Assembly: GCA_008080815.1 (NCBI GenBank) | Contig: VMDM01000005.1 | Coordinates: 1 to 64,000 of the forward strand | Length of the DNA: 64,000 nucleotides | Direction: 5' to 3' | DNA from: Candidatus Nitrosopumilus sp. | GTDB lineage: Archaea; Thermoproteota; Nitrososphaeria; Nitrososphaerales; Nitrosopumilaceae | Shown: positions 1 to 64,000 of the stretch, one piece after another | Layout of the letters: every line of letters begins with the position of its first letter | Numbering within the stretch: position 1 is the first letter of the stretch | Position numbers and translations under genes: made by a program | The notes under the pieces: generated by a model | Seen by the model: the letters and a program-made list of their open reading frames with translations, nothing else | The model's database searches: none | Told to the model about the DNA's origin: nothing

Positions 1-266
1 TGCCGTCAATAGGTTTGTAGGTAAAACCAAACTAGACACATACGGAAGCAAAAACCTTCACGATTCTTTGAATGTTCTTCTGGAGTGTAACCAAACTCCA
101 TTACGGTCTCGAATTAATAATTAGAACCATACCTTCTATTTTTTTACAAAAACTAGACTCTCATGTGTGGCCAATACTCGGTAAACAGTATTTGGCGTGC
201 AAACCAACCAAATCTGATCTATTATCTATGAAATTTTGGATTGATAGCAAACAATATTCGTATTAG
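1..266. other. degraded stretch at element edge, no convincing gene
   Basis: No reading frame here gives a recognisable protein. A 64-codon open frame at 72-266 on the plus strand has no visible domain; it lies just upstream of, and in the same phase as, the first readable part of the decayed integrase, so it may be scrambled integrase or element sequence. Positions 24-37 repeat exactly 14 bases of the D-arm region of the tRNA gene at 1020-1033. I read the stretch as decayed mobile-element DNA, without proof. Confidence 0.35.
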
Positions 267-948
267 GAACTTGGTAAAATACCATTTCAGTTGACCTATC
301 CCTCTGGCTATAAACCTACAAATTATCTGGTAATCAAAGAATCCTTGATGGTGAAGCATTAGGACCAGACACCCCCGCAATTTCACCATTCAAAAGATAT
401 CCGAGGTATCGAGGAGTCAATAAAGGAAAAAAATTTGCAGAAACACACACAATAACTACCGAAATAAGAAAAATGCTTCGACCTAGATTCAAATGGAGAC
501 CTTACGTCTTTCGAGCCTTCTTTGATACAGAACTTCTAATTGCAGAGTCAAGAGAAAAAATTGCACATGACTTTCGTGTTTTCTTTATGGGGCACAAAGG
601 TTCAATGGAAGCAAAGTATACAACAAACAAAGCACAACTTCCCCCATCACTTGAAAATGAAATGCGTAACGCATTCAAGCAAAGTGAAGAATTCCTAGAC
701 CTTGAAGCAGTGATAGAAAACGAAGAAGAAAGAATGAAAGAAAACATCAGAACGCAAGTTGCAACAATGACAACTGAACAACTGTCACACGTCCAAGAGT
801 TGTTAAACAACTGGAAAACAGTGGAGGCAGTCAACGGGTTGTCACAGGAGATGAAGCAGAACAACTCATCAACAGTGGATGGGAATATGTTGGTGTCTTG
901 CCCAACGAAAAAGTTATCGTCAAAAACAGTCCGTCAAAACAGATGTAA
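267..948 (+). pseudogene. decayed tyrosine recombinase (integrase), two frameshifts
   Basis: The C-terminal half of an archaeal tyrosine recombinase can be pieced together from three phases. Phase A (from about 267) gives LTYPSGYKPTNYLVIK. Phase B (about 341-822) gives GEALGPDTPAISPFKRYPR, then RPYVFRAFFDTELL, the box-II-like HDFR, MGHKGS and the putative nucleophile Tyr in EAKYTTNK. Phase C (from about 823) gives VTGDEAEQLINSGWEYVG and stops at TAA 946-948. Frameshifts near 340 and 820 and a missing N-terminal half make a functional enzyme unlikely. Reading phase B straight through runs to 967, into the tRNA gene, whereas the restored frame stops one base before the tRNA 3' end. This is the layout expected of an element integrated at a tRNA 3' end. 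Family identity is inferred from motifs. Confidence 0.75.
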
Positions 949-1042
949 TGGACCGGATGGGATTTGAACCCACGACCTTTGCGGGAATTTCTTCCTTACG
1001 CAGTGTGAGTGCGTCATCCAAACCAAACTAGACGACCGGTCC
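949..1042 (-). tRNA. tRNA-Val (CAC), intron-containing
   Basis: On the minus strand the acceptor stem GGACCGG (1042-1036) pairs with CCGGTCC (956-950), with discriminator A at 949 and no encoded CCA. The anticodon arm is ACGCA-CTCACAC-TGCGT, a perfect 5-bp stem whose loop gives anticodon CAC (Val, GUG codons). The T arm is GTGGG-TTCAAAT-CCCAT. The D arm is GTCT/GGAT with G-U pairs. The gene is 94 nt; removing the proposed 19-nt intron leaves 75 nt and a normal 5-nt variable loop, AGGTC. A decayed integrase abuts the 3' end, so the gene has probably served as an attachment site. Confidence 0.88.
978..996 (-). other. 19-nt non-canonical tRNA intron (between positions 44 and 45)
   Basis: Past the anticodon stem the minus strand reads TGCG-TAA-GGAA-GAAA-TTCC-CGCA-AAG-GTC. 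TGCG pairs with CGCA (central 4-bp helix) and GGAA with TTCC (inner helix, GAAA loop). The 3-nt bulges TAA and AAG lie on opposite strands, which is the bulge-helix-bulge recognised by archaeal splicing endonuclease. Cutting after the second base of each bulge removes exactly 19 nt and restores the AGGTC variable loop. The outer helix is only AC/GT, so the motif is a relaxed one. An endA gene lies at 62932-63468. Confidence 0.75.
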
Positions 1043-1126
1043 AACATTTCTAAAAATCTCAATCTTTTTTACCTTTAGATTGTGTAATTACCCTGACTTT
1101 TATTATCAATATTGTGATTTTGTTGT

Positions 1127-1375
1127 ATGTCTTTACAAGAGTTTGATGAATTAATCAACAAGATGAAATTGGCTTTTGAGTATGCTGAAAATTTAGGTCA
1201 GTATGTAGAGGCAGCTAGAATTCTCTATCAAATTAATCAACAACTTCCAGATGACTTGCAACTAGAACTAGATGAACTAGAAGAAGCTGAGATGGCAAAG
1301 AACTTTGTTAAACAATACAAAAATGAAATAAAGATGATGATATCCGAGTACCGTGAAAGATTGATGAGTGGATAA
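1127..1375 (+). CDS. conserved-looking small helical protein, function unknown
   Basis: An 82-residue acidic, highly helical protein starts with MSLQEFDELI and has a Leu/Glu-rich centre (DDLQLELDELEEAEMA). It has no signal peptide, membrane segment or metal motif. The ATG at 1127 lies about 85 nt from the divergent tRNA gene. It converges with the L40e gene, whose stop codon lies only 3 nt beyond its own. I do not recognise a named family. Composition and codon use match neighbouring genes, so it is probably real. Confidence 0.65.
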   Translation: MSLQEFDELINKMKLAFEYAENLGQYVEAARILYQINQQLPDDLQLELDELEEAEMAKNFVKQYKNEIKMMISEYRERLMSG

Positions 1376-1378
1376 AAT

Positions 1379-1546
1379 CTACTTTTTAGCGCCCAAGTTT
1401 CTGTTCTTTAATCTCAAGTAAGGATTTCTGCATTTTCTACATCTAGTTGCAATTATATCATTTCTGCAACCACAATTAAAGCAGATCTTCATAACGAGTC
1501 TTGCTTGTTGTGCAATCCTTTTCTTCTCTGGGTCTGTAATAGGCAT
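1379..1546 (-). CDS. rpl40e: 50S ribosomal protein L40e
   Basis: This 55-residue basic protein starts MPITDPEKKRIAQQ and carries the L40e zinc ribbon: CFNCGCRN followed by TRCRKCR, that is two CxxC pairs about 10 residues apart. It ends NRNLGAKK. Archaeal L40e proteins are 50-60 residues and share the MPITDPEK start and the GAKK-like end, so length and ends fit. It is a structural zinc protein of the large ribosomal subunit. It lies just downstream of sucD on the same strand (30 nt gap). Confidence 0.93.
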   Translation of the reverse strand: MPITDPEKKRIAQQARLVMKICFNCGCRNDIIATRCRKCRNPYLRLKNRNLGAKK

Positions 1547-1576
1547 TATTTTTCTCCTTTTTCACTCACTTTTAAT

Positions 1577-2494
1577 TTAATCGGATTTTCCCATCTTTCC
1601 TGCAAGCAAAACAGGAACGTCTGCAGGTCTTTTTGCTACAGGAATGTTTGCTTTGTTAAACATTGAAACTTTGGACTCTGCTGAGCCATAATTACCCATA
1701 ACGATTGCGCCTGCATGTCCCATTCTCTTCTCTTTTGGTGCTGCTCTTCCTGCAATGTATGCAACTGTTGGTTTGTTGAATCCTGAATCAATAATTCTCT
1801 GAGCTAACATCTCTTCTGAATCTCCTCCAATCTCACCTACTACAACTAGTCCTTCTAAATCTGGAATGTCTTTGACCATATCAAATGCATCAATGAGTCG
1901 TGTTCCATTTACTGGGTCTCCACCTATTCCAATAGTAATTGATTGACCATATCCTCTCTTAGTTAATGCATCAGAGATCTCATAAAGTAATGTTCCACTC
2001 TTTGATAACACTGCAATCTTTCCTGCCTTAAATGGCATTGCAGGCATAATTCCAATTTTTATCAACTCTGGAATCATAATTCCTGGAGTATTTGGACCAA
2101 TGATTGTTGCACCTTTCTCATTAGCTAATGCCAATGCCTCCATTGTATCTCTAATTGGAACGTGTTCTGGAATTGCAACAAGCAATTTGATTCCTGCATT
2201 TAGTGCATCTTTTGCAGCTTGCAAAAAGAATTTTGCTGGAACAAAGACAATTGAAATTTTTGCATTTGTGGCATCAACTGCCTCTTGCATTGTATTGAAC
2301 ACTGGAACTTTATCTTCAAATTTCTGACCGCCTTTTCCAGGTGTAACTCCTGCAACAACATTGGTTCCATAAGTTATCATATTTTTTGCGTGTAGTGAAC
2401 CATATGCACCCGTAATTCCCTGAACAATTACACCTTTTTTCATGTAATCAGAATCTTCTGGTTTTCCTTTTAGTAACCCAAAGATGTCAGTCAT
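1577..2494 (-). CDS. sucD: succinyl-CoA ligase, alpha subunit
   Basis: The alpha subunit binds CoA and carries the phosphohistidine in the reversible NDP-dependent conversion of succinyl-CoA to succinate. It is 305 aa, near the usual 290-300. The Rossmann CoA-binding loop GITGAYGS is at residues 26-33 and the active-site GHAGAIV has His at about 260. The start overlaps the stop of sucC by 4 nt (ATGA), so the two are translationally coupled. The pair could serve the oxidative or reductive citric-acid branch; citrate synthase lies at 25.5 kb. In this lineage, distinct ADP-forming acyl-CoA synthetases handle 3-hydroxypropionate and 4-hydroxybutyrate, so I keep the plain succinyl-CoA ligase call. 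Confidence 0.93.
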   Translation of the reverse strand: MTDIFGLLKGKPEDSDYMKKGVIVQGITGAYGSLHAKNMITYGTNVVAGVTPGKGGQKFEDKVPVFNTMQEAVDATNAKISIVFVPAKFFLQAAKDALNAGIKLLVAIPEHVPIRDTMEALALANEKGATIIGPNTPGIMIPELIKIGIMPAMPFKAGKIAVLSKSGTLLYEISDALTKRGYGQSITIGIGGDPVNGTRLIDAFDMVKDIPDLEGLVVVGEIGGDSEEMLAQRIIDSGFNKPTVAYIAGRAAPKEKRMGHAGAIVMGNYGSAESKVSMFNKANIPVAKRPADVPVLLAGKMGKSD

Positions 2495-3597
2495 TTTTTT
2501 ACCCCCATTACTGCTGCATTAATTGCTTCTTCAACAGTATCGAAAATTTTGGTTCTTGAACCCTGCAACATCTCTTTTGCTTTTTCCGACTCTGTTCCCT
2601 TTAATCTTGAAAATACTGGCAAATCAATTAGATTGTCCTCATAAGCTTTGAGAAATGCTTCGGCAACAACTGTTGTCTTTACAATTCCTCCATACAGATT
2701 TACCAAAATTCCTTTAACTCTGTCTAATTTGCTAATTAGAGTTAGTGCTTCATAGACTGATTCAGTAGTTGCTCCACCACCAACATCCAAAAAGCATGCA
2801 GGCTTGCCACCATTATCTGATAACATGTCCAAAGTTGACATTACAAGACCTGCACCATTTCCAACAACTGCAATGTCTCCATCTAACTCCACTAAAGAGA
2901 ATCCACTCTTTTCAGCTCTTTCTTCAATTGCTGTTTTTTCTTGATATTTTTCTAATTCTGGATGTCTAAAGTTACTGTTATCGTCTGTGACAAACTTTCC
3001 ATCAAGTGCCATAATTGAATCATCTTGCATGATTGCCAATGGATTGATTTCTACAAGTTCTGCCTCTTTCTCAATTGTAATTTTTGATAATTTTTTCAGT
3101 GTATCTATAAATCCGTCTGCAGTCTTTCCTTGGAGTCCCATTTCTTTTGCAACTTCATTTGCAATTTCATCTGAGACTTCACCCAACCCAACTTCTTTGA
3201 TAATTTGACTTTTCACTGATTCAATTTCTACCCCGCCTTCATTTGATGCAATGATGGTATAACATCTCTTTGAGCGATTCAAAAATAATGACAGATACAA
3301 TTCTTGTTTGATGTCTGCCATCTTTTCAAGTAAAATTGCTCTTGCTTTCTCACCTTTGATTTTAAGGTCCATTACTTGAGGATATTTTAAATCAAGTTCG
3401 TCCATATTCTGACATTTTTGAATTCCTCCAGCTTTTCCTCTACCTCCAACTGGAACTTGGATTTTAATTACAAATGGAAAGCCCAATTCTTGAGCATGCT
3501 TTCTTCCGTCTTCAATATTTGTAGATGATTTACTTGGAAGAAGATTGATTCCGTACTGACGAAATATCTCTTTAGCTTGAAATTCTAATAACTGCAT
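2491..3597 (-). CDS. sucC: succinyl-CoA ligase, beta subunit
   Basis: This ATP-grasp subunit binds nucleotide and succinate. It is 368 aa, slightly short of the bacterial 385-390. The N-terminal LLEFQAKEIFRQYGI is typical. The grasp domain follows (IKIQVPVGGRGKAGGI near residues 45-60), with metal ligands in VEINPLAI (about 185). The C-terminal flavodoxin-like ligase domain has NGAGLVMSTLDM and LVNLYGGI. It is the first gene of the sucC-sucD pair; the ATG lies about 40 nt from the preceding minus-strand gene and may belong to the same unit. Confidence 0.93.
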   Translation of the reverse strand: MQLLEFQAKEIFRQYGINLLPSKSSTNIEDGRKHAQELGFPFVIKIQVPVGGRGKAGGIQKCQNMDELDLKYPQVMDLKIKGEKARAILLEKMADIKQELYLSLFLNRSKRCYTIIASNEGGVEIESVKSQIIKEVGLGEVSDEIANEVAKEMGLQGKTADGFIDTLKKLSKITIEKEAELVEINPLAIMQDDSIMALDGKFVTDDNSNFRHPELEKYQEKTAIEERAEKSGFSLVELDGDIAVVGNGAGLVMSTLDMLSDNGGKPACFLDVGGGATTESVYEALTLISKLDRVKGILVNLYGGIVKTTVVAEAFLKAYEDNLIDLPVFSRLKGTESEKAKEMLQGSRTKIFDTVEEAINAAVMGVKK

Positions 3598-3636
3598 GTA
3601 AATTTCTGATTTTTACGTTATTTATTAACCATGAGC

Positions 3637-3966
3637 CTACTTGAGCTGTTCATCAAGAAAATCAATCATTTGTAAAAAGCGATCTTTGCTCTTTCTCATT
3701 AATTCATCAGGGTACTCCTCAATCGAAAATACGAACTGTTGATGAAAACTGGGAACTAAAATCCCACCAGATGTAACCATCTGCTCAATGACATATCCTT
3801 TGGTTAGGGTACACACAATTTCTTGATACGAGTCATCTTCTTCCTCTAGAGTCTGACGATACAGAACTATTGGCTTGTTTGTCTTCTCGACAATCTTTGA
3901 GCCTTTCTCTAGCAGATCTTTGAGATGTTGAATCTGCCATGCATCAAGACTAATCTGCTTTACCAT
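3637..3966 (-). CDS. uncharacterised soluble protein
   Basis: A 109-residue protein (starts MVKQISLDAWQIQHL) has alternating helical and strand-like segments, no Cys pairs and no membrane segment. It sits between ileS and sucC on the same strand, 39 nt before sucC. I recognise no family. The protein-like composition and clean spacing support a real gene. Function cannot be inferred from context. Confidence 0.6.
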   Translation of the reverse strand: MVKQISLDAWQIQHLKDLLEKGSKIVEKTNKPIVLYRQTLEEEDDSYQEIVCTLTKGYVIEQMVTSGGILVPSFHQQFVFSIEEYPDELMRKSKDRFLQMIDFLDEQLK

Positions 3967-4060
3967 CAGTAAATTTACGTGAATTTTCTATATAACCTTG
4001 ATAAAACAATTCAGTTTTACCCATTGTCTTCAAAAAATAATATTTTTTGATTAACTGGAA

Positions 4061-7000
4061 CTATTCGATAGAAATACGAATTTTCAATCCATCAATATCA
4101 TCTTGCTTGTATTCCTTGCAAGACTCTGAAAAATTGATCTCTTTTACTCTGACCAAAAATGCCAAATCACTTGATTTTTCTTTAATCATTTCTAGTGATT
4201 CATCATCAAGATCTAAAATTGATGCAACACCCAAGACATCAGTTGGATTGTATCCTCTTTCTTTACGGAGCGTTTGCAATCTTCTTGCAACATCTTTGAC
4301 TAGACCTCTTGCCATCATCTCTTTGTTTCTCAAAGTTGAAATGAAAACAATATTTTCATCTCTGCTCGATACTGCAAAATTTTCCTCTGAATCAAAATTC
4401 ACAATAAAGTCATCAATATCAAGTGAGATTGTCTCTGAATCAATTACAAAGTCATACTTGCCTTTTTCAAGTAATGCTGATACAATCTCATCATGATTTG
4501 ATTCATTAAAACTGGAAACTAATTTTCCCATGTGTTGTTTTGCCTTTGGACCTATTCTCTTTCTCTCTAGTTCAACAACACCTTTGACTGGTAATTGTAA
4601 TTTTTTTAATTCGGCAATCTGTTCTAATCCCCCATCTTTTTCAGTCTCAACAATTTTGAATTTTTCAACATTGAGTTGTGATTGAAGCAAATCTGATAGT
4701 GATTCTAGTTTTTCTTTGTTACCTTTTGCAACACAAATTATTGCCTCATTAAGTGGCCATCGTCTTTTGAGTTTACCTTTCATTCTGGCAGCTGATGAGA
4801 CAGATACAACATCTTTCATAATATCAAATGACTCTTCAATTTCTTCGTTGACTAGTTCCTGTTGGTATTGTGGCCAACTATCAAGCAAAATGCTCTCTTT
4901 TTCTTTAAAGACTGTTTGATAGAGATACTCACTTGTGTATGGGCAAAATGGGTGAATCAAAATATCTAGTGTCTTGAGTACTTGTTGTAGTACTGCATAA
5001 ATTGCCAGTCTTCGATTCTTTTTGTCTTCATCTTCGTCCCACAATTCACCTCTAGTTATTGGAATGTAAATTTGGCTGAGATTGTTAATGATATAATCAT
5101 CTAGAACTTTAGCACCTTCATGGAACTTGCATGTTTCATTCTTTTCTGTAATTTTGAGAATTAATTTTTCTAATTTTGATAGTAGCCAGATGTCTGGTGA
5201 TGTCAACAAATTATTTTCTTTTGCCCATTTGAGACTGTGTGATTTATCAAATTTGTCATACTCACTATTTTGCTTAAAGTACAGATGCAAGTTAAACAGT
5301 GTATTGATTACTTGGTATGGTCTTGTCATCAATTCTTCAGTACTAAAACTCAAAGGCTCAATTGGACTTGCCTTCCACATAAAGTAGAATCTAATCAAGT
5401 CAACAGGATATTTTTCTAGTAATTCAATTCCTTCAAGGACGTTTCCTTTGCTTTTACTCATCTTTCCACCTTTTTCATCTAGCACGTGTCCTTGAAACAG
5501 AAATGCTTTGTATGGTGGTGTTGGTCCGTTGTTAAGAATTACATTTTCAATTAGTAATGTGTATGCCCAACCTCTTGTCTGATCAATTCCTTCAGTGAAA
5601 AATGGTGCAGGAATCTCTTTCTGATACTCTTCATCACTTAGTGACGAGTATGGTGCAGAACCACTATTGTGCCATGTATCTAAAACATACTCTTCTCTTT
5701 TTGTATTTGTGCTGGCACATTTTTTACACTTGATGATTACATTATCAATCCATGGTCTGTGTAACTCAAAGTTTGGACCATCTGGAAGTTTGTCTGCAGA
5801 ATCCACAATCTCTTGTCTTGTAAAGAACCAGTTCTTTTGACCACAATCTTGACAATCCCATACAGGTAATGGACATCCCCAAATTCTCTCCCTTGAGATA
5901 CACCATGGGTGACGTTCCTTAATTATTCCTAAAAATCGGTTTTTTGGCTGCTCAAAAAAGTATTCTACACTTTCTGCTGCCTCTATTGCCTTGTTGTCTA
6001 ATCTATCTAATTTGTAAAACCAACCCTTTCTTGCCAGCCATACAATTGGGTGGTGTGACCTCCAGCAAAGAGGGTACTTGTGCTTTATCTTTCCAATTTT
6101 GACTAGTGCACCTCTTTCTTTGAGGTCTTCAACTACGATATTGTCTGCATCTCTGACAAACATTCCCTCGTACTTTCCTGCCTGATTTGTAAATTTGACC
6201 TCGTCATTAATGGGACTGAAAACTTTGACATTTCTTTTGTTTGCAATCTTGATATCTTCTTCACCATTTGCAGGAGACAAGTGAACCAATCCACTACCAG
6301 TACTTGCATCAACAAATGATTCAGAAACTGCAACATGAAAATTATTTTCTTTGGAACATTCAGCTAAATCTGGAATTATATCTAGCAATGGATGAACATA
6401 CTTTTTGCCTTCAAACTCTGAACCTTTGACTGTCTTTTCAACTGAATAATCTTCAATCTTTACTTCGGTCATGAACTCTTCTAATCTTGTCTTGCCAACA
6501 ATCCAAGTCTCACCATTTACTTTGACATATGCATAATCTTCTTCAGGTTGTAATCCTACCATTGCATCAGTTACTAGTGTAAATGGCATTGTAGTCCATA
6601 CAATCAAGAATGCATCTTGATCAACTAGTTTTACTTTGTAGTAAAGTGATGGGTCTTTGACTTCTTCATAACCTTGATTTACTTCTGCATGACTCAATGA
6701 TGTCTGGCAGCTAGGACAATATGCAATTACAGTAAAGTCTTCTTCTAAAATTCCATTCTCGTTTGCTTTTTTGAGAACTTGCCACTCTCTTTCAATAAAT
6801 TCATCTCGATAAGTCCAATATGCTTTTTCATGATTAAATGACATGCCAAGTAACTCATCAACTTGAACCCATGTCTTGTTGTACTTGTTTACAACATTTT
6901 TACACTCGGAAACAATTCTCTCTATACCAAATTGTTTGATTGCTTCAGTCTTTCCGCCAGTGACTCCCAACTCTTTTTCAACTTGTAATTCCACTGGTAG

Positions 7001-7258
7001 TCCCTGAGTATCCCAGCCACCATTAAAGTCGATTTTCTTTCCTTGTAAAGTATTGAATCTATACCATAGGTCTTTGATGACTCTACCTCTCAAATGTCCT
7101 GCATGAGGAATTCCATTCATTGTGGGTGGTCCCTCTATGAATCTGACTCGCTCTTTCTTATCTGATGCAAAAATTTTTTCTTCTAAATTAATTGAGCCAA
7201 TATAATCTCGAACTTGATTCTCTATTGCCTTTGCATCAAACTTTGTAGAAAGTTCCAA
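4061..7258 (-). CDS. ileS: isoleucyl-tRNA synthetase
   Basis: This class I aminoacyl-tRNA synthetase charges tRNA-Ile. It is 1065 aa, the archaeal/eukaryal-like size. The HIGH-type motif appears as PHAGH at residues 51-55 and KMSKSKGN at about 597-604, with a large CP1 editing insertion between (TTMPFTLVTDAMVG). Zinc-type Cys pairs occur in the insertion (YCPSC; CQDCGQ; CKKCAS). The long C-terminal region carries the anticodon-binding and extension domains. The ATG at 7258 lies 64 nt from the divergent purD start, so the two genes probably use back-to-back promoters. Confidence 0.95.
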   Translation of the reverse strand: MELSTKFDAKAIENQVRDYIGSINLEEKIFASDKKERVRFIEGPPTMNGIPHAGHLRGRVIKDLWYRFNTLQGKKIDFNGGWDTQGLPVELQVEKELGVTGGKTEAIKQFGIERIVSECKNVVNKYNKTWVQVDELLGMSFNHEKAYWTYRDEFIEREWQVLKKANENGILEEDFTVIAYCPSCQTSLSHAEVNQGYEEVKDPSLYYKVKLVDQDAFLIVWTTMPFTLVTDAMVGLQPEEDYAYVKVNGETWIVGKTRLEEFMTEVKIEDYSVEKTVKGSEFEGKKYVHPLLDIIPDLAECSKENNFHVAVSESFVDASTGSGLVHLSPANGEEDIKIANKRNVKVFSPINDEVKFTNQAGKYEGMFVRDADNIVVEDLKERGALVKIGKIKHKYPLCWRSHHPIVWLARKGWFYKLDRLDNKAIEAAESVEYFFEQPKNRFLGIIKERHPWCISRERIWGCPLPVWDCQDCGQKNWFFTRQEIVDSADKLPDGPNFELHRPWIDNVIIKCKKCASTNTKREEYVLDTWHNSGSAPYSSLSDEEYQKEIPAPFFTEGIDQTRGWAYTLLIENVILNNGPTPPYKAFLFQGHVLDEKGGKMSKSKGNVLEGIELLEKYPVDLIRFYFMWKASPIEPLSFSTEELMTRPYQVINTLFNLHLYFKQNSEYDKFDKSHSLKWAKENNLLTSPDIWLLSKLEKLILKITEKNETCKFHEGAKVLDDYIINNLSQIYIPITRGELWDEDEDKKNRRLAIYAVLQQVLKTLDILIHPFCPYTSEYLYQTVFKEKESILLDSWPQYQQELVNEEIEESFDIMKDVVSVSSAARMKGKLKRRWPLNEAIICVAKGNKEKLESLSDLLQSQLNVEKFKIVETEKDGGLEQIAELKKLQLPVKGVVELERKRIGPKAKQHMGKLVSSFNESNHDEIVSALLEKGKYDFVIDSETISLDIDDFIVNFDSEENFAVSSRDENIVFISTLRNKEMMARGLVKDVARRLQTLRKERGYNPTDVLGVASILDLDDESLEMIKEKSSDLAFLVRVKEINFSESCKEYKQDDIDGLKIRISIE

Positions 7259-7322
7259 TGGATTTTGGTACTAATCAGGCATTATAAAGCTAAATTGGAA
7301 ACTCAAGACTTGGAATATATAA

Positions 7323-8603
7323 TTGCCAAAAAGAGATTTTTCATTGGTTAATGTTTTAGTTGTGGGCTCTGGAGGACGAGAGCATGCATTATCTTGGAAA
7401 TTATCTCAAAGCTCCAAAGTTGACACAGTTTTTACTGCACCTGGAAATGGCGGAACTCAAAACAACATTCCAATTAATGTTGAAGATTTAGATGCACTTG
7501 CAGATTTTGCTCAAAAAAATAATTGTTTTACAATTGTAGGACCCGAAGCTCCTCTAGCTATGGGGATTGTAGATAAATTTCAAAAACAAAATCTCAAAAT
7601 CTTTGGTCCATCAAAGCAAGCAGCACAATTAGAATCAAGTAAAATCTGGGCAAAAAATTTCATGAAACGAAACAACATTCCAACTGCAAGATTTGAGATA
7701 TTTGATGATCCTCAAAAGGCAAAAGAACATCTGGATTCTATTGATTATGATGTTGTTGTAAAAGCAGATGGTTTGGCTGCTGGAAAAGGTGTAATTGTAT
7801 GTAGCAACAAGGAAGAAGCAATCTCTGCAATTGAGACAATTCTTACAAAAAAAACTTTTGGTGATGCTGGAAACAAAATCATTATTGAGGAACGCATTGA
7901 TGGAATCGAGGCGTCATTTATCGCACTATCTGATGGAAAGATTGCAATTCCTATGGCTTCAAGTCAAGACCACAAACGAATCTTTGATGATGACAAGGGA
8001 CCTAACACTGGTGGTATGGGTGCATATTCTCCAACACCAATTATTGATGAATCTCTTGCAAAAAAAATCCAAGATAAAGTAATTGACAAAACAATCCAGT
8101 CTATGAAATCTGAGGGAATTGAATTTCGAGGATTTCTTTATGCTGGAATAATGCTCAAAGATGGGGAGCCATATGTACTTGAATACAATGTTCGCATGGG
8201 TGATCCTGAATGCCAGCCAATTACAATGAGAATGGATTTTGATTTGTTTGATTATCTTGCTGCAAGCTCTGAAGGACAGTTGCAATCACTTCCACAAATC
8301 AAATGGAAGAACCAATATGCTGTGTGCATAGTTTTAGCATCCAAAGGTTATCCTGAAAAATATCCCAAAGATGAGCCAATCTCTGGAATCTCAAATTCTG
8401 AAGATTCCTACGTTTTTCATGCAGGAACCATCAAAAAAGATCAAGTTATTCTCTCAAATGGTGGACGAGTCCTAGGTGTAACTGCACTTGGTGATACACT
8501 AGAACAAGCAATTCAAAATGCATACAAGCAATCAGATAAAATTTCATGGGCTAACAAATATTGTAGACGTGATATTGGCAAAAAGGGACTATCTTATCTC
8601 TGA
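7323..8603 (+). CDS. purD: phosphoribosylamine-glycine ligase
   Basis: It forms GAR from phosphoribosylamine, glycine and ATP (second step of purine synthesis). It is 426 aa, normal for the family. The N-domain has VVGSGGREHAL (residues 13-23). The ATP-grasp core has VVKADGLAAGKGVIV and GGMGAYSP, and LEYNVRMGDPECQ is the PurD signature. The start is uncertain: TTG at 7323 or TTG at 7344; both precede the conserved strand and no ATG fits. The 3' end overlaps the convergent cyclo-ligase gene by 10 nt. Other one-carbon and purine genes follow within 3 kb. Confidence 0.94.
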   Translation: MPKRDFSLVNVLVVGSGGREHALSWKLSQSSKVDTVFTAPGNGGTQNNIPINVEDLDALADFAQKNNCFTIVGPEAPLAMGIVDKFQKQNLKIFGPSKQAAQLESSKIWAKNFMKRNNIPTARFEIFDDPQKAKEHLDSIDYDVVVKADGLAAGKGVIVCSNKEEAISAIETILTKKTFGDAGNKIIIEERIDGIEASFIALSDGKIAIPMASSQDHKRIFDDDKGPNTGGMGAYSPTPIIDESLAKKIQDKVIDKTIQSMKSEGIEFRGFLYAGIMLKDGEPYVLEYNVRMGDPECQPITMRMDFDLFDYLAASSEGQLQSLPQIKWKNQYAVCIVLASKGYPEKYPKDEPISGISNSEDSYVFHAGTIKKDQVILSNGGRVLGVTALGDTLEQAIQNAYKQSDKISWANKYCRRDIGKKGLSYL

Positions 8604-9166
8604 GTATTGATTAATTGGTCTTCAGTCACAATCCAGTCAATCTGAATATCGTGTTGTGCAACTGGGATATTTTTGACAATCTGTTTTTCCAAAGTAATTG
8701 CAATTGTGGGAATTTTATTTTTTGAGAGGAATCTGTCATAAAATCCCAATCCATATCCCAATCTATCTCCACTTGCTGTAATTCCAATACATGGGACAAT
8801 TATTACGTCAAGTGAATTATCTGATTGACAATTTTCTTTTGGCTCTAAAATATCAAATTTTCCTGACTCTAAATCAGAAAAATCATTAATTTTTTTAAAT
8901 TCTAAATTCTCTCCAATTACTTTTGGCAAATAGATCTCTCTACTCTCACTAAGTAATTTCTGAATAATGTCGTTTGTGTAAATCTCACTTCCTGTGGGAT
9001 AATACAGTCCAATCTTTTTTGCCTTTTTGAAGACATCTATTCGTTCCAACTTTTTTTGAATTTTCTTACTTGCAATCTCCATCAAATTTGCAGACGTATT
9101 GTCTCTTTTTTCAAGCAGAATCTTTCTGAGAGATTTTTTTTCTAAATCAATGTCCAATTTGACCAC
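8594..9166 (-). CDS. 5-formyltetrahydrofolate cyclo-ligase
   Basis: It converts 5-formyl-THF plus ATP to 5,10-methenyl-THF, returning a stalled folate form to the one-carbon pool. It is 190 aa, the usual size. It has YYPTGSEIYTNDI in the N-half, VPCIGITASGDRLGYGLGFY with the Gly-rich loop near residue 135, and the YDRFL that follows. It overlaps folD upstream by 20 nt on the same strand, so the two are probably co-transcribed and serve the same C1 pool used by purN. Confidence 0.88.
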   Translation of the reverse strand: MVKLDIDLEKKSLRKILLEKRDNTSANLMEIASKKIQKKLERIDVFKKAKKIGLYYPTGSEIYTNDIIQKLLSESREIYLPKVIGENLEFKKINDFSDLESGKFDILEPKENCQSDNSLDVIIVPCIGITASGDRLGYGLGFYDRFLSKNKIPTIAITLEKQIVKNIPVAQHDIQIDWIVTEDQLINTQR

Positions 9167-10010
9167 TCAATGAAGCAGCAGTTACTGTATTTTTTAAAAG
9201 CATTGCAACTGTCATGGGTCCAACACCACCTGGAACTGGTGTGGCAAATGATGCTTTAGAAATAATCTCATCATAATCTGCATCTCCTGCCAACTTGTCA
9301 TTGTGTCTAGTTATGGCAACATCAATTACGACTGCACCCTCTTTAATCATGTCTGAAGTTAGTGTGAATTTGGTTCTATCGCCAACTGCTGAAATTACAA
9401 TGTCTGCTTCTCTGCAAACTTGATCAAGATTCTTTGTCTTTGAATGACATGTAATGACTGTGGCATTTCTTTGGAGTAGCAAGTGATACAATGGCTTTCC
9501 AACTAGATTGCTTCTATTAATCAAGACGATATTTTTTCCCTCCAAATCTATATTGTGATAATCAAACATCTCCATTACTCCTGATGGTGTACATGCAACA
9601 AGTGCTGCTTTTTTCATTGACAACAACCCTGCATTATGTGGTGTGAGTCCATCTACATCTTTGAGTGGTGAAATTCTAGATATTGTTGTAAATTCATCTA
9701 GGTGTTTTGGAAGTGGTAATTGAACTAAAATTCCGTGAACTTGATTATCTGAATTTAATTCATCAATTATTTTGTTTAATTCTTCTTGTGTAATGCTAGA
9801 CTCTAATTTGTGATCCTTTGTGGCAATTCCTACTTCTTGACATGCATTGTGTTTGTTTCTAACATATGTGGCTGAAGCCGGATTGTCTCCAACAAGTACT
9901 GTTGCAAGACACGGGTTGATTCCTTGAGTTTTTAATTGCTCCACTGCTTGCTTTACTCTATCTTTAACTGATTGAGCGATAACTTTGCCATCAATCTTGG
10001 TACCTGTCAT
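9147..10010 (-). CDS. folD: bifunctional methylene-THF dehydrogenase / methenyl-THF cyclohydrolase
   Basis: FolD interconverts 5,10-methylene-, 5,10-methenyl- and 10-formyl-THF, supplying purine formylations. It is 287 aa, typical. The substrate site VGDNPASATYVRNK is at about 40-54 with the catalytic Lys in YVRNK. VQLPLPKHLDE and the NAD(P)-binding NRSNLVGKPL (about 165) follow, then VDVAITR and the C-terminal GGVGPMTVAML. It is the first gene of a pair with the cyclo-ligase. Archaea with tetrahydromethanopterin-only C1 metabolism lack folD, so its presence points to folate use in this lineage. Confidence 0.95.
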   Translation of the reverse strand: MTGTKIDGKVIAQSVKDRVKQAVEQLKTQGINPCLATVLVGDNPASATYVRNKHNACQEVGIATKDHKLESSITQEELNKIIDELNSDNQVHGILVQLPLPKHLDEFTTISRISPLKDVDGLTPHNAGLLSMKKAALVACTPSGVMEMFDYHNIDLEGKNIVLINRSNLVGKPLYHLLLQRNATVITCHSKTKNLDQVCREADIVISAVGDRTKFTLTSDMIKEGAVVIDVAITRHNDKLAGDADYDEIISKASFATPVPGGVGPMTVAMLLKNTVTAASLSGQIGH

Positions 10011-10091
10011 GGGATTGATTTACTTGTTTGATATTTAATTCTTGGATTTGTTTTCAAAAACAATTTTAACGGCAAATAAATCACAAATATC

Positions 10092-10376
10092 ATGTTCATT
10101 ATGATGGCAGATATTCAATTGAAGGAAGGTGCCGAAGACGACTTTAAGAAATGGTTCTCAGAATCAAATGGTGTCTTGCGTAATTTTCCAGGATTCATCT
10201 CCAGACGATTTTTGAAATCCGGTGATGGCAGTTATAGAATAATTGTAGAGCATGAAAGCAAAGAGACTTTTATCTCAATGCACAATAGTCCTGAGCACGA
10301 AAAATTGCACCCAACTGGTCATTCATTCATGAGTGCTCCTCCTGCAAGAAAGACATACACCGTTTCAGCTGAATAG
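10092..10376 (+). CDS. antibiotic-biosynthesis-monooxygenase (ABM) fold protein
   Basis: A 94-residue ferredoxin-like dimeric alpha/beta barrel protein. It starts MFIMMADIQLKEGAED, continues with FPGFISRRFLKS and has the typical HNSPEHEKLHPTGHSF helix region. ABM proteins are heme-degrading or quinol monooxygenases, or simply small-molecule-binding proteins. No substrate can be told from sequence. The first residues may be MMADIQ rather than MFIMMAD. It is followed 2 nt later by a cupin gene, suggesting a two-gene unit. Confidence 0.7.
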   Translation: MFIMMADIQLKEGAEDDFKKWFSESNGVLRNFPGFISRRFLKSGDGSYRIIVEHESKETFISMHNSPEHEKLHPTGHSFMSAPPARKTYTVSAE

Positions 10377-10378
10377 AT

Positions 10379-10699
10379 GTGAAATTAGAATTCGAATTAG
10401 AACCGATTCTTGAAAAGATAAAGAACGGCTCTTCATATTTTCATACTTTTATCAACAAAGACAGCCTTGCTGCCGGAGTTTTGTATCTAAAACCAGGAGA
10501 AGAAGACACACAAGAGCCTCACAGTAGCGATGAGGTTTATTTTATTATCTCTGGAGATGGATTTCTAAAAATCAAAGACACTGATTATGCTGTTTCAAAA
10601 GACAAATTCTTTTTTGTAAAAAAAGATATCCCTCACCATTTTCATGGAAATAAAAAACCACTCAAAGTCCTGTACTTTTTTGGTGGACCTGATGATTAA
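10379..10699 (+). CDS. single-domain cupin protein
   Basis: A 106-residue conserved-barrel protein starts with GTG 2 nt after the ABM gene. Cupin motif 1 appears as EPHSSDEVYFIISGDGFL (His and Glu present) and motif 2 as DIPHHFHGNKKP. Metal ligands are therefore plausible (His in EPHS, Glu in DEVYF, His in PHHFH). Substrate is unknown. The 3' end overlaps the convergent purN by 4 nt. Co-directionality with the ABM-fold gene suggests a joint, unknown oxidative or binding role. Confidence 0.78.
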   Translation: MKLEFELEPILEKIKNGSSYFHTFINKDSLAAGVLYLKPGEEDTQEPHSSDEVYFIISGDGFLKIKDTDYAVSKDKFFFVKKDIPHHFHGNKKPLKVLYFFGGPDD

Positions 10700-11313
10700 C
10701 TAATTACTGTTTTTCTTCCTGAAACTTTGACTTTACCTTTAGCAATCAAATTCACTGCTTCAGGATAAATTCTGTGTTCTTCTTTGAGAATTCTCTTTGA
10801 TAATTCTTTATCAGTATCTCCTTCTTTTACTGGAACCACAGCTTGAATAATAATTGGACCTGTATCCATTCCAGAATCTACAAAATGCACTGTACAGCCA
10901 GTAAATTTTACACCATAATCTAGCGCTTGCTTTTGTGAATCTAATCCTGGAAATGCTGGAAGTAATGCTGGGTGAATATTGAGAATTTTATTTTTGTATT
11001 TTTTTACAAACTCTGGACTAATTATTCTCATAAATCCTGCAAGACATACAAGACCATTTTTTTGAGTCACTCCATATTTTGTTAACACTGAAATTATCTT
11101 TTTATCATAATCTGCTCTACTTCCTTCAAATCCCTTACTCTGAACTACCTCTGTTGGTACTCCTAATTTTTGTGCAATCTTTAATCCTGCGGCATCTGGT
11201 TTGTTTGAAATTACAACTGCTGCTTTGATCGGAATTTTTTTCTTTTTGATTGCTTTGAGAATATACTCCATGTTGCTTCCACGACCAGATATGAGAATTC
11301 CAAGATTTAGCAA
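10696..11313 (-). CDS. purN: phosphoribosylglycinamide formyltransferase
   Basis: It transfers the formyl group of 10-formyl-THF to GAR (third step of purine synthesis). It is 205 aa, as usual. It begins NLGILISGRGSNMEYIL (phosphate-binding SGRGSN), has catalytic Asn and His in ILNIHPALLPAFPG, and GCTVHFVDSGMDTGPII with the catalytic Asp. It complements purD and folD in this neighbourhood. The start is 57 nt from the divergent nuclease gene. Confidence 0.95.
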   Translation of the reverse strand: MLNLGILISGRGSNMEYILKAIKKKKIPIKAAVVISNKPDAAGLKIAQKLGVPTEVVQSKGFEGSRADYDKKIISVLTKYGVTQKNGLVCLAGFMRIISPEFVKKYKNKILNIHPALLPAFPGLDSQKQALDYGVKFTGCTVHFVDSGMDTGPIIIQAVVPVKEGDTDKELSKRILKEEHRIYPEAVNLIAKGKVKVSGRKTVIS

Positions 11314-11370
11314 GTAGTCAATAGTGGATCAATCCTGCAATTTATATCAAATCCAAATTGTGTTTGTTTA

Positions 11371-12351
11371 TTGGCTCATACAGTCAGAATGACAAAAAAT
11401 GGCATCTTGTGTGAAGTCAATCAACAACGTGTTTTTCTTGATCCAAAAAATACTGATGCTGATGGGATAAATTTTGTCTCACACGCACATCATGATCATC
11501 TTCCAAAAAAGAAGGGTGGGCTCATTTTATCCTCTCAGGAGACAAACAAACTGGCACATCTTCGAGGCTACACAATGGAGAATCATGTGGATTCCATGCC
11601 TGATTTTGAATTATTGGACAGCGGTCACATTTTAGGCTCAAAAGGGCTGTTCTTTGATGATTTGTTTTTTACAGGTGATATTTGCACTCGAGACCGAGGT
11701 TTTCTTAAAGGTGCCAAAATTCCTAAATGCAAAACCCTCATCACTGAATGCACTTTTGGTTTACCTGAATTTGTATTTCCAAAATTAGATGAAATTAAAA
11801 ATCAAGTCAATGAATTAATTTCTGAACTTTATGGTAAAGGAATTCCTGTAATCTTGATGGGATACCAACTTGGAAAAGCTCAAACCATTACCCAACTTTT
11901 TGGACATTGGGGTCCAATGTATTTTCATGATTCTGTAAAAGAGATGAATGAACTACACAAAAATTTAGGAGTTGAACTAATTGACGGAATGGGACATTCA
12001 GAAGCTGAAGAAAAAGGATTACTGTCAAAAAAACCCTGGATAATGGTTGCTCCAATGACTACATACAAAAACAAATTTGTCCAAGAAATGAAATCAAAAT
12101 ACGGTGCAGTAACTATTGGATTTAGTGGTTGGGCAAGGTCTACAAAATTTTCTTTTGGAAGAAGAACTGATTACTCTATACCAATGAGTGATCATTGTGA
12201 TTTTAATGAATTAATTTCAATGGTGGAACAATCAGGTGCTCAAAAGGTCTACACGATTCACGGATTTGTAAATGAATTTGCTCAAGAATTAAGAAAACGT
12301 GGAATTGATGCTAGTCCGCTCAAAGAAAATACTTTGGAAAATTTTATTTGA
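11371..12351 (+). CDS. metallo-beta-lactamase-fold nuclease (RNA-processing / exonuclease-like)
   Basis: This 326-residue protein of the mRNA-3'-end-processing / Snm1-like branch carries the metal motif SHAHHDHLPK near residue 38, DSGHILGS, TGDIC and a C-terminal MSDHCDF with the last His, followed by VYTIHG. It lacks KH domains, so it is not the aCPSF1 factor. Translation starts with TTG at 11371 (MAHTVRM). It probably cleaves RNA or DNA; substrate unknown. Its end overlaps a convergent Cys-rich gene by 8 nt. Confidence 0.75.
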   Translation: MAHTVRMTKNGILCEVNQQRVFLDPKNTDADGINFVSHAHHDHLPKKKGGLILSSQETNKLAHLRGYTMENHVDSMPDFELLDSGHILGSKGLFFDDLFFTGDICTRDRGFLKGAKIPKCKTLITECTFGLPEFVFPKLDEIKNQVNELISELYGKGIPVILMGYQLGKAQTITQLFGHWGPMYFHDSVKEMNELHKNLGVELIDGMGHSEAEEKGLLSKKPWIMVAPMTTYKNKFVQEMKSKYGAVTIGFSGWARSTKFSFGRRTDYSIPMSDHCDFNELISMVEQSGAQKVYTIHGFVNEFAQELRKRGIDASPLKENTLENFI

Positions 12352-12589
12352 TAAATTTACCACATTCACAATCCCTTACAAGGCATGTTTCTGCATTTCT
12401 GATATGATCATGTGACAAATGTTTACATGATTCATTTTTACAAGTTCTCTTTAGTGCCTCTTTTTTAACAACTGCTTGAGCAATCTGATTTGCCTTTTCT
12501 TTAGAATACCCCTTTTTGTCCATATAGAAATGAACGACACTGTTGTAAAGTTGCTCTGGATTGAATTGTTTTTCAAGCATGAAATTCAA
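12344..12589 (-). CDS. small Cys/His-rich protein, putative zinc-binding
   Basis: This 81-residue protein may start at the second Met (78 aa). The N-half is helical. The C-half has RTCKNESCKHLSHDH and then ETCLVRDCECG, giving five Cys plus His residues that could bind one or two zinc ions. No named family is recognised. It is probably a thaumarchaeal-specific zinc protein. It lies 49 nt downstream of the start region of the glycerate kinase locus, on the same strand as that kinase and after... its stop overlaps the upstream plus-strand nuclease gene by 8 nt. Confidence 0.6.
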   Translation of the reverse strand: MNFMLEKQFNPEQLYNSVVHFYMDKKGYSKEKANQIAQAVVKKEALKRTCKNESCKHLSHDHIRNAETCLVRDCECGKFIK

Positions 12590-12638
12590 TTCCTAATGCG
12601 TCTTTCTTGTATTAAAAGTTCGATCAAAAATTAAGAAA

Positions 12639-13907
12639 TTATCTCAAAATCACGCCTATATCTTGCAAATTTGTATGTGTAAATCCAGTTACAATGTTTG
12701 ATTTTTGTTTTTGAAAGAACCTTCCAGAATCACTATTTTTTAAAAATTCCTTTATTGTTTCAGAATCAAATTTTACATTCTCTGTAATTGCTCCTGCAAA
12801 AACTGAATTTCCATCAATTCCATCAGTTCCCATTGATGCAATGACAATTTTTTTTAATTTTTGTGTATTTTTCAAAATTCTCAAAACAAGTTCCTGATTT
12901 CGTCCACCCATTCCTTTTCCTAACACTTTGACTGTAGGTTCTCCACCAAAAATCAAACAAGTTTTTTCTTCTTCTGAAATATTTTCTACAATTTTTCTAA
13001 CTTGCTCTTTAATGTCTCCGTAAATCTCAATTAATTTGACTTGATAACCCTTCTCTATTGCAGCTTGTTTCATCTTTGATACTACTAGTTGATTATTTGC
13101 AATTACGACATTTTCAATAGGCTCTACTTTCACTGACTCTTTATCTACTCCTTGTTCCAATACATTAAGAACTTCCAATGGTGTCTTTTTTCTCAGATTG
13201 TATTTTTCTAAAACATCTAATGCATCTTTGTAGGTTGTATTATCTGCAAAAGTTGTACCTGACGCAATTGATGATAAATCATCACCTTCAACATCTGACA
13301 TGACTAGAGATATTCCCTTACATCTCATACTTTCTAAAATTTTTCCACCTTTGATTTTTGAGATATGCTTTCTAACACAATTTATCTCTTGAATTGAAGC
13401 ACCTGTTTTGAGAAGTAAATTTGTCATGAATATCTTGTCTTCCAATGTGATTTTATCTGGCAATGCAACAAGAGATGAACCTCCACCTGATACCAAAAAC
13501 ACTACTAATTCATCTGATTTTCTTGATGACAAAAACTTGATAATTTCTTTTGCAGCCTTGACACTTGTTTTGTCTGGTTGTGGGTGTTTCGAGTTAAAAA
13601 TCTGAAATTTCTTACCTTTGACCAAAGACTTTGAGCCTTTAGGAATGACAATTATTCCTGCTTTGACTGGAATTATGGCATTTACTGCTCTAGTCATGGA
13701 ATCTCCTGCTTTTCCAAATGCAACTGTGTAAATGTTTGAAAATTCATTCAACTTTAGTGATTTTGAACCAATTTTGATTTCATTTGGAAATAGATAATCT
13801 GGAATAATATTTTGTGGATTTGCAGCTTCTAGTCCTTTCTCCAAAATCTCTAAACATTCTCTTTTTCTAGATGTATCTGACAAATCTTCAAAATTTTGAA
13901 TAATCAT
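12639..13907 (-). CDS. glycerate 2-kinase, MOFRL family
   Basis: It phosphorylates D-glycerate to 2-phosphoglycerate. It is 422 aa. The N-terminal domain has VSGGGSSLVALP and the conserved MSDVEGDDLSSIASGTT. The C-terminal MOFRL domain has FGGEPTVKVLGKGMGGRNQE and ASMGTDGIDG. Length and motifs match class II glycerate kinases found in Thermotoga and archaea. The start is 43 nt from the divergent dehydrogenase gene (52 nt to its preferred ATG), so the promoters overlap. Confidence 0.9.
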   Translation of the reverse strand: MIIQNFEDLSDTSRKRECLEILEKGLEAANPQNIIPDYLFPNEIKIGSKSLKLNEFSNIYTVAFGKAGDSMTRAVNAIIPVKAGIIVIPKGSKSLVKGKKFQIFNSKHPQPDKTSVKAAKEIIKFLSSRKSDELVVFLVSGGGSSLVALPDKITLEDKIFMTNLLLKTGASIQEINCVRKHISKIKGGKILESMRCKGISLVMSDVEGDDLSSIASGTTFADNTTYKDALDVLEKYNLRKKTPLEVLNVLEQGVDKESVKVEPIENVVIANNQLVVSKMKQAAIEKGYQVKLIEIYGDIKEQVRKIVENISEEEKTCLIFGGEPTVKVLGKGMGGRNQELVLRILKNTQKLKKIVIASMGTDGIDGNSVFAGAITENVKFDSETIKEFLKNSDSGRFFQKQKSNIVTGFTHTNLQDIGVILR

Positions 13908-13928
13908 ATCTTATCTATGCAATGCAAG

Positions 13929-13943
13929 ATATAATAATAATCA
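13929..13943 (+). promoter_or_regulatory. TATA box of the iron alcohol dehydrogenase gene
   Basis: GATATAATAATAATC lies about 24 nt upstream of the ATG at 13960, the spacing expected if transcription starts at or next to the start codon (leaderless mRNA). No Shine-Dalgarno is present. This also supports ATG 13960 over the upstream TTG. Confidence 0.5.
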
Positions 13944-13959
13944 ATGATGTTTGTGTTTT

Positions 13960-14904
13960 ATGCATACAGTACGCATTCCAAAAGTTATCAACTTTGGAGA
14001 AAATGCACTTGGTGAAACAGATTATCCAAAAAATGCTCTAGTTGTCACTACTGCTCCGCCAGAAATGTCAAGCAAGTGGTTAGACAAAATGGGTATTCAG
14101 GATTACATGCTGTTTGACAAAGTAACACCAGAACCATCAATTGATGATGTAAATGCAGTAATCTCAGAATACAAAAGCAAAGATCCTTCAGTGATCATTG
14201 GTTTAGGTGGTGGAAGTTCTATGGACGTTGTAAAATATGCAGCACCAGAACTTGGAAAACCAAAAATCCTAATTCCAACAACATTTGGAACAGGAGCTGA
14301 GATGACTACATACTGTGTCTTGAAATTTGACGGAAAGAAAAAACTTCTCCGTGAAGACAGATTTCTTGCAGACATGGCAGTCGTTGATTCTTACTTCATG
14401 AAAGGTACTCCACAACAAATCGTAAACAACTCAGTATGTGATGCACTAGCACAAGCATCTGAAGGTTATGATAGCAAACTAGGAAATGATTTGACTAGAA
14501 CTTTGTGTAAGCAAGCATTTGAGGTTTTGTATGATGCAATAATGAATGACAAGCCAGAAAACTACCCATACGGTTCAATGATTTCTGGAATGGGCTTTGG
14601 AAATTGCTCAACTACACTTGGACATGCATTATCATATGTATTCTCAAATGAGGGAGTTCCACACGGATATTCATTATCCTCATGTACTACTGTAGCTCAC
14701 AAACACAACAAATCCATCTTCTATGATAGATTCAAAGAATGTATGGAAAAATTAGGATTTGAGAAATTAGAACTCAAAGCTGATGTTAGTGAAGCTGCTG
14801 ATGTCGTTATGACTGATAAAGGACACTTGGACCCAAACCCAATTCCAATATCAAAAGATGACGTAGTAAAATGTCTTAATGAAATTAAGGCAGGAACCTG
14901 GTAA
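13960..14904 (+). CDS. iron-type alcohol dehydrogenase, probable malonic/succinic semialdehyde reductase
   Basis: This group III dehydrogenase is 314 aa from the preferred ATG, shorter than the usual 380. The NAD(P)-binding part has VIIGLGGGSSMDVVKYAA and PTTFGTGAEMT. The metal site shows Asp in CDALAQASEG, His in TLGHALSYVF and His in EGVPHGYS. The fourth ligand, His in the usual DALTH, is Gln here. In ammonia-oxidising thaumarchaea an enzyme of this family reduces malonic and succinic semialdehyde in the 3HP/4HB carbon-fixation cycle. That role is inferred from the lineage, not proven. The C-terminus appears shortened. Confidence 0.8.
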   Translation: MHTVRIPKVINFGENALGETDYPKNALVVTTAPPEMSSKWLDKMGIQDYMLFDKVTPEPSIDDVNAVISEYKSKDPSVIIGLGGGSSMDVVKYAAPELGKPKILIPTTFGTGAEMTTYCVLKFDGKKKLLREDRFLADMAVVDSYFMKGTPQQIVNNSVCDALAQASEGYDSKLGNDLTRTLCKQAFEVLYDAIMNDKPENYPYGSMISGMGFGNCSTTLGHALSYVFSNEGVPHGYSLSSCTTVAHKHNKSIFYDRFKECMEKLGFEKLELKADVSEAADVVMTDKGHLDPNPIPISKDDVVKCLNEIKAGTW

Positions 14905-14965
14905 GAAATTCTTATTTCTTTACTTTTTTCTATTTATTTAAAACAACGAATTCCTGAGTTTGATT

Positions 14966-14980
14966 AAACTTTTTATTCCA
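14966..14980 (+). promoter_or_regulatory. TATA-like box of the LLM oxidoreductase gene
   Basis: AAACTTTTTATTCC, centred near 14974, is about 26 nt before the ATG at 15000. The spacing implies a leaderless or nearly leaderless transcript. The surrounding 95-nt gap holds no gene. Confidence 0.45.
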
Positions 14981-14999
14981 TTAATGATGGCTAAATTCA

Positions 15000-16100
15000 A
15001 TGGCACAAAGAAAATTAAAGTTTGGAATTCAAAACGGATTAAACGTAGCTAGAGCTGGCTACACTGAAGATCAAATTCTTACAGCATGTATGCTCGCTGA
15101 TAAGACCGGATACGACTCTATTTTTTACATGGATCACACAAACGTTCCTCAATGGAAAAAGGCAATTGTCTTAGACCCTTGGGTAATGTTATCTGCAATT
15201 GCTGCAGTTACTCAAAATGTTGAATTAGGTACATGTGTAACTGATGCAATTAGACGTCATCCTTCAAACATTGCACTAGCTGCAATTACTCTTGATAGAG
15301 TTTCTAAAGGAAGAGCTATCTTGGGAATTGGTGCAGGTGAAGCACAGAATCTCAAAGAATTTTGTATTCCATTTGAAAAACCAGTTTCAAAATGGGAAGA
15401 ACAAATTGAAGTAATTCATACATTATACAATTCAACTCCAGACAATACTGTTGATTATGAAGGCAAGTATTACAAATTAGAACAAGCTTGTCTTCAAGCA
15501 CCTCCAATTAGAAAACCACGTCCACCAACCTACATGGCTTCTGGTGGAAAGAGAACATTGGAACTAACTGGAAAATTAGGTGATGGTTGGTTGCCAATTG
15601 GTTACACTCCAGAATTGTTTGCAGATCATAGAATACAAATCGAATCTGCAATGGACAAGTATGGTAGAACCCAAGAAGAAAAAGACAACTTTGAAATGGC
15701 ACTTGACATTGATGTCTACTTTTCTGATGATGCTGAAGAATCATGGGCAAAGATGAAAGAAGCAGTAAAAGTAAGTTTGTTCAAACCTGAAATTCTTAGA
15801 GTACATGATATCAAAGATATTCAAGGATTTGACTTTATCAAATACTTTACAGAATATTCAATGTCTAACCAAGACTGGATTGTAAAAATGAGAGAAGCAG
15901 CAACAAAGATTCCAGATAAAATTGCACGTTCATCAACTGCAATCGGAACTCCTGAAGATATTATTCCAACATTTGAGAAATTCATGGAAGCAGGAGTTAA
16001 TCACTTTGTGATTAGATTCTGGGGAAAGAACTACTTTGGCTCTATTGACAAATTCGCCAGTCATGTGATGCCTGTATTAAGAGAGAAAGCAAAACAATAA
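15000..16100 (+). CDS. F420-dependent LLM-class oxidoreductase
   Basis: A 366-residue TIM-barrel protein of the luciferase-like monooxygenase superfamily, closest in pattern to F420-dependent methylene-H4MPT reductase and glucose-6-phosphate dehydrogenase types. It has GYDSIFYMDHTNVPQW (residues 36-51), LGTCVTDAIRRHPSNIA with the non-prolyl cis-peptide region, GRAILGIGAGEAQNL, and MASGGKRTLELTGKLGDGW. The substrate is unknown. Thaumarchaea make F420, which fits. It follows the iron alcohol dehydrogenase with its own promoter. Confidence 0.85.
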   Translation: MAQRKLKFGIQNGLNVARAGYTEDQILTACMLADKTGYDSIFYMDHTNVPQWKKAIVLDPWVMLSAIAAVTQNVELGTCVTDAIRRHPSNIALAAITLDRVSKGRAILGIGAGEAQNLKEFCIPFEKPVSKWEEQIEVIHTLYNSTPDNTVDYEGKYYKLEQACLQAPPIRKPRPPTYMASGGKRTLELTGKLGDGWLPIGYTPELFADHRIQIESAMDKYGRTQEEKDNFEMALDIDVYFSDDAEESWAKMKEAVKVSLFKPEILRVHDIKDIQGFDFIKYFTEYSMSNQDWIVKMREAATKIPDKIARSSTAIGTPEDIIPTFEKFMEAGVNHFVIRFWGKNYFGSIDKFASHVMPVLREKAKQ

Positions 16101-16142
16101 CTCTCTGATCATATTTTTTAATCCCTTTTTTTCAGAATTATT

Positions 16143-16367
16143 ATGAATGATGATCTTCCAGACACTGTAAAAAAGTGCATTGACTTACTGGAAGAAAATC
16201 TAGCAATTCTCTCAAACTTGGAATATGACCTAAATGATGAACAAGAAGATAAACTCCAGTCTGATTTGAAATTACATCAACTATATGATATGGCTGAAGA
16301 TGTTTCTGAATCTTCAAAATTAAAGCGTGCAGAAAGTAATTTTGTAAGACGTATGGCTGAAGACTAG
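16143..16367 (+). CDS. small acidic helical protein, unknown
   Basis: A 74-residue protein, very rich in Asp, Glu and Leu (DDLPDTVKKCIDLLEENL), with no membrane segment or metal motif. It lies 42 nt after the LLM gene on the same strand and abuts the convergent gene. The only Arg-rich part is the C-terminal SNFVRRMAED. No family recognised. It is probably a real thaumarchaeal-specific protein. Confidence 0.55.
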   Translation: MNDDLPDTVKKCIDLLEENLAILSNLEYDLNDEQEDKLQSDLKLHQLYDMAEDVSESSKLKRAESNFVRRMAED

Positions 16368-16841
16368 CTATGATTTATGCGGTCTCTTGTTTTTAGCTTT
16401 AGTAAATGCTTTAGCTCGTCGTTTGTTCATTTGTTTTTGTAATCTCTTTCGGGTTCTTTCCGTATTTTTTGTTGCCCCTTGAATGAATTTCTGTCTACTA
16501 CCATCTTTTAGTGTAGTTTCAATTCCCTTGAATCGATATTCTACATCTTTGCATTTTCGATAATATTTGCTTAGACAAAAGTAAATTCTGTTGTTTGATG
16601 CTTTCATCTCTTTTACTTCGCGAGATTTTTTTAATTCATTCAAAATATTTCTTAAAAGACCTTTGTCGATATCTGAAATCTTGTGCAATTCTCTAAACCA
16701 TAAAAATTTTGAATCTTTTCCAAATTCTTCAAGAATTTTAATGACTTGATCGGTGGCAACTTCTTTTTCATCTGAATTTTCAGAATAATCCTCATCGATA
16801 TCCTCATCAAATTCCTCATACTCTTCTTCAAAATTCTCCAT
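16368..16841 (-). CDS. charge-polarised putative winged-helix protein
   Basis: A 157-residue protein has three visible parts. Residues 1-30 are almost all Glu/Asp (FEEEYEEFDEDIDEDY). About 31-95 look like a winged-helix unit (TDQVIKILEEF, then LLRNILNELKKSREVKEM and a strand pair NRIYFCLS). About 120-157 are strongly basic (RTRKRLQKQMNKRRAKAF). The basic tail suggests nucleic-acid binding and the acidic head a self-masking or partner-binding segment. These are inferences; no named family is recognised. It abuts the convergent plus-strand gene. Confidence 0.6.
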   Translation of the reverse strand: MENFEEEYEEFDEDIDEDYSENSDEKEVATDQVIKILEEFGKDSKFLWFRELHKISDIDKGLLRNILNELKKSREVKEMKASNNRIYFCLSKYYRKCKDVEYRFKGIETTLKDGSRQKFIQGATKNTERTRKRLQKQMNKRRAKAFTKAKNKRPHKS

Positions 16842-16941
16842 AATTGATTGCTAAATTCCTCAATTATGTAATTTTGCATATGTCTAAAAATCTCAAAATT
16901 TTCATTTAGTTTATTACTTTGATGACTAAATTTTCACTAAA

Positions 16942-17574
16942 ATGAAGTTAATTGGGAAATTAGAAATAAAATCTTCAGAAAAAATCTCCAAATTTCTAAA
17001 TGAAGAACACGTAGGCAGGGTTGCAAGCATTGATGCAAATGGTTTTCCTCAAATAATTCCTATGAATTTTGTATTTGCAAATAATTCCATCTATATGCAT
17101 TCATTTCCCAGAGGAGAAAAAATTGAAAATATAATTAAAAATAATAAAGTTGGTTTTGAGGTTGACAGAGAACTAGAATTTTTACCCTCATACTTTTCTC
17201 ATCCCACTGATGCATCTCAAGCAGATACATTGTACATTAGTGTAGTAATCAAAGGTATTGGAACTTTGATTGAAGATGATTCAGAAAAAGCATTGGCATT
17301 AAATGCATTGATGGAAAAATATCAGCCAGAGGGACATTATGAAAAAATACAAGACAATGATCTTGTTTTAGATGAGGTTGCAATTATCAAAGTAATTCCT
17401 CAACAAATGAAAGGAAAATACAAAATTGGACAACAATTGCCACCTGAATCTAGAATCATTTTGGCAAAAAAAATTCTACAAAGAAATTCCGAAAATGCAT
17501 TAAAAACTATCAAAACAATGGGCTTTGAAATTACCTCTGATGGATTAAAAATGGTAGAAGATCCAGTTTGGTAA
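16942..17574 (+). CDS. pyridoxamine-5'-phosphate-oxidase-like FMN-binding protein
   Basis: A 210-residue split-barrel flavoprotein. FLNEEHVGRVASIDANGFP and IIPMNFVFANNSIYMHSF (about 20-57) are the typical first strands, with GFEVDRELEF and ISVVIKGIGTLIED following. This matches the NimA/PPOX-like branch that binds FMN or F420. The substrate is unknown. It precedes uvrB by 49 nt on the same strand but is probably not functionally tied to it. Confidence 0.8.
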   Translation: MKLIGKLEIKSSEKISKFLNEEHVGRVASIDANGFPQIIPMNFVFANNSIYMHSFPRGEKIENIIKNNKVGFEVDRELEFLPSYFSHPTDASQADTLYISVVIKGIGTLIEDDSEKALALNALMEKYQPEGHYEKIQDNDLVLDEVAIIKVIPQQMKGKYKIGQQLPPESRIILAKKILQRNSENALKTIKTMGFEITSDGLKMVEDPVW

Positions 17575-17623
17575 TTGTCATAATCACCATTGCTTTAAAT
17601 TCAGTTTTTAGAAATTTTGTGTA

Positions 17624-19576
17624 TTGTCACAGAAAATAAAATTTGAATTATCTTCAGATTACATTCCAACCGGTGATCAACCACAGGCAATTGATTCACT
17701 AGTTAAAGGTGTACAGAAAAATAAAGTTCAGACACTTATTGGGGTAACTGGCAGTGGAAAGACATTCACTGTTGCAAATGTAATTGCTCGAACTGGAAAA
17801 AATACTCTGGTAATATCTCACAATAAAACACTGGCAGCGCAACTTTATTCTGAACTAAAACAATTTTTTCCAAAAAACAATGTAGGTTATTTTGTCTCTT
17901 ACTATGATTACTATCAACCAGAAAGCTATCTGCCTCAAACCGATACCTATATTGAAAAAGATACTCAAATTAATGAAAAAATTGAAAAAATGAGGCTAGA
18001 GGCTACTGCCATGCTATTGTCCGGCGAGCCTACAATTATTGTCTCAACTGTATCTTGTATTTACTCACTAGGAAATCCTCAAGATTGGAAAGACCTCTCA
18101 ATTGTAATTAATTCTGGTGATGAAGTAAAACGAAATGACATAATCAAAAGACTAGTTGATGCAAGATATGAGCGAAATGATACTGAAGTACAACCTGGAT
18201 TCTTTAGAGTAAAAGGTGACACTTTGGATATCATTCCTGCATACTCTGAAGATATAGTTAGAATCTCTATGTTTGGAGATGAAGTAGAAAAAATTACTGT
18301 ACTTGATCATGTATCATTAAAAGAAAAAACAAATCTTTCTCAAATCAAAATTTTTCCTGCAAAACATTATCTTATTGCAAAAGATGTTCGTGAAAATGCA
18401 GTAAAATCGATTCGAGATGAACTTGAATCTAGATTACCTGAACTAAAAGAACTTGAAAAACAAAGACTATTGATGAGAACTAATTTCGATTTAGAAATGA
18501 TTGAAGAACTCGGATATTGTTCAGGAATTGAAAACTATTCTCGACATTTTGATGGTAGAAAGGCAGGTGAACAAGCTTTTTGTTTAATGGATTTCTTTGA
18601 AAATGACTATCTATTAGTTATTGATGAGTCACATGTCACCTTACCACAATTACATGGAATGTACAAAGGTGATCACTCTAGAAAAAAAGAGCTAGTCACT
18701 TATGGATTTAGATTGCCAAGTGCATATGATAATAGACCATTAAAATTCGAAGAGTTTGAAAAATATCTAAAAAACACAATCTTTGTTTCTGCAACTCCTG
18801 CAGATTACGAAAAAAAGATTTCATCAAACATTGCAGAACAAGTAGTTAGACCCACTGGATTACTTGATCCTCAAATTGAAATTCGTTCAACTAAAAATCA
18901 AATGGATGATCTAATCTCTGAAATCAATAAAAAAGTTGAAAAATCAGAGCGAGTTTTAGTCACAACTCTGACCAAAAGAATGGCAGAAGATTTGGCTGAA
19001 TATTTGTCTAAAAAACAGGTACGAGTTCGTTACATGCACTCTGAAATTGATGGTTTACAACGAACTGAACTAATTCGGCAACTACGTTTAGGTGAATTTG
19101 ATGTACTCGTAGGCATAAATCTACTCAGAGAAGGACTGGATATACCAGAAGTTTCTTTGGTGGCAATTCTTGATGCAGACAAGGAAGGATTTTTGAGAAA
19201 CTTTACTAGTTTGATTCAAACCTTTGGTAGGGCTGCAAGAAATTCTAATGGTTCAGTGATAATGTATGCTGATTCAGTAACAATGTCTATGAAAAATGCA
19301 ATTAATGAAACCAAAAGGCGTAGAGAAAAACAAATTACTTACAATAAAGAAAACAACATAGTTCCAAAAACAATCATTAAATCTGTTCCAGAACAAGTGA
19401 CTACACTTGATGACGTAAAGCTAAAATCCACACATGATATTTCAGCAGATATTATCGAGCTTGAAGCACAAATGAAAAAATATTCAGATGATCTTGATTT
19501 TGAAAAAGCAATCGAATGCAGAGATAGAATAAAGCGTCTTGAAAAGGAGATTCAAATTAAAAATGATAGAAAATAA
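17624..19576 (+). CDS. uvrB: excinuclease ABC subunit B
   Basis: The damage-verifying helicase-like subunit of bacterial-type nucleotide excision repair. It is 650 aa, near the bacterial 660-670. Walker A is GVTGSGKTFT (about 40-49). The beta-hairpin region is VSYYDYYQPESYLPQTDTY, and DEXX appears as LVIDESHVTLPQLHGMY. Helicase motif VI is QTFGRAARNSNG and the C-terminal UVR motif is KYSDDLDFEKAIECRDRI. Translation starts at TTG 17624. It leads the order uvrB-uvrA-uvrC with overlaps, a compact operon. The family is bacterial in origin and was presumably acquired by transfer. Confidence 0.96.
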   Translation: MSQKIKFELSSDYIPTGDQPQAIDSLVKGVQKNKVQTLIGVTGSGKTFTVANVIARTGKNTLVISHNKTLAAQLYSELKQFFPKNNVGYFVSYYDYYQPESYLPQTDTYIEKDTQINEKIEKMRLEATAMLLSGEPTIIVSTVSCIYSLGNPQDWKDLSIVINSGDEVKRNDIIKRLVDARYERNDTEVQPGFFRVKGDTLDIIPAYSEDIVRISMFGDEVEKITVLDHVSLKEKTNLSQIKIFPAKHYLIAKDVRENAVKSIRDELESRLPELKELEKQRLLMRTNFDLEMIEELGYCSGIENYSRHFDGRKAGEQAFCLMDFFENDYLLVIDESHVTLPQLHGMYKGDHSRKKELVTYGFRLPSAYDNRPLKFEEFEKYLKNTIFVSATPADYEKKISSNIAEQVVRPTGLLDPQIEIRSTKNQMDDLISEINKKVEKSERVLVTTLTKRMAEDLAEYLSKKQVRVRYMHSEIDGLQRTELIRQLRLGEFDVLVGINLLREGLDIPEVSLVAILDADKEGFLRNFTSLIQTFGRAARNSNGSVIMYADSVTMSMKNAINETKRRREKQITYNKENNIVPKTIIKSVPEQVTTLDDVKLKSTHDISADIIELEAQMKKYSDDLDFEKAIECRDRIKRLEKEIQIKNDRK

Positions 19577-22382
19577 ATTAAAAATTCGTGGTGCCCGTCA
19601 TCATAATCTAAAAAACATTGATGTTGATATTCCAAAAAATAAACTAGTTGTAATTAGTGGTTTGTCTGGTTCTGGAAAATCCACATTGGCATTTGATACA
19701 ATTTATGCTGAAGGTCAAAGAAGATATGTTGAATCACTCTCAGCTTATGCAAGACAATTTCTTGAAATGATGGATAAACCCGATGTTGATTCTATTGAGG
19801 GATTATCTCCTGCAATTTCAATTCAACAAAAAACTACAAGTAAAAATCCTCGTTCTACTGTTGGTACTACAACTGAAATCTATGATTACATGAGATTACT
19901 TTTTGCACGAATTGGAATTCCTCATTGTACAAACTGTGGTAGAAAAATTTCTACTCAATCAATTGAAACAATTTGTGATACCGTATTAGGTGAATTTTCA
20001 GATAAAAAAATACTGATTCTCTCACCAATAATTAAAAGAAAAAAAGGAACATACGAAAAATTATTTGAGCAAATCAAAAAAGATGGATACTCTAGAATCC
20101 GCCTAAATGGTGAAATTTTGAGCCTAAATGAGGAAATTCCGCCTCTTGACCGTCAAAAATGGCATAATATTGAGATTGTAGTTGATAGAATCACAATAGA
20201 AAAATCAGAACGTTCTAGATTGTTTGAGGCAATTCAAACTGCAATCAAAGCCTCAAAAGGTGAAGTAATGGTTGTCTCAGATGACACTGAAAAAATATTT
20301 TCACAAAATAATGCATGTCCTTACTGTGGATTAACTATTGGTGAACTAGAACCAAGAAATTTCTCATTTAATTCACCTTTTGGTTTGTGTAAAGATTGTA
20401 ATGGTTTAGGTGTAAAAATGAAGTTTGATGCAGAACTTGTAATTCCTGATAAATCAAAATCAATTCTTGAAGGTGCAATTGTTCCCTGGAGTGGAAGATT
20501 TTCCTCATTTAGAAAACAAGCACTTCGTGCAGTTGGAAAAAAATTTGGATTTGACTTGATGACTCCAATTGAGAAAATCAAACCACAACATCTGAAGATA
20601 ATTTTAGAAGGCACTGATGATATGATTGATTTTAGCTACGAGTCTCACTCAGGTGATTCTTCATGGCAATACACAAATTCCTTTGAGGGCGTATTAGATA
20701 ATCTTCAACGTGTCTTTATGGAGACTGATTCAGAGTCAAAAAGAGAATGGCTAAAACAATTCATGAGAGATACACCTTGTACTTCATGTAATGGAAAAAA
20801 ACTCAAACCAGAATCTCTAGCAGTAAAAATTAATGATAAAGGAATCATGGATGTATGTGATTTGTCCATTGACAAATGTTATGATTTCTTTGCAAATATC
20901 AAATTGACTGAAACTGAAACATACATTGCAAGAGATGTCCTCAAGGAAATCAAAGAACGTTTGGAATTTTTAATGAATGTTGGTTTGAACTATCTTACTT
21001 TGAATAGACTAAGTTCTACTCTTTCTGGAGGAGAATCACAAAGAATTCGTTTGGCTACTCAAATAGGCTCAAATCTTACAGGCGTCTTGTATGTACTTGA
21101 TGAGCCTACAATCGGACTTCATCAGCGTGATAATGAGCGACTAATTCATACACTAAACAAACTACGAAATCTAGGAAATACTGTAATTGTTGTAGAGCAT
21201 GACGAAGAAGTAATTAGAAATTCAGATTGGATGATTGACCTTGGTCCTGGTGCAGGTGTTCATGGTGGAGCTATAGTTTTTGAAGGTACTGTAAAACAAA
21301 TACTCAAAGGACAAAAATCGATAACTGGTAAATATCTAAAAGACAATTCCTTAATTCAACTAACTGATAAAATCAGAAATCGTTCTGGAACTCTTGAAAT
21401 AAAAAAAGCATCAGAGAATAATCTCAAAAACATTGACGTTGAAATTCCACTTGGTTTGTTTGTTTCAGTTACTGGTGTTTCTGGCTCTGGAAAATCTACA
21501 CTAATCAATGATATTTTACTCACTGCTCTTGAAAGCCACTTTTACAAATCAAATTCAAAACCTGGAGCCCATAAAGAAATCAAAGGTATTGAGAATTTAG
21601 ATAAAGTAATTGCCATTGATCAATCTCCAATTGGAAGAACTCCTAGATCAAACCCTGCTACATACATTGGTGCATTTACTCCAATTCGTGAACTATATGC
21701 CAATACCGAACTGTCCAAAGAACGTGGATATTCACCTGGACAATTTTCATTTAATGTTCCAGATGGAAGATGTTTTTCATGTGATGGTGATGGTGTCAAA
21801 CAAATTGAAATGCAATTTCTTTCAGATGTTTATGTAAGATGTGATGAATGTAAAGGAAAACGATACAATTCTGAAACATTATCTGTTTTGTACAAGGGAA
21901 AAAATATCTCAGATATTTTAGACATGACTGTTTTTGAAGCACTAAACTTTTTTGAAAATGTACCATCAATTAAAAGAAAATTAGAGACAATTAATGATGT
22001 AGGCTTGGGTTACATAAAATTAGGACAATCGTCAACTACCCTTTCTGGAGGGGAGGCTCAAAGAGTTAAACTTGCCTCAGAATTATCAAAACGTTCTACT
22101 GGTAAAACTCTGTATATTTTAGATGAACCAACAACTGGACTGCATTTTGCAGATGTTCAAAAATTACTAGATGTACTAAATAGATTAGTGAATTTAGGAA
22201 ATACTGTTGTAGTAATTGAGCACAACATGGATGTGATAAAAAATTCTGATTGGATTATTGATTTAGGTCCAGAGGGTGGTGATTCTGGTGGTTCCATAGT
22301 TTCATGCGGTACCCCCATTGAAATCTCAAAGGACTCTAAGAGTTATACTGGAAAATATCTTAAAAAACTCATTAAAAAATGA
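19563..22382 (+). CDS. uvrA: excinuclease ABC subunit A
   Basis: The damage-sensing ABC-type ATPase dimer. From the ATG at 19563 it is 939 aa, the normal length, and begins [18 protein letters not shown] like other UvrA proteins; an in-frame ATG at 19539 would add an atypical 8 residues. Walker A motifs are [12 protein letters not shown] and [15 protein letters not shown] signatures are [12 protein letters not shown] and [12 protein letters not shown]. Zinc modules include CTNCGRK, CPYCG and the [16 protein letters not shown] pair. It overlaps the end of uvrB by 14 nt and uvrC by 4 nt. Confidence 0.96.
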
Positions 22383-23965
22383 CTTTTGACATCTCAAAAA
22401 TCACAATTCCAACTGATCCTGGAATTTATTTGATGAAAGACAAGGATGAAAAAATTATCTATATTGGAAAGGCAAAAAATCTCAAAAAACGCGTAAAGTC
22501 ATATTTTCTTAAAAACCAAAATTACAAGACTCAAAAACTAGTTGAAAATATTTCATCCATTGAATTTGTTTTAACTGATAATGAAAGTGAAGCATTTCTT
22601 TTAGAATCCAACATGATCAAAAAATACCGACCACGATTTAATATTGAATTAAAAGATCAACAACGTTACACATATCTCCGAGTAACTGATGAAAAATTTC
22701 CTCGATTACTTGTTGCACGTAGAACCCGAGATGGAACATTTTTGGGAAAAGGCAAAATCTACGGTCCTTTTACACAAGGTAGTTCAAAATTACTTACCAT
22801 TGGAGCATTACGTAAAGCATTTCAAATTAGAATTTGTAAAACATTACCAAAAAAAGTTTGTCTTGAATACCATTTAGGTAATTGTGAGGGTCCATGTGAA
22901 TTCAAAGAGGCTCAAGATAGATATTCTTCACATGTTGAATCACTTGAAGAAGTTTTGAAAGGAAAAAACCAAACAAAAATTTTCACAAAAAAATTAGAAA
23001 ACGAAATGAAACTTGCAGCAGATCTTCAACAATTTGAACGTGCAAAAGAAATTCGAGACACTTTGATTAGATTGGGAAGCCTTCAAACAAAACAAAAGAT
23101 GGAATATGTGGAAAATTCTGATGAGGAATATTTTGGTATTGCAATAAAGGAATACTCTGCAATAGTTATGAATTTTAGAATGATTAATGGTGTAATTCGT
23201 GACAGTGACAAATTCTTTTTTGATCTTGTTGGTGAAAATTCATTTTCAAATTTCCTTTATCAGTATTATTCAACACATCAAATCCCACGACACATTATTG
23301 TCAGTGAACTTCCTGATGAGAATTATTTACTAGAATCTCTCTTATCTGAACAATCAGGTTTTACAGTAACCATTTCTTTACCACAAAAAGGAAAGAAACA
23401 AGACATCATGAATTTGATCATGAAAAATATAGCAATAATTGAGGAAAAAGGAACTGAACCTGGATTGGTTGAATTACAAGATTTGTTAGGATTAAGAACA
23501 CTTCCGAAGGTCATTGAATGTTTTGACATTTCTAATCATGGTGATTCTTTTGCAGTGGGCTCTATGGCACAATTTGTGGATGGACAACCTGAAAAATCTG
23601 GTTATAGAAAATTCAAAATTAAAACTGTTGAAGGTCGTGATGATTTTGCCATGATTGAAGAGGTAATCAAGAGAAGATACCTTCGATTATTAGAAGAGAA
23701 AAAACCTTTACCTGACTTGATAGTAATTGACGGAGGAAAAGGTCAATTATCCTCTGCATTAAGTTCATTGAAATCCCTTGGTCTAGATATTGATTGTATA
23801 TCGCTGGCAAAACAAAATGAAGAAATTTTCTTACCCCAAATTAAAGAATCAATCAAAATTCCTAAAGAAAATCAATCACTAAAAATTCTCCAACACATAA
23901 GAGATGAAACTCATAGATTTGGAGTATTGTATAATCGTACAATTCAAAAAAATGAAATAAAATAG
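22379..23965 (+). CDS. uvrC: excinuclease ABC subunit C, lacking C-terminal HhH domain
   Basis: The dual-incision nuclease of the Uvr system, 528 aa against about 600 in bacteria. The GIY-YIG domain is at residues 10-45 (PGIYLMKDKDEK, YIGKAKNLKKRV), and Cys residues (RICKTLPKKVCLEYHLG) follow. The UVR motif is near 215 (LQQFERAKEIRDTL). The RNase-H-like endonuclease domain has FDISNHG, VIDGGKGQL and DETHRFGVLYNR, which hold the catalytic Asp, Asp and His. The protein ends about 12 residues after that His, so the tandem helix-hairpin-helix module usual at the C-terminus is absent. The start overlaps uvrA (ATGA). Confidence 0.95.
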   Translation: MTFDISKITIPTDPGIYLMKDKDEKIIYIGKAKNLKKRVKSYFLKNQNYKTQKLVENISSIEFVLTDNESEAFLLESNMIKKYRPRFNIELKDQQRYTYLRVTDEKFPRLLVARRTRDGTFLGKGKIYGPFTQGSSKLLTIGALRKAFQIRICKTLPKKVCLEYHLGNCEGPCEFKEAQDRYSSHVESLEEVLKGKNQTKIFTKKLENEMKLAADLQQFERAKEIRDTLIRLGSLQTKQKMEYVENSDEEYFGIAIKEYSAIVMNFRMINGVIRDSDKFFFDLVGENSFSNFLYQYYSTHQIPRHIIVSELPDENYLLESLLSEQSGFTVTISLPQKGKKQDIMNLIMKNIAIIEEKGTEPGLVELQDLLGLRTLPKVIECFDISNHGDSFAVGSMAQFVDGQPEKSGYRKFKIKTVEGRDDFAMIEEVIKRRYLRLLEEKKPLPDLIVIDGGKGQLSSALSSLKSLGLDIDCISLAKQNEEIFLPQIKESIKIPKENQSLKILQHIRDETHRFGVLYNRTIQKNEIK

Positions 23966-23982
23966 AAAAAAGGAAAGTCTGT

Positions 23983-24669
23983 TTAGTTAACAGTAACTTT
24001 TCCGGTCATCCATGGGTGTACCATACAGAAGTAATCATAAGAACCTGCTGCATCAAATGTGAATGAATATGATGCTCCGGCCATGAGTAAGCTACTGTCA
24101 AATGCACCAGATGGACCGTCTGCTGGACTACCTGCGGTTACAGTATGTGCTGCGGTATCAACATTATCCCACTCTACAGTATCTCCTACACTAATTGAAA
24201 GTGATGCTGGTAAGTAACAAGAGTTTGACTCTTCACATCCTGGTGATGCGGTTCCTGCTGGAACGTCAACTATGTGAGTGGTTGGTCCTGCTGCTGCGGC
24301 TGCTGCTGCATCTGCTGCGGCTTGTGCTGCTGCTGCTTTAGCTGCTGCATCTGCTGCTGCTTTAGCTGCTGCTGCATCTGCTGCGGCTTGTGCTGCTGCT
24401 GCATCTGCTGCTGCTTTTTCAGCTGCTGCGGCTGCTGCTTTTTCAGCTGCTGCTGCTTTAGCTGCTGCATCTGCTGCTGCTTTTTCAGCTGCTGCATCTG
24501 CTGCTGCTTGAGAAGCTGCAGAGTTTTGAGTTTCCATTGGTTTGGAAACTACAGGTGCAGAAACTGCTGGACCTGCTGTTTGAACTCCATCCATGTAGAA
24601 TGCGAATCCAATACCTATAGCTACAATTGCAACTGTAAATCCAATTGCGATTTTGTCTATACTAGCCAT
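23983..24669 (-). CDS. membrane-anchored blue copper protein (cupredoxin) with Ala-rich stalk
   Basis: 228 aa. A single N-terminal membrane helix (IAIGFTVAIVAIGIGFAFY, about 7-25) is followed by a short linker, an extended Ala/Lys/Glu/Asp-rich stalk (about 52-128) and a plastocyanin-like domain (about 130-228). Type 1 copper ligands are all present: His in AAHTV, Cys in YDYFCMVHP, His in VHPWM and Met in PWMTG. A CEESNSCYLP Cys pair may form a disulfide. Ammonia-oxidising thaumarchaea use many such cupredoxins as periplasmic electron carriers instead of cytochromes. The donor and acceptor are unknown. It converges with uvrC, 18 nt apart. Confidence 0.9.
   Translation of the reverse strand: MASIDKIAIGFTVAIVAIGIGFAFYMDGVQTAGPAVSAPVVSKPMETQNSAASQAAADAAAEKAAADAAAKAAAAEKAAAAAAEKAAADAAAAQAAADAAAAKAAADAAAKAAAAQAAADAAAAAAAGPTTHIVDVPAGTASPGCEESNSCYLPASLSISVGDTVEWDNVDTAAHTVTAGSPADGPSGAFDSSLLMAGASYSFTFDAAGSYDYFCMVHPWMTGKVTVN
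24278..24525 (-). repeat. GCN-codon repeat encoding the Ala-rich stalk
   Basis: About 80 codons, mostly GCA and GCT with AAA, GAT and GAA interspersed, encode short imperfect units such as AAADAAAEK and AKAAAAEK. On the plus strand this appears as GCTGCTGC tracts and produces long spurious open frames of poly-Ala or poly-Cys. The spacing of charged residues suits a long single helix or helical rod. Imperfect units make it prone to length change between strains. Confidence 0.85.
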
Positions 24670-24689
24670 AATTGATCTAGAAATCTGAA

Positions 24690-24703
24690 TATACTAAATA
24701 AAT
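24690..24703 (-). promoter_or_regulatory. TATA box of the cupredoxin gene
   Basis: On the minus strand, TATTTAGTAT is centred about 27 nt upstream of the ATG (24669), consistent with a leaderless transcript. The rest of the gap to 24816 is very AT-rich with no gene seen. Confidence 0.5.
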
Positions 24704-24816
24704 CTAATTCCAATTTTTGATATATTCTATGAATTAACACTAGAAACTTTAGTTTTTTGCTATTTTTTAGAAATAATGATATTTTTATGATTTTTTTATT
24801 AGAATTTTAACATTTT

Positions 24817-25200
24817 TTATTTTCCAAATCTGTTTGCTTTATTGTCCTCTGGTATAATCAACTCACATGAAACTTCTAATTTTCTTTGATTGATTAATTG
24901 TCTGATAAATCCAATCCTTTTTTGGATTAGTTCACTTTGTGATTTTTTCTTACCTGTAAATTCATCAAAAATTTCAGTGTCATCAATTTTGATTTTAATG
25001 GAATCTTTATTTTTAATGATGAACACTCCAATGCCCCAAAAAATTCCTACATGTAGAGCAATAGTTTTTGATTCAGAATTTGAAATTTTATCTTTATAAT
25101 TTTCTACATGTTCTCTATTCTCAAAAACTGTTTTCTCATCTGATTCAATTAGCCATGAAATTTTTTCTTTATCTCCATAGGCATACAAAACATGTTTCAA
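24817..25200 (-). CDS. uncharacterised protein
   Basis: A 127-residue protein (MKHVLYAYGDKEKISWL) with mixed strands and helices and one hydrophobic stretch, IALHVGIFWGIGVFIIK (about 47-63). That stretch could be a core beta segment rather than a membrane helix, since it is followed by KNKDSIKIKIDDTEIFDEF. I recognise no family. It stands alone between AT-rich gaps. A real gene is likely from composition and clean ends. Confidence 0.55.
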   Translation of the reverse strand: MKHVLYAYGDKEKISWLIESDEKTVFENREHVENYKDKISNSESKTIALHVGIFWGIGVFIIKNKDSIKIKIDDTEIFDEFTGKKKSQSELIQKRIGFIRQLINQRKLEVSCELIIPEDNKANRFGK

Positions 25201-25276
25201 TTGTCAATCAAAAAGTGGTTTTTTATCAATATATTTTGAATCCCTCACTTATGATCAAAGATAAAAAGATGTAATT

Positions 25277-25483
25277 ATGCTTGAATCCCAACAGTTCTTC
25301 TCACGAATGGTTGATGAATTAGTTGAGTTTTCCGAATATGATCCTGAACTTGCTGACGGAATCAAATGGTTAGATGAACAGGCTCAGAAAAAAGGAATTA
25401 CTTTCTATGATATGGTTTTTGAAGTTTTGTACAAACATGATGTTAATTCAAAAGCAAAAGATTGGCTTAGTACCAGAAACTAA
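25277..25483 (+). CDS. small uncharacterised protein
   Basis: A 68-residue helical protein (MLESQQFFSRMVDELVEF) rich in Asp and Glu, with no metal motif or membrane segment. It has its own upstream AT-rich promoter-like stretch (ATATATTTTG near 25230). It ends immediately before the convergent citrate synthase gene. No family is recognised. Confidence 0.55.
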   Translation: MLESQQFFSRMVDELVEFSEYDPELADGIKWLDEQAQKKGITFYDMVFEVLYKHDVNSKAKDWLSTRN

Positions 25484-25484
25484 A

Positions 25485-26648
25485 CTATTTTCTCAAATCT
25501 AATCGCTCATATTTACAACCTTCAGGTCCACAATATTTTCCAACATATGTTGCCTTTGGTCTATAGAGTGCAGGTTTTGGAGCTGCCTCTGCAAATTTCT
25601 CTTCAATGATATGTGCTGCCCATCCAACAACTCTTGAAATTGCAAAGATTGGTGTGTTCAAATCTACAGGAATTTTTAGCATATAGTATAATGATGCACT
25701 ATACAAGTCAACGTTTGGATAGATGTCTTTTCCTTTCATCTCTTTCATTAATTTTATTGTAGTAGTTTCAACTTTTTCCGTAATTGCAAACCATGGTTCT
25801 TTTGTTTTTTCAGCAAGTTCACTAGATAATTTTTTGAGTACTGTTGCTCTTGGGTCATAAGTTCTATAGACTGCATGACCCATTCCCATAATTCTATCTC
25901 CTTTCTCCATTCTTTCTTTGATCCATGATTCGACTCTATCAATTTCTTGAATGTCTAACAACATCTTCATGACTTCTGTATTTGCTCCTCCATGAAGTTC
26001 ACCACTTAGTGCTCCAATTGCTGCACTTGATGCAGAATACATATGTGCTCTAGTTGATGCAACTTGTCTTGCAGTAAATGTTGATGCATTGAATGTATGG
26101 TCTGCATGTAAAATCAAACACCTATCGAAAATCTTTTCAACTTCTGCATCAGGTTTCTCACCTGTCATCATGTAAAGAAAATTTGCTGCATGACTCAATG
26201 TAGGATCTGGATCCACCAGAGGTAACCCATCTCTGATTCTTTGCCAACTTGCAATAATTGTTGGAACTTTTGCAATCAGATTGATGGCTTTTTCATAACT
26301 TGCATCTTTATTTGAAAATTCTTCATCATAATACCCTGCTAGTGCAGAAACAAATGCTTGTAACATATCCATTGGGTCTGCATCTTTTCTCCAGTTTCCC
26401 ATGTTTTTTTGCATTTGCTTTGGAATGTATCTTGCCTCGATTAATTTGGCATTAAAATCATCTAATTGTACTTTGGTAGGTAAGTTGTCATATAGTAAGA
26501 GATATGCGGTTTCTTCAAAGGTTGAATTTTCAACCAAATCCATAATGTCGTATCCACGATAGATTAGTCTGCCTTTCTCACCATCAATATTGGAAATTCT
26601 CGTATCTGCAACTTCGACACCTCTCAATCCAATATTTTTTGTCTCCAT
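25485..26648 (-). CDS. gltA: citrate synthase
   Basis: It condenses oxaloacetate and acetyl-CoA to citrate. It is 387 aa, the short archaeal/Gram-positive type. It begins with GLRGVEVADTRISNIDG, and the catalytic residues sit in LHADHTFNAST (His), GMGHAVYRTYDPRA (His) and the Asp-containing VDLYSASLYYML region. GALSGELHGGANTEVMKML is the family signature. It feeds the citric-acid branch and, via 2-oxoglutarate, glutamate; sucCD is at 1.6-3.6 kb. Confidence 0.95.
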   Translation of the reverse strand: METKNIGLRGVEVADTRISNIDGEKGRLIYRGYDIMDLVENSTFEETAYLLLYDNLPTKVQLDDFNAKLIEARYIPKQMQKNMGNWRKDADPMDMLQAFVSALAGYYDEEFSNKDASYEKAINLIAKVPTIIASWQRIRDGLPLVDPDPTLSHAANFLYMMTGEKPDAEVEKIFDRCLILHADHTFNASTFTARQVASTRAHMYSASSAAIGALSGELHGGANTEVMKMLLDIQEIDRVESWIKERMEKGDRIMGMGHAVYRTYDPRATVLKKLSSELAEKTKEPWFAITEKVETTTIKLMKEMKGKDIYPNVDLYSASLYYMLKIPVDLNTPIFAISRVVGWAAHIIEEKFAEAAPKPALYRPKATYVGKYCGPEGCKYERLDLRK

Positions 26649-26669
26649 ACTGAGCCTAGAAAAAAACTG

Positions 26670-26682
26670 CTATTATATTTTC
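26670..26682 (-). promoter_or_regulatory. TATA box of the citrate synthase gene
   Basis: On the minus strand AAAATATAATAG lies about 27 nt upstream of the ATG at 26648, and no Shine-Dalgarno is seen. This is the layout of a leaderless archaeal promoter. Confidence 0.5.
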
Positions 26683-26763
26683 TCAAAAAAAGGTCTCTGA
26701 AATTGATCTTTTTGTCTATATTGGCAACACTTGATCATAAAAGAGAATTATTCATCAATTATT

Positions 26764-26952
26764 ATGAATCAATCCGAAAGAAAACAACTCACAAATTTAG
26801 ATGACTTGATTCTATCTGCTTCAAAAGAGGAATTGATCAAAATTCAAGAAATCGATCGACAGAATCAATTAGAGGGACACTCACTTTATGAAATCTACCT
26901 TGATTCAACAAATTTGATTGATCAAAAAATCAAAAATTCTAGAAAAAACTAG
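26764..26952 (+). CDS. small acidic protein, unknown
   Basis: A 62-residue protein from the ATG at 26764 (MNQSERKQLTNLDDLIL); an in-frame TTG at 26731 would add 11 residues but is less likely. It is helical and polar, with no motif recognised. It is divergent from citrate synthase and 40 nt before the DHH gene, so it could share that gene's transcript. Confidence 0.5.
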   Translation: MNQSERKQLTNLDDLILSASKEELIKIQEIDRQNQLEGHSLYEIYLDSTNLIDQKIKNSRKN

Positions 26953-26992
26953 ATTCTATATTTCATTTAAATGAGGGACAGCGTCGGTTTTC

Positions 26993-28147
26993 ATGTTGGC
27001 AGTTAAAAAATCAGTTACTAAAAAAACTGCAAAATCATCTACTAAAAAAACCACCAAGAAAACTGGTGTAAAAAAATCAGTTACTAAAAAATCACCAAAA
27101 TCATCTACTAAAAAAACCACCAAGAAAACTGTCACAAAAAAGGTTACTAAAAAATCACCAAAATCATTACGAACTAAATTAATTTGTATTTCTCACAAGG
27201 AAGATAATGATGGAATCAGTTCTGCTGCATTAATTCGTCAAGCATTTGGCGGTGATGCAATTTTAGTTGATTATCCTGGACAAATGGATGCAATTAGGCA
27301 AGTGGCAACTGATGAAAAATTAAAAACATTATTCATCTGTGACTTGGGTCTAAGTAAGAACACTCAAGATGAATTCATTAATCTTCTGAGTGATTTAAGA
27401 AAAAACAAAGTATCTGTTACTTACATTGATCATCATGATATTGATCCTAATGTGGTTAAGGCTTTAGAAAAAATCAAAGTTAAAGTCATTCATAACGTAA
27501 ACGAATGTACCACTGTTCAAGTTTATGATGCCTTTAAATCAAAATTAAATGATCATGCTAGCTTTGTTGCATGCTGTGCTGCAATTACTGATTATATGGA
27601 GGATCGTCCTGTTGCATCAAAATTACTTCAAATGTATGATAGACAGTTTGCACTGATTAGTGCAACAACAATGACTTACAATATTGTTGGACATCAAAAG
27701 GATCCTGATTATTTACTATATTTGGTTGAAGAATTGGCAGACTCTAAATTCCCACATGATATTCCAAACACCTATGAATTTGCACAACTTCAAGTTGAAA
27801 AATTAGCACAAATAATTGCCAAAGTAAAACAAGGAATGAAGACAATGAAGAATCTAGGATATATGGAAATTCTTGATTCAGGAGCAAGCGGTGCAGTCAA
27901 CTTTGTTATGGGATTATCCAAAAAAGATGTTGGTGTTGCATACAAAGAGAGAGTTGATCATGGAATTTACGCAGTATCTGTGAGAGGTTCAAAAAACTGT
28001 AAGGTTCATCTTGGAAAAATTGTTAATCTCCTTGCATCTGAATTGGGTGGTTCTGGAGGTGGTCATGATAAAGCATGCGGTGCAGTCATTCCAAAACCAA
28101 AAATAAAAAAATTCATCACAGAATTAAATAAAAAAATTAAAAATTAA
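26993..28147 (+). CDS. DHH-family phosphoesterase with Lys/Thr/Ser-rich repeat tail
   Basis: 384 aa. Residues 1-58 are a Lys-rich tail of repeated KKSVTKKxxKSSTKKTTKK units. From about 60 a DHH phosphoesterase follows: motif I in SHKEDNDGISSAA, motif II in FICDLGLS, motif III in TYIDHHDIDP, and a C-terminal DHHA1 domain with GGSGGGHDKACGAVIP. DHH enzymes include RecJ-like nucleases and nano-RNases/cyclic-dinucleotide phosphodiesterases. The core resembles archaeal RecJ-like/NrnA-like proteins, and the substrate is open. The basic tail, like a histone H1 tail, suggests nucleic-acid tethering. Confidence 0.85.
   Translation: MLAVKKSVTKKTAKSSTKKTTKKTGVKKSVTKKSPKSSTKKTTKKTVTKKVTKKSPKSLRTKLICISHKEDNDGISSAALIRQAFGGDAILVDYPGQMDAIRQVATDEKLKTLFICDLGLSKNTQDEFINLLSDLRKNKVSVTYIDHHDIDPNVVKALEKIKVKVIHNVNECTTVQVYDAFKSKLNDHASFVACCAAITDYMEDRPVASKLLQMYDRQFALISATTMTYNIVGHQKDPDYLLYLVEELADSKFPHDIPNTYEFAQLQVEKLAQIIAKVKQGMKTMKNLGYMEILDSGASGAVNFVMGLSKKDVGVAYKERVDHGIYAVSVRGSKNCKVHLGKIVNLLASELGGSGGGHDKACGAVIPKPKIKKFITELNKKIKN
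27005..27170 (+). repeat. tandem 66-bp-period repeat in the Lys-rich tail
   Basis: Positions 27005-27064 and 27071-27130 are near-identical 60-base copies with a 66-base period, followed by a partial third copy at about 27136-27170. They encode the repeated KKSVTKK...SSTKKTTKKT segment. Conservation at the DNA level as well as the protein level points to recent duplication. Confidence 0.8.
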
Positions 28148-28148
28148 T

Positions 28149-28601
28149 TTATTTTATCTGAACTATTGCATCAATTTCAGTCATTGAATTAAGTGGTAGA
28201 TTCGAAACACCAAGAGCAATTCTTGTATGTTTTCCTTTATCACCAAAAATTTCAAACAACAAGTCAGATGCTCCATTGATGACTTTGGGGTGCATTGAAA
28301 ATTCTGGACCTGCATTGACAAATCCATTTAATCTAACAAATTTTTCAATTCTGTCCAGGTCGCCAAGTTCTTTTTTTAATTGTGATAAAATATTGATTAC
28401 ACACAATCTGGCAGATTTTTGACCTGTTTCAATTGTATCATCAGTCACTTTGCCAGTGAACTCGACTTTACCATTCAGAAATGGAATTTGACCTGAAACA
28501 TATGCCAAATTACCTGTAATGACTACTGGAATGTAAGAACCTGCAGGAGCTGGAGGTGCTTCTAAAGTAATTCCCATTTCTTTGATTTTATCTTCAATCA
28601 T
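28149..28601 (-). CDS. RidA/YjgF-family protein
   Basis: A 150-residue chorismate-mutase-like trimeric protein. GNLAYVSGQIPFLNGKV, FTGKVTDDTIETGQKSA and the C-terminal strands with HTRIALGVSNLPLNSMTEIDA match the longer YjgF-like subgroup (about 150 aa). The position of the RidA catalytic Arg appears as TRIALGVSNLP. RidA proteins hydrolyse reactive enamine/imine intermediates; this subgroup is less characterised. It follows the TrmB gene on the same strand by 26 nt, so the two may be co-transcribed. Confidence 0.85.
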   Translation of the reverse strand: MIEDKIKEMGITLEAPPAPAGSYIPVVITGNLAYVSGQIPFLNGKVEFTGKVTDDTIETGQKSARLCVINILSQLKKELGDLDRIEKFVRLNGFVNAGPEFSMHPKVINGASDLLFEIFGDKGKHTRIALGVSNLPLNSMTEIDAIVQIK

Positions 28602-28627
28602 GAAAATTATTCAAAAAAAGCGTGATT

Positions 28628-29788
28628 TTAGTTTTTAGAAATTTTAATTAGAACTTTTTCGCCTTTTGTAGAATTACTATTGTATACAGTTCGTGTTTTG
28701 TAACCTTGTTTTTGTAGACAGCCATCTAAAATTGAAACCCATGGTAATGAATGACCGCTATTTAATTTGGATTCAACTGTAATGTTTTTTGTATTTGCCT
28801 CAAAATTTACATGTCCTGAACAGGTGATCTTGACTACTGCATCCATCATCTCAATAATGTCATCAAGGGATTTTGTTTTCAATGATACACCATTTTTCTC
28901 TAGTAATTTGAATAACTCAATTTCGGGTTTCTTTGAAACAAATGATGAATTTAGTATGTGTATCAAACCAAATTCTGAAACTGTTTTGATAATTTTGTAT
29001 ATCTCTTGAGCCTCATTTTTTGACATGTCTGCAAGAGCTTTTGTCTTAACTGCATTCTTCCAAATATTTGAAAATATTTTCTCTTGATTGTGACTAAGAA
29101 TATCTGTTGATGAAAAAGTTGCGCCCTTTCCATTATCATTATCTACAAGTAAAATTTCTGTTTCATCAAAAATAAAACAATTCTGTGTTATCTCTGATGA
29201 TCTAATATCTACACCATCAGGTATCATTCTAAAATGTTCTGAACAAATGTGTGATGGTGTAATTAGTAATTTAACATCAAGATTTCTTCTCAATACTGAA
29301 ACCATTTGTTCTTTACATTCTGCCAGTAATCCTAATCCCCACTGGTCAGCCATGATCTTAATTGATGATTTTGCCCCTTCAATCATCATTTGTAATTGTG
29401 GTAGAACATTATTTCCACTGATATGGAAATATCTTTTTTCTTCTGAACCTCTTGCCTTTCTGCTTTCCTCACTGGCTTTTTTCAGATTAGATACAAGGGA
29501 GTTCATAGCATTTACTTTGTTAATCTGTTCATGAATAATCTCATCAAATGCATCTTCAGGAGCAATTGCTGTACACATGATGGGTTTGCTCTTTGAAATT
29601 ATTGCCAATTTCTTGTTTTCCAGTTTAAGTAAAGTTGGATAGATTTTTGTTCTTGGAATCTCTGAATAGTAGGCTAATTCTCCTGCAGAAATTGTACCTT
29701 TTGCGATAAGTGCTACGTATGCCTGAGCCTCATATTTGCTCAATCCGAACTCTTCTAGGCTTACAGTCAATGAGCGTTCATTTGCCAT
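28628..29788 (-). CDS. TrmB-family transcriptional regulator
   Basis: 386 aa. The N-terminal winged helix-turn-helix of TrmB type is at about 8-75 (FGLSKYEAQAYVALIAKG, SEIPRTKIYPTLLKLENK). A coiled linker (about 95-118) and a phospholipase-D-like/sugar-binding-type regulatory domain follow, with a C-terminal extra domain. Thaumarchaea have many TrmB paralogues of unknown ligand. Targets are unknown. It is divergent from the CdvB-like gene at 29903, with a 114-nt gap that could hold an autoregulatory site. Confidence 0.85.
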   Translation of the reverse strand: MANERSLTVSLEEFGLSKYEAQAYVALIAKGTISAGELAYYSEIPRTKIYPTLLKLENKKLAIISKSKPIMCTAIAPEDAFDEIIHEQINKVNAMNSLVSNLKKASEESRKARGSEEKRYFHISGNNVLPQLQMMIEGAKSSIKIMADQWGLGLLAECKEQMVSVLRRNLDVKLLITPSHICSEHFRMIPDGVDIRSSEITQNCFIFDETEILLVDNDNGKGATFSSTDILSHNQEKIFSNIWKNAVKTKALADMSKNEAQEIYKIIKTVSEFGLIHILNSSFVSKKPEIELFKLLEKNGVSLKTKSLDDIIEMMDAVVKITCSGHVNFEANTKNITVESKLNSGHSLPWVSILDGCLQKQGYKTRTVYNSNSTKGEKVLIKISKN

Positions 29789-29902
29789 AATTTTGATTGC
29801 TTTGTTATTAGGTAAAATTGAGAGCTAAATTCCTTTACACAATTACTCAAAATTTTTCAAAATTGTATCTCTGGTATCCTGTAACTGCGGTGACTAAATA
29901 AT

Positions 29903-30475
29903 TTGGTACATCTTACTCAAATACAAAATATCGAATTCCTTTTCATGTTAGTAGAAATAAATGAACATCTCATCGATGAAAAAATCTCTCATTCAGTAAC
30001 AATTGTTCCTAGATTGGATTACTCGATGAAATTATTAGATGATATTGTATCTCAAATTAATGATAGAAGACTAGATGTCAATTCTTCCAATCAAGATTTT
30101 ATGAGTGATTTTGATGAATCAGATAAATCTCATGTATCTGGGTTTGAATTAGAAAAAACCTTACTATTTTCCCAAGAAGTACTCTCTTTAGTCAAAAAAC
30201 AACTACAATGTATCTCTGGAATTCACAGTATTCCTGAAAAACTTCCTTCTGTAATACCTGTAATTAGAACAATTAGTGCAAGACTGTTCTCATTGATGCC
30301 TTATTCTAGTCAAAAATTATCAGAGTTATCTGTCCATTTGGGCAGTATCGTTCTAGATTCAGCGGCACTAACAAAAGCAAGATTTGATTTTTCTACATCC
30401 AGTGATGCTTCAACAAAAATGATTGATAAAGTAAATTTGATCGTGGACTCTAACTTGAACATGTTATCTCCCTAG
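29903..30475 (+). CDS. divergent ESCRT-III/CdvB-like protein, ends at in-frame TAG
   Basis: 190 aa from TTG 29903, or 176 aa from ATG 29945. It shows the helical pattern of archaeal ESCRT-III: a first helix LDYSMKLLDDIVSQINDRRL, a charged linker, FSQEVLSLVKKQLQCISGIH, and then PSVIPVIRTISARLFSLMP with SELSVHLGSIV. The last part follows CdvB proteins, which have a 'LAP-x-x-x-V-I-K...LMP...L' pattern at this point. The gene lies just upstream of cdvC, whose MIT domain binds ESCRT-III tails. It stops at TAG 30473-30475, but the same frame then stays open and protein-like for 160 codons. The family call is by eye. Confidence 0.6.
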   Translation: MVHLTQIQNIEFLFMLVEINEHLIDEKISHSVTIVPRLDYSMKLLDDIVSQINDRRLDVNSSNQDFMSDFDESDKSHVSGFELEKTLLFSQEVLSLVKKQLQCISGIHSIPEKLPSVIPVIRTISARLFSLMPYSSQKLSELSVHLGSIVLDSAALTKARFDFSTSSDASTKMIDKVNLIVDSNLNMLSP

Positions 30476-30955
30476 TTTGATTTTTCAAAGGATATTGATA
30501 GAATCAAATCTCTTTCATCAAAAATCGACAAAAAAATTACAGAACTAAAACCCTCTGATGAAAAACTAGTTGAAAAATTATCCATCGAGGAATTACAGGA
30601 TTTAAAAAAAATTGTAGGTATTGCTGATTTTCTAATATGCAAATATGAAGATAAGAAGGAAATGTCTGAAATTCTAAAGCATTTTGCAGGCGTGGTATCT
30701 GATGCTGCCTGCTCTATTACCAATCTAGATGATGAGATTTCTGAATTAATTTTGTCTGCAGAAGACTCCATCAATAAAATCAAAGATACTCATATCGATA
30801 TTGCCAAAAAATCCGATTTTAAGCCTGAATTTAACAACGGTCCCGAGTATAACGAATATGAAACTAGTCCAATTAATTTAACCAATTTTGTCACACATGT
30901 TAACTCACAAGGTTACCATGAAAATTCTCAAGAAAATTCTGAACAAGGTAATTAA
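30476..30955 (+). pseudogene. continuation of the CdvB-like frame after the in-frame TAG
   Basis: Directly after TAG, in the same phase, codons read FDFSKDIDRIKSLSSKIDKK, then KLSIEELQDLKKIVGIADF, SILKHFAGVV-like helices and a polar tail ending NSQENSEQGN. No ATG, GTG or TTG occurs in frame until ATG 30662, 62 codons later, although those 62 codons look fully coding. Either a single gene of about 350 codons carries a nonsense mutation (or sequencing error), or the amber codon is read through, or a shorter 97-residue protein starts at 30662. It ends 2 nt before cdvC, so the stretch is part of the cdvC transcript. Confidence 0.55.
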
Positions 30956-30957
30956 AA

Positions 30958-32151
30958 ATGAGCATGGCACCACAAGAACTAGAAAACACTGCAAGCAAAT
31001 ATGCTTCAGAGGCAATAAAATGCGATTCTCAAGGAGCCAGAGGTATGGCCATAACACATTATCAACATGCAATTGATGCACTAGTGAAATTAATCCAATT
31101 ATATCCAAACAGTAAACTAAATCCAATTTACAAAGATAGATGCAATTCATATCATAATAGAATCAATGCACTTCAACAGGCACATGGTGTTGAACCCGTT
31201 GTAGATTCAAAAGCAACTGATGAAGAGCAGAAAAAATCAATTCAAAGACAAGAATCTGAAAATGATTTTGAAGAACTTGTTTTAAAAGAAAAACCTGATG
31301 TAACTTGGGATCAAGTTATTGGCTTAGATGATGCAAAAAGTGCATTAAGAGAATCAATTGTTTATCCAACTAAAAGACCTGATTTGTTTCCACTAGGTTG
31401 GCCAAAAGGAATGTTGCTTTATGGACCACCAGGAACTGGAAAGACAATGCTTGCAGCTGCAACTGCAAATGAAATGGACGGTTACTTTATCAATGTAGAT
31501 GCATCATCAATGATGAGTAAATGGTTAGGTGAAGCAGAAAAAAATGTGTCAAAATTATTTACTATGGCAAGAAGTTATGCTGAAAAAGAAGGAAAACCTG
31601 TAATTTTATTTGTTGATGAAGTAGATTCACTTTTAGGTTCTAGAAACAGTGAGGTTGGTGGAGAAGTAAGAACCAAGAACCAATTCTTGACTGAAATGGA
31701 CGGTGTAAACGGAAAAGGCAAAGATTTGATGTTGTATGTAATTGGTGCAACAAACAAACCATGGAGTCTTGATTGGCCATTTTTGAGAAGATTCCAAAAG
31801 AGAATCTATGTCTCATTGCCAACTCTTGAAGCAAGAGTGAATCTCTTTGAACAATATACTGCAAAACTCAAAAAAGATTATCGTGTCAACACGACTGAAC
31901 TTGCAAAATTATTTGACGGTTATAGTGCAAGTGACATTAAAGATATTTGTCAAGCAGCACAAATCAAAACTGTTCATGAGATCTTTAATGCTCCTGATTA
32001 TCATGAACCAGTAGAAGGTGAAGAGCCAATTCAACCAAGAGATCTTACTACATCTGACTTTAAGGATATCATGGCAAGAAGAAAACCAAGTGTCTCCATG
32101 GATATGATTCGAGCATATCATAAATGGAGTGAAGAATTCCAAGCATTGTAG
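30958..32151 (+). CDS. cdvC: CdvC, Vps4-like AAA+ ATPase of archaeal cell division
   Basis: 397 aa. An N-terminal MIT domain (about 5-80, ALVKLIQLYPNSKLNPIYK region) is followed by a linker and one AAA+ module: Walker A GPPGTGKT, Walker B ILFVDEVDSLLG, sensor-1 IGATNKP, arginine-finger region RRFQKRIYVSLP and a C-terminal Vps4-type helix. CdvC remodels or disassembles ESCRT-III (CdvB) filaments during division and binds their C-terminal MIM motifs through MIT. The CdvB-like reading frame immediately upstream supports the assignment. The start may be ATG 30958 or 30964. Confidence 0.94.
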   Translation: MSMAPQELENTASKYASEAIKCDSQGARGMAITHYQHAIDALVKLIQLYPNSKLNPIYKDRCNSYHNRINALQQAHGVEPVVDSKATDEEQKKSIQRQESENDFEELVLKEKPDVTWDQVIGLDDAKSALRESIVYPTKRPDLFPLGWPKGMLLYGPPGTGKTMLAAATANEMDGYFINVDASSMMSKWLGEAEKNVSKLFTMARSYAEKEGKPVILFVDEVDSLLGSRNSEVGGEVRTKNQFLTEMDGVNGKGKDLMLYVIGATNKPWSLDWPFLRRFQKRIYVSLPTLEARVNLFEQYTAKLKKDYRVNTTELAKLFDGYSASDIKDICQAAQIKTVHEIFNAPDYHEPVEGEEPIQPRDLTTSDFKDIMARRKPSVSMDMIRAYHKWSEEFQAL

Positions 32152-32190
32152 ATTTTCTGCGATCAAAAATTTCTTCCAAAAGTTATACAC

Positions 32191-32202
32191 TAAATTTAAA
32201 TT
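32191..32202 (+). promoter_or_regulatory. TATA box of carAB
   Basis: TAAATTTAAATT is centred near 32198. A start point 25-30 nt downstream would fall at about 32223-32230, right at the beginning of the conserved carA reading frame, which implies little or no 5' leader. It also provides the frame's last upstream stop (TAA 32197-32199). Confidence 0.5.
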
Positions 32203-32232
32203 CCCTTTGACTACGACTATTCGAGGGTCACA

Positions 32233-33375
32233 ATTACTACAAAGAAATCTCAACACGCAAAGAAGTTTGGAAAACTGATCTTTGACGATGGATCTGTTCT
32301 TGAAGGTGAAGGTTTTGGTTTTTCAACAACTGTTTTTGGAGAGATTGTTTTTAACACTGGAATGGTCGGTTATACTGAAGCATTAACTGATCCATCATAT
32401 AATGGACAAATTCTTACTCTAACTTACCCTCTTGTTGGAAATTATGGTGTACCTGACCCATCTGCAAAAGATGAAGATGGAATTTCAAAATATTTTGAAT
32501 CTGATGTAATGCAAATTAGAGGTCTTGTAGTTCATGAATTATCTCACACAGCAAGTCACTGGAATATGCATATGACTTTAGATGAATGGCTGTTTAATGA
32601 AAAAGTTCCAGGTATCTCTGGAATTGATACTAGGGAATTAACAAAAAAACTACGAAATGGTGGTGTAATGATGGCTGCATTAGCCGTATCTGATACCCCA
32701 ATTAATGATGAAGAAATAAAACAACAACTCAATCAGGCGCCTAATTACAATTCTGAGCAATTCATGGATAGAGTTTCAACAAAACAAGAAAAACAATTCG
32801 GCTCAGAAGATGAATGCATTGTGGTAGTTGACACTGGTGCAAAAAATGCAATTATTCGAAATGTTCGTGATTTAGGATACAAAGCAATATTGGTTCCATG
32901 GGACACTCCATTTGAAAAAATAATGTCATATAATCCAAAAGGAGTTGTATTGAGTAGTGGTCCAGGTGATCCACAAAATTGTCCTGCAACAATTGATACT
33001 GCAAAAAAATTAATTGAAACAAACACTCCAACATTAGGAATCTGTTTGGGTGCACAAATTATTGGAATTGCAGGAAATACTGAAACTTACAAATTAAAAT
33101 ATGGACATAGAGGTCAAAACAAACCTTGTATTAATTTAGAAAATAATCAGGTTTATGTCACTAGTCAAAATCATGGATATGGAATAAAGCCTGAATCCCT
33201 TGCAAATTCTGATTTTAATTTGTGGTTTACAAACGCTGATGATAAAACTGTTGAAGGAATCAAACATAAAAAACAAAATTGCATTGCAGTTCAATTTCAC
33301 CCAGAAGCTGCTCCAGGACCATTTGATTGCAAATTTGTTTTTGAAGAATTAAAAAAATTAATGGAGAAAAAGTAA
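32233..33375 (+). CDS. carA: carbamoyl-phosphate synthase small (glutaminase) subunit, non-standard start
   Basis: It hydrolyses glutamine and passes ammonia to CarB. The conserved N-terminus is clearly coding upstream of the first in-frame ATG (32362): KFGKLIFDDGSVLEGEGFGF and VFGEIVFNTGMVGYTE match CarA. The frame is open back to TAA 32197-32199 but contains no ATG, GTG or TTG in that interval. I set the start at ATT 32233 (about 380 aa), and GTC 32227 is also possible. The glutaminase triad is present: Cys in LGICLGAQIIG, with His and Glu in VQFHPEAAPG. The stop abuts the carB start. Confidence 0.85.
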   Translation: MTTKKSQHAKKFGKLIFDDGSVLEGEGFGFSTTVFGEIVFNTGMVGYTEALTDPSYNGQILTLTYPLVGNYGVPDPSAKDEDGISKYFESDVMQIRGLVVHELSHTASHWNMHMTLDEWLFNEKVPGISGIDTRELTKKLRNGGVMMAALAVSDTPINDEEIKQQLNQAPNYNSEQFMDRVSTKQEKQFGSEDECIVVVDTGAKNAIIRNVRDLGYKAILVPWDTPFEKIMSYNPKGVVLSSGPGDPQNCPATIDTAKKLIETNTPTLGICLGAQIIGIAGNTETYKLKYGHRGQNKPCINLENNQVYVTSQNHGYGIKPESLANSDFNLWFTNADDKTVEGIKHKKQNCIAVQFHPEAAPGPFDCKFVFEELKKLMEKK

Positions 33376-36300
33376 TTGCCAAAAAACGAATCATTAAACA
33401 AAATACTTGTTCTTGGTAGTGGTGCAATTAAAATCGGTGAAGCTGGTGAATTTGATTATTCTGGAAGTCAATGTCTAAAAGCAATTCATGAAGATGGTCT
33501 CAAAAGTGTTTTAATCAATCCAAATATTGCAACAATTCAAACAGATACTAGATTTGCAGACCAAGTGTATCTCTTACCAGTTACTCCTCAATATGTTGAA
33601 TCAATAATTGAAAAAGAAAGACCTGATGGAATCATGTTGGCATATGGTGGACAAACTGCACTAAACTGTGGAGTCAAATTAGAAGAAAACAATGTTTTAC
33701 AAAAATATGGTGTCAAAGTTCTTGGAACTCAAGTCAAAGGTATTCAGAGAACAGAGGACCGTCAATTATTCAAAGATTCTATGACTGAAGTAGGCGTGCC
33801 AGTGCTAAAGAGCAGAACCGTCACAAATTTTGAAGATGCCAAAAAAACTGCTGAAGAACTCAGTTATCCTGTCATTATTCGAGTTGCATACACACTAGGA
33901 GGAAGAGGAGGAGGTGTTGCCTATAATGAGATAGAATTACACGAGATAGTTGAGAGGGGTCTTAGAGCAAGTCTTGTTGGGCAGGTCTTAATTGAAGAAT
34001 ACATTGGTCACTGGAAGCAAATTGAATATGAGGTAATGCAAGACTATGATGGAAATAATGTAATTGTATGTAATATGGAAAATGTTCTTTCAATGAAAGT
34101 TCACACAGGTGACAACATTGTTGTTGCTCCATCTCAAACAATTGATAATCATGAATATCACATGTTACGTTCTGCAGCACTACGTGCAACAAAACATGTT
34201 GGCATCGTAGGAGAATGTAATATCCAATATGCACTTGATTCTGATTCTGATAGATATGTTGCAATTGAAATCAATCCTAGACTCTCACGTTCCTCTGCAC
34301 TTGCAAGTAAAGCAACTGGGTATCCACTTGCTTACATGTCTGCAAAAATTGGATTGGGATATAATTTATCAGAACTAGTAAATAGAATTACAAAAAGTAC
34401 TACTGCATGTTTTGAACCTTCATTGGATTATATTGTTTGTAAACACCCAAGATGGGATTTCTCAAAATTTGAACTTGTAAATCGTAGATTGGGTCCAACA
34501 ATGAAATCAGTTGGTGAAGTAATGGCAGTAGGTAGAACCTTTGAAGAATCATTCCAAAAAGCCATTCGTATGCTGGATATTGGAAACGATGGTTTAGTTT
34601 TGAATCGTTCAAATGGACAAACATTCACTGAAGAAGAAATTGAATTCAAATTATCTCATCATGATGATCAAATTTTGTACAATGTTGCAATTGCTCTAAA
34701 GATGGGAATTTCAGTCCAGAGAATTTATCAGTTATCTTCAATTGATCCTTGGTTTATTGAAAAAATCAAAAACATTGTTGATACTCAAAAGCAGTTAGAA
34801 GATTCAGAACTAGATGAATCATTACTACGTTCTGCAAAAAAACAAGGTTTTTCAGATAAACAGATTGCTAGAGCAAAAAATACAACCCCTGATGATGTTC
34901 GAAGCATGCGTAAAAAGCATGGAATTGTGCCTGCTGTAAAGCAAATTGATACTCTAGCAGCTGAGTGGCCTGCTGTAACAAATTATCTCTACTTGACTTA
35001 TGGGGGTAATTCCAATGATGTTCAAATTTCAGCTGATGAAAAAGGAATCACTGTTCTTGGAGCCGGACCATATAGGATTGGAAGTAGCGTTGAATTTGAT
35101 TGGGGAACGGTAAACATGGTTTGGGGTTTGCAAGAAAATGGAGAAAAAAATGTCTCTGTTGTAAATTGTAATCCTGAAACGGTTTCAACTGATTATGATA
35201 TTTGTAGTAGGTTGTATTTTGAAGAATTGACTGAAGAACGAATTTTAGATATTGTTGATTTTGAAAATCCTAAAGGTATAATCACTTGTGTTGGTGGACA
35301 AACTGCAAATAATTTAACACCATCATTGTCAAAACATGGAGTTAAAATTCTTGGAACTTCTGCACACGATGTAGACCGTGCAGAAGATCGTTCTAAATTT
35401 AGTGCAGAACTAGACAAACTACACATTAAACAACCATTATGGCAAGCATTTTCAAATTTGAATGAAGCAAAAAGCTTTGCAGATACTGTGGGATTTCCAG
35501 TAATTGTAAGACCTTCTTATGTATTATCTGGTGCTGCAATGAAAGTAGTTTGGTCTCAAGATGAATTAAAGACATATGTCAAAGAGGCAACAGATGTTTC
35601 TCCGGATCACCCCGTAGTTATTTCAAAATTCATGTTAAACTCGCTGGAAGTAGATGTTGATGGAGTAAGTAATGGTAAAGAAGTTGTAATTGGTGCAATT
35701 GTTGAACATATTGATAGTGCAGGTGTTCATTCTGGTGATGCAATGATGTGTATTCCTCCCTGGAGATTAAGTAACAAAATAATTGAAACCATAACTGAAT
35801 ACACAAAAAAGATTGCATTAACCTTTAATGTAAAAGGTCCATTCAATCTCCAATTTCTTATTCATGATGATCATGTCTATGTAATTGAACTAAACATTAG
35901 AGCATCTCGTTCAATGCCTTTTGTTTCCAAATTTGTCAAAACCAATTTGATTTCACTTGCATCTAAAGCCATTTTGGACAAACCTCTGCCTAAAATTCCT
36001 GAAAACAAGTGGCAAAAAATTCATAATTATGGAATCAAAGTACCTCAATTCTCATTTATGCAGTTGGAAGGCGCAGATATTGCATTAGGCGTTGAAATGC
36101 AATCTACTGGTGAGGCAGCATGCTTTGGAGACAGTTTTTACGACGCTCTTTCTAAGGGATTGACTTCAGTAGGATTCAACTTGCCTGACAAAGGCACTGC
36201 AGTTGTAACTGTCGGTGGTTCAACCAACAAAGAAAAATTACTTCCATCTATTGCCAAACTCAAAGAATTGGGATTCCAAATTTTAGCAACCGAACATACA

Positions 36301-36618
36301 AAAGAATTCTTTGAAGAAAAATTAGGAACAATTGATGTTGTTCATAAAATTTCAGAACCTCAAAGAAAACCAAACATTGCTGATTTACTTTATGAGCGAA
36401 AAATTGATTTTATAATTAATATTCCTAGTACCTCAACATTGGAAAAATATGTTGGTATGTTAGAAGATGAATATCAAATTAGAAGAAAATCCTTAGAGTT
36501 AGGAATTCCAGTATTAACTACCATTGAGTTAGCAGATTCATTTGTAAAGACATTAGAGTGGTTAAGAACAAATGAAACTACAAAAAATCCTATAGAATCA
36601 TATGATGATTATTCTTAA
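33376..36618 (+). CDS. carB: carbamoyl-phosphate synthase large subunit
   Basis: It makes carbamoyl phosphate for pyrimidine and arginine synthesis. It is 1080 aa, full length, with two homologous ATP-grasp halves. The first half has LVLGSGAIKIGEAGEFDYSG, AYTLGGRGGGVAYN and EINPRLSRSSALASKATG. The second half has VLGAGPYRIGSSVEFDW, RPSYVLSGAAMKVV and ELNIRASRSMPFVSK. The C-terminal MGS-like allosteric domain starts near 930 (TAVVTVGG). TTG start, directly after the carA stop. Confidence 0.96.
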   Translation: MPKNESLNKILVLGSGAIKIGEAGEFDYSGSQCLKAIHEDGLKSVLINPNIATIQTDTRFADQVYLLPVTPQYVESIIEKERPDGIMLAYGGQTALNCGVKLEENNVLQKYGVKVLGTQVKGIQRTEDRQLFKDSMTEVGVPVLKSRTVTNFEDAKKTAEELSYPVIIRVAYTLGGRGGGVAYNEIELHEIVERGLRASLVGQVLIEEYIGHWKQIEYEVMQDYDGNNVIVCNMENVLSMKVHTGDNIVVAPSQTIDNHEYHMLRSAALRATKHVGIVGECNIQYALDSDSDRYVAIEINPRLSRSSALASKATGYPLAYMSAKIGLGYNLSELVNRITKSTTACFEPSLDYIVCKHPRWDFSKFELVNRRLGPTMKSVGEVMAVGRTFEESFQKAIRMLDIGNDGLVLNRSNGQTFTEEEIEFKLSHHDDQILYNVAIALKMGISVQRIYQLSSIDPWFIEKIKNIVDTQKQLEDSELDESLLRSAKKQGFSDKQIARAKNTTPDDVRSMRKKHGIVPAVKQIDTLAAEWPAVTNYLYLTYGGNSNDVQISADEKGITVLGAGPYRIGSSVEFDWGTVNMVWGLQENGEKNVSVVNCNPETVSTDYDICSRLYFEELTEERILDIVDFENPKGIITCVGGQTANNLTPSLSKHGVKILGTSAHDVDRAEDRSKFSAELDKLHIKQPLWQAFSNLNEAKSFADTVGFPVIVRPSYVLSGAAMKVVWSQDELKTYVKEATDVSPDHPVVISKFMLNSLEVDVDGVSNGKEVVIGAIVEHIDSAGVHSGDAMMCIPPWRLSNKIIETITEYTKKIALTFNVKGPFNLQFLIHDDHVYVIELNIRASRSMPFVSKFVKTNLISLASKAILDKPLPKIPENKWQKIHNYGIKVPQFSFMQLEGADIALGVEMQSTGEAACFGDSFYDALSKGLTSVGFNLPDKGTAVVTVGGSTNKEKLLPSIAKLKELGFQILATEHTKEFFEEKLGTIDVVHKISEPQRKPNIADLLYERKIDFIINIPSTSTLEKYVGMLEDEYQIRRKSLELGIPVLTTIELADSFVKTLEWLRTNETTKNPIESYDDYS

Positions 36619-36619
36619 T

Positions 36620-37369
36620 TTACAAAACCTGTTTGATTATCGATTCATCTCCCAAAATAACTCCATCTAGAGAAACAATTTTTGCAGATAAAATTTCTGC
36701 ACGATTTATTATTGGGGAAATTGATTTTTTATAATTTCTTTTATGAGTTGCATAAAAGTATCTATTAAAAGATGGAATGATAATGACTTCTAATTCGCCT
36801 GACGATGATGGAAAAATATTTTCTTTTTTTATTTTCATTGACACCCATACTCTTTGACCATTCATAATTGACTCTTCTTGAAAAAATACTGGATGAACAT
36901 GTCCCATGATAATTTTTTCCACTTGAGAAAAATTTTCAGTCGGCATTGTATGTCCATGTGTAAAAAGAATATTTTCATCAATCATACCAATCGAACTAAT
37001 CGTTGTAATATTATCTGGAATTAGTTTCTCCAAATTTCCATCATGATTACCTGGAACCGTGATTATGTCACATTTCTCACTAATTTTTTTAAAAAATAGT
37101 GGTACTTCGTCCCATTCGTTTTTTGAAATAACTTTTACGCTTGATTTTATATCTCCAAGCAAAATAAGTGAATCTGGTTTTTCATCATCAATTAATGATT
37201 CGACTTCCTCAATTGTCTGATGGATTGATGAATTCTTTCCAAGAAATATTTCATTTGATTGCATGGAACTTTCAAATCCAATGTGCAGATCTGTGATTAC
37301 AAGATATTTTTTTAGTCCCTCTAAAATCAGTGCGGGTTTTGATGGAACTATTCTTGTCTGTAACATCAA
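36620..37369 (-). CDS. calcineurin-like metallophosphoesterase (ICC/COG1407 type)
   Basis: 249 aa. All metallophosphoesterase motifs are present: VITDLHIGFE, ILLGDIKS, VPGNHDGN, FTHGH and GHVHPVF. This is the archaeal subgroup often found near Lhr-type helicases, with no known substrate; a nuclease or phosphoesterase role is plausible. It is convergent with carB, 1 nt beyond its stop, and divergent from the SWIM-motif gene by 31 nt, which suggests a shared promoter region. Confidence 0.85.
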   Translation of the reverse strand: MMLQTRIVPSKPALILEGLKKYLVITDLHIGFESSMQSNEIFLGKNSSIHQTIEEVESLIDDEKPDSLILLGDIKSSVKVISKNEWDEVPLFFKKISEKCDIITVPGNHDGNLEKLIPDNITTISSIGMIDENILFTHGHTMPTENFSQVEKIIMGHVHPVFFQEESIMNGQRVWVSMKIKKENIFPSSSGELEVIIIPSFNRYFYATHKRNYKKSISPIINRAEILSAKIVSLDGVILGDESIIKQVL

Positions 37370-37400
37370 AGTTATTTTGAGGTTAAGTGATTAAATTCTT

Positions 37401-37724
37401 GTGAAGTCTGATTCTGAAAAAATTGAGTTCATGGTATCTGAAAAACGAGTAAAGTTACATGTTTTTGAACCAAGCATGACAAAGATCTGGACTGTTGTTG
37501 GTAAAGGAGAAGAACATTGGATAGACCCTGATTCGATTTATTGCTCATGTCCTGGATTCTATTTTGGAAAATTAAATGGAAAAGATTACTGTTATCATTT
37601 AGATTCTGCCAAAATCGCAATTGAGACAAACCAATTTGAAAAAATCATATTTTCTGATGATGAATTTGAAAATTTCATATCTGCATTAATTTCTGATCTT
37701 AAGGGAAACTTTCGAATCCATTAA
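37401..37724 (+). CDS. small SWIM-type zinc-finger protein
   Basis: A 107-residue protein with the SWIM signature CxC...CxH: YCSCPGFYFGK followed by DYCYHLDSAK. SWIM domains bind zinc and nucleic acid or proteins and occur in recombination accessory factors. The rest is short and acidic. It starts with GTG or a nearby codon at 37401. It is divergent from the metallophosphoesterase and may act with it in DNA metabolism; this is inference. Confidence 0.75.
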   Translation: MKSDSEKIEFMVSEKRVKLHVFEPSMTKIWTVVGKGEEHWIDPDSIYCSCPGFYFGKLNGKDYCYHLDSAKIAIETNQFEKIIFSDDEFENFISALISDLKGNFRIH

Positions 37725-37739
37725 TAACTAGAATAATCT

Positions 37740-38000
37740 ATGATGTCTATGGATGAAAATACTCAAAATATCGAGATTGAAAAAATTGCTAATTTGATGA
37801 TTCATGATGGAGTTTCTCCTGATGAGCAAGATGATTCTGTATTGGAAAAATACAAGAACATGATAAAATCTGATTGTAATTTAGATGATGAATCAGCTAT
37901 GAAACTTGTTTATGAAACTCTACTTTATAGAAAATTAAAAAATTCAGATTCTGGAGATTTGTTAGATAAAGGCTCTGAGTTTGGTGCAGGATTTAGTTAG
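37740..38000 (+). CDS. small acidic protein, unknown
   Basis: An 86-residue, Asp/Glu-rich helical protein (NLMIHDGVSPDEQDDSVLEK) with a Gly-rich end (KGSEFGAGFS). Start alternatives are the ATG codons at 37740, 37743 and 37749. It lies 15 nt after the SWIM gene on the same strand and is probably co-transcribed. No family is recognised. Confidence 0.55.
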   Translation: MMSMDENTQNIEIEKIANLMIHDGVSPDEQDDSVLEKYKNMIKSDCNLDDESAMKLVYETLLYRKLKNSDSGDLLDKGSEFGAGFS

Positions 38001-38002
38001 AA

Positions 38003-38302
38003 TTATCCGAGAGGGATAGATTCAATGTCATCCTTTGAAACTCCTTTCCACAAACCAATCATTCCTTCTGGTTCAACTTGTTCAACTTTTGTGATTTGCT
38101 GAATTTTGATTTGATCTGGATTTGGAGGCATCCACAACATTGCCATATAATCTCCAACATTTCCAACTTTAGTTGGTAGTGCCATTGTGATTTTATCTGC
38201 AGAAAATCCCTTTGCAGTCAAAGCATTGGTTGCTTTTTCTTTAAGATCCATTCTACCATGCAAAAAGAGAAAAACATCTTTTTGTGTATCTATTTCTGAC
38301 AT
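38003..38302 (-). CDS. uncharacterised small protein
   Basis: A 99-residue protein (MSEIDTQKDVFLFLHGRM) that appears to be a small alpha/beta domain with a Pro-rich loop MLWMPPNPDQIK. No catalytic or metal motif is visible. It is convergent with the preceding small gene and divergent from the ATPase-F gene. No family is recognised. Confidence 0.55.
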   Translation of the reverse strand: MSEIDTQKDVFLFLHGRMDLKEKATNALTAKGFSADKITMALPTKVGNVGDYMAMLWMPPNPDQIKIQQITKVEQVEPEGMIGLWKGVSKDDIESIPLG

Positions 38303-38387
38303 GTTTTATCTAAATTTCTAAACTAAATCAATCTTTCCAGATCTATCTCTCCAAAAAGGGTTAAATTGGTAATAACGGGAATTTTTC

Positions 38388-38684
38388 TTGATGAAGATCT
38401 TCACTGTTGGAAGCAAATCTTTTGTAACTAGTTTTCAATTAGCAGGCGTTCCTGGAAAAATTGTAGATTCACCAAAAAATGCCCTCTCTGAAATTCAAAA
38501 ATTAACTGATGACTCAGATGTTGGACTTGTTTTGGTAAGTGATGATATTTCTGAACCAATCAATGATCAATTGACACAATTAAGAGCTCAAAAATCAACT
38601 CTTGTATTTGCATTACCTGCAACTGGTAGTGAAAAAAGTGAAGTAGACTATAGAGTAATGCTCAAAAAGATTCTTGGTGTCTAA
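38388..38684 (+). CDS. atpF: A/V-type ATP synthase subunit F
   Basis: A 98-residue Rossmann-like subunit of the central stalk. KIFTVGSKSFVTSFQLAGVP opens the protein, VGLVLVSDDISEPIND is in the middle, and VFALPATGS and the RVMLKKILGV end match archaeal AtpF. No other ATPase subunit gene lies in the window, so this gene is separated from the main atp cluster. A moonlighting paralogue cannot be excluded. Confidence 0.8.
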   Translation: MMKIFTVGSKSFVTSFQLAGVPGKIVDSPKNALSEIQKLTDDSDVGLVLVSDDISEPINDQLTQLRAQKSTLVFALPATGSEKSEVDYRVMLKKILGV

Positions 38685-38724
38685 ATTTTTAATCTACTTA
38701 TATTCAATTCAAACGTAAATTTGT

Positions 38725-39753
38725 ATGAAAACTGCTTTTGTCAAAGAGCCATCTGTAATCTCTGTATCTGATTCACAAACTCCTGACTTGTCATCTGGTG
38801 AAATTTTAGTTCAAATGCATGCATGTGGAATATGTGGTTCAGACTTGGAAAAAGTATTTGGTGAATATGGTCAACCATCTATGCGTTTAGGACATGAACC
38901 TGCAGGAGTAGTAATTGATGTTGCAAATGATGTTACTGATTTTAAAAAGGGTGATCGTGTTTTTACACATCATCATGTTCCGTGCTATGATTGCCATTTT
39001 TGCAATCATGGAAACGAAACAATGTGTAAAAAATACTATGAAACAAATCTCTCCCCATGTGGATTATCTGAACAGTATGTAGTTCCAGCATGGAATGTGT
39101 CTCATGGTGGAGTTTTAAAAATTGCTGAATCAACATCTTTTGAAGCAGCAGCAATGATTGAACCTCTTGCATGCTGTGTTAGAGCATGGACCAAATTCAA
39201 TTACCAAAGTGGAGATAGTGTTGCTATTTTTGGAGTTGGTCCCACCGGAATGATGCATGTTAAAATTGCACAAGCAAAAAAATTCTCTAAAATATTTTGT
39301 TTTGATGTAAATGATTTTCGATTAGATTTTGCAAAAAAACTCAATATCACAGAATCAATTAATTCTATGGATGAAAAGAGATTTGAAAAAATTTCACAAC
39401 ATACAAATGAAATCGGTGTTGATGTTGCGATTGTTGCAACAAGTAGTCTGAAACCACTTGAAGATGCAATTGAAATGGTAAGGAAAGGTGGCTCGATTAT
39501 GATGTTTGGTGTTCCTTCTAAAGGTGCAAAAATTAATCTTGATATGAGTAAAATTTATTCAAAAGAAATTACTTTGGTTACAAGTTATGCTGCATCTGAT
39601 TCTGATACTAAAGAAGCACTAAACTTGATTGAATCAAAACAAATTGATGTTGAATCCTTAATCACTCACAAATACTCTATAATGGATACTCAAAAGGCAT
39701 TTGAACATGCTAGAACTGGAGAGGGTGCCATGAAAATTATCATTACTAAATGA
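38725..39753 (+). CDS. zinc-dependent MDR alcohol/polyol dehydrogenase
   Basis: 342 aa, medium-chain dehydrogenase/reductase. The catalytic zinc ligands sit in HACGICGSDLEKV (Cys) and RLGHEPAGVV (His, Glu). The structural zinc lobe CYDCHFCNHGNETMC has four Cys. The cofactor loop is AIFGVGPTGMMHVKIA. It resembles sorbitol/threonine dehydrogenases; the substrate is unknown. It is followed 35 nt later by an aldolase-family gene on the same strand, suggesting joint sugar or keto-acid metabolism. Confidence 0.85.
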   Translation: MKTAFVKEPSVISVSDSQTPDLSSGEILVQMHACGICGSDLEKVFGEYGQPSMRLGHEPAGVVIDVANDVTDFKKGDRVFTHHHVPCYDCHFCNHGNETMCKKYYETNLSPCGLSEQYVVPAWNVSHGGVLKIAESTSFEAAAMIEPLACCVRAWTKFNYQSGDSVAIFGVGPTGMMHVKIAQAKKFSKIFCFDVNDFRLDFAKKLNITESINSMDEKRFEKISQHTNEIGVDVAIVATSSLKPLEDAIEMVRKGGSIMMFGVPSKGAKINLDMSKIYSKEITLVTSYAASDSDTKEALNLIESKQIDVESLITHKYSIMDTQKAFEHARTGEGAMKIIITK

Positions 39754-39788
39754 GAAAGGCTTAAGAAAGGTATTTTCAAACCGCCCAC

Positions 39789-40802
39789 ATGGATTGGGGA
39801 TTAAAAAATAGATTATCTAGTATTATCAAACCACACAATAACCGTGCTTTAATGTTGGCAGTTGATCATGGTTATTTTCTTGGACCAACTGAGAAATTAG
39901 AAAATCCAAAAAAAGTAATTGCCCCTCTTTTGAAATATTGTGACTCTTTAATGCTAACTAGAGGTGTTCAAAGAACCTCCGTTGCACCTGAAACAAACAC
40001 TCCTATGGTACTCAGAGTGTCTGGCGGTTCAAGTATTATTGGAGATGACCTCTCACAAGAAGACATTACAGTATCCATTCAGGACGCAATCAGACTCAAT
40101 GCAAGTGCATTAGCAATGTCCATCTTTGTTGGCTCAAAATATGAATATCAAACAGTTGTGAATTTGGGAAAATTAGTTAGTGAGGCAGAATCTTATGGAA
40201 TTCCTGTATTAGCTGTTACTGCGGTTGGAAAAGAATTAGGAAAAGATGCTAGATATCTTTCACTTGCATGTAGAATGGCAGCAGAACAAGGTGCCCATAT
40301 TGTAAAAACTTACTATTGTGAAAACTTTGAAAAAGTTGTTCAATCATGTCCAGTTCCAATTATTGTTGCTGGTGGTAAAAAAATTCCTGAACGTGATGCT
40401 TTGCAATTAACATACAATGCAATCAAAGGTGGTGCTGTTGGTGTTGATATGGGAAGAAACATCTGGCAATCTGATCATCCAGTGGCAATGATTCGTGCAG
40501 TTAGAGCAATTGTTCATGGAAATGCAAATGTCGATCAAGCCTTTAAAATTTACAAACAACTCATTAATGAAGAATCTAAAAACAAAAAGAATTCTAACAA
40601 ACAAAACAAAAAACCAAACAACAATCCTAACAAGAATAACAAACCAAACAACAAACAAAAAAAATCAAACAGCAATCCTAAAAAAAATAACAATAAACCA
40701 AACACTCAAAACAAAAAACCAAATAATAATCCTAACAAGAATAACAAACCAAACAACAAACAAAACAAAAAACCAAACAACCAAAAACCCAATTCTAAAT
40801 AA
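39789..40802 (+). CDS. class I aldolase (DhnA/LsrF/ADTH-synthase family) with Asn/Lys/Pro tail
   Basis: 337 aa. Residues 1-262 form a DhnA-type TIM barrel (LMLAVDHGYFLGPTEKL, LTRGVQRTS, ALAMSIFVGSKYEYQ, GAHIVKTYYCENF with the probable Schiff-base Lys, and VIVAGGKK-like and GVDMGRNIWQ phosphate loops). The family includes archaeal fructose-bisphosphate aldolase, LsrF and the ADTH synthase of the alternative shikimate route; these cannot be separated by eye. Residues about 263-337 are only N, K, P, Q, S and T, an unusual low-complexity tail outside the enzyme fold. It follows an MDR dehydrogenase. Confidence 0.85.
   Translation: MDWGLKNRLSSIIKPHNNRALMLAVDHGYFLGPTEKLENPKKVIAPLLKYCDSLMLTRGVQRTSVAPETNTPMVLRVSGGSSIIGDDLSQEDITVSIQDAIRLNASALAMSIFVGSKYEYQTVVNLGKLVSEAESYGIPVLAVTAVGKELGKDARYLSLACRMAAEQGAHIVKTYYCENFEKVVQSCPVPIIVAGGKKIPERDALQLTYNAIKGGAVGVDMGRNIWQSDHPVAMIRAVRAIVHGNANVDQAFKIYKQLINEESKNKKNSNKQNKKPNNNPNKNNKPNNKQKKSNSNPKKNNNKPNTQNKKPNNNPNKNNKPNNKQNKKPNNQKPNSK
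40575..40800 (+). repeat. A-rich repeat encoding the NKP tail (105-bp period)
   Basis: Positions 40603-40657 and 40708-40762 are 55-base copies with two differences, offset by 105 bases, both encoding NKKPNNNPNKNNKPNNKQ. The whole stretch uses AAC, AAA, CCA and CCT codons and is far richer in A on the plus strand than neighbouring genes. It looks like tail growth by local duplication. Confidence 0.8.
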
Positions 40803-40807
40803 AATAT

Positions 40808-41209
40808 CTAGTCTGTTCTAGATAGATGGAAATGTGCTATCTTCCATTCTGGAGTTTTTACCAACACAAATGATGCTCTTCCATGAATTTCCATATGTTC
40901 ACCAGTGTATGTTCTATTATCCACCAACATTCCTTTTTGAATTAATTCCATTGCCACAATTGCCATATCATCAAAAATACTTATTTTTGGATTCTTTATC
41001 TGATAACTGTAATCAGAAATACTGACAAATCGTAATTCTTCTAATTCAATTGTTGTCTGGAAATCTTTTAGATCAAATGGTGGCAAATCACTAAAACTAG
41101 AAAATTTTGGATCATTCAAATGAATTTCTCTTAATATCCCAGTATCTTTTGAAATACCTGCCTCAAACAGTGATTCAATAACTCTGATAATTTCTTCATT
41201 ATCTGACAT
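40808..41209 (-). CDS. SnoaL/NTF2-like protein
   Basis: A 133-residue cone-fold protein. An N-terminal helix (EEIIRVIESLFEAGISKD) is followed by a DFQTTIELEELRF strand region, DDMAIVAMELIQKG and the ending MEIHGRASFVLVKTPEWKIAHFH, typical of SnoaL/DUF4440-like domains. Such proteins bind small molecules or act as isomerases; the ligand is unknown. Convergent with the aldolase gene. Confidence 0.75.
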   Translation of the reverse strand: MSDNEEIIRVIESLFEAGISKDTGILREIHLNDPKFSSFSDLPPFDLKDFQTTIELEELRFVSISDYSYQIKNPKISIFDDMAIVAMELIQKGMLVDNRTYTGEHMEIHGRASFVLVKTPEWKIAHFHLSRTD

Positions 41210-41414
41210 GTTTAATCAAATCCGTTAGATTCTAAGTTTAAGTCTTATGAGATTAATCATAGTGTCAAAAGTTTGATAGAGAATCTTTATTAATCAAAAT
41301 TTGGTTATTTTTTTGATTTCAATGAATAAAAGATTACCAAAAAATTGTGAGTTGTTATTACTCCTTTAGATTAGTCACTAAACTATAACACATTAAAATT
41401 ATGGAAAAAAATTT

Positions 41415-41419
41415 GGTGA
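41415..41419 (+). promoter_or_regulatory. Shine-Dalgarno of ilvB
   Basis: GGTGA lies 6 nt before the ATG at 41426 and is complementary to the 16S rRNA 3' end. Unlike most genes here, ilvB therefore has a leader. The 216-nt gap upstream holds no gene; it is AT-rich, with possible TATA elements (AAACTATAACAC near 41380). Confidence 0.5.
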
Positions 41420-41425
41420 AATAAT

Positions 41426-43114
41426 ATGGAAACAATGACAGGCGCCAAAGCGCTCATGACTGCAATGGAAAAAGAAGGTGTAAAGCAGGTATTTGGATTA
41501 CCTGGAGGTGCAAATCTTCCAATGTATGATGAATTTGCACGATGTAATATTCGTCATATTCTTGTTAGACATGAACAATCAGCTGCACATATGGCTGATG
41601 GATTTGGTAGAGTTAGTAGAAAACCTGGAGTCTGTTTTGCAACCTCAGGTCCTGGTGCAACAAACATTCTAACTGGTATTGCAACTGCTCAAGCGGATTC
41701 TGCTCCTATGGTGGCAATTACTGGACAAGTTCCTGTCGCAATGATTGGAAGAGATGCTTTTCAAGAGAGTGATATTATTGGAATGGCAAACCCTTGTGTC
41801 AAGTACGCATTTCAACCAAGAACTGCACAAGAAATTCCAAGTGTAGTGAAAAAGGGTTTCTATATTGCAGAGACTGGAAGACCTGGACCTGTATTGATTG
41901 ACATTCCAAAAGATGTCCAACAAAATGAAGCTCCTATGGAATTTCCAGAAATTTTTAAAATTCGAGGATATCATCCTTATTCTGATCCTGATATCGTAAA
42001 TGTTGAAAGAGCAATCGATATGCTTCTCTCTTCCCAGAAACCAGTTATTTTAGCTGGTGGTGGAACCATTATCTCTTCAGCTTTTGCTGAATTACAAGCA
42101 ATTGCTGAAACATTAATGCTTCCAGTAGTTACAACATTCAAGGGAAAGGGCGCATTTCCTGAAACTCATCCATTATCTCTAGGTCCAATTGGAATGCACG
42201 GTCACGCTGAAGCAAATAAAATTATGTCTGAAGCTGATTGTGTTTTGGCAATTGGTACACGTTTTTCAGATAGGTCTGTAGGAACCTTTGAAGCATTTGA
42301 AAAGAATCTGAAAATTATTCACATGGACGTTGATCCTGCAGAAATTGGAAAGAATCAAACTACTCAAGTTGCAGTTATTGGTGATGTCAAAGTTTCACTT
42401 CGAGTAATGGTAAAATTATTACTTCAAAAAGCAATTAAAAAAACAGAAGAAAATGAATGGGTGAAACATGTTAAAGAAACAAGAGCTTACTGGCGTGAAA
42501 ATCTAAAACTCCATCCTGGTGAAATGGGTGCTGCAAAATTATTGAGAAAATTAAGAGAACTTTTACCAAAGGAATCTATCATTACAACAGAAGTTGGACA
42601 ACACCAAATGTGGGCATCATTATTTTATGATGTAATTCAACCTGGAACATTCTTTAGTTCTACTGGATTAGGTACAATGGGTTGGGGATTCCCTGCAGCA
42701 ATCGGTGCTAAAGTTGCACGACCCGACGTACCTGTTGTAGATATTGCAGGTGATGGCAGTTTTTCAATGACTGAGAATTCTCTTGCTACTGCTGTTTTAG
42801 AAGATATTCCTGTCATCGTATTTTTACTAAATAATTTCACATTGGGAATGGTTGCTCAATGGCAAAGAACATTTTATGATAGAAGAATGATTGGTGTTGA
42901 TCAAGGAAAATGTCCTGACTATGTGAAATTAGCACAATCGTATGGTGCTCAAGGAATTCGTGCACAATCAATGGATGAATTAGATAAAGCAATCAAAGAT
43001 GCTCTTAGCAGTGATGTTGCAACTGTAATTGATATCCCAATTGATCCTGAAGAAGATGTATTGCCTTTTGTTGCACCTGGAACTTCATTAAAGGACATGA
43101 TTTTACCATCATAG
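41426..43114 (+). CDS. ilvB: acetolactate synthase large subunit
   Basis: A TPP enzyme forming acetolactate/acetohydroxybutyrate, the first common step to Val, Leu and Ile. It is 562 aa, usual. The catalytic Glu sits in LVRHEQSAAHMADGFGR, TSGPGATNILTGIA is the family signature, and the TPP motif is AGDGSFSMTENSLAT ending in FLLNNF. It leads the ilvB-ilvN-leuA-leuB run. The stop overlaps the ilvN GTG by one base. Confidence 0.96.
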   Translation: METMTGAKALMTAMEKEGVKQVFGLPGGANLPMYDEFARCNIRHILVRHEQSAAHMADGFGRVSRKPGVCFATSGPGATNILTGIATAQADSAPMVAITGQVPVAMIGRDAFQESDIIGMANPCVKYAFQPRTAQEIPSVVKKGFYIAETGRPGPVLIDIPKDVQQNEAPMEFPEIFKIRGYHPYSDPDIVNVERAIDMLLSSQKPVILAGGGTIISSAFAELQAIAETLMLPVVTTFKGKGAFPETHPLSLGPIGMHGHAEANKIMSEADCVLAIGTRFSDRSVGTFEAFEKNLKIIHMDVDPAEIGKNQTTQVAVIGDVKVSLRVMVKLLLQKAIKKTEENEWVKHVKETRAYWRENLKLHPGEMGAAKLLRKLRELLPKESIITTEVGQHQMWASLFYDVIQPGTFFSSTGLGTMGWGFPAAIGAKVARPDVPVVDIAGDGSFSMTENSLATAVLEDIPVIVFLLNNFTLGMVAQWQRTFYDRRMIGVDQGKCPDYVKLAQSYGAQGIRAQSMDELDKAIKDALSSDVATVIDIPIDPEEDVLPFVAPGTSLKDMILPS

Positions 43115-43608
43115 TGATAAAGATGTGGGCAATTCTTTCAATTCTTGTAGAAAATAAACCGGGAATTTTATTTCAAGTTACACACTTGTTTAGATCTAGA
43201 AATTTCAATATTGATAGTATCTCTGTAGGGGTAACTGAGAATCCTGAATTATCAAAAATGACCATTACCACAATTGGTGATGAAAAACAAATAGATCAAA
43301 TTGTAAAACAACTCGATAAAATGATTGATACTGTTAAAGTCGAGCGTTTAGATGAGCACAAATCTGTATTTAGAGAACTCAGTATTTTTAAGATAAAGAT
43401 ACGTAATGCTAATGATAGTATGGAAATTAATAAACTGGCAAATGCCTATGGGGGAAAAGTTCATGATGTTAAAAAAGACTCAATTATGGTTGAATTAACT
43501 GCAACCCCTGATCAAATTAAAGCATTTGAAGAATTGGCTAAACCCTTTGGAATTATTGATGTTGCACGTACTGGTGTTGCAGCATTACAAAGAAGTGGTG
43601 CAGATTGA
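43114..43608 (+). CDS. ilvN: acetolactate synthase small (regulatory) subunit
   Basis: It activates IlvB and mediates Val feedback. It is 164 aa from GTG 43114, or 161 aa from ATG 43123. The ACT domain is at 5-75 (ILSILVENKPGILFQVTHLF, SRNFNIDSISVGVTENP). The C-terminal ALS small-subunit domain follows (RELSIFKIKIRN, IMVELTATPDQIKAFEEL). Coupled to ilvB (TAGTG) and to leuA by a 4-nt overlap. Confidence 0.95.
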   Translation: MIKMWAILSILVENKPGILFQVTHLFRSRNFNIDSISVGVTENPELSKMTITTIGDEKQIDQIVKQLDKMIDTVKVERLDEHKSVFRELSIFKIKIRNANDSMEINKLANAYGGKVHDVKKDSIMVELTATPDQIKAFEELAKPFGIIDVARTGVAALQRSGAD

Positions 43609-45119
43609 AAGTAAGAATTTTTGATACCACTTTAAGAGATGGAGAGCAAACAATCGGTGTTTCTTTATCACCAGATCAAAAACTCTCAATTGCAAAAAAA
43701 TTAGATGAATTAGGTGTAGATGCAATTGAAGCAGGATTTCCAGTAATTTCTGAAGGTGAATCAAAAGCAGTTAAGATGATTACTTCTGAGGGATTATCTT
43801 GTGAAATTACTGGTCTTACTAGAACAATCAAAAAAGATATTGATGCTGCAGTTGATGCAGGTCTAAATTATATTCATACATTCATTGCTACATCTGATAT
43901 TCATTTACAATACAAACTTCAAATGACAAGAGAACAAGCATTAGAAAAAGCAATTGAAGCAGTCGAATATGGTAAATCCCGTGGCTTACAAGTAGAATTT
44001 TCAGCAGAAGATGCATCTAGAACTGATAGAGAATTTTTGAAAAAAGTTTTTGGTGAAGTTGCAAAAGCTGGTGCAGATAGAGTCAACATTCCTGATACTG
44101 TTGGTTATTCCACTCCTGAATATATGGCTCAAATAACTAAAGACACTATTGAGGCAACAAAACTTCCAGTCAGTGTTCATTGTCACAATGATTTTGGATT
44201 GGCTGTTGCAAATTCGTTGGCAGGAATTCATGCAGGTGCTGCATGTGCACATGTTACAATTAACGGAATTGGTGAACGTGCAGGCAATGCTTCTCTTGAA
44301 GAACTTTCTATGGCACTCAAATGTTTGCCTTATGATCAAAAATATGAAACTAATATCAAATCTGAATTAATCTATGAGACATCACGATATATTTCAAAAA
44401 CTGTTGGAATTATTGTCCAACCAAATAAAGCAATTGTAGGAGCAAATGCATTTGGTCATGAATCTGGTATTCACACTCATGGTGTTCTAAATAATCCTCT
44501 AACCTATGAACCAATTAGCCCTGAATTAGTTGGAAGGAAGAGATGGCTTCAAGTAGGAAAACATGCAGGAGTTCACGGAATGAATGCTATGCTTGCTGAA
44601 TATGGTGTAAAACCAAGTGAATCTCAATCAAAACAAATTTTGGATAAAGTAAAAGTGATTGGTGATCAAGGAAAACAATTGACTGATGTTGAACTTCTAT
44701 CTATCGCTAGTGAAGTAATGGGTGATAAAGAATTAAAGCGATTGGTACAACTAACCGGATTTTCAGTATCTACTGGAATTGGAACAATGCCATATGCATT
44801 TGTAAAATTAAATGTAAATGGAGAAGATCATGTTGGAACTGATTATGGTGTGGGTCCAGTTGACGCTGCTCTAAATGCAATTCAGAAAATTACAGGAAAA
44901 CTTTCCGAAATCCGTATCAAAGATTATGGTCTGGCATCAATCAGCGGTGGTTCTAGTGCTTTGTGTGAAGTAACTGTTAAAGTAGAAGATGCAATGGGAA
45001 ACAAAGTCTCAGCAAAATCTGTTGGTGAAGATATTGTAACTACTTCAGTCAAAGCTGTTATTGACGCTATAAACAGAATCATGCTAAAAAAAATCCTACA
45101 AGAAAAACAAACTAACTAA
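43605..45119 (+). CDS. leuA: 2-isopropylmalate synthase (or related acyltransferase)
   Basis: Condenses acetyl-CoA with 2-oxoisovalerate. It is 504 aa. The HMGL-like catalytic barrel opens with VRIFDTTLRDGEQTIGVSL and has VHCHNDFGLAVANSLAGI and INGIGERAGNASLEE. A C-terminal LeuA allosteric domain (about 375-500, DYGLASISGGSSALCEV) follows. TTG start within the ilvN stop. Citramalate and homocitrate synthases share the architecture; the ilv/leu operon favours leuA. Confidence 0.9.
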   Translation: MKVRIFDTTLRDGEQTIGVSLSPDQKLSIAKKLDELGVDAIEAGFPVISEGESKAVKMITSEGLSCEITGLTRTIKKDIDAAVDAGLNYIHTFIATSDIHLQYKLQMTREQALEKAIEAVEYGKSRGLQVEFSAEDASRTDREFLKKVFGEVAKAGADRVNIPDTVGYSTPEYMAQITKDTIEATKLPVSVHCHNDFGLAVANSLAGIHAGAACAHVTINGIGERAGNASLEELSMALKCLPYDQKYETNIKSELIYETSRYISKTVGIIVQPNKAIVGANAFGHESGIHTHGVLNNPLTYEPISPELVGRKRWLQVGKHAGVHGMNAMLAEYGVKPSESQSKQILDKVKVIGDQGKQLTDVELLSIASEVMGDKELKRLVQLTGFSVSTGIGTMPYAFVKLNVNGEDHVGTDYGVGPVDAALNAIQKITGKLSEIRIKDYGLASISGGSSALCEVTVKVEDAMGNKVSAKSVGEDIVTTSVKAVIDAINRIMLKKILQEKQTN

Positions 45120-45139
45120 AAAACATGTTTTGAATAATT

Positions 45140-46153
45140 ATGTATAAAATCTCCTTGATTACTGGCGATGGAATTGGTCCTGAATTATCTGAATCAGCAA
45201 TTTCAGTTCTTGAAACAATTCATGATAAAACTGATTTAAAATTTGATATACAAAAACTACTTGCAGGAGATATTGCATTAAAACAAACTGGAAATGCTTT
45301 ACCTGAAGATACTGTTAAATCAATAAAAAATTCAGATGTATGTCTTAAAGCTCCTGTAGGTGAGAGCGCAGCAGATGTTATAGTTGTTTTAAGACGAATG
45401 TTTGATTTGTATGCAAACATTCGTCCGGCAAAATCATATCCACAAATGCCTGCATTAAGAGATGATATTGATATGGTAATAGTAAGAGAAAATACTGAAG
45501 ATCTGTATACTGGGAAGGAATTTCGTCTTGGTGACGCTGCTGTTGCTCTAAGAATTATCTCAGAAAAGGCATCCAAAAGAATTGCCAAATATGCATTTGA
45601 GACTGCAGTTCAAAGAAACAATATGAAAAAAGTCACATGTGTACACAAATCAAATGTAATGCGTGTAACTGACACACTTTTTGCTGATTCTTGTAAGGAA
45701 ATTTCCAGAGAGTATCCTCAGATAGAATTTGAAGAGATGTATGTTGATGCATGCGCTATGAATCTGATTAGGCAACCACAAAAATTTGATGTAATTGTTA
45801 CAACGAATCTATTTGGCGACATTCTATCTGATGAATCGTCTCAAGTTGTTGGAGGATTAGGTATGGCACCTGCAGCTAATATTGGAGATAATTTTGCATT
45901 GTTTGAACCCGTTCATGGTGCAGCATTTGATATTGCAGGACAAAATATTGCAAACCCTTCATCATTTCTTTTATCATTAAAAATGATGTTTGATTGGTTG
46001 GGCAAGAAAAACAATGATTCAAAATGTTTTGATGTAGGTACAAAAATTGAATCAGTAATTTTTGATTTAGTCAAAAAGGGTTTGAAAACCAAAGATATTG
46101 GTGGAGATAAAACCACTTCTGAATTTACAAGAGAAATTACAAAATTACTCTAG
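45140..46153 (+). CDS. leuB: 3-isopropylmalate dehydrogenase (isocitrate/isopropylmalate family)
   Basis: 337 aa beta-decarboxylating dehydrogenase. It has LITGDGIGPELSESAISVL, DMVIVRENTEDLYTGKEF with substrate loop, VHKSNVMRVTD with catalytic Lys, and NLFGDILSDESSQVVGGLG. The size matches LeuB (about 340) better than isocitrate dehydrogenase (about 410), and it follows leuA by 20 nt. leuC and leuD are not in the window. The end overlaps the convergent membrane zinc protein by 4 nt. Confidence 0.88.
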   Translation: MYKISLITGDGIGPELSESAISVLETIHDKTDLKFDIQKLLAGDIALKQTGNALPEDTVKSIKNSDVCLKAPVGESAADVIVVLRRMFDLYANIRPAKSYPQMPALRDDIDMVIVRENTEDLYTGKEFRLGDAAVALRIISEKASKRIAKYAFETAVQRNNMKKVTCVHKSNVMRVTDTLFADSCKEISREYPQIEFEEMYVDACAMNLIRQPQKFDVIVTTNLFGDILSDESSQVVGGLGMAPAANIGDNFALFEPVHGAAFDIAGQNIANPSSFLLSLKMMFDWLGKKNNDSKCFDVGTKIESVIFDLVKKGLKTKDIGGDKTTSEFTREITKLL

Positions 46154-46506
46154 TCTTTTTTTCTTTTTAAATCTGATTTTGGTGGATTCAATGACCAAAA
46201 AAATAACGCTAAACAGATTGGAATCATAATTAGTAATGCTGCAACAACTGAAATTGCATAAAAGTTAGGATCAAGTCCTGGTAAAAATGGTCCTGGAAAA
46301 ACTGCATAAAACCACAAACAACCAATAAAAATTAAAACAACTTTGTTTCTCTTGATGATTTTCTTCCATCCTAGTTTTCTTTTTTTAATGTAGCATTCTT
46401 TACATCTTGTTCTATCGTCTACCATACATGATGTACAGCAATCCCTTTCACAAAAATAACATACTCTGTCTCCAAAATTTGAACCACAAAAATCACATTT
46501 GTACAC
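46150..46506 (-). CDS. zinc-ribbon protein with two membrane helices
   Basis: 118 aa. The N-terminus has CDFCGSNFGDRVCYFCERDCCTSCM-type clusters (nine Cys in the first 38 residues, described here in pieces: CDFCG, VCYFCE, CCTSC, RCKEC), resembling a B-box or double zinc finger. Two membrane helices follow (about 55-72 and 82-106), and the end is basic (KSDLKRKKD). The zinc domain is probably cytosolic. Function unknown. Confidence 0.65.
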   Translation of the reverse strand: MYKCDFCGSNFGDRVCYFCERDCCTSCMVDDRTRCKECYIKKRKLGWKKIIKRNKVVLIFIGCLWFYAVFPGPFLPGLDPNFYAISVVAALLIMIPICLALFFWSLNPPKSDLKRKKD

Positions 46507-46585
46507 TATAATAGATCCTCATCTTTGAATTTATCTCTTTTTCAAAATTCCTAATTTTTATTAATTAGATATCCTTTGATTTTTT

Positions 46586-46717
46586 ATGGTTAAATGTTGT
46601 ATTTGTAAACTCGCTGATGGTACCTTAAAAATTAAAGAAGGAAATCCAAAATACAAAGATAAACCCATATGTAAGGAATGTCAGGGTTACAGAAAATTAT
46701 TACTTGAAACCAAATAA
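46586..46717 (+). CDS. 43-residue zinc-finger mini-protein
   Basis: Starts MVKCCICKLADGTLKI and contains CCICK and PICKECQ, that is two CxxC pairs about 24 residues apart, enough for a single zinc ribbon. It ends with a basic helix YRKLLLETK. An AT-rich promoter-like stretch lies just upstream. The gene converges with the next one, 1 nt apart. No family is recognised. The intact Cys pairs and clean ends support it as coding. Confidence 0.65.
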   Translation: MVKCCICKLADGTLKIKEGNPKYKDKPICKECQGYRKLLLETK

Positions 46718-46718
46718 T

Positions 46719-46964
46719 TTATTCTGATTTTGATTTATTTTTATTAACCCAATCTTCGTACATTTTGATTAATTCATCAACATCTTGCCCATTTTCAGAA
46801 TATGTTACAATCACTCCAAAGTTTCCTTTTGTATCGTGACCTCTGGCAAAATATCCCCAGAATTCATCTGGTAGTTTCACAAAACTCTTTGAGTCATGTG
46901 ATACTCCAATCAAATTATTGCCAATTACTTCTAGGACTTTTTTTGCATCATCTTTTTCAATCAT
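46719..46964 (-). CDS. small uncharacterised protein
   Basis: An 81-residue protein (MIEKDDAKKVLEVIGNNLIG) with a helix-strand-helix look and an acidic surface (DELIKMYEDWVNKNK). It lies downstream of aspS on the same strand, with a 39-nt gap to that gene's end. No motif is recognised. Confidence 0.55.
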   Translation of the reverse strand: MIEKDDAKKVLEVIGNNLIGVSHDSKSFVKLPDEFWGYFARGHDTKGNFGVIVTYSENGQDVDELIKMYEDWVNKNKSKSE

Positions 46965-47003
46965 ATTTTCTTCTAAATTTGAAATAATAAAAATCTGAAT
47001 GAA

Positions 47004-48290
47004 TTATGGGTGTAATCTATCGGGATCTCTTGGGTAAAGTACTACTTCACGTACATTATCAATTCCAATCAATGTAGTCATTAGTCTGTCTAATCCCATT
47101 CCCCAACCAGAATGTGGGGGCATTCCCCAATCAAATGCTTTCAAATGATCTCCAAATTGACTAGGGTCCAGACCTTGTTCCTTCAATCTGTTTCTAAGCA
47201 TTTCTGGATTATGAAGTCTGGTTCCTCCTGAGGAAAGTTCTAGATATCCAAATTGTAAATCAAATGAACGTGAAAGTGTTGGGTCTTCATCTTTTGCTCT
47301 AATGTAAAATGGTTTTAGTTTTAGTGGCCAATCTGTCAAGAAGAAAAATCCCGGATGTTTTTCACCAATTATTCTGAGATGAGAGTCTAACAAGTCATCT
47401 CCAAATTCAATCTTTTCACCTTCACTTTTTAATTCCTCCACACATTGATTGTATGTAACTCGTTCAAACGGTGATTTTGGAACTTCAATTTTATGACCTA
47501 TGTTTTCTTGTTCTTGTTTACAATTCTCTGAAGTGTATTTGTAAACCTCCATGACAAGAGATTCTAAAACATCCATCACATCACTATAGTCCATAAATGC
47601 TGCTTCGATGTCAATACTTGTAAATTCACTAAGGTGTCTTCCTGTGTGAGAATTTTCAGCTCTATAGAAATTTGAAATCTCAAAAACTCTTTCTAAACCA
47701 ATTGTCATTTGCTCTTTGTAAAGTTGTGGACTTTGTGCAAGGTATGCCTTTTTTCCAAAATACTCTAATGAGAAAAGATTTGCACCTCCTTCACTTGCAC
47801 TTCCTATAATTTTTGGTGTTGTTATCTCAAGAAACTTCTTCTCAGATAATGTTTTTCGTAATGACTGAAGTACGTAATGTCTCAGTTTAAAAATTGATGC
47901 AGTTTTTTGATTTCTCATATCTAATGCTCTATGATTTAATCTTGTGTCAATATTGCTTTCAACTCTACCAATTGGGTCCACAGGTAATGGATGAATTGCT
48001 TTTCCTAAAACTTCAATCTCCTCAGCATTGATTTCAAATTTGAAATCTCGTGCTTTGGTTTCTTGTACTATCCCTTTAATGCTTACAACACTTTGTCTGT
48101 TAATTTCTCCCAGATTTTCATTCAATTGACCTTTGACAATAATTTGGGAAATTCCAGAAATGTCCCTTAATGTAATAAAAGACATTTTTCCTAATTTTCG
48201 TAAATCTTCAATCCAACCTCCTAATACTACCTGTTTTCCAATTAATTCTGACGTTATTTCTGAAATATCGTGCGTTTTAACAAAAACCAT
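47004..48290 (-). CDS. aspS: aspartyl-tRNA synthetase, archaeal type
   Basis: Class IIb synthetase, 428 aa. The OB-fold anticodon domain is at 1-100 (VVLGGWIEDLRKLGKMSF, TLRDISGISQII). The catalytic core has motif 2 as FEISNFYRAENSHTGRHLSE and motif 3 as GWGMGLDRLMTTLIG. FTSIDIEAAFMDY is typical of archaeal AspRS. Whether it also charges tRNA-Asn (non-discriminating) is not settled: at the position of the discriminating Trp after the GWV motif in Thermococcus there is Glu here. It overlaps no gene and follows the KH-protein gene by 5 nt. Confidence 0.93.
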   Translation of the reverse strand: MVFVKTHDISEITSELIGKQVVLGGWIEDLRKLGKMSFITLRDISGISQIIVKGQLNENLGEINRQSVVSIKGIVQETKARDFKFEINAEEIEVLGKAIHPLPVDPIGRVESNIDTRLNHRALDMRNQKTASIFKLRHYVLQSLRKTLSEKKFLEITTPKIIGSASEGGANLFSLEYFGKKAYLAQSPQLYKEQMTIGLERVFEISNFYRAENSHTGRHLSEFTSIDIEAAFMDYSDVMDVLESLVMEVYKYTSENCKQEQENIGHKIEVPKSPFERVTYNQCVEELKSEGEKIEFGDDLLDSHLRIIGEKHPGFFFLTDWPLKLKPFYIRAKDEDPTLSRSFDLQFGYLELSSGGTRLHNPEMLRNRLKEQGLDPSQFGDHLKAFDWGMPPHSGWGMGLDRLMTTLIGIDNVREVVLYPRDPDRLHP

Positions 48291-48295
48291 TTTTC

Positions 48296-48811
48296 TTACC
48301 TTTTCTGTACCTCAAATTCTATATCAATGTCAAGGTTTCGGGCTCTTTTTACGATATCCTTGACATGATCTATATTTATTGGAAATTTGGAGGTCCATCT
48401 ACCTGAAACAACTGCTTTTGTCTTTTGTAATCCTCCTGGTGCCCATACTGAATTGATAGATAGGATTTTTGTTGGAAAAAACAAATCCTCGATAAATTGT
48501 TTATCTGATTCATTTGCTTCAACCAGCCAAATTTTTCCCTTAAATTGCTCCTGTAATACTCTATACAGAGTTCTGCTTTGTCTGATCCTAATTATGTCCT
48601 CTTTTGCAAGTGAAATTACGTAATTTCCTTGAAATTCTTTACATGAAAACAATGAAAAATTATCAACATCTGAAACTGTTTTTGCAGTTTTTGCAAGAAT
48701 AAATGATGCTTCAATATCTGACTTGGAAATTTTTCCAGATTCTAATTTTGTTTCGCACTGTGGGCATAATACCTGATTTTTTGCATCAAAAATACATATT
48801 GGAAGCATCAT
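48296..48811 (-). CDS. KH-type RNA-binding protein, NusA-related, with zinc motif
   Basis: 171 aa. The N-terminus has a CPQCETKLESGKIS motif (CxxC; a further Cys in LPICIFDAK), as in a small archaeal family linked to NusA-like KH domains. A degenerate KH-like region follows (IIRIRQSRTLYRVLQEQF, GKIWLVEA), then a conserved LFFPTKILSINSVWAPGG. It is upstream of aspS, 5 nt apart, in one transcript, which suggests a role in transcription or translation. The family call is from pattern only. Confidence 0.55.
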   Translation of the reverse strand: MMLPICIFDAKNQVLCPQCETKLESGKISKSDIEASFILAKTAKTVSDVDNFSLFSCKEFQGNYVISLAKEDIIRIRQSRTLYRVLQEQFKGKIWLVEANESDKQFIEDLFFPTKILSINSVWAPGGLQKTKAVVSGRWTSKFPINIDHVKDIVKRARNLDIDIEFEVQKR

Positions 48812-48862
48812 TTGAATCGATTTTTTTAATTTTAGTGATGTTGTTTATATCCTTAGTGACTG

Positions 48863-48882
48863 ATAAGATTCTCTAATCTTAT
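48863..48882. promoter_or_regulatory. perfect 8-bp inverted repeat, probable operator
   Basis: ATAAGATT-CTCT-AATCTTAT has perfect arms. It lies 20-30 nt downstream of a TATA-like GTTTATATCC (48842-48851), so it covers the expected transcription start of the ABC ATPase gene at 48894. A dimeric repressor bound there would block initiation. The protein that binds is unknown. Confidence 0.5.
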
Positions 48883-48893
48883 GTAAAACAAAA

Positions 48894-49856
48894 ATGTCAG
48901 TATTTCATAGTAATCATATGAAATTTCTCGATGTGTCTTCTCTTTCAACACAATATCATACTCAAAAAGAATCCGTTTATGCAGTGACTAATGTTGATTT
49001 TTCAATTACTTCTGGAGAATCAATTGGAATTGCAGGTGAGAGTGCATGCGGAAAAAGTACATTGGGATTATCTTTAATCCGATCTATACAAAATGGGGAT
49101 TCAGAGGGTAAAATAATTTTTAATGGTAAAGATTTGCTATCTATCTCTGATCAAGAATTTAATGAGAAATTTAGATGGAAAGAAATTTCCATGATTTTTC
49201 AAGGAGCAATGAATTCTCTGGATCCTGTTTTTACTATAAATGAACAATTTTTGGAAATTTTAACTCAACATCATTTTTCAGGTAACAAAGAAAAACTAAT
49301 TGAAGACTCGCTTGCAACTGTTAATTTATCCCATGATATCCTTTCCAAGTATCCTCATGAACTAAGCGGAGGTATGAAACAAAGAGTAATCATTGCTATG
49401 GCATTAATTTTATCTCCCAAATTTGTTATTGCTGATGAACCTACTACTGCTTTAGATGTCTTAACTCAAGCTCAAATCATTAACACATTAAAAAAATTAA
49501 AGACTAAAGGTATGTCTTTCATGTTTATCACTCATGATTTAGGCGTCTTATCTGAAATTTCTGATAAAATTGGAATTATGTATGGTGGAAACATGGTTGA
49601 ATTTGGCTCCTTAGATGATGTTTACTCTAATCCAAAACATCCCTATACTCAAGCCCTATTGAAATCAATTCCAACTCTTAATGGTCAAAAACCTCAATCA
49701 ATAGAAGGAGTTCCTCCAAGGTTAAACATGATGCCTACTAAGTGTCAATTTGTTGATAGATGTCCTCATGCTTTTGAGAAATGTGAATCAATTCCTCCAA
49801 AGTTCATAACAGAAACTGGATATGTTAGATGCTGGTTATATGATGAGAAAGAATAA
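48894..49856 (+). CDS. ABC transporter ATPase, oligopeptide/dipeptide (Opp/Dpp) type, orphan
   Basis: 320 aa, or 312 aa from ATG 48918. Walker A is GESACGKSTLGLS, the Q-loop SMIFQGAMNSLDP, the signature ELSGGMKQRVIIAMAL, Walker B FVIADEPTTALD and the switch His FITHDLG. The C-terminal oligopeptide-type Cys motif is CQFVDRCPHAFEKCE. No permease or binding-protein gene lies adjacent, which is unusual for this family. Partners must be elsewhere, or it works outside transport. A perfect inverted repeat sits at its promoter. Confidence 0.88.
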   Translation: MSVFHSNHMKFLDVSSLSTQYHTQKESVYAVTNVDFSITSGESIGIAGESACGKSTLGLSLIRSIQNGDSEGKIIFNGKDLLSISDQEFNEKFRWKEISMIFQGAMNSLDPVFTINEQFLEILTQHHFSGNKEKLIEDSLATVNLSHDILSKYPHELSGGMKQRVIIAMALILSPKFVIADEPTTALDVLTQAQIINTLKKLKTKGMSFMFITHDLGVLSEISDKIGIMYGGNMVEFGSLDDVYSNPKHPYTQALLKSIPTLNGQKPQSIEGVPPRLNMMPTKCQFVDRCPHAFEKCESIPPKFITETGYVRCWLYDEKE

Positions 49857-49858
49857 TT

Positions 49859-50149
49859 TTATTTTTTAAGATATTTCTCATCAATTTTTTGCAAATATAT
49901 TTCCTGAATTTTTGAAATTTCTCTTTGTGTTGTGTTTTTTGAAATCATTTTAAGATATTCTACAAAATCTTTATCTTTTGATTTTTGTTCAAACTCTTCA
50001 ATTTTTTTAACTGCTTTTTGTTCAAATTCCATAATCATTCGTAATTCATTGCTAATCTCTTCTACTTCCATATCTTCATAATTTTTTGATTTTGTTTTAA
50101 TAAATGAAATTTCATCTATTATTTTTTCAATTTCATTTGTATCTGTCAC
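49859..50149 (-). CDS. small coiled-coil protein, unknown
   Basis: A 96-residue, Glu/Lys-rich, almost fully helical protein (EKIIDEISFIKTKSKNYEDM, AVKKIEEFEQKSKDKDF) without Cys or membrane segment. Heptad-like spacing suggests a coiled coil. Convergent with the ABC ATPase gene. Function unknown. Confidence 0.5.
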   Translation of the reverse strand: MTDTNEIEKIIDEISFIKTKSKNYEDMEVEEISNELRMIMEFEQKAVKKIEEFEQKSKDKDFVEYLKMISKNTTQREISKIQEIYLQKIDEKYLKK

Positions 50150-50180
50150 TATTTTTCTTACTTGTTCTGTTAAAAATAAG

Positions 50181-50276
50181 TTAAGATTGATTATTCTTTT
50201 TATGTTCTAGTATATGCTTAAGACCTTCTGACATGTTTAATGAGTCTAGATCAATTTCACAGTAAGGGCATTTCAA
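50181..50276 (-). CDS. 31-residue C2H2 zinc-finger mini-protein
   Basis: From a TTG start at 50276 the frame reads MKCPYCEIDLDSLNMSEG and on to LKHILEHKKNNQS. CPYC, a 14-residue loop and HILEH make a complete C2H2 finger and almost nothing else. It begins one nt after the stop of the upstream gene (50278-50661) on the same strand, so it is likely translated from the same transcript. TTG is the only usable start. No family is recognised. Confidence 0.5.
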   Translation of the reverse strand: MKCPYCEIDLDSLNMSEGLKHILEHKKNNQS

Positions 50277-50277
50277 T

Positions 50278-50661
50278 TTATGAGAATTTCTTGACAACTG
50301 GAAGGCATGCATCAATTATTCTTAACATTTCTGATCTGATGACTTTTTTATCAATTGATACCCATACTCTGGATTTTTTTATTGCAAATGAAATGGTTTG
50401 AACTTTTTTTCTTTCTTCCCAGACAAATTCTATCTCTCCAAGATTTTTATCAAAAAATCCTTCAAGGTCGGTTTTTATTGCGATATGAGAAAATTGATAC
50501 TGAGTATTTTTTTCATTAAGAAGTGGTACTAAATCTGTTCTTCTTTTATACGCTAACAACTCACCGCTTTCACCAATTACCCCTACAAATCTAATGTATG
50601 GACTAATTTTTGCTATAGAGTCACAGATTTCTTGCTGATCTTTTTTTACCATGTCTATCAC
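50278..50661 (-). CDS. uncharacterised roadblock/profilin-like small protein
   Basis: 127 aa. An N-terminal helix (KKDQQEICDSIAKISPYI) is followed by strands RFVGVIGESGELLAYKRR and HIAIKTDLEGFFDKNLGEI, then SFAIKKSRVWVSIDKK and a last helix SEMLRIIDACLPVV. The order helix-strands-helix recalls roadblock/longin-like folds, but this is a guess. Thaumarchaeal genomes carry many such proteins without known role. It is transcribed with the C2H2 mini-protein. Confidence 0.55.
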   Translation of the reverse strand: MIDMVKKDQQEICDSIAKISPYIRFVGVIGESGELLAYKRRTDLVPLLNEKNTQYQFSHIAIKTDLEGFFDKNLGEIEFVWEERKKVQTISFAIKKSRVWVSIDKKVIRSEMLRIIDACLPVVKKFS

Positions 50662-50735
50662 TCAAAAATTAGATATTTTAATGATCCTAGAATGATTTTG
50701 GGTTTAATTAAATATCTCGTGTAGAAACAATCCAT

Positions 50736-51380
50736 GTGGATCTTGTTGATTTATTCCCTTTTGCTCCTGAATTAGGATATCTCAGTTTAGCATTGGTTAA
50801 TTTTTTTGGTTCTTTGGTTCCCTTCATCCCATTACCCGGATTCTTGTTATTGGCAACCATGGCAGTTGGTGACCAATTCGATCTTCATATTCTAGCACTA
50901 CTTTCTGCAATAACTGCTACAATTGCAAAACAAATTATTTTCTATGTAAGCTATGGGGGAAGAAAAATTATTGCAGAAAAAACAAGAAAACGAATGCGTC
51001 CTTTTGAACGTCTTGTCAAAAGATATGGTGCAGCAGCCGCATTCTTTGCAGCTGCTACCCCCATTCCTGATGATTTAGTTTATGTTCCATTAGGTTTAGC
51101 AAAGTATAATCCAAAAAGATTTTTTGTAGCAACTTTGGCTGGAAAAATTGTCTTAAGTTACATCATTGTAGCTATCTCACATTATCTAGGATTTTCTCTT
51201 GTTGAACCATTTTTAGAAAATATTGATGATTCTACTCCCATTTACATTGGAATTGTTGTTTTTGGAATAAGTATGGCTGCGGTAATTATTTTGCTTTTAA
51301 GATTAGATTGGACTAGGATTTTAGGTCGTTTTGCACCATGGACATTAGTTGATGATGAAGATTCTAACAAATCATCTTAA
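50736..51380 (+). CDS. DedA/VTT-domain membrane protein
   Basis: 214 aa polytopic protein with about five hydrophobic segments. The VTT/SNARE-associated core shows VPFIPLPGFLLLATMAVG, the conserved Gly/Arg-containing RYGAAAAFFAAATPIPDDL and YVPLGLAKYNPKRFF. DedA proteins take part in lipid scrambling and membrane homeostasis. Start GTG at 50736. It overlaps the convergent glycosylase gene by 17 nt. Confidence 0.78.
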   Translation: MDLVDLFPFAPELGYLSLALVNFFGSLVPFIPLPGFLLLATMAVGDQFDLHILALLSAITATIAKQIIFYVSYGGRKIIAEKTRKRMRPFERLVKRYGAAAAFFAAATPIPDDLVYVPLGLAKYNPKRFFVATLAGKIVLSYIIVAISHYLGFSLVEPFLENIDDSTPIYIGIVVFGISMAAVIILLLRLDWTRILGRFAPWTLVDDEDSNKSS

Positions 51381-51921
51381 AATTCCATTTTTTCTCTGTG
51401 GCTACACTGATTCCTATCCTAGGTGAAGATGTGATTTTTTCAGGAGTAACTCCGTTTGTAATGAATAATTTTGAATTATTTACAAGATCTACTCCGTTAT
51501 CTTCTTTGGAAATTTTTAATGCTTGAGTTAATTTTGCAGGACCGTTTGAGATGTTTTTCAAATCATTGATTTTTCTGTTCTTAATCATTTGATCAATTCC
51601 GTCTACTGGTATTATAGAACGAATAAGCACTGCCCCTGCTTTGTAATTTTTACTTCTTCCTACAACATTAAAACAAAAATGCATTCCATATGTGAAATAA
51701 ACATAGGCAAAACCTACCTCACCAAACATTGGTTTATTTCTATTTGACATTTTTTTGTATGCATGACTTGCAGGATCATCTGATGCCCTATATGCTTCAG
51801 TTTCTGAAATAATACCTGATAAAATTTTGTCATTTGAAACTCTCACAATTTTCATTCCTAGCAAATTTTTTGCTAGTTGAAGTGTATTACTGTAATAAAA
51901 TTCTCTAGGAAGAGATTTCAA
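51364..51921 (-). CDS. mpg: 3-methyladenine (alkyladenine) DNA glycosylase, AAG/MPG family
   Basis: 185 aa monofunctional glycosylase that excises alkylated purines. [19 protein letters not shown] opens the domain. The catalytic Glu is in ISETEAYRASDDPASHAY, with YVYFTYGMHFCFNVV and GPAKLTQAL following. It is typical length. It overlaps the uracil glycosylase gene by 17 nt, making a base-excision pair. Confidence 0.93.
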   Translation of the reverse strand: MKSLPREFYYSNTLQLAKNLLGMKIVRVSNDKILSGIISETEAYRASDDPASHAYKKMSNRNKPMFGEVGFAYVYFTYGMHFCFNVVGRSKNYKAGAVLIRSIIPVDGIDQMIKNRKINDLKNISNGPAKLTQALKISKEDNGVDLVNNSKLFITNGVTPEKITSSPRIGISVATEKKWNFKMIC

Positions 51922-52498
51922 TATCTATTGAAACCTCCAATGATTTTTTTAAATTATCTACTAGCGAAAACAGTCGTTCTATATCTTCATCTAGAATTTG
52001 AATTAATTTTTGATTGTAGATAGTTGCAGCAGGATGAATTGTAAGAAAATAGATTTGATTATTTTTTCTAACCGTTTTACCTCTAAATTTGGTAATTTCT
52101 CCACCTCCTAACATGGAATTAAATGCGGTATTTCCCAAAATACAAATAATTTTTGGTTGAATGATCTTAATTTCATTTTTAATGTAATCTTGACATGCTT
52201 TTCGCTCTTCGTCAATAGGAACTCGATTTGAGGGTGGTCTACATTTTACTACATTTGTAATATAGACATCTTTTCTTTCAATTCCTGTTTTTTTTAATGC
52301 CTCTTCAAGTCTTTTTCCAGCAGCTCCCACAAATGGTTCTCCATTTTTATCTTCATTTCTACCCGGCGCCTCACCAATTAAAATAACATCTGCCTTGAAA
52401 TTTCCTTTTCCAGGAACTGCATTTGTTCTAGTTTCACTCAATTTACATTTTTTACAATTAATCACTTGTTGTTTTATTTTCTCAATTGTATTATTCAT
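51905..52498 (-). CDS. udg: family 4 uracil-DNA glycosylase (Fe-S)
   Basis: 197 aa. It has [18 protein letters not shown] (two Cys of the 4Fe-4S cluster), the catalytic [34 protein letters not shown] and KACQDYI (the other two Cys), and motif 2 TIHPAATI. These are the marks of thermophile-type UDGs. It removes uracil produced by cytosine deamination. It lies between tldD (abutting) and mpg (overlap) on one transcript. Confidence 0.93.
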
Positions 52499-53911
52499 TT
52501 AATCTACACTCTTTACAGTTGCTTTCCCTCTTATTGATGGTCCCCCATTTCCCATTATCATTGATTGCATTGGATCACCTTTTCCACAATTAACAATTGG
52601 TCTTACTGTGAAATCATTTCCACAGGCATCAATTGAATTAAAAAATTCAGGAGCTGTGCCCATCACGATTACATCCCTTAGTAAATCTGTAATTTCACCA
52701 TTTTCAATTTTATTTGCATATTGACATGATATGCTCCAATTATATCGATTCATATCTATTGATGGAATTTTCATATCTGAAATCAAATACCCATCCTTAA
52801 TCTCGCTAATCATTTCATCAACCTTGTAATCTCCTTGTCCAATACATGTACATGCCATTCTGATTAGCGGAACATATCTAAAATTGGTGGCTCTCATATT
52901 TCCAGTCGGGTCTGTATTGAAAATTTTTGAAGTTTCTCTACTTTGAAAATGCTTTTTCAAAACTCCTTTTTCGATTATGTCTGTTCTTTTTGTTTGGACT
53001 CCTTCGTCATCAAAATAATACCATCCTAAAGTTTTTTCTAATGTTGGATCATCAAAAACATTAAGAGATTCTGAACCAATTTTTTCATTAAGTTTTCCTT
53101 TCCACCATGACCCTCCTGCCCAAGCAATCTCTTTACCTAGAACTCGATCTCCTTCAGATGGGTGCCCTAGAATTTCATGGGTTAATAGTGCGACAAAATC
53201 TGGATTCATCACAACTGATGCATTTTCTTCTTTGATTGTTTTTGCAGAAAGCAATTCAACTGATTTTGAGGCTATTCTTTTGGCTGTTTCAAATATCTTA
53301 TTTTTGTCTGTGATTAATTCTAATCCTCCTCTACCTCCTTCTGTGGCATTTATTGATTGTGTAATGCCTTCTTCATGGGCAATCACATTTATTTCAAAAA
53401 CTACATCTGAAAATTTCTGTATTATTTCACTTCCTTCTGAATTGATAAAAATTTTTGTATTATCTGTGAACCATGGATTAATTATGGACTTTTTAATTTT
53501 TTTATACTCGTGAATTATGTGACTGCATTCTTTGGAAATTTTTATAATCTCATCAATATTGGGTTTTTCCTTGAATGAATAATCAATTTCAGTTTTTGTG
53601 ATGGGTATAGATGTAATGTCTTTTTTATTATTATTTTGATTACTTTCTGAATTTTTAAAAATCGTATCTAAATTTGATTCAATTTGATTATAGTTTATTG
53701 GATCTGTAATTGAAAAAAAATGCCATGTGTTATTTTTTAAAAACTTTATTCCATATCCAACATCTCTTTCTGATTTAATTGATTCAATTTCATTATTTTC
53801 AAACAAACATGATTTTCTTTCTTTTTCTTCGAATCTTACATCACAATAATCAATTGAATATTTCTTACTTCTTTCAATAATTTTATTTGATACTTGAATC
53901 GGTTCTAGCAT
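52499..53911 (-). CDS. tldD: TldD/PmbA-family metalloprotease
   Basis: 470 aa. The active-site [15 protein letters not shown] (HExxxH) is near residue 240, with [18 protein letters not shown] and CTCIGQGDY downstream, as in TldD. TldD forms a heterodimer with TldE, which cuts unfolded or modified peptides; tldE is not in this window. The stop abuts the UDG start. Neighbouring repair genes are probably only transcriptional companions. Confidence 0.92.
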
Positions 53912-53949
53912 AATTACTATTTTTATTGTCCCATTCCTATATCTTATGA

Positions 53950-54090
53950 TTAATTATGATTAGATATGGCTGGCAGTGTGAAGAAATACTCATCTTCAAA
54001 TTCAAAATCTGTTTTTCCCTCTTTTCTTAAAAAATCAAAATATTCATTACAATGATTGTAAAAATCATGATTCTTTTCTGTGTCTGTCAT
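53950..54090 (-). CDS. 46-residue acidic mini-protein
   Basis: From ATG 54090 the frame reads MTDTEKNHDFYNHCNEYF, then DFLRKEGKTDFEFEDEYF and a short tail. It is rich in Phe, Tyr, Asp and His, with no metal motif complete enough to name. It fits neatly in the 490-nt gap between tldD and the PIN-ATPase gene. It may be real, though length alone does not prove it. Confidence 0.4.
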   Translation of the reverse strand: MTDTEKNHDFYNHCNEYFDFLRKEGKTDFEFEDEYFFTLPAISNHN

Positions 54091-54176
54091 GAGTATTTGT
54101 TATAATTTGTGAATTTTTTACCCGTTGTGAGCAATTTTAGTTTCCATAGCTTGTTTTCTTTGATCTACTTTGATTG

Positions 54177-54202
54177 TATCATAATTTCTTAAGATTATGA
54201 TA
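54177..54202. promoter_or_regulatory. 26-bp palindrome with 9-bp perfect arms
   Basis: TATCATAAT, eight central bases and ATTATGATA form perfect 9-bp arms. The site ends 4 nt before a TATA-like TTTAAAATATTTG (54206-54218). It lies between the acidic mini-protein (minus) and the small membrane protein (plus), where an activator or repressor could control either. A DtxR-type regulator is encoded 2 kb away, but a link is only speculation. Confidence 0.5.
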
Positions 54203-54237
54203 TTTGTTTTAAAATATTTGATAAATCAATGCCCTTC

Positions 54238-54336
54238 ATGTCCGAACCAAAATTATTGAGGGATCATCGTGAAAGATCTTTTCTCTTTATTGGGTTTCTT
54301 GTAATTGTGGGCACTGCGGTTCTCCTGGTACCTTGA
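54238..54336 (+). CDS. 32-residue single-span membrane protein
   Basis: From ATG 54238: a charged head MSEPKLLRDHRERS and one membrane helix FLFIGFLVIVGTAVLLVP. An alternative in-frame ATG is at 54229. The TATA-like element at 54206-54218 is about 26 nt upstream of 54238, giving a leaderless transcript and favouring that start. A palindrome is just upstream. Charge distribution predicts the N-terminus inside. Function unknown; it could be a small subunit of a membrane complex. Confidence 0.5.
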   Translation: MSEPKLLRDHRERSFLFIGFLVIVGTAVLLVP

Positions 54337-54399
54337 TTTTTTGGATTCTATAGTTCCTACTGATAAAGTAATTTAAGATCACACAATAGGGTATTTTAG

Positions 54400-56214
54400 A
54401 TGGAAAAATTTGTTCCTGACACTAGTGTTATAATTAATGGATTGTTTCTTTCGCACCTTGATTCTAAAAATTATAATGAATGTGAAATAATACTGCCTCA
54501 ACCAGTTTTTGATGAATTACAATCTCAGGCTTCTAGGAATTATCCTGAAGGGTTTACTGGATTGGAACAAATCACAAAAATTAGAATATTATGCAATCAA
54601 AAAAATTATGTTTTTACAACTACTGGTGATCATGTAACTAGTGATGATGTAAAATTTGCTAAAGTTGGTAGAATTGATTCAAAAATTATTGATTTTGCAA
54701 AAGAATTTCAAGCAACATTAGTAACATCTGATAATCTACAAAATATTCTTGCCACATCAAAAGGAGTTTCTTCCATTTTACTTTCAGATGATAATTTAAC
54801 TCAAAATCCTACTTTTGAAAAATATTTTGATTCACAGACAATGAGTATTCATCTTAAAGAAAATGAATTCCCTCTTGCTAAACGTGGATTTCCTGGAAAC
54901 TTTACACTTGAAAAAATTTCCGAAGAAAAACTAACACTTGAAAATTTAAAAGAACTAATATCTCAAATACTTGATTTATGCAAAAATCAAAAAATTCTTC
55001 CGGATTTAACAAAAAATGGAGCCACTGTAATTCAATATCGAGATTATAGAATTGTGATTACTTTTCCACCATTTTCTGAAAATTATGAAGTAACTATAGT
55101 TCATCCAATTAAAAAAATGTCATTGATGGAATACTCGCTTCCTGAAAAACTAATGGATAGATTTTCACAACGCGCCGAAGGGATAGTTATTTCTGGTGCT
55201 CCTGGTTCTGGAAAAAGTACACTTGCCTCTGGACTGGCAAATTTCTACAATTCACAGCAAAAAATTGTTAAAACTTTTGAATCTCCTCGTGATTTACAGG
55301 TTGATTCTGGGATTACCCAATATAGCAAATTGGATGGAAGTTTTGATAATTCTGCAGATATTTTATTACTGGTACGACCTGATTATGTAATTTTTGATGA
55401 GGTTAGAAGAAAAGAAGATTTTAGAACGTTTGCAGATCTCAGATTAACTGGTGTTGGCATGGTTGGAGTCATTCATGCAAATGCTCCAATTGATGCAATT
55501 CAAAGATTTATTGGAAAGATAGAACTTGGTATGATTCCTAGTATACTTGATACTGTAGTTTTTGTTCACGGGGGTGAAATAAAAAATGTCTATGAATTAG
55601 AATTAAAAGTTAAAGTTCCTTCTGGAATGACTGAATCTGATTTAGCAAGACCTGTAATTGAGATTAGAAACTTTTATGATCAAAATCTTGAATATGAAAT
55701 TTATACATTTGGTGAAGAGAATGTACTCATTCCAGTAAATAAAAAAAATAAAAATAGTATTCAAAAATTAGCTGAAGATAAAATATCTGAATTTTTTAAA
55801 AAATTTGATTCTGATGCTATAGTGGAATTATTAAGTGAAAATAGTGTCCGTGTAAAAGTGAGTTCTAATGTCATTCCATCTATTATTGGTCGTGGAGGAA
55901 GTAAAATTAATGAAATTGAAAAAATTTTGAATATTCATGTTGATGTTGTTGAAAGAGAAAATAACTCTGAATTATTTAATTCAAATTCGTTATCATTTTC
56001 ATTTAATGAATCTAAAACCTCTTTTTTAATTGATGTTGGTAGAAAATATGCTTCTCAATATGCAGAAATTTTTGTTAATGGAAATCTTTTATCTTCAGAA
56101 CGAATTGGTAGAAAGGGACAAATTAAAATCCCCAGGCGTTCACAAACTGGTAGGGATCTTATGGAATTTGCATCATCAAAAAATGATATTCAGATTTTTC
56201 TTAAAGATTATTGA
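54400..56214 (+). CDS. PIN-domain/PilT-type ATPase with KH domain (COG1855 family)
   Basis: 604 aa with three parts. The PIN nuclease-like domain (1-140; VPDTSVIINGLF, KIIDFAKEF, LVTSDN) holds the acidic residues. The secretion-ATPase-like domain (about 215-450) has Walker [15 protein letters not shown], Walker B DYVIFDEVRRKEDF and GMVGVIHANAP. The KH domain (about 485-530; VIPSIIGRGGSKINEIEKI) follows. This archaeal family is thought to act on RNA or in ribosome-associated quality control, but its role is unproven. The 3' end overlaps the DtxR gene by 14 nt. Confidence 0.9.
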   Translation: MEKFVPDTSVIINGLFLSHLDSKNYNECEIILPQPVFDELQSQASRNYPEGFTGLEQITKIRILCNQKNYVFTTTGDHVTSDDVKFAKVGRIDSKIIDFAKEFQATLVTSDNLQNILATSKGVSSILLSDDNLTQNPTFEKYFDSQTMSIHLKENEFPLAKRGFPGNFTLEKISEEKLTLENLKELISQILDLCKNQKILPDLTKNGATVIQYRDYRIVITFPPFSENYEVTIVHPIKKMSLMEYSLPEKLMDRFSQRAEGIVISGAPGSGKSTLASGLANFYNSQQKIVKTFESPRDLQVDSGITQYSKLDGSFDNSADILLLVRPDYVIFDEVRRKEDFRTFADLRLTGVGMVGVIHANAPIDAIQRFIGKIELGMIPSILDTVVFVHGGEIKNVYELELKVKVPSGMTESDLARPVIEIRNFYDQNLEYEIYTFGEENVLIPVNKKNKNSIQKLAEDKISEFFKKFDSDAIVELLSENSVRVKVSSNVIPSIIGRGGSKINEIEKILNIHVDVVERENNSELFNSNSLSFSFNESKTSFLIDVGRKYASQYAEIFVNGNLLSSERIGRKGQIKIPRRSQTGRDLMEFASSKNDIQIFLKDY

Positions 56215-56665
56215 ATTCTTTAATTATTTTTGGATTTGATTTAAGAAATGTGATGAACTTTCTTAACTGTTTAATTGTTTTGGGGTTAAGGTGATGTTCG
56301 ATTCCTTCTGTATCTTGATTGGCAGTATCATAACCGACCCCTAAAATTTCAAAAAATTCAAGTAAAATTCCATGTTTCTGTCTAATTCCTTCGGCAACTT
56401 GAGTTCCCTTCGAAGTTAGGTTTATTCCGTGATATTTTTCATATTCTAAAAATCCTGCTTCGTCTAGCCTTTGAAGCATTTTTGTTACACTAGGTGCACT
56501 AACATGCATGTATCTTGAGATATCTAATGTTGTAGCATATCCTTTCAATTCAACTAATTCAGAAATAATTTCCAGATAGTCCTCCATTCTGGTACTTGAT
56601 TTTGTTTTTTCAGATTCATGAGCTGCTTTTATTGAATCAAGCCGTTTAGAATCTCGGGTTTTCAT
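56201..56665 (-). CDS. DtxR/MntR-family metal-dependent regulator
   Basis: 154 aa. The N-terminal winged helix (about 25-85: YLEIISELVELKGYATTLD, SAPSVTKMLQRLDEAGFL) and the metal-binding dimerisation domain (LTSKGTQVAEGIRQKHGIL, TEGIEHHLNP with the Glu/His ligands) are complete; the SH3-like third domain is absent. A Fe- or Mn-dependent repressor is likely. Its own promoter region at 56666-56793 is AT-rich without an evident palindrome. Confidence 0.9.
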   Translation of the reverse strand: MKTRDSKRLDSIKAAHESEKTKSSTRMEDYLEIISELVELKGYATTLDISRYMHVSAPSVTKMLQRLDEAGFLEYEKYHGINLTSKGTQVAEGIRQKHGILLEFFEILGVGYDTANQDTEGIEHHLNPKTIKQLRKFITFLKSNPKIIKEFNNL

Positions 56666-56793
56666 TTAATTTTGTTGATTTTACTGATATAATTGAGTGT
56701 CTCAGTGGAAATTTAGGTTATTCTTTATTGACATGAAAGTTACAGTTACTGATCTTTGTTTTTTATCTAATTTTTTATTGAAAGAAACTATTC

Positions 56794-57144
56794 ATGGTTG
56801 ATCCTTTAAAAGCAAGATTGGAAAAAATTCGAAAATTTTCTGATTCTGCAAATAGACGAGCAAATTTGTATGCAGATATGGCAAAAATGGACGGTCCTGG
56901 GACTGCCAGCTCACTTAGATCACTTCAAAAAGCACCAGCACCTGGCAAAAAAATTCAAAAAATTGGATTTTTGATGTTGTGGATTCCTGAACCCACTGGG
57001 ATTACGTGTGCTGTTGGTGGACCAATGATTTTAGCAGGGCGATATTTGGAAAAAAAATACAACAGCTCTACCATTAGCGATATAGGTCTACAAACTAAAG
57101 AAACTTTTTCATCACTTAATGATTTTAAAAGTAAAGTCTTTTAG
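56794..57144 (+). CDS. uncharacterised protein with one hydrophobic hairpin
   Basis: 116 aa. The N-half is polar and basic (KARLEKIRKFSDSANRRA). A hydrophobic central part (IGFLMLWIPEPTGITCAVG and GPMILAGRYL, about 66-95) might form a membrane hairpin. The tail is Ser/Thr-rich. No family is recognised. Convergent with the next gene. Confidence 0.55.
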   Translation: MVDPLKARLEKIRKFSDSANRRANLYADMAKMDGPGTASSLRSLQKAPAPGKKIQKIGFLMLWIPEPTGITCAVGGPMILAGRYLEKKYNSSTISDIGLQTKETFSSLNDFKSKVF

Positions 57145-57146
57145 AA

Positions 57147-57878
57147 CTAGATAAAAATCTCATTTCCATTATTTGAAAATTGTTTTCTCTCTAAATTGGG
57201 TATTTCAAATGAATTAAGATAATTCAAATATTTTTTTAAATCTCTTGATTCATCTGAAATCAAAATTCTATCATTTTGTTTAATGACGTATTCAAGTAAA
57301 TTACCTTCAAATTCCTTATCATTTATGAAAATCTGTAATTTATCATTATTACAAAATTCTTTTTCTTTTTCATCATTATAATATTGAATAACTATGCAAT
57401 TCTCTGTAATTTCTATGTTAATACTAGAAAATAGCATTTCAAGTGGAACTCCTGTTGCATGTCTGTGAATTAGATATGTATTTCCATCTTCAAAATGAAT
57501 ATACTTGCTTTTTAATTGGAATTGTTGAATTCCCAAATTAAGCTGTTCTCCACCAATTGTAATTAAAATTGCTGCATGTTGATGATCACTTCCGAATCTC
57601 CCTACTTGATATTTTTCAATTAGTAGTGCTTCATCATTTCCTATGGTGTTTTTAGAAATTTCACTATCAATTTCTGATTGATTAAAATAATAAAATGAAT
57701 AAAATCCGATTGAAAATATTCCAAAAATTATTACTCCTATTACTAATGCATTATTCTTTGGTTTACTTGATATTGTTGGTTGAAAAATTATTTCATATTC
57801 TCTATTACTTTCTTCGTATCTTCCCGGCATGCTTTTATCTGAATTAAAATCTAAAGGAAGAGCTCCTCCTCTACTCAT
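57147..57878 (-). CDS. membrane-anchored protein with conserved-looking His residues
   Basis: 243 aa. A cytosolic N-terminus of about 42 residues and one membrane helix (ALVIGVIIFGIFSIGFYSFY, about 44-63) are followed by an outer domain. The outer domain contains GSDHQHAAILITIGGEQLNL and later KYIHFEDGNTYLIHRHATGV, a pattern I associate with a domain found in other thaumarchaeal exported proteins. The clustered His (HQH, HF, HRH) may bind metal. Function unknown. Confidence 0.6.
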   Translation of the reverse strand: MSRGGALPLDFNSDKSMPGRYEESNREYEIIFQPTISSKPKNNALVIGVIIFGIFSIGFYSFYYFNQSEIDSEISKNTIGNDEALLIEKYQVGRFGSDHQHAAILITIGGEQLNLGIQQFQLKSKYIHFEDGNTYLIHRHATGVPLEMLFSSINIEITENCIVIQYYNDEKEKEFCNNDKLQIFINDKEFEGNLLEYVIKQNDRILISDESRDLKKYLNYLNSFEIPNLERKQFSNNGNEIFI

Positions 57879-57955
57879 AACAACATTCAGATGATATTGT
57901 ATAAAGTTGTAATTGAATAATTAACGTATTTTAGAAGCTTAGCAAAATTATTCTT

Positions 57956-58447
57956 ATGACTACTAGAACACAGGCGTTAATTCCTATTACAATTGCTGCT
58001 GTAATTATTGGTGTAATTGGTTTATTATCAATTCCAAGTGAAAGTAAATTGGAAACGGTTGAATTTCCAAGAGGAACTATACTGATTGACGATATTCCAT
58101 TGGAGGTCCAAATTGCTGATACTGAACCCAGAAGAGTTAGAGGATTAATGTTCCAAGATCCACTCCCAAATGATCAGGGAATGATTTTTGTATTTGACTC
58201 TCCTGGAATGTACTCATTATGGATGCTAAATATGCAATTTTCATTAGACATGATGTGGTTTGATGAAAATGGAAATTTGGTTCATCTTGAAAAGAATGTA
58301 CCTCCATGCAAAGCGGTTTTAGAAATTGCAACCTGTCAAAGTATTGTTCCTAATGCAGAATCATTATATGTTATTGAAGTGACGTCGGGTTTTATTGAAA
58401 GACATCAAATAAATTCTGATTCAAAATTAACTGTAATTTCAATCTAA
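57956..58447 (+). CDS. DUF192-family exported protein
   Basis: 163 aa. An N-terminal membrane or signal helix (ALIPITIAAVIIGVIGLLSI, about 8-27) is followed by the DUF192 barrel: VQIADTEPRRVRGLMFQDPL, DQGMIFVFDSPGMYSLWM, FSLDMMWFDENG and VLEIATCQSIVPNAES. DUF192 proteins are small, extracellular and of unknown function. The Cys pair CKAV...ATCQ may form a disulfide. Confidence 0.88.
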   Translation: MTTRTQALIPITIAAVIIGVIGLLSIPSESKLETVEFPRGTILIDDIPLEVQIADTEPRRVRGLMFQDPLPNDQGMIFVFDSPGMYSLWMLNMQFSLDMMWFDENGNLVHLEKNVPPCKAVLEIATCQSIVPNAESLYVIEVTSGFIERHQINSDSKLTVISI

Positions 58448-58475
58448 TATTGCAAAAGCTTATCAGACAAAGTTT

Positions 58476-59108
58476 TTGATTAGATTTGTGAATAAACTAA
58501 TTTTAATCCCTGTAATTGGCATTATTGTTTTATCAATATACTTACTCATACCAATCAATGACCCAAAACCAAATAACGTTGTCAATTTAGATGGTTTTTC
58601 ATATTATGATATTGAAAAAATACAAAATTCCTTAAAACAAAAAAATATTATTGTCTCTACACCTGTTCCAATTACTGATTATACAATAGAATCATACTGT
58701 CCTAATATTTCAGACATTGATTCTTCATTAATTACATATTGCACAACCACTGCTGTAGTAAATTCTCAAGGTGATTCTATTGGAAACATCAATTTTGGAG
58801 GTAGTCCTGAAGTTACAATGTTTGCATTGGCAACATTTGAAACAACTTCAATTTCTGAGCCTAGTGTGCCAATAATTTTTGAAATACTGGTAAAAGATTT
58901 AGTGTGTGACTGTTGGGCTGAGTACAACTCTACCTCATTTTCAGATATTTCTAACTGGATTTTAGAATCTCATAAATTTTTTAATGAAAGTAATAAACCA
59001 TTTATGAAATCTACTGTTGATAATCTTTCTGATACAAAACTGGTTTTAGAAATCTCTCAAACTGAAAATTCTATTATTCAGACATTGTACATAATTAAAA
59101 AAGTCTAA
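58476..59108 (+). CDS. exported/membrane-anchored protein, unknown
   Basis: 210 aa from TTG 58476, or 206 aa from GTG 58488. One N-terminal membrane helix (LILIPVIGIIVLSIYLLI) precedes a polar outer domain with Cys in YCPNIS, YCTTTAV and VCDCWAEY, likely disulfide-bonded. It follows the DUF192 gene by 28 nt on the same strand, so both may be exported together. No family is recognised. Confidence 0.6.
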   Translation: MIRFVNKLILIPVIGIIVLSIYLLIPINDPKPNNVVNLDGFSYYDIEKIQNSLKQKNIIVSTPVPITDYTIESYCPNISDIDSSLITYCTTTAVVNSQGDSIGNINFGGSPEVTMFALATFETTSISEPSVPIIFEILVKDLVCDCWAEYNSTSFSDISNWILESHKFFNESNKPFMKSTVDNLSDTKLVLEISQTENSIIQTLYIIKKV

Positions 59109-59142
59109 TTATTCAATAATCATTTAATCAATTGAACTAGTT

Positions 59143-59919
59143 ATGATTGAACAAATATGGTTAATTCCTTTAGGTTTTGCAGCTGGTGTCTTGGGGTCTA
59201 TGATTGGATTGGGTGGTGGAATTATCGTTGTTCCTATTCTCACATTTTTGGGGTTTCCTCCAACAACAGCTGCAAGTAATAGTCTGTTTGCAGCATTAAG
59301 TAATTCAATAGCTTCCACAATTTCATATACTCGACAAAAAAGAATTGATTACTCATTAGGTGTTAAACTGGGATTGTTATCTATTCCTGGTACCGTTTTG
59401 GGTGCTTTATTTTCATCTGATGTTTCATCAGATTTATTCAAAATCTTGTTTGGGTTGGTTTTGATAGCATCAGCGATTTACATTTTTGTTAGACGAAATC
59501 TAGAGAGTAAGCAAAAAAAACTTACCAAACAACTATTGTTCTTTTCAATTTTTGCAAGTTTCTTTGCTGGCATTATCTCCTCATTTTTTGGAATAGGTGG
59601 TGGAATAATTTTTGTTCCATTAATGGTTGTTGGAATGGGAATGATGATGAAAAAAGCAGCTCCTACATCACAATTAATTTTACTTTTTGCATCTTTGTCT
59701 GGAGTAATTGTACATAGCTTTTTAGGCCATCCTGATTTTATTCAATCTGGATTTCTTGCACTTGGATCTTTTATTGGTGGATTTGTAGGTGCAAGATTGT
59801 CATTAGAAATTAAAGAGAAATTTCTTCAAATTTTGGTTTCAATTGTTATTTTAATTGCAGCGATAAAATTATTTTTTGATTCTGCTACCGGAAATTCATT
59901 TAGCCTCGGATTTTTTTAA
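59143..59919 (+). CDS. TauE/SafE-family sulfite/anion permease
   Basis: 258 aa with about eight membrane helices in two repeated halves. Each half begins with the family's Gly-rich motif: GSMIGLGGGIIVVPILTFLG near residue 20 and SSFFGIGGGIIFVPLMVVG near 148. TauE/SafE proteins export sulfite, sulfoacetate or other organosulfur anions; the substrate here is unknown. A terminator-like hairpin follows at 59975. Confidence 0.85.
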   Translation: MIEQIWLIPLGFAAGVLGSMIGLGGGIIVVPILTFLGFPPTTAASNSLFAALSNSIASTISYTRQKRIDYSLGVKLGLLSIPGTVLGALFSSDVSSDLFKILFGLVLIASAIYIFVRRNLESKQKKLTKQLLFFSIFASFFAGIISSFFGIGGGIIFVPLMVVGMGMMMKKAAPTSQLILLFASLSGVIVHSFLGHPDFIQSGFLALGSFIGGFVGARLSLEIKEKFLQILVSIVILIAAIKLFFDSATGNSFSLGFF

Positions 59920-59974
59920 TTGCTTTTATACAAATTTTGTAATTAATATTGTTCTCAAATCTTTTGATTTGGGG

Positions 59975-60005
59975 TGGGAGAGACAATGTCGGCTCTCCTG
60001 TTTTT
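59975..60005 (+). terminator. terminator-like hairpin after tauE
   Basis: GGAGAG (59977-59982) pairs perfectly with CTCTCC (59993-59998) around a 10-nt loop; G-U pairs could extend the stem. T-rich TGTTTTT follows on the plus strand. On the minus strand no T tract follows, so it would serve only the plus-strand gene. A small RNA 3' end is an alternative. Confidence 0.5.
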
Positions 60006-60011
60006 AATTAA

Positions 60012-60461
60012 CTATTTTGGTGGTTCCTTTTTAATTCTGTATATGTTCCTCTTTGAAATAACTACTGCGTCTCCTTCATTATTAGTTCCTTCATAATCTA
60101 CAAAAATTTTTCCATACTCTTCATCGATTTCTTCTACTTCTGAAATTATGAATTTCAATTTTAAAACTTGATCCGTTAATAGTGGTTTCAGAAACCTGGT
60201 GTTTCTATTTTCCCAATTTGGATCTCCATCTGTACCCAAAAATATTATGTGATTTCCATAAATTTGACTTAATCTTGTAAATTCTCCCTCCATTCTCGAT
60301 AAAATTGCCCGACCAGAAATAATCTGTTCTCCTTTATTTTTATTTTCTAAAAATGCATTTCTTACTCTAGAGAAATTAAGATATTCTTCTAACTCTTTTT
60401 CAGAAATACTGCAGGTTGAAAAAAATGAATCTCCTACTCTAAACTCTGAAAATTTTTTCAT
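60012..60461 (-). CDS. MaoC/hotdog-fold protein, putative hydratase
   Basis: 149 aa. FSEFRVGDSFFSTCSISEKE is the usual MaoC opening, followed by a helix region, ISGRAILSRMEGEFTRL, NHIIFLGTD and strands LKPLLTDQVLKLKFIISEVE ending VVISKRNIYRI. The catalytic Asp/His hydratase pair is not clear, so it may be a non-catalytic or thioesterase-like hotdog. The start overlaps the stop of the double-SDR gene by one base, implying a linked role, perhaps on an acyl-CoA substrate. Confidence 0.6.
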   Translation of the reverse strand: MKKFSEFRVGDSFFSTCSISEKELEEYLNFSRVRNAFLENKNKGEQIISGRAILSRMEGEFTRLSQIYGNHIIFLGTDGDPNWENRNTRFLKPLLTDQVLKLKFIISEVEEIDEEYGKIFVDYEGTNNEGDAVVISKRNIYRIKKEPPK

Positions 60462-62230
60462 TATCTGGATTCATCAACACAGAATGTTACTTCTGATGAT
60501 TCTGCGGCATGTTCAGAAACTAGAAAGTTCAATGCTTCAGCAATTCTTTGGTGGTTTGGTTCTGCTCCTGAGATTGAACCTGGGAAAATTGAGAATATTC
60601 TTATTTTTGAATTCAACACATCACTTAGTTCTTGATTTGTAGTTGTTGTAAATGGTCTTAATGCCCCTCTGAATACTTCAACTTGAGCTCTAGCAGTACC
60701 TGAGACCTTTTTACCTGAAGGCAAATCTGGACCAATTATCATGATTGCTCCTTTTGCATCTTTGTATAGTCTTGGATCCTTGTCCCCACCTGGAACAAAT
60801 TGCTGTAGTGCTCTTTGTGCGACATTAGCTGGGGTTGAAATGAATTTCTCGGTTAATTCTTCCCATCCTGCACGATTTAGTTCTGTTAATTTTGAAATTT
60901 CAGGTAATTTACCTGTAATGTGAATGACTGCTAAAATATCACCTAAGTTGGTTTTTGCAGTGTTTAACCATCTTTGAACTTCCTCTGGTTTCTTAATATC
61001 TACAATATGAGAATGACATTTTGAACTAATTTGTTCTTGTACATTTGTTGGAGTTGATGGTGAAATGAAACATGCTACTTTTCCGCCGTTCTTTTGAATG
61101 TAATCTGCTAAAAATACAACCCTTTCTGCATCAGTTGAATCTGTTCCATCAATTGTAAAAACAATTGATTTTCCAGAAAAATTAATTTGATGAACATTTG
61201 GAGTTGTTGTTCCAACATGTGGTTTAACTGGATAAAACACTCTATCTCCTGGAATTACTTTACCGTTCAAAATTCTTGCAATTTCGTCATCACATAGATT
61301 TAGAACAGATTCAGCAACTTGTGATTGTGATAGAAATTCTCTATTTGCAATCATATGTGATGTATTATTTTGTACTTTTTCAGCAATTGTTTGAATTTTA
61401 TTTAAGAGATTAGAAAATGTGGTTTTTAATTTTTCAACATCTCTACCATTTGCAAGTTTTGTTGCAGCTTCTGTAATTCCATTTTGAATAAATGATTCTT
61501 CTTCACCAAGTAATGGTAATAGTTCTTTAGCAGCTGATTCCACTTCAATTGGTGTAAGTTCTTCAAATCCACTAACTCTCATAAATTCTGCTGCAGCTTT
61601 AGGATATACTGTCTTGTAAATTCTGTCAGAATGAACAGGACCAGGATTTGTTGCAATTGAAATTATTCCTTTATCTGTTAATTCCCATGACATTGCTTCT
61701 GCAAGTCTATTTTTTGCTCCTTGTGATGCAGTGTATGGACTTCTAAATCTGTATGGTCTTTGTTCTAATGGTCTTTCTTCAGTAAAGAAAGTAGATATTG
61801 TAATGATTTTTGCACCTTCTTTCATTACTTTTAGGGCTTGTACTGAACCCCAGAAGGTTCCAGTAAGATGAATTCCAATTGTACTTTTGAAATCATCTAA
61901 TGAAGCATTTGCAAAACATGTAACTGGACCTGAAACTCCTGCATTATTTATTAAATAATCTACATTTACATTTTCATTTTTTAAAGTGTCAAACATTTGA
62001 TTCATAGCTGATTCGTCAGCAACATCTACTCCTGGAAATATCTTAACTGATGCTCCTGTATTTTTCTCTGAAATAATTTTTTGTAATTCATTTGCTGCTT
62101 CTTCTAAAGGCTCTTTTCTTCTACCTAGAATAATCACTGTGGCTCCATTTTCAACAAATTTTGTCGCAATTGCTTTTCCAATTCCTGTTCCACTTCCCGT
62201 TACTAATGCAACTTTGCCCTGAAACTTCAT
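60461..62230 (-). CDS. double-SDR protein resembling half of Chloroflexus-type malonyl-CoA reductase
   Basis: 589 aa. SDR module 1 (1-270) has the cofactor motif VTGSGTGIGKAIA, NNAGVSGP, the Ser-bearing IITISTFFTEERP and SPYTASQGAKNRL. The usual YxxxK is YxxxQ here, so the catalytic Lys is missing. After a helical linker (275-345), a second Rossmann-like SDR module (350-589) lacks the GxxxGxG motif (FTIDGTDSTDAER). One active-looking plus one degenerate SDR in about 590 residues matches the layout of each half of bifunctional malonyl-CoA reductase. The next gene encodes a hotdog protein. Function unproven. Confidence 0.7.
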   Translation of the reverse strand: MKFQGKVALVTGSGTGIGKAIATKFVENGATVIILGRRKEPLEEAANELQKIISEKNTGASVKIFPGVDVADESAMNQMFDTLKNENVNVDYLINNAGVSGPVTCFANASLDDFKSTIGIHLTGTFWGSVQALKVMKEGAKIITISTFFTEERPLEQRPYRFRSPYTASQGAKNRLAEAMSWELTDKGIISIATNPGPVHSDRIYKTVYPKAAAEFMRVSGFEELTPIEVESAAKELLPLLGEEESFIQNGITEAATKLANGRDVEKLKTTFSNLLNKIQTIAEKVQNNTSHMIANREFLSQSQVAESVLNLCDDEIARILNGKVIPGDRVFYPVKPHVGTTTPNVHQINFSGKSIVFTIDGTDSTDAERVVFLADYIQKNGGKVACFISPSTPTNVQEQISSKCHSHIVDIKKPEEVQRWLNTAKTNLGDILAVIHITGKLPEISKLTELNRAGWEELTEKFISTPANVAQRALQQFVPGGDKDPRLYKDAKGAIMIIGPDLPSGKKVSGTARAQVEVFRGALRPFTTTTNQELSDVLNSKIRIFSIFPGSISGAEPNHQRIAEALNFLVSEHAAESSEVTFCVDESR

Positions 62231-62318
62231 AATTAAAATTTAAAATATTTTGTGATATTTATTTGGATCTGGAACCTTTTCTTGATATCTTTATTTGTGG
62301 GTAAATTTGTGAATAATT

Positions 62319-62555
62319 ATGCATGATTCAGAATCTGATACATTTGTTTATCAAACATGGCCTGAAAAATACAGCAGTATGTTAAAAGAGATTGGAATTG
62401 ATTCCAAAGCTAAAGACATTGGCACTGATGATGTTGAACATGGTGATTATTACAGTAGATATTTCGCACATTCTCCAAGAATGATTACTAATCGTGGTTG
62501 TCTTGAAATTGAAAATTCAAATATTGACGTCATTCAAATAATTCAGAAGGGTTAA
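62319..62555 (+). CDS. small uncharacterised protein
   Basis: A 78-residue polar protein (MHDSESDTFVYQTWPEKYSS) rich in Asp, Tyr and His, with DDVEHGDYYSRYFAHSP in the middle. It has no membrane segment. It lies 2 nt before the next gene, so the two form an operon. No family is recognised. Confidence 0.6.
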   Translation: MHDSESDTFVYQTWPEKYSSMLKEIGIDSKAKDIGTDDVEHGDYYSRYFAHSPRMITNRGCLEIENSNIDVIQIIQKG

Positions 62556-62557
62556 AA

Positions 62558-62935
62558 ATGCAAGATCCAAATCCAATGCCTTGGGGTGCTTTAGATAGAT
62601 TTCAAGCACACTTTATTGTTAGAAAAGATACTTCTTCTGAAGATGGCAATTATGTAGCAAAGAGTATTCTTGCTACCAAAGGACATTTTGCATCAAAAAC
62701 TGTAACTTCAGTTTCTTGGAATGGTCCAGGATTAATTGCAATAAAACTCAATGAAGACAATGAATTAAATGAAATGCTTTCAAAACAATCTGTCAAAAAT
62801 GCATCAATTTACATTGAACCCACTGATGGTGCTGTCCGAATTAGAGGTAAATGGGATAATCATCTAGCTTTTGGAATTTCTAAAGAAATGTTTGAAATTT
62901 ACAATAGGATAGCAGGTCACATAAAATCTATCTAG
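62558..62935 (+). CDS. uncharacterised protein, partner of preceding gene
   Basis: A 125-residue mostly beta protein (GALDRFQAHFIVRKDTSSE, SVSWNGPGLIAIKLNEDN, ASIYIEPTDGAVRIRGKW). No motif is recognised. Tight spacing to the upstream small gene suggests the two products act together. The 3' end overlaps the convergent endA by 4 nt. Confidence 0.6.
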   Translation: MQDPNPMPWGALDRFQAHFIVRKDTSSEDGNYVAKSILATKGHFASKTVTSVSWNGPGLIAIKLNEDNELNEMLSKQSVKNASIYIEPTDGAVRIRGKWDNHLAFGISKEMFEIYNRIAGHIKSI

Positions 62936-63468
62936 GCTTTCCACCAATCAAGTGCTAAATAATCTACTTCGTTTTTTCCTTTAGGGATTGCTAAAATGAA
63001 TTGTTTTTTTACTGATGTTGCTAATCTTCCCGCCAAAACAATCCCTGTTGTAGAAATTGTTTCTCCTCTGTTGTACACTTGTACTAAGTACGGTGCATGA
63101 TCAATACCTGGACCTTTTTCATAAACTGCAAAATCACAACCAAACTTTATTCCCGGATTCACAATGTATCCCTTGTCTCTAAAATTTTTATAGACTTGAT
63201 ATTTTTTTTCAAAGTCTTGATGTTCTAATTTACAAATTTGGATCATTTCTTCAATTGATATTTTATTTTTTGATTTAGATATGTTGATTTTTTTATTTTC
63301 CAACAAGTATAATGATTCAATTAAATCTAAAACAAGAGGCGCATCAATCTCTTCAATTTTTGGTTTTGGGATTCCAATTGGTTTTCCAAAATATCCATTT
63401 TGAAATAATTTTTTTGAATCTTCAATATCCCAAACAATTACTCTATTTTCGATTAATTCTCCCTTCAC
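62932..63468 (-). CDS. endA: tRNA-splicing endonuclease EndA
   Basis: 178 aa, the alpha-subunit size. The N-domain begins with GELIENRVIVWDIEDSKKL and has SLYLLENKKI. The catalytic C-domain holds the Tyr in FGCDFAVYEKGPG, His in IDHAPYLVQVY and Lys in ATSVKKQFILAI. It cleaves bulge-helix-bulge introns. A compatible 19-nt intron occurs in the tRNA-Val gene at 949-1042. Whether the enzyme acts as homotetramer or with a second subunit cannot be seen here. Confidence 0.93.
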   Translation of the reverse strand: MKGELIENRVIVWDIEDSKKLFQNGYFGKPIGIPKPKIEEIDAPLVLDLIESLYLLENKKINISKSKNKISIEEMIQICKLEHQDFEKKYQVYKNFRDKGYIVNPGIKFGCDFAVYEKGPGIDHAPYLVQVYNRGETISTTGIVLAGRLATSVKKQFILAIPKGKNEVDYLALDWWKA

Positions 63469-63539
63469 ACAAATTTCTAATGATTGATGTATATGAATTC
63501 AATGAAAAATAAATGAAAAGTAAAAAGTGAAGCTGAGTT

Positions 63540-64000
63540 TTATAGACTCAATGCTAGAAGAATGAATGAATCAGAAACTCTTTGACATTTATCTGCCATC
63601 TCTTCAATTCCTTCAATCACATCCTTTAACAACAATAATTCTTTTGTGTTTGTGATTTCATTGAGAAGAGTTAATGTTGCCTGTCTGTATTTAATGTCTA
63701 TTTCTCTTTCAATCTTTTGTGTTTCTTGAGCAAGCTCAATTGCATTTGCAGTGTTTGTACTGAGACTTCTAATTATCTCATTTAGTTTGTAAACTTGGTC
63801 TACAACTAGTCCGATAAGATTTGTTAACTCTTTGTCTAATTTTGCACTCTTGAGAGTGGTGGATTTTACATTTGAAAGTTTGAATGATATTCCAGTAATG
63901 TATCCTGCAATTTCATCCATAGTGTATGCTGTGTTGAGAAGATTTTCTCTATTCATGATTAATCCTCCGACATCAGCAACTTCACGTGTGATCTTTCTTC
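63540..64000 (-). CDS. DUF47/PhoU-like protein, 5' end outside the window
   Basis: The frame runs open to the window edge. Upstream of the first in-window Met it reads RKITREVADVGGLIM, so the true start lies beyond 64000. It has ENLLNTAYTMDEIAGYITGI, then helical repeats with AQETQKIEREIDIKYRQA and ELLLLKDVIEGIEEMADKC, matching the PhoU-like DUF47 family, which is often paired with phosphate transporters (Pit). The partner would be outside this window. A promoter cannot be judged. Confidence 0.8.
   Translation of the reverse strand, partial: RKITREVADVGGLIMNRENLLNTAYTMDEIAGYITGISFKLSNVKSTTLKSAKLDKELTNLIGLVVDQVYKLNEIIRSLSTNTANAIELAQETQKIEREIDIKYRQATLTLLNEITNTKELLLLKDVIEGIEEMADKCQRVSDSFILLALSL

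Follow-up and report, generated by a model that had tools for sequence, protein, structure and literature searches.

A half-size double-SDR protein of ammonia-oxidizing archaea is a candidate malonyl-CoA reductase

Background

In Sulfolobales, one promiscuous malonyl-CoA/succinyl-CoA reductase, an ASADH-like enzyme, serves both the malonyl-CoA and the succinyl-CoA reduction step. The bacterial malonyl-CoA reductase (MCR) is a bifunctional chain of four SDR modules, in which an N-half (SDR1-SDR2) is fused to a C-half (SDR3-ED-SDR4, where ED is an extra domain). In the Roseiflexus enzyme, Tyr743, Arg746 and Tyr749 of a YxxRxxY motif present in both SDR3 and SDR1 hold the malonyl end, and the sites are completed by Thr165/Ser731, Lys182/Lys753, Arg215 and Arg785; mutating most active-site residues lowers or abolishes activity, and Lys753Ala is inactive (PMC10470521).

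Reduction of malonyl-CoA is a committed step of the HP/HB cycle, and its gene in ammonia-oxidizing archaea (AOA) has repeatedly been stated to be missing. Malonyl-CoA reductase is one of four Nitrosopumilus maritimus enzymes with measured activity in extracts and no gene, and the succinyl-CoA reductase and succinic semialdehyde reductase of this organism are likewise without one (PMC6038301). A paper of 2020 restates the malonyl-CoA reductase gene as missing (PMC6964070), and according to one of 2021 the thaumarchaeal enzymes for these reactions have no homology to the Sulfolobales enzymes (PMC7845616). In the literature searched, which took in few subscription papers, no later identification of the thaumarchaeal enzyme was found; in this literature the gap to which a first, sequence-only reading of the present locus had pointed is a real one (PMC6038301, PMC6964070). 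Malonic semialdehyde reductase has been assigned to Nmar_1110 (Otte 2015, as cited in PMC7845616).

Locus and architecture

The window, a stretch of 64,000 nucleotides from Candidatus Nitrosopumilus sp., lies in an assembly of 1.07 Mb (87% complete) in which archaeal AmoA is present. A PF02774 search of this genome recovered two ASADH-type genes only, which read, from their sequences and neighbours, as Asd-like and ArgC/LysY-like; no gene of this 87%-complete genome stands out as an MCR of the Sulfolobales type. Near the end of the window, two ORFs overlap by 1 nt, at TAATG, one encoding a double-SDR protein of 589 aa and the other a hotdog protein of 149 aa (Table 1).

The sequence-only reading had described both this overlap and the pairing of a classical with a degenerate SDR module, and each description held. 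The whole 589-aa protein matches PF00106 at 140 bits; module 1 is a classical SDR carrying TGSGTGIG and NNAG, and module 2 alone gives matches to PF13561 (E 6e-6) and PF00106 (E 9e-5), neither reaching the curated cut-off. An AlphaFold model made from 28 homologs (pLDDT 90, pTM 0.90) has two Rossmann-like domains with a helical insert between them. The protein is conserved at 45–100% identity across four AOA families, so the gene is not a chance ORF.

Module 2 has been called degenerate, yet it contains a near-invariant helix, FRGA[LM]RP..T..QE (FRGA[LM]RP in 106/107 homologs), which suggests a direct role for the module; to judge from its conservation, the helix could perhaps bind CoA as Arg1164 of MCR-C does. 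In marine group I genomes L094, L095 and L097–L100 the SDR is shortened to about 535–550 aa and is not accompanied by the hotdog gene; in L099 the shortened protein has a deletion in module 2.

Table 1. Positions in the window of the double-SDR gene, its modules and motifs, and the hotdog gene.
Feature	Position	Strand	Basis
Double-SDR protein, 589 aa, candidate acyl-CoA (malonyl-CoA) reductase	60461..62230	-	ORF; single copy in AOA; Foldseek ranks 1-25 are malonyl-CoA reductase
SDR module 1, residues 1-204, catalytic, NADP-binding TGSGTGIG	61619..62230	-	PF00106; hmmsearch 89 bits (MCR SDR3), 77 bits (SDR1)
Y160-x-x-R163-x-x-Y166-x-x-x-Q170: MCR-type malonate-binding YxxRxxY, Gln replacing catalytic Lys	61721..61753	-	107/107 homologs; role per PMC10470521; 0/28 generic SDRs
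Thr147, counterpart of catalytic Thr165 (SDR1)/Ser731 (SDR3) of Roseiflexus MCR	61790..61792	-	107/107 homologs; alignment
Ser201-x-Arg203 in PGPVHSDR, aligned to Ser213/Arg215 (MCR-N) and Arg785 (MCR-C)	61622..61630	-	107/107 homologs; alignments; roles per PMC10470521
Linker/insert, mostly helical, residues 205-345, where MCR-C has its extra domain	61196..61618	-	Helices 202-321 in the model
SDR module 2, residues 346-589, degenerate, presumed structural	60461..61195	-	Weak PF13561/PF00106 matches; Rossmann-like fold in the model
FRGALRP, residues 520-526, long helix of module 2	60653..60673	-	FRGA[LM]RP in 106/107; invariant columns
Hotdog protein, MaoC fold, 149 aa, accessory, lacking a conserved catalytic His	60012..60461	-	Model and Foldseek; alignment; patchy distribution

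Resemblance to malonyl-CoA reductase

Foldseek comparison of the SDR model with the PDB returned MCR halves or whole MCR at every one of ranks 1–25 (E 1.6e-27 to 9e-20, TM about 0.7, both domains covered), with the best TM values being TMq up to 0.73 for the C-half (E 1.6e-27) and TMt up to 0.77 for the N-half. The first match outside MCR was the double SDR of MFE-2 (2et6), a (3R)-hydroxyacyl-CoA dehydrogenase that likewise has two tandem SDRs and an acyl-CoA substrate, but whose fold match is lower (E 3e-19, TM 0.55, rmsd 15.6); single SDRs came behind it, at E about 1e-14. The archaeal protein has the tandem SDR pair of MCR, catalytic first and degenerate second, and it lacks the fusion of two halves found in the bifunctional four-SDR chain, having two modules in its 589 aa. 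The Sulfolobales enzyme, whose reaction is the one proposed for the AOA protein, has a semialdehyde dehydrogenase fold unrelated to the SDR fold found here.

With the MCR C-half (Chloroflexus, Roseiflexus and Porphyrobacter; 8j2c, 8hi5, 6k8u), the archaeal SDR shares the tandem of classical and degenerate SDRs in matching relative arrangement, YxxRxxY, PGPxx[SG]xR and a helical insert after the core of module 1; it differs in its overall sequence (approximately 18% identity), its Gln for Lys, its shorter insert and the want of a fused N-half. The N-half (8hi6, 8aew, 6k8v) is of similar size (about 550–580 aa) and has in common with it a Thr-Tyr-Arg-Tyr pocket and PGPxxSxRI, whereas the archaeal protein has a longer insert, and Gln in place of the Lys that the semialdehyde reductase needs.

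In the profile comparison with both halves, proposed in the sequence-only reading as a check, the archaeal profile scored 170 bits summed on Chloroflexus MCR (89 on SDR3 and 77 on SDR1). Sequence by itself is not decisive, however, since the generic SDR 4iuy scores 93.6 bits against module 1 alone, level with MCR-C (about 93). Assignment by best PDB sequence match was rejected on account of this tie, module 2 finding generic SDRs only. Between module 2 and SDR4 there was no usable sequence match, and no counterparts were assigned to Arg799 and Arg1164, which bind CoA in MCR-C. Of the result that was expected to tell against the MCR proposal, a better fit to another SDR family, no more than a tie in a single domain by sequence was seen; structure, motif and tree lead us to prefer MCR over a generic SDR despite the level scores. 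Plasmid searches gave no bacterial double-SDR homolog covering most of the query, and no MCR.

Active site and module-1 tree

Thr147, Tyr160, Arg163, Tyr166 and Arg203 are invariant in 107/107 archaeal homologs, which supplies both the catalytic Ser/Thr and Tyr (T147, Y166) and, within a PGPxxSxR likewise present in 107/107, the Arg of the MCR motif PGPxx[SG]xR (Roseiflexus Arg215/Arg785). The equivalent residues of Roseiflexus MCR bind malonate or malonic semialdehyde (PMC10470521). The active-site stretch is PYRFRSPYTASQ in the archaeal SDR and PYPNRSDYAVSK in MCR-C. Neither YxxRxxY (Tyr at -6 with Arg at -3) nor PGPxxxxR occurred in any of 28 generic Thermoproteota SDRs (0/28 for each). The one departure recognised at the outset, Gln for the catalytic Lys of YxxxK (YTASQ), is Gln170, and its conservation, about which the sequence-only reading had asked, is complete (107/107 homologs). 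Gln170 could retain the hydrogen bond to the nicotinamide ribose without providing a proton relay for aldehyde-to-alcohol reduction; such a loss would be in keeping with a reaction that ends at the aldehyde, a role for Gln170 that we offer as speculation.

A tree of module 1 set the AOA SDR and both MCR halves apart from generic SDRs with support of 99/95, in a setting where long branches meet at AOA/MCR and the generic SDRs are few and mostly from archaea. Support for the grouping was 95 without the motif columns and 88–92 with either MCR half omitted. The archaeal SDR joined neither MCR-N nor MCR-C specifically. This result supports, rather than proves, a shared ancestry of the AOA SDR and the MCR halves apart from generic SDRs.

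Distribution among genomes

The double SDR was found in 75/151 Nitrososphaerales genomes, always as a single copy, and AmoA also in 75/151: 74 genomes have both, 75 neither, one the SDR only (G142) and one, which is 67% complete, AmoA only (G098). Every well-covered AOA genome searched has the protein, and among 300 genomes sampled across Thermoproteota it was not found outside the ammonia-oxidizer families. Few evolutionary events underlie this pattern, so any function gained by the ammonia-oxidizer ancestor would fit the co-occurrence with AmoA equally; the distribution points to that ancestor and not, by itself, to carbon fixation. Among Thaumarchaeota, published analysis assigns the HP/HB cycle to every ammonia oxidizer and to none of the other members (PMC7845616). 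The proposal that the protein is laid out like one half of a Chloroflexus-type MCR is thus sustained by fold, active-site residues and tree, and accompanied by a distribution that matches AOA and the HP/HB cycle (PMC7845616).

HpaB_N (PF11794) was tried as a marker of the cycle and discarded as too broad, being present also in families without AmoA. For the families mentioned here and below, we infer that f1 is Nitrosopumilaceae, f2 Nitrosocaldaceae and f8 Nitrososphaeraceae. The f2 ammonia oxidizers (G037, G053, G066, G075, G091 and G098) have two adjacent HpaB_N genes, of 4-hydroxybutyryl-CoA dehydratase type, and other ammonia oxidizers have one.

Proposed reaction and alternatives

The observed architecture, fold, motif conservation and distribution are best read as those of a half-size, monofunctional relative of MCR, whose predicted fold and pocket resemble those of an MCR half. 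We do not class the protein as a full member of MCR, because the catalytic Lys is replaced and the activity is that of a candidate. The likeliest single activity is that of malonyl-CoA reductase, the second enzyme of the HP/HB cycle in Thaumarchaeota, a reading to which we give about even odds; that the protein reduces malonyl- or succinyl-CoA, the two taken together, is fairly probable. Counting against malonyl-CoA reductase are the Lys-to-Gln change, the absence of any preference for the C-half in the tree, and the unplaced Arg799 and Arg1164.

We infer the substrate, direction and cofactor, and the parts played by Gln170 and module 2, along the following lines. Module 1 would bind NAD(P)H and perform catalysis, with Tyr160, Arg163 and Tyr166 gripping the free carboxylate of the malonyl (or succinyl) thioester and Thr147 and Tyr166 stabilising the oxyanion. 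Hydride from the nicotinamide would attack the thioester carbonyl, CoA would leave and malonic semialdehyde would be released. The remainder of the pocket, together with the CoA site, would be built by the helical insert and module 2, a part that the extra domain and SDR4 play in MCR-C. Nmar_1110, reportedly an iron-dependent alcohol dehydrogenase, would then act as malonic semialdehyde reductase and complete the reduction to 3-hydroxypropionate.

The same mechanism would serve if the protein were instead the cycle's succinyl-CoA reductase, or if it were promiscuous, reducing both malonyl-CoA and succinyl-CoA and so acting at both missing steps; the SDR's single copy per genome could be taken to speak for this reading. 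The N. maritimus gene for the succinyl-CoA step is missing too (PMC6038301) and the carboxylate-binding motif could take either acid, but every one of the closest relatives with a solved structure is a malonyl-CoA reductase and no sequence feature indicates a C4 substrate, and we consider this improbable. A semialdehyde reductase of MCR-N type, converting aldehyde to hydroxy acid, strikes us as similarly improbable. Thr147 and Ser201-x-Arg203 do resemble Thr165, Ser213 and Arg215 of the N-half, superposition on N-half structures gives a lower rmsd and a higher TMt (0.77), and the succinic semialdehyde reductase is a further enzyme with no gene (PMC6038301). However, the carbonyl-to-alcohol step of SDRs normally needs a Tyr-Lys pair, of which the Lys is here Gln; at about 140 aa, the insert is by estimate longer than in MCR-N; and malonic semialdehyde reduction already has its assigned enzyme in Nmar_1110 (Otte 2015, as cited in PMC7845616).

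Roles other than reduction of malonyl-CoA, succinyl-CoA or a semialdehyde are, as a group, unlikely. The protein might be peculiar to AOA and work outside carbon fixation (in lipid or cofactor metabolism, for instance), having come from the same double-SDR stock and kept the carboxylate pocket. Its distribution shows merely a gene of ammonia oxidizers, it is not linked to HP/HB genes and its Lys is lost; the malonate pocket is nonetheless fully conserved, and the missing reaction is the one that fits the closest solved relatives, which makes such an enzyme rather unlikely. That the double SDR is catalytically dead, or regulatory, as the change of Lys to Gln and the degeneracy of module 2 might suggest, is hard to credit when nucleotide- and substrate-binding residues are invariant across all four ammonia-oxidizer families.

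As a strong and specific candidate for malonyl-CoA reductase, this near-universal, single, half-size SDR with a malonate pocket offers one named protein for the missing step. If the assignment is true, the gap at the second step of the HP/HB cycle in Thaumarchaeota would be closed, and an SDR route would stand beside the bacterial bifunctional MCR and the Sulfolobales ASADH-type enzyme. A tentative proposal, with somewhat less than an even chance of being right, is that this AOA enzyme, a half-size SDR with Gln for Lys that stops at the aldehyde, represents a third class of malonyl-CoA reductase with an independent origin. The Gln-for-Lys change would be informative about catalysis in SDRs and for efforts to engineer 3-hydroxypropionate production.

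Hotdog gene and neighbourhood

No Pfam family detects the hotdog protein. Its description as MaoC-like was nevertheless confirmed by a model (pLDDT 86) that matches MaoC-like 1q6w (TM 0.73), 4ffu (0.66–0.70) and PhaJ 1iq6 (0.63). Unlike these proteins it has no sequence-family match and no invariant His: the catalytic Asp/His dyad of MaoC-type (R)-specific hydratases is absent, and no His stands in an invariant or nearly invariant column of the hotdog alignment. The protein may bind an acyl-CoA.

The hotdog gene adjoins the SDR in 33/34 sampled Nitrosopumilaceae; in f8 it is unlinked to the SDR or broken in ten genomes, and it is absent from AOA families f2 and f3; basal ammonia oxidizers are without it. 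Several Nitrosopumilaceae clades have kept the SDR and lost the hotdog, which is thus not essential to the reaction, and the adjacent pair is a trait of Nitrosopumilaceae only. Of the acyl-CoA reducing pair first envisaged, therefore, the SDR stands as an MCR-like candidate, and the hotdog protein was rejected as its obligatory partner. At least one f8 homolog of the hotdog gene is interrupted by many stops (ten in G142), as if being lost.

No genomic linkage was found between the SDR and HP/HB genes. An argument from operon or neighbourhood was set aside, the conserved neighbours (a tRNA endonuclease, a PhoU-like protein, TauE and others) having no evident link to the cycle. At 62558–62932 the window encodes a conserved 125-aa protein (MQDPNPxPWGAxDRxQAHFIV...), without a Pfam match, that adjoins the SDR in most Nitrosopumilaceae and in f3. 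In L050, a 1782-aa ORF (7796–13141, minus strand) lies directly downstream of the SDR, in the place taken in relatives by the hotdog gene and TauE.
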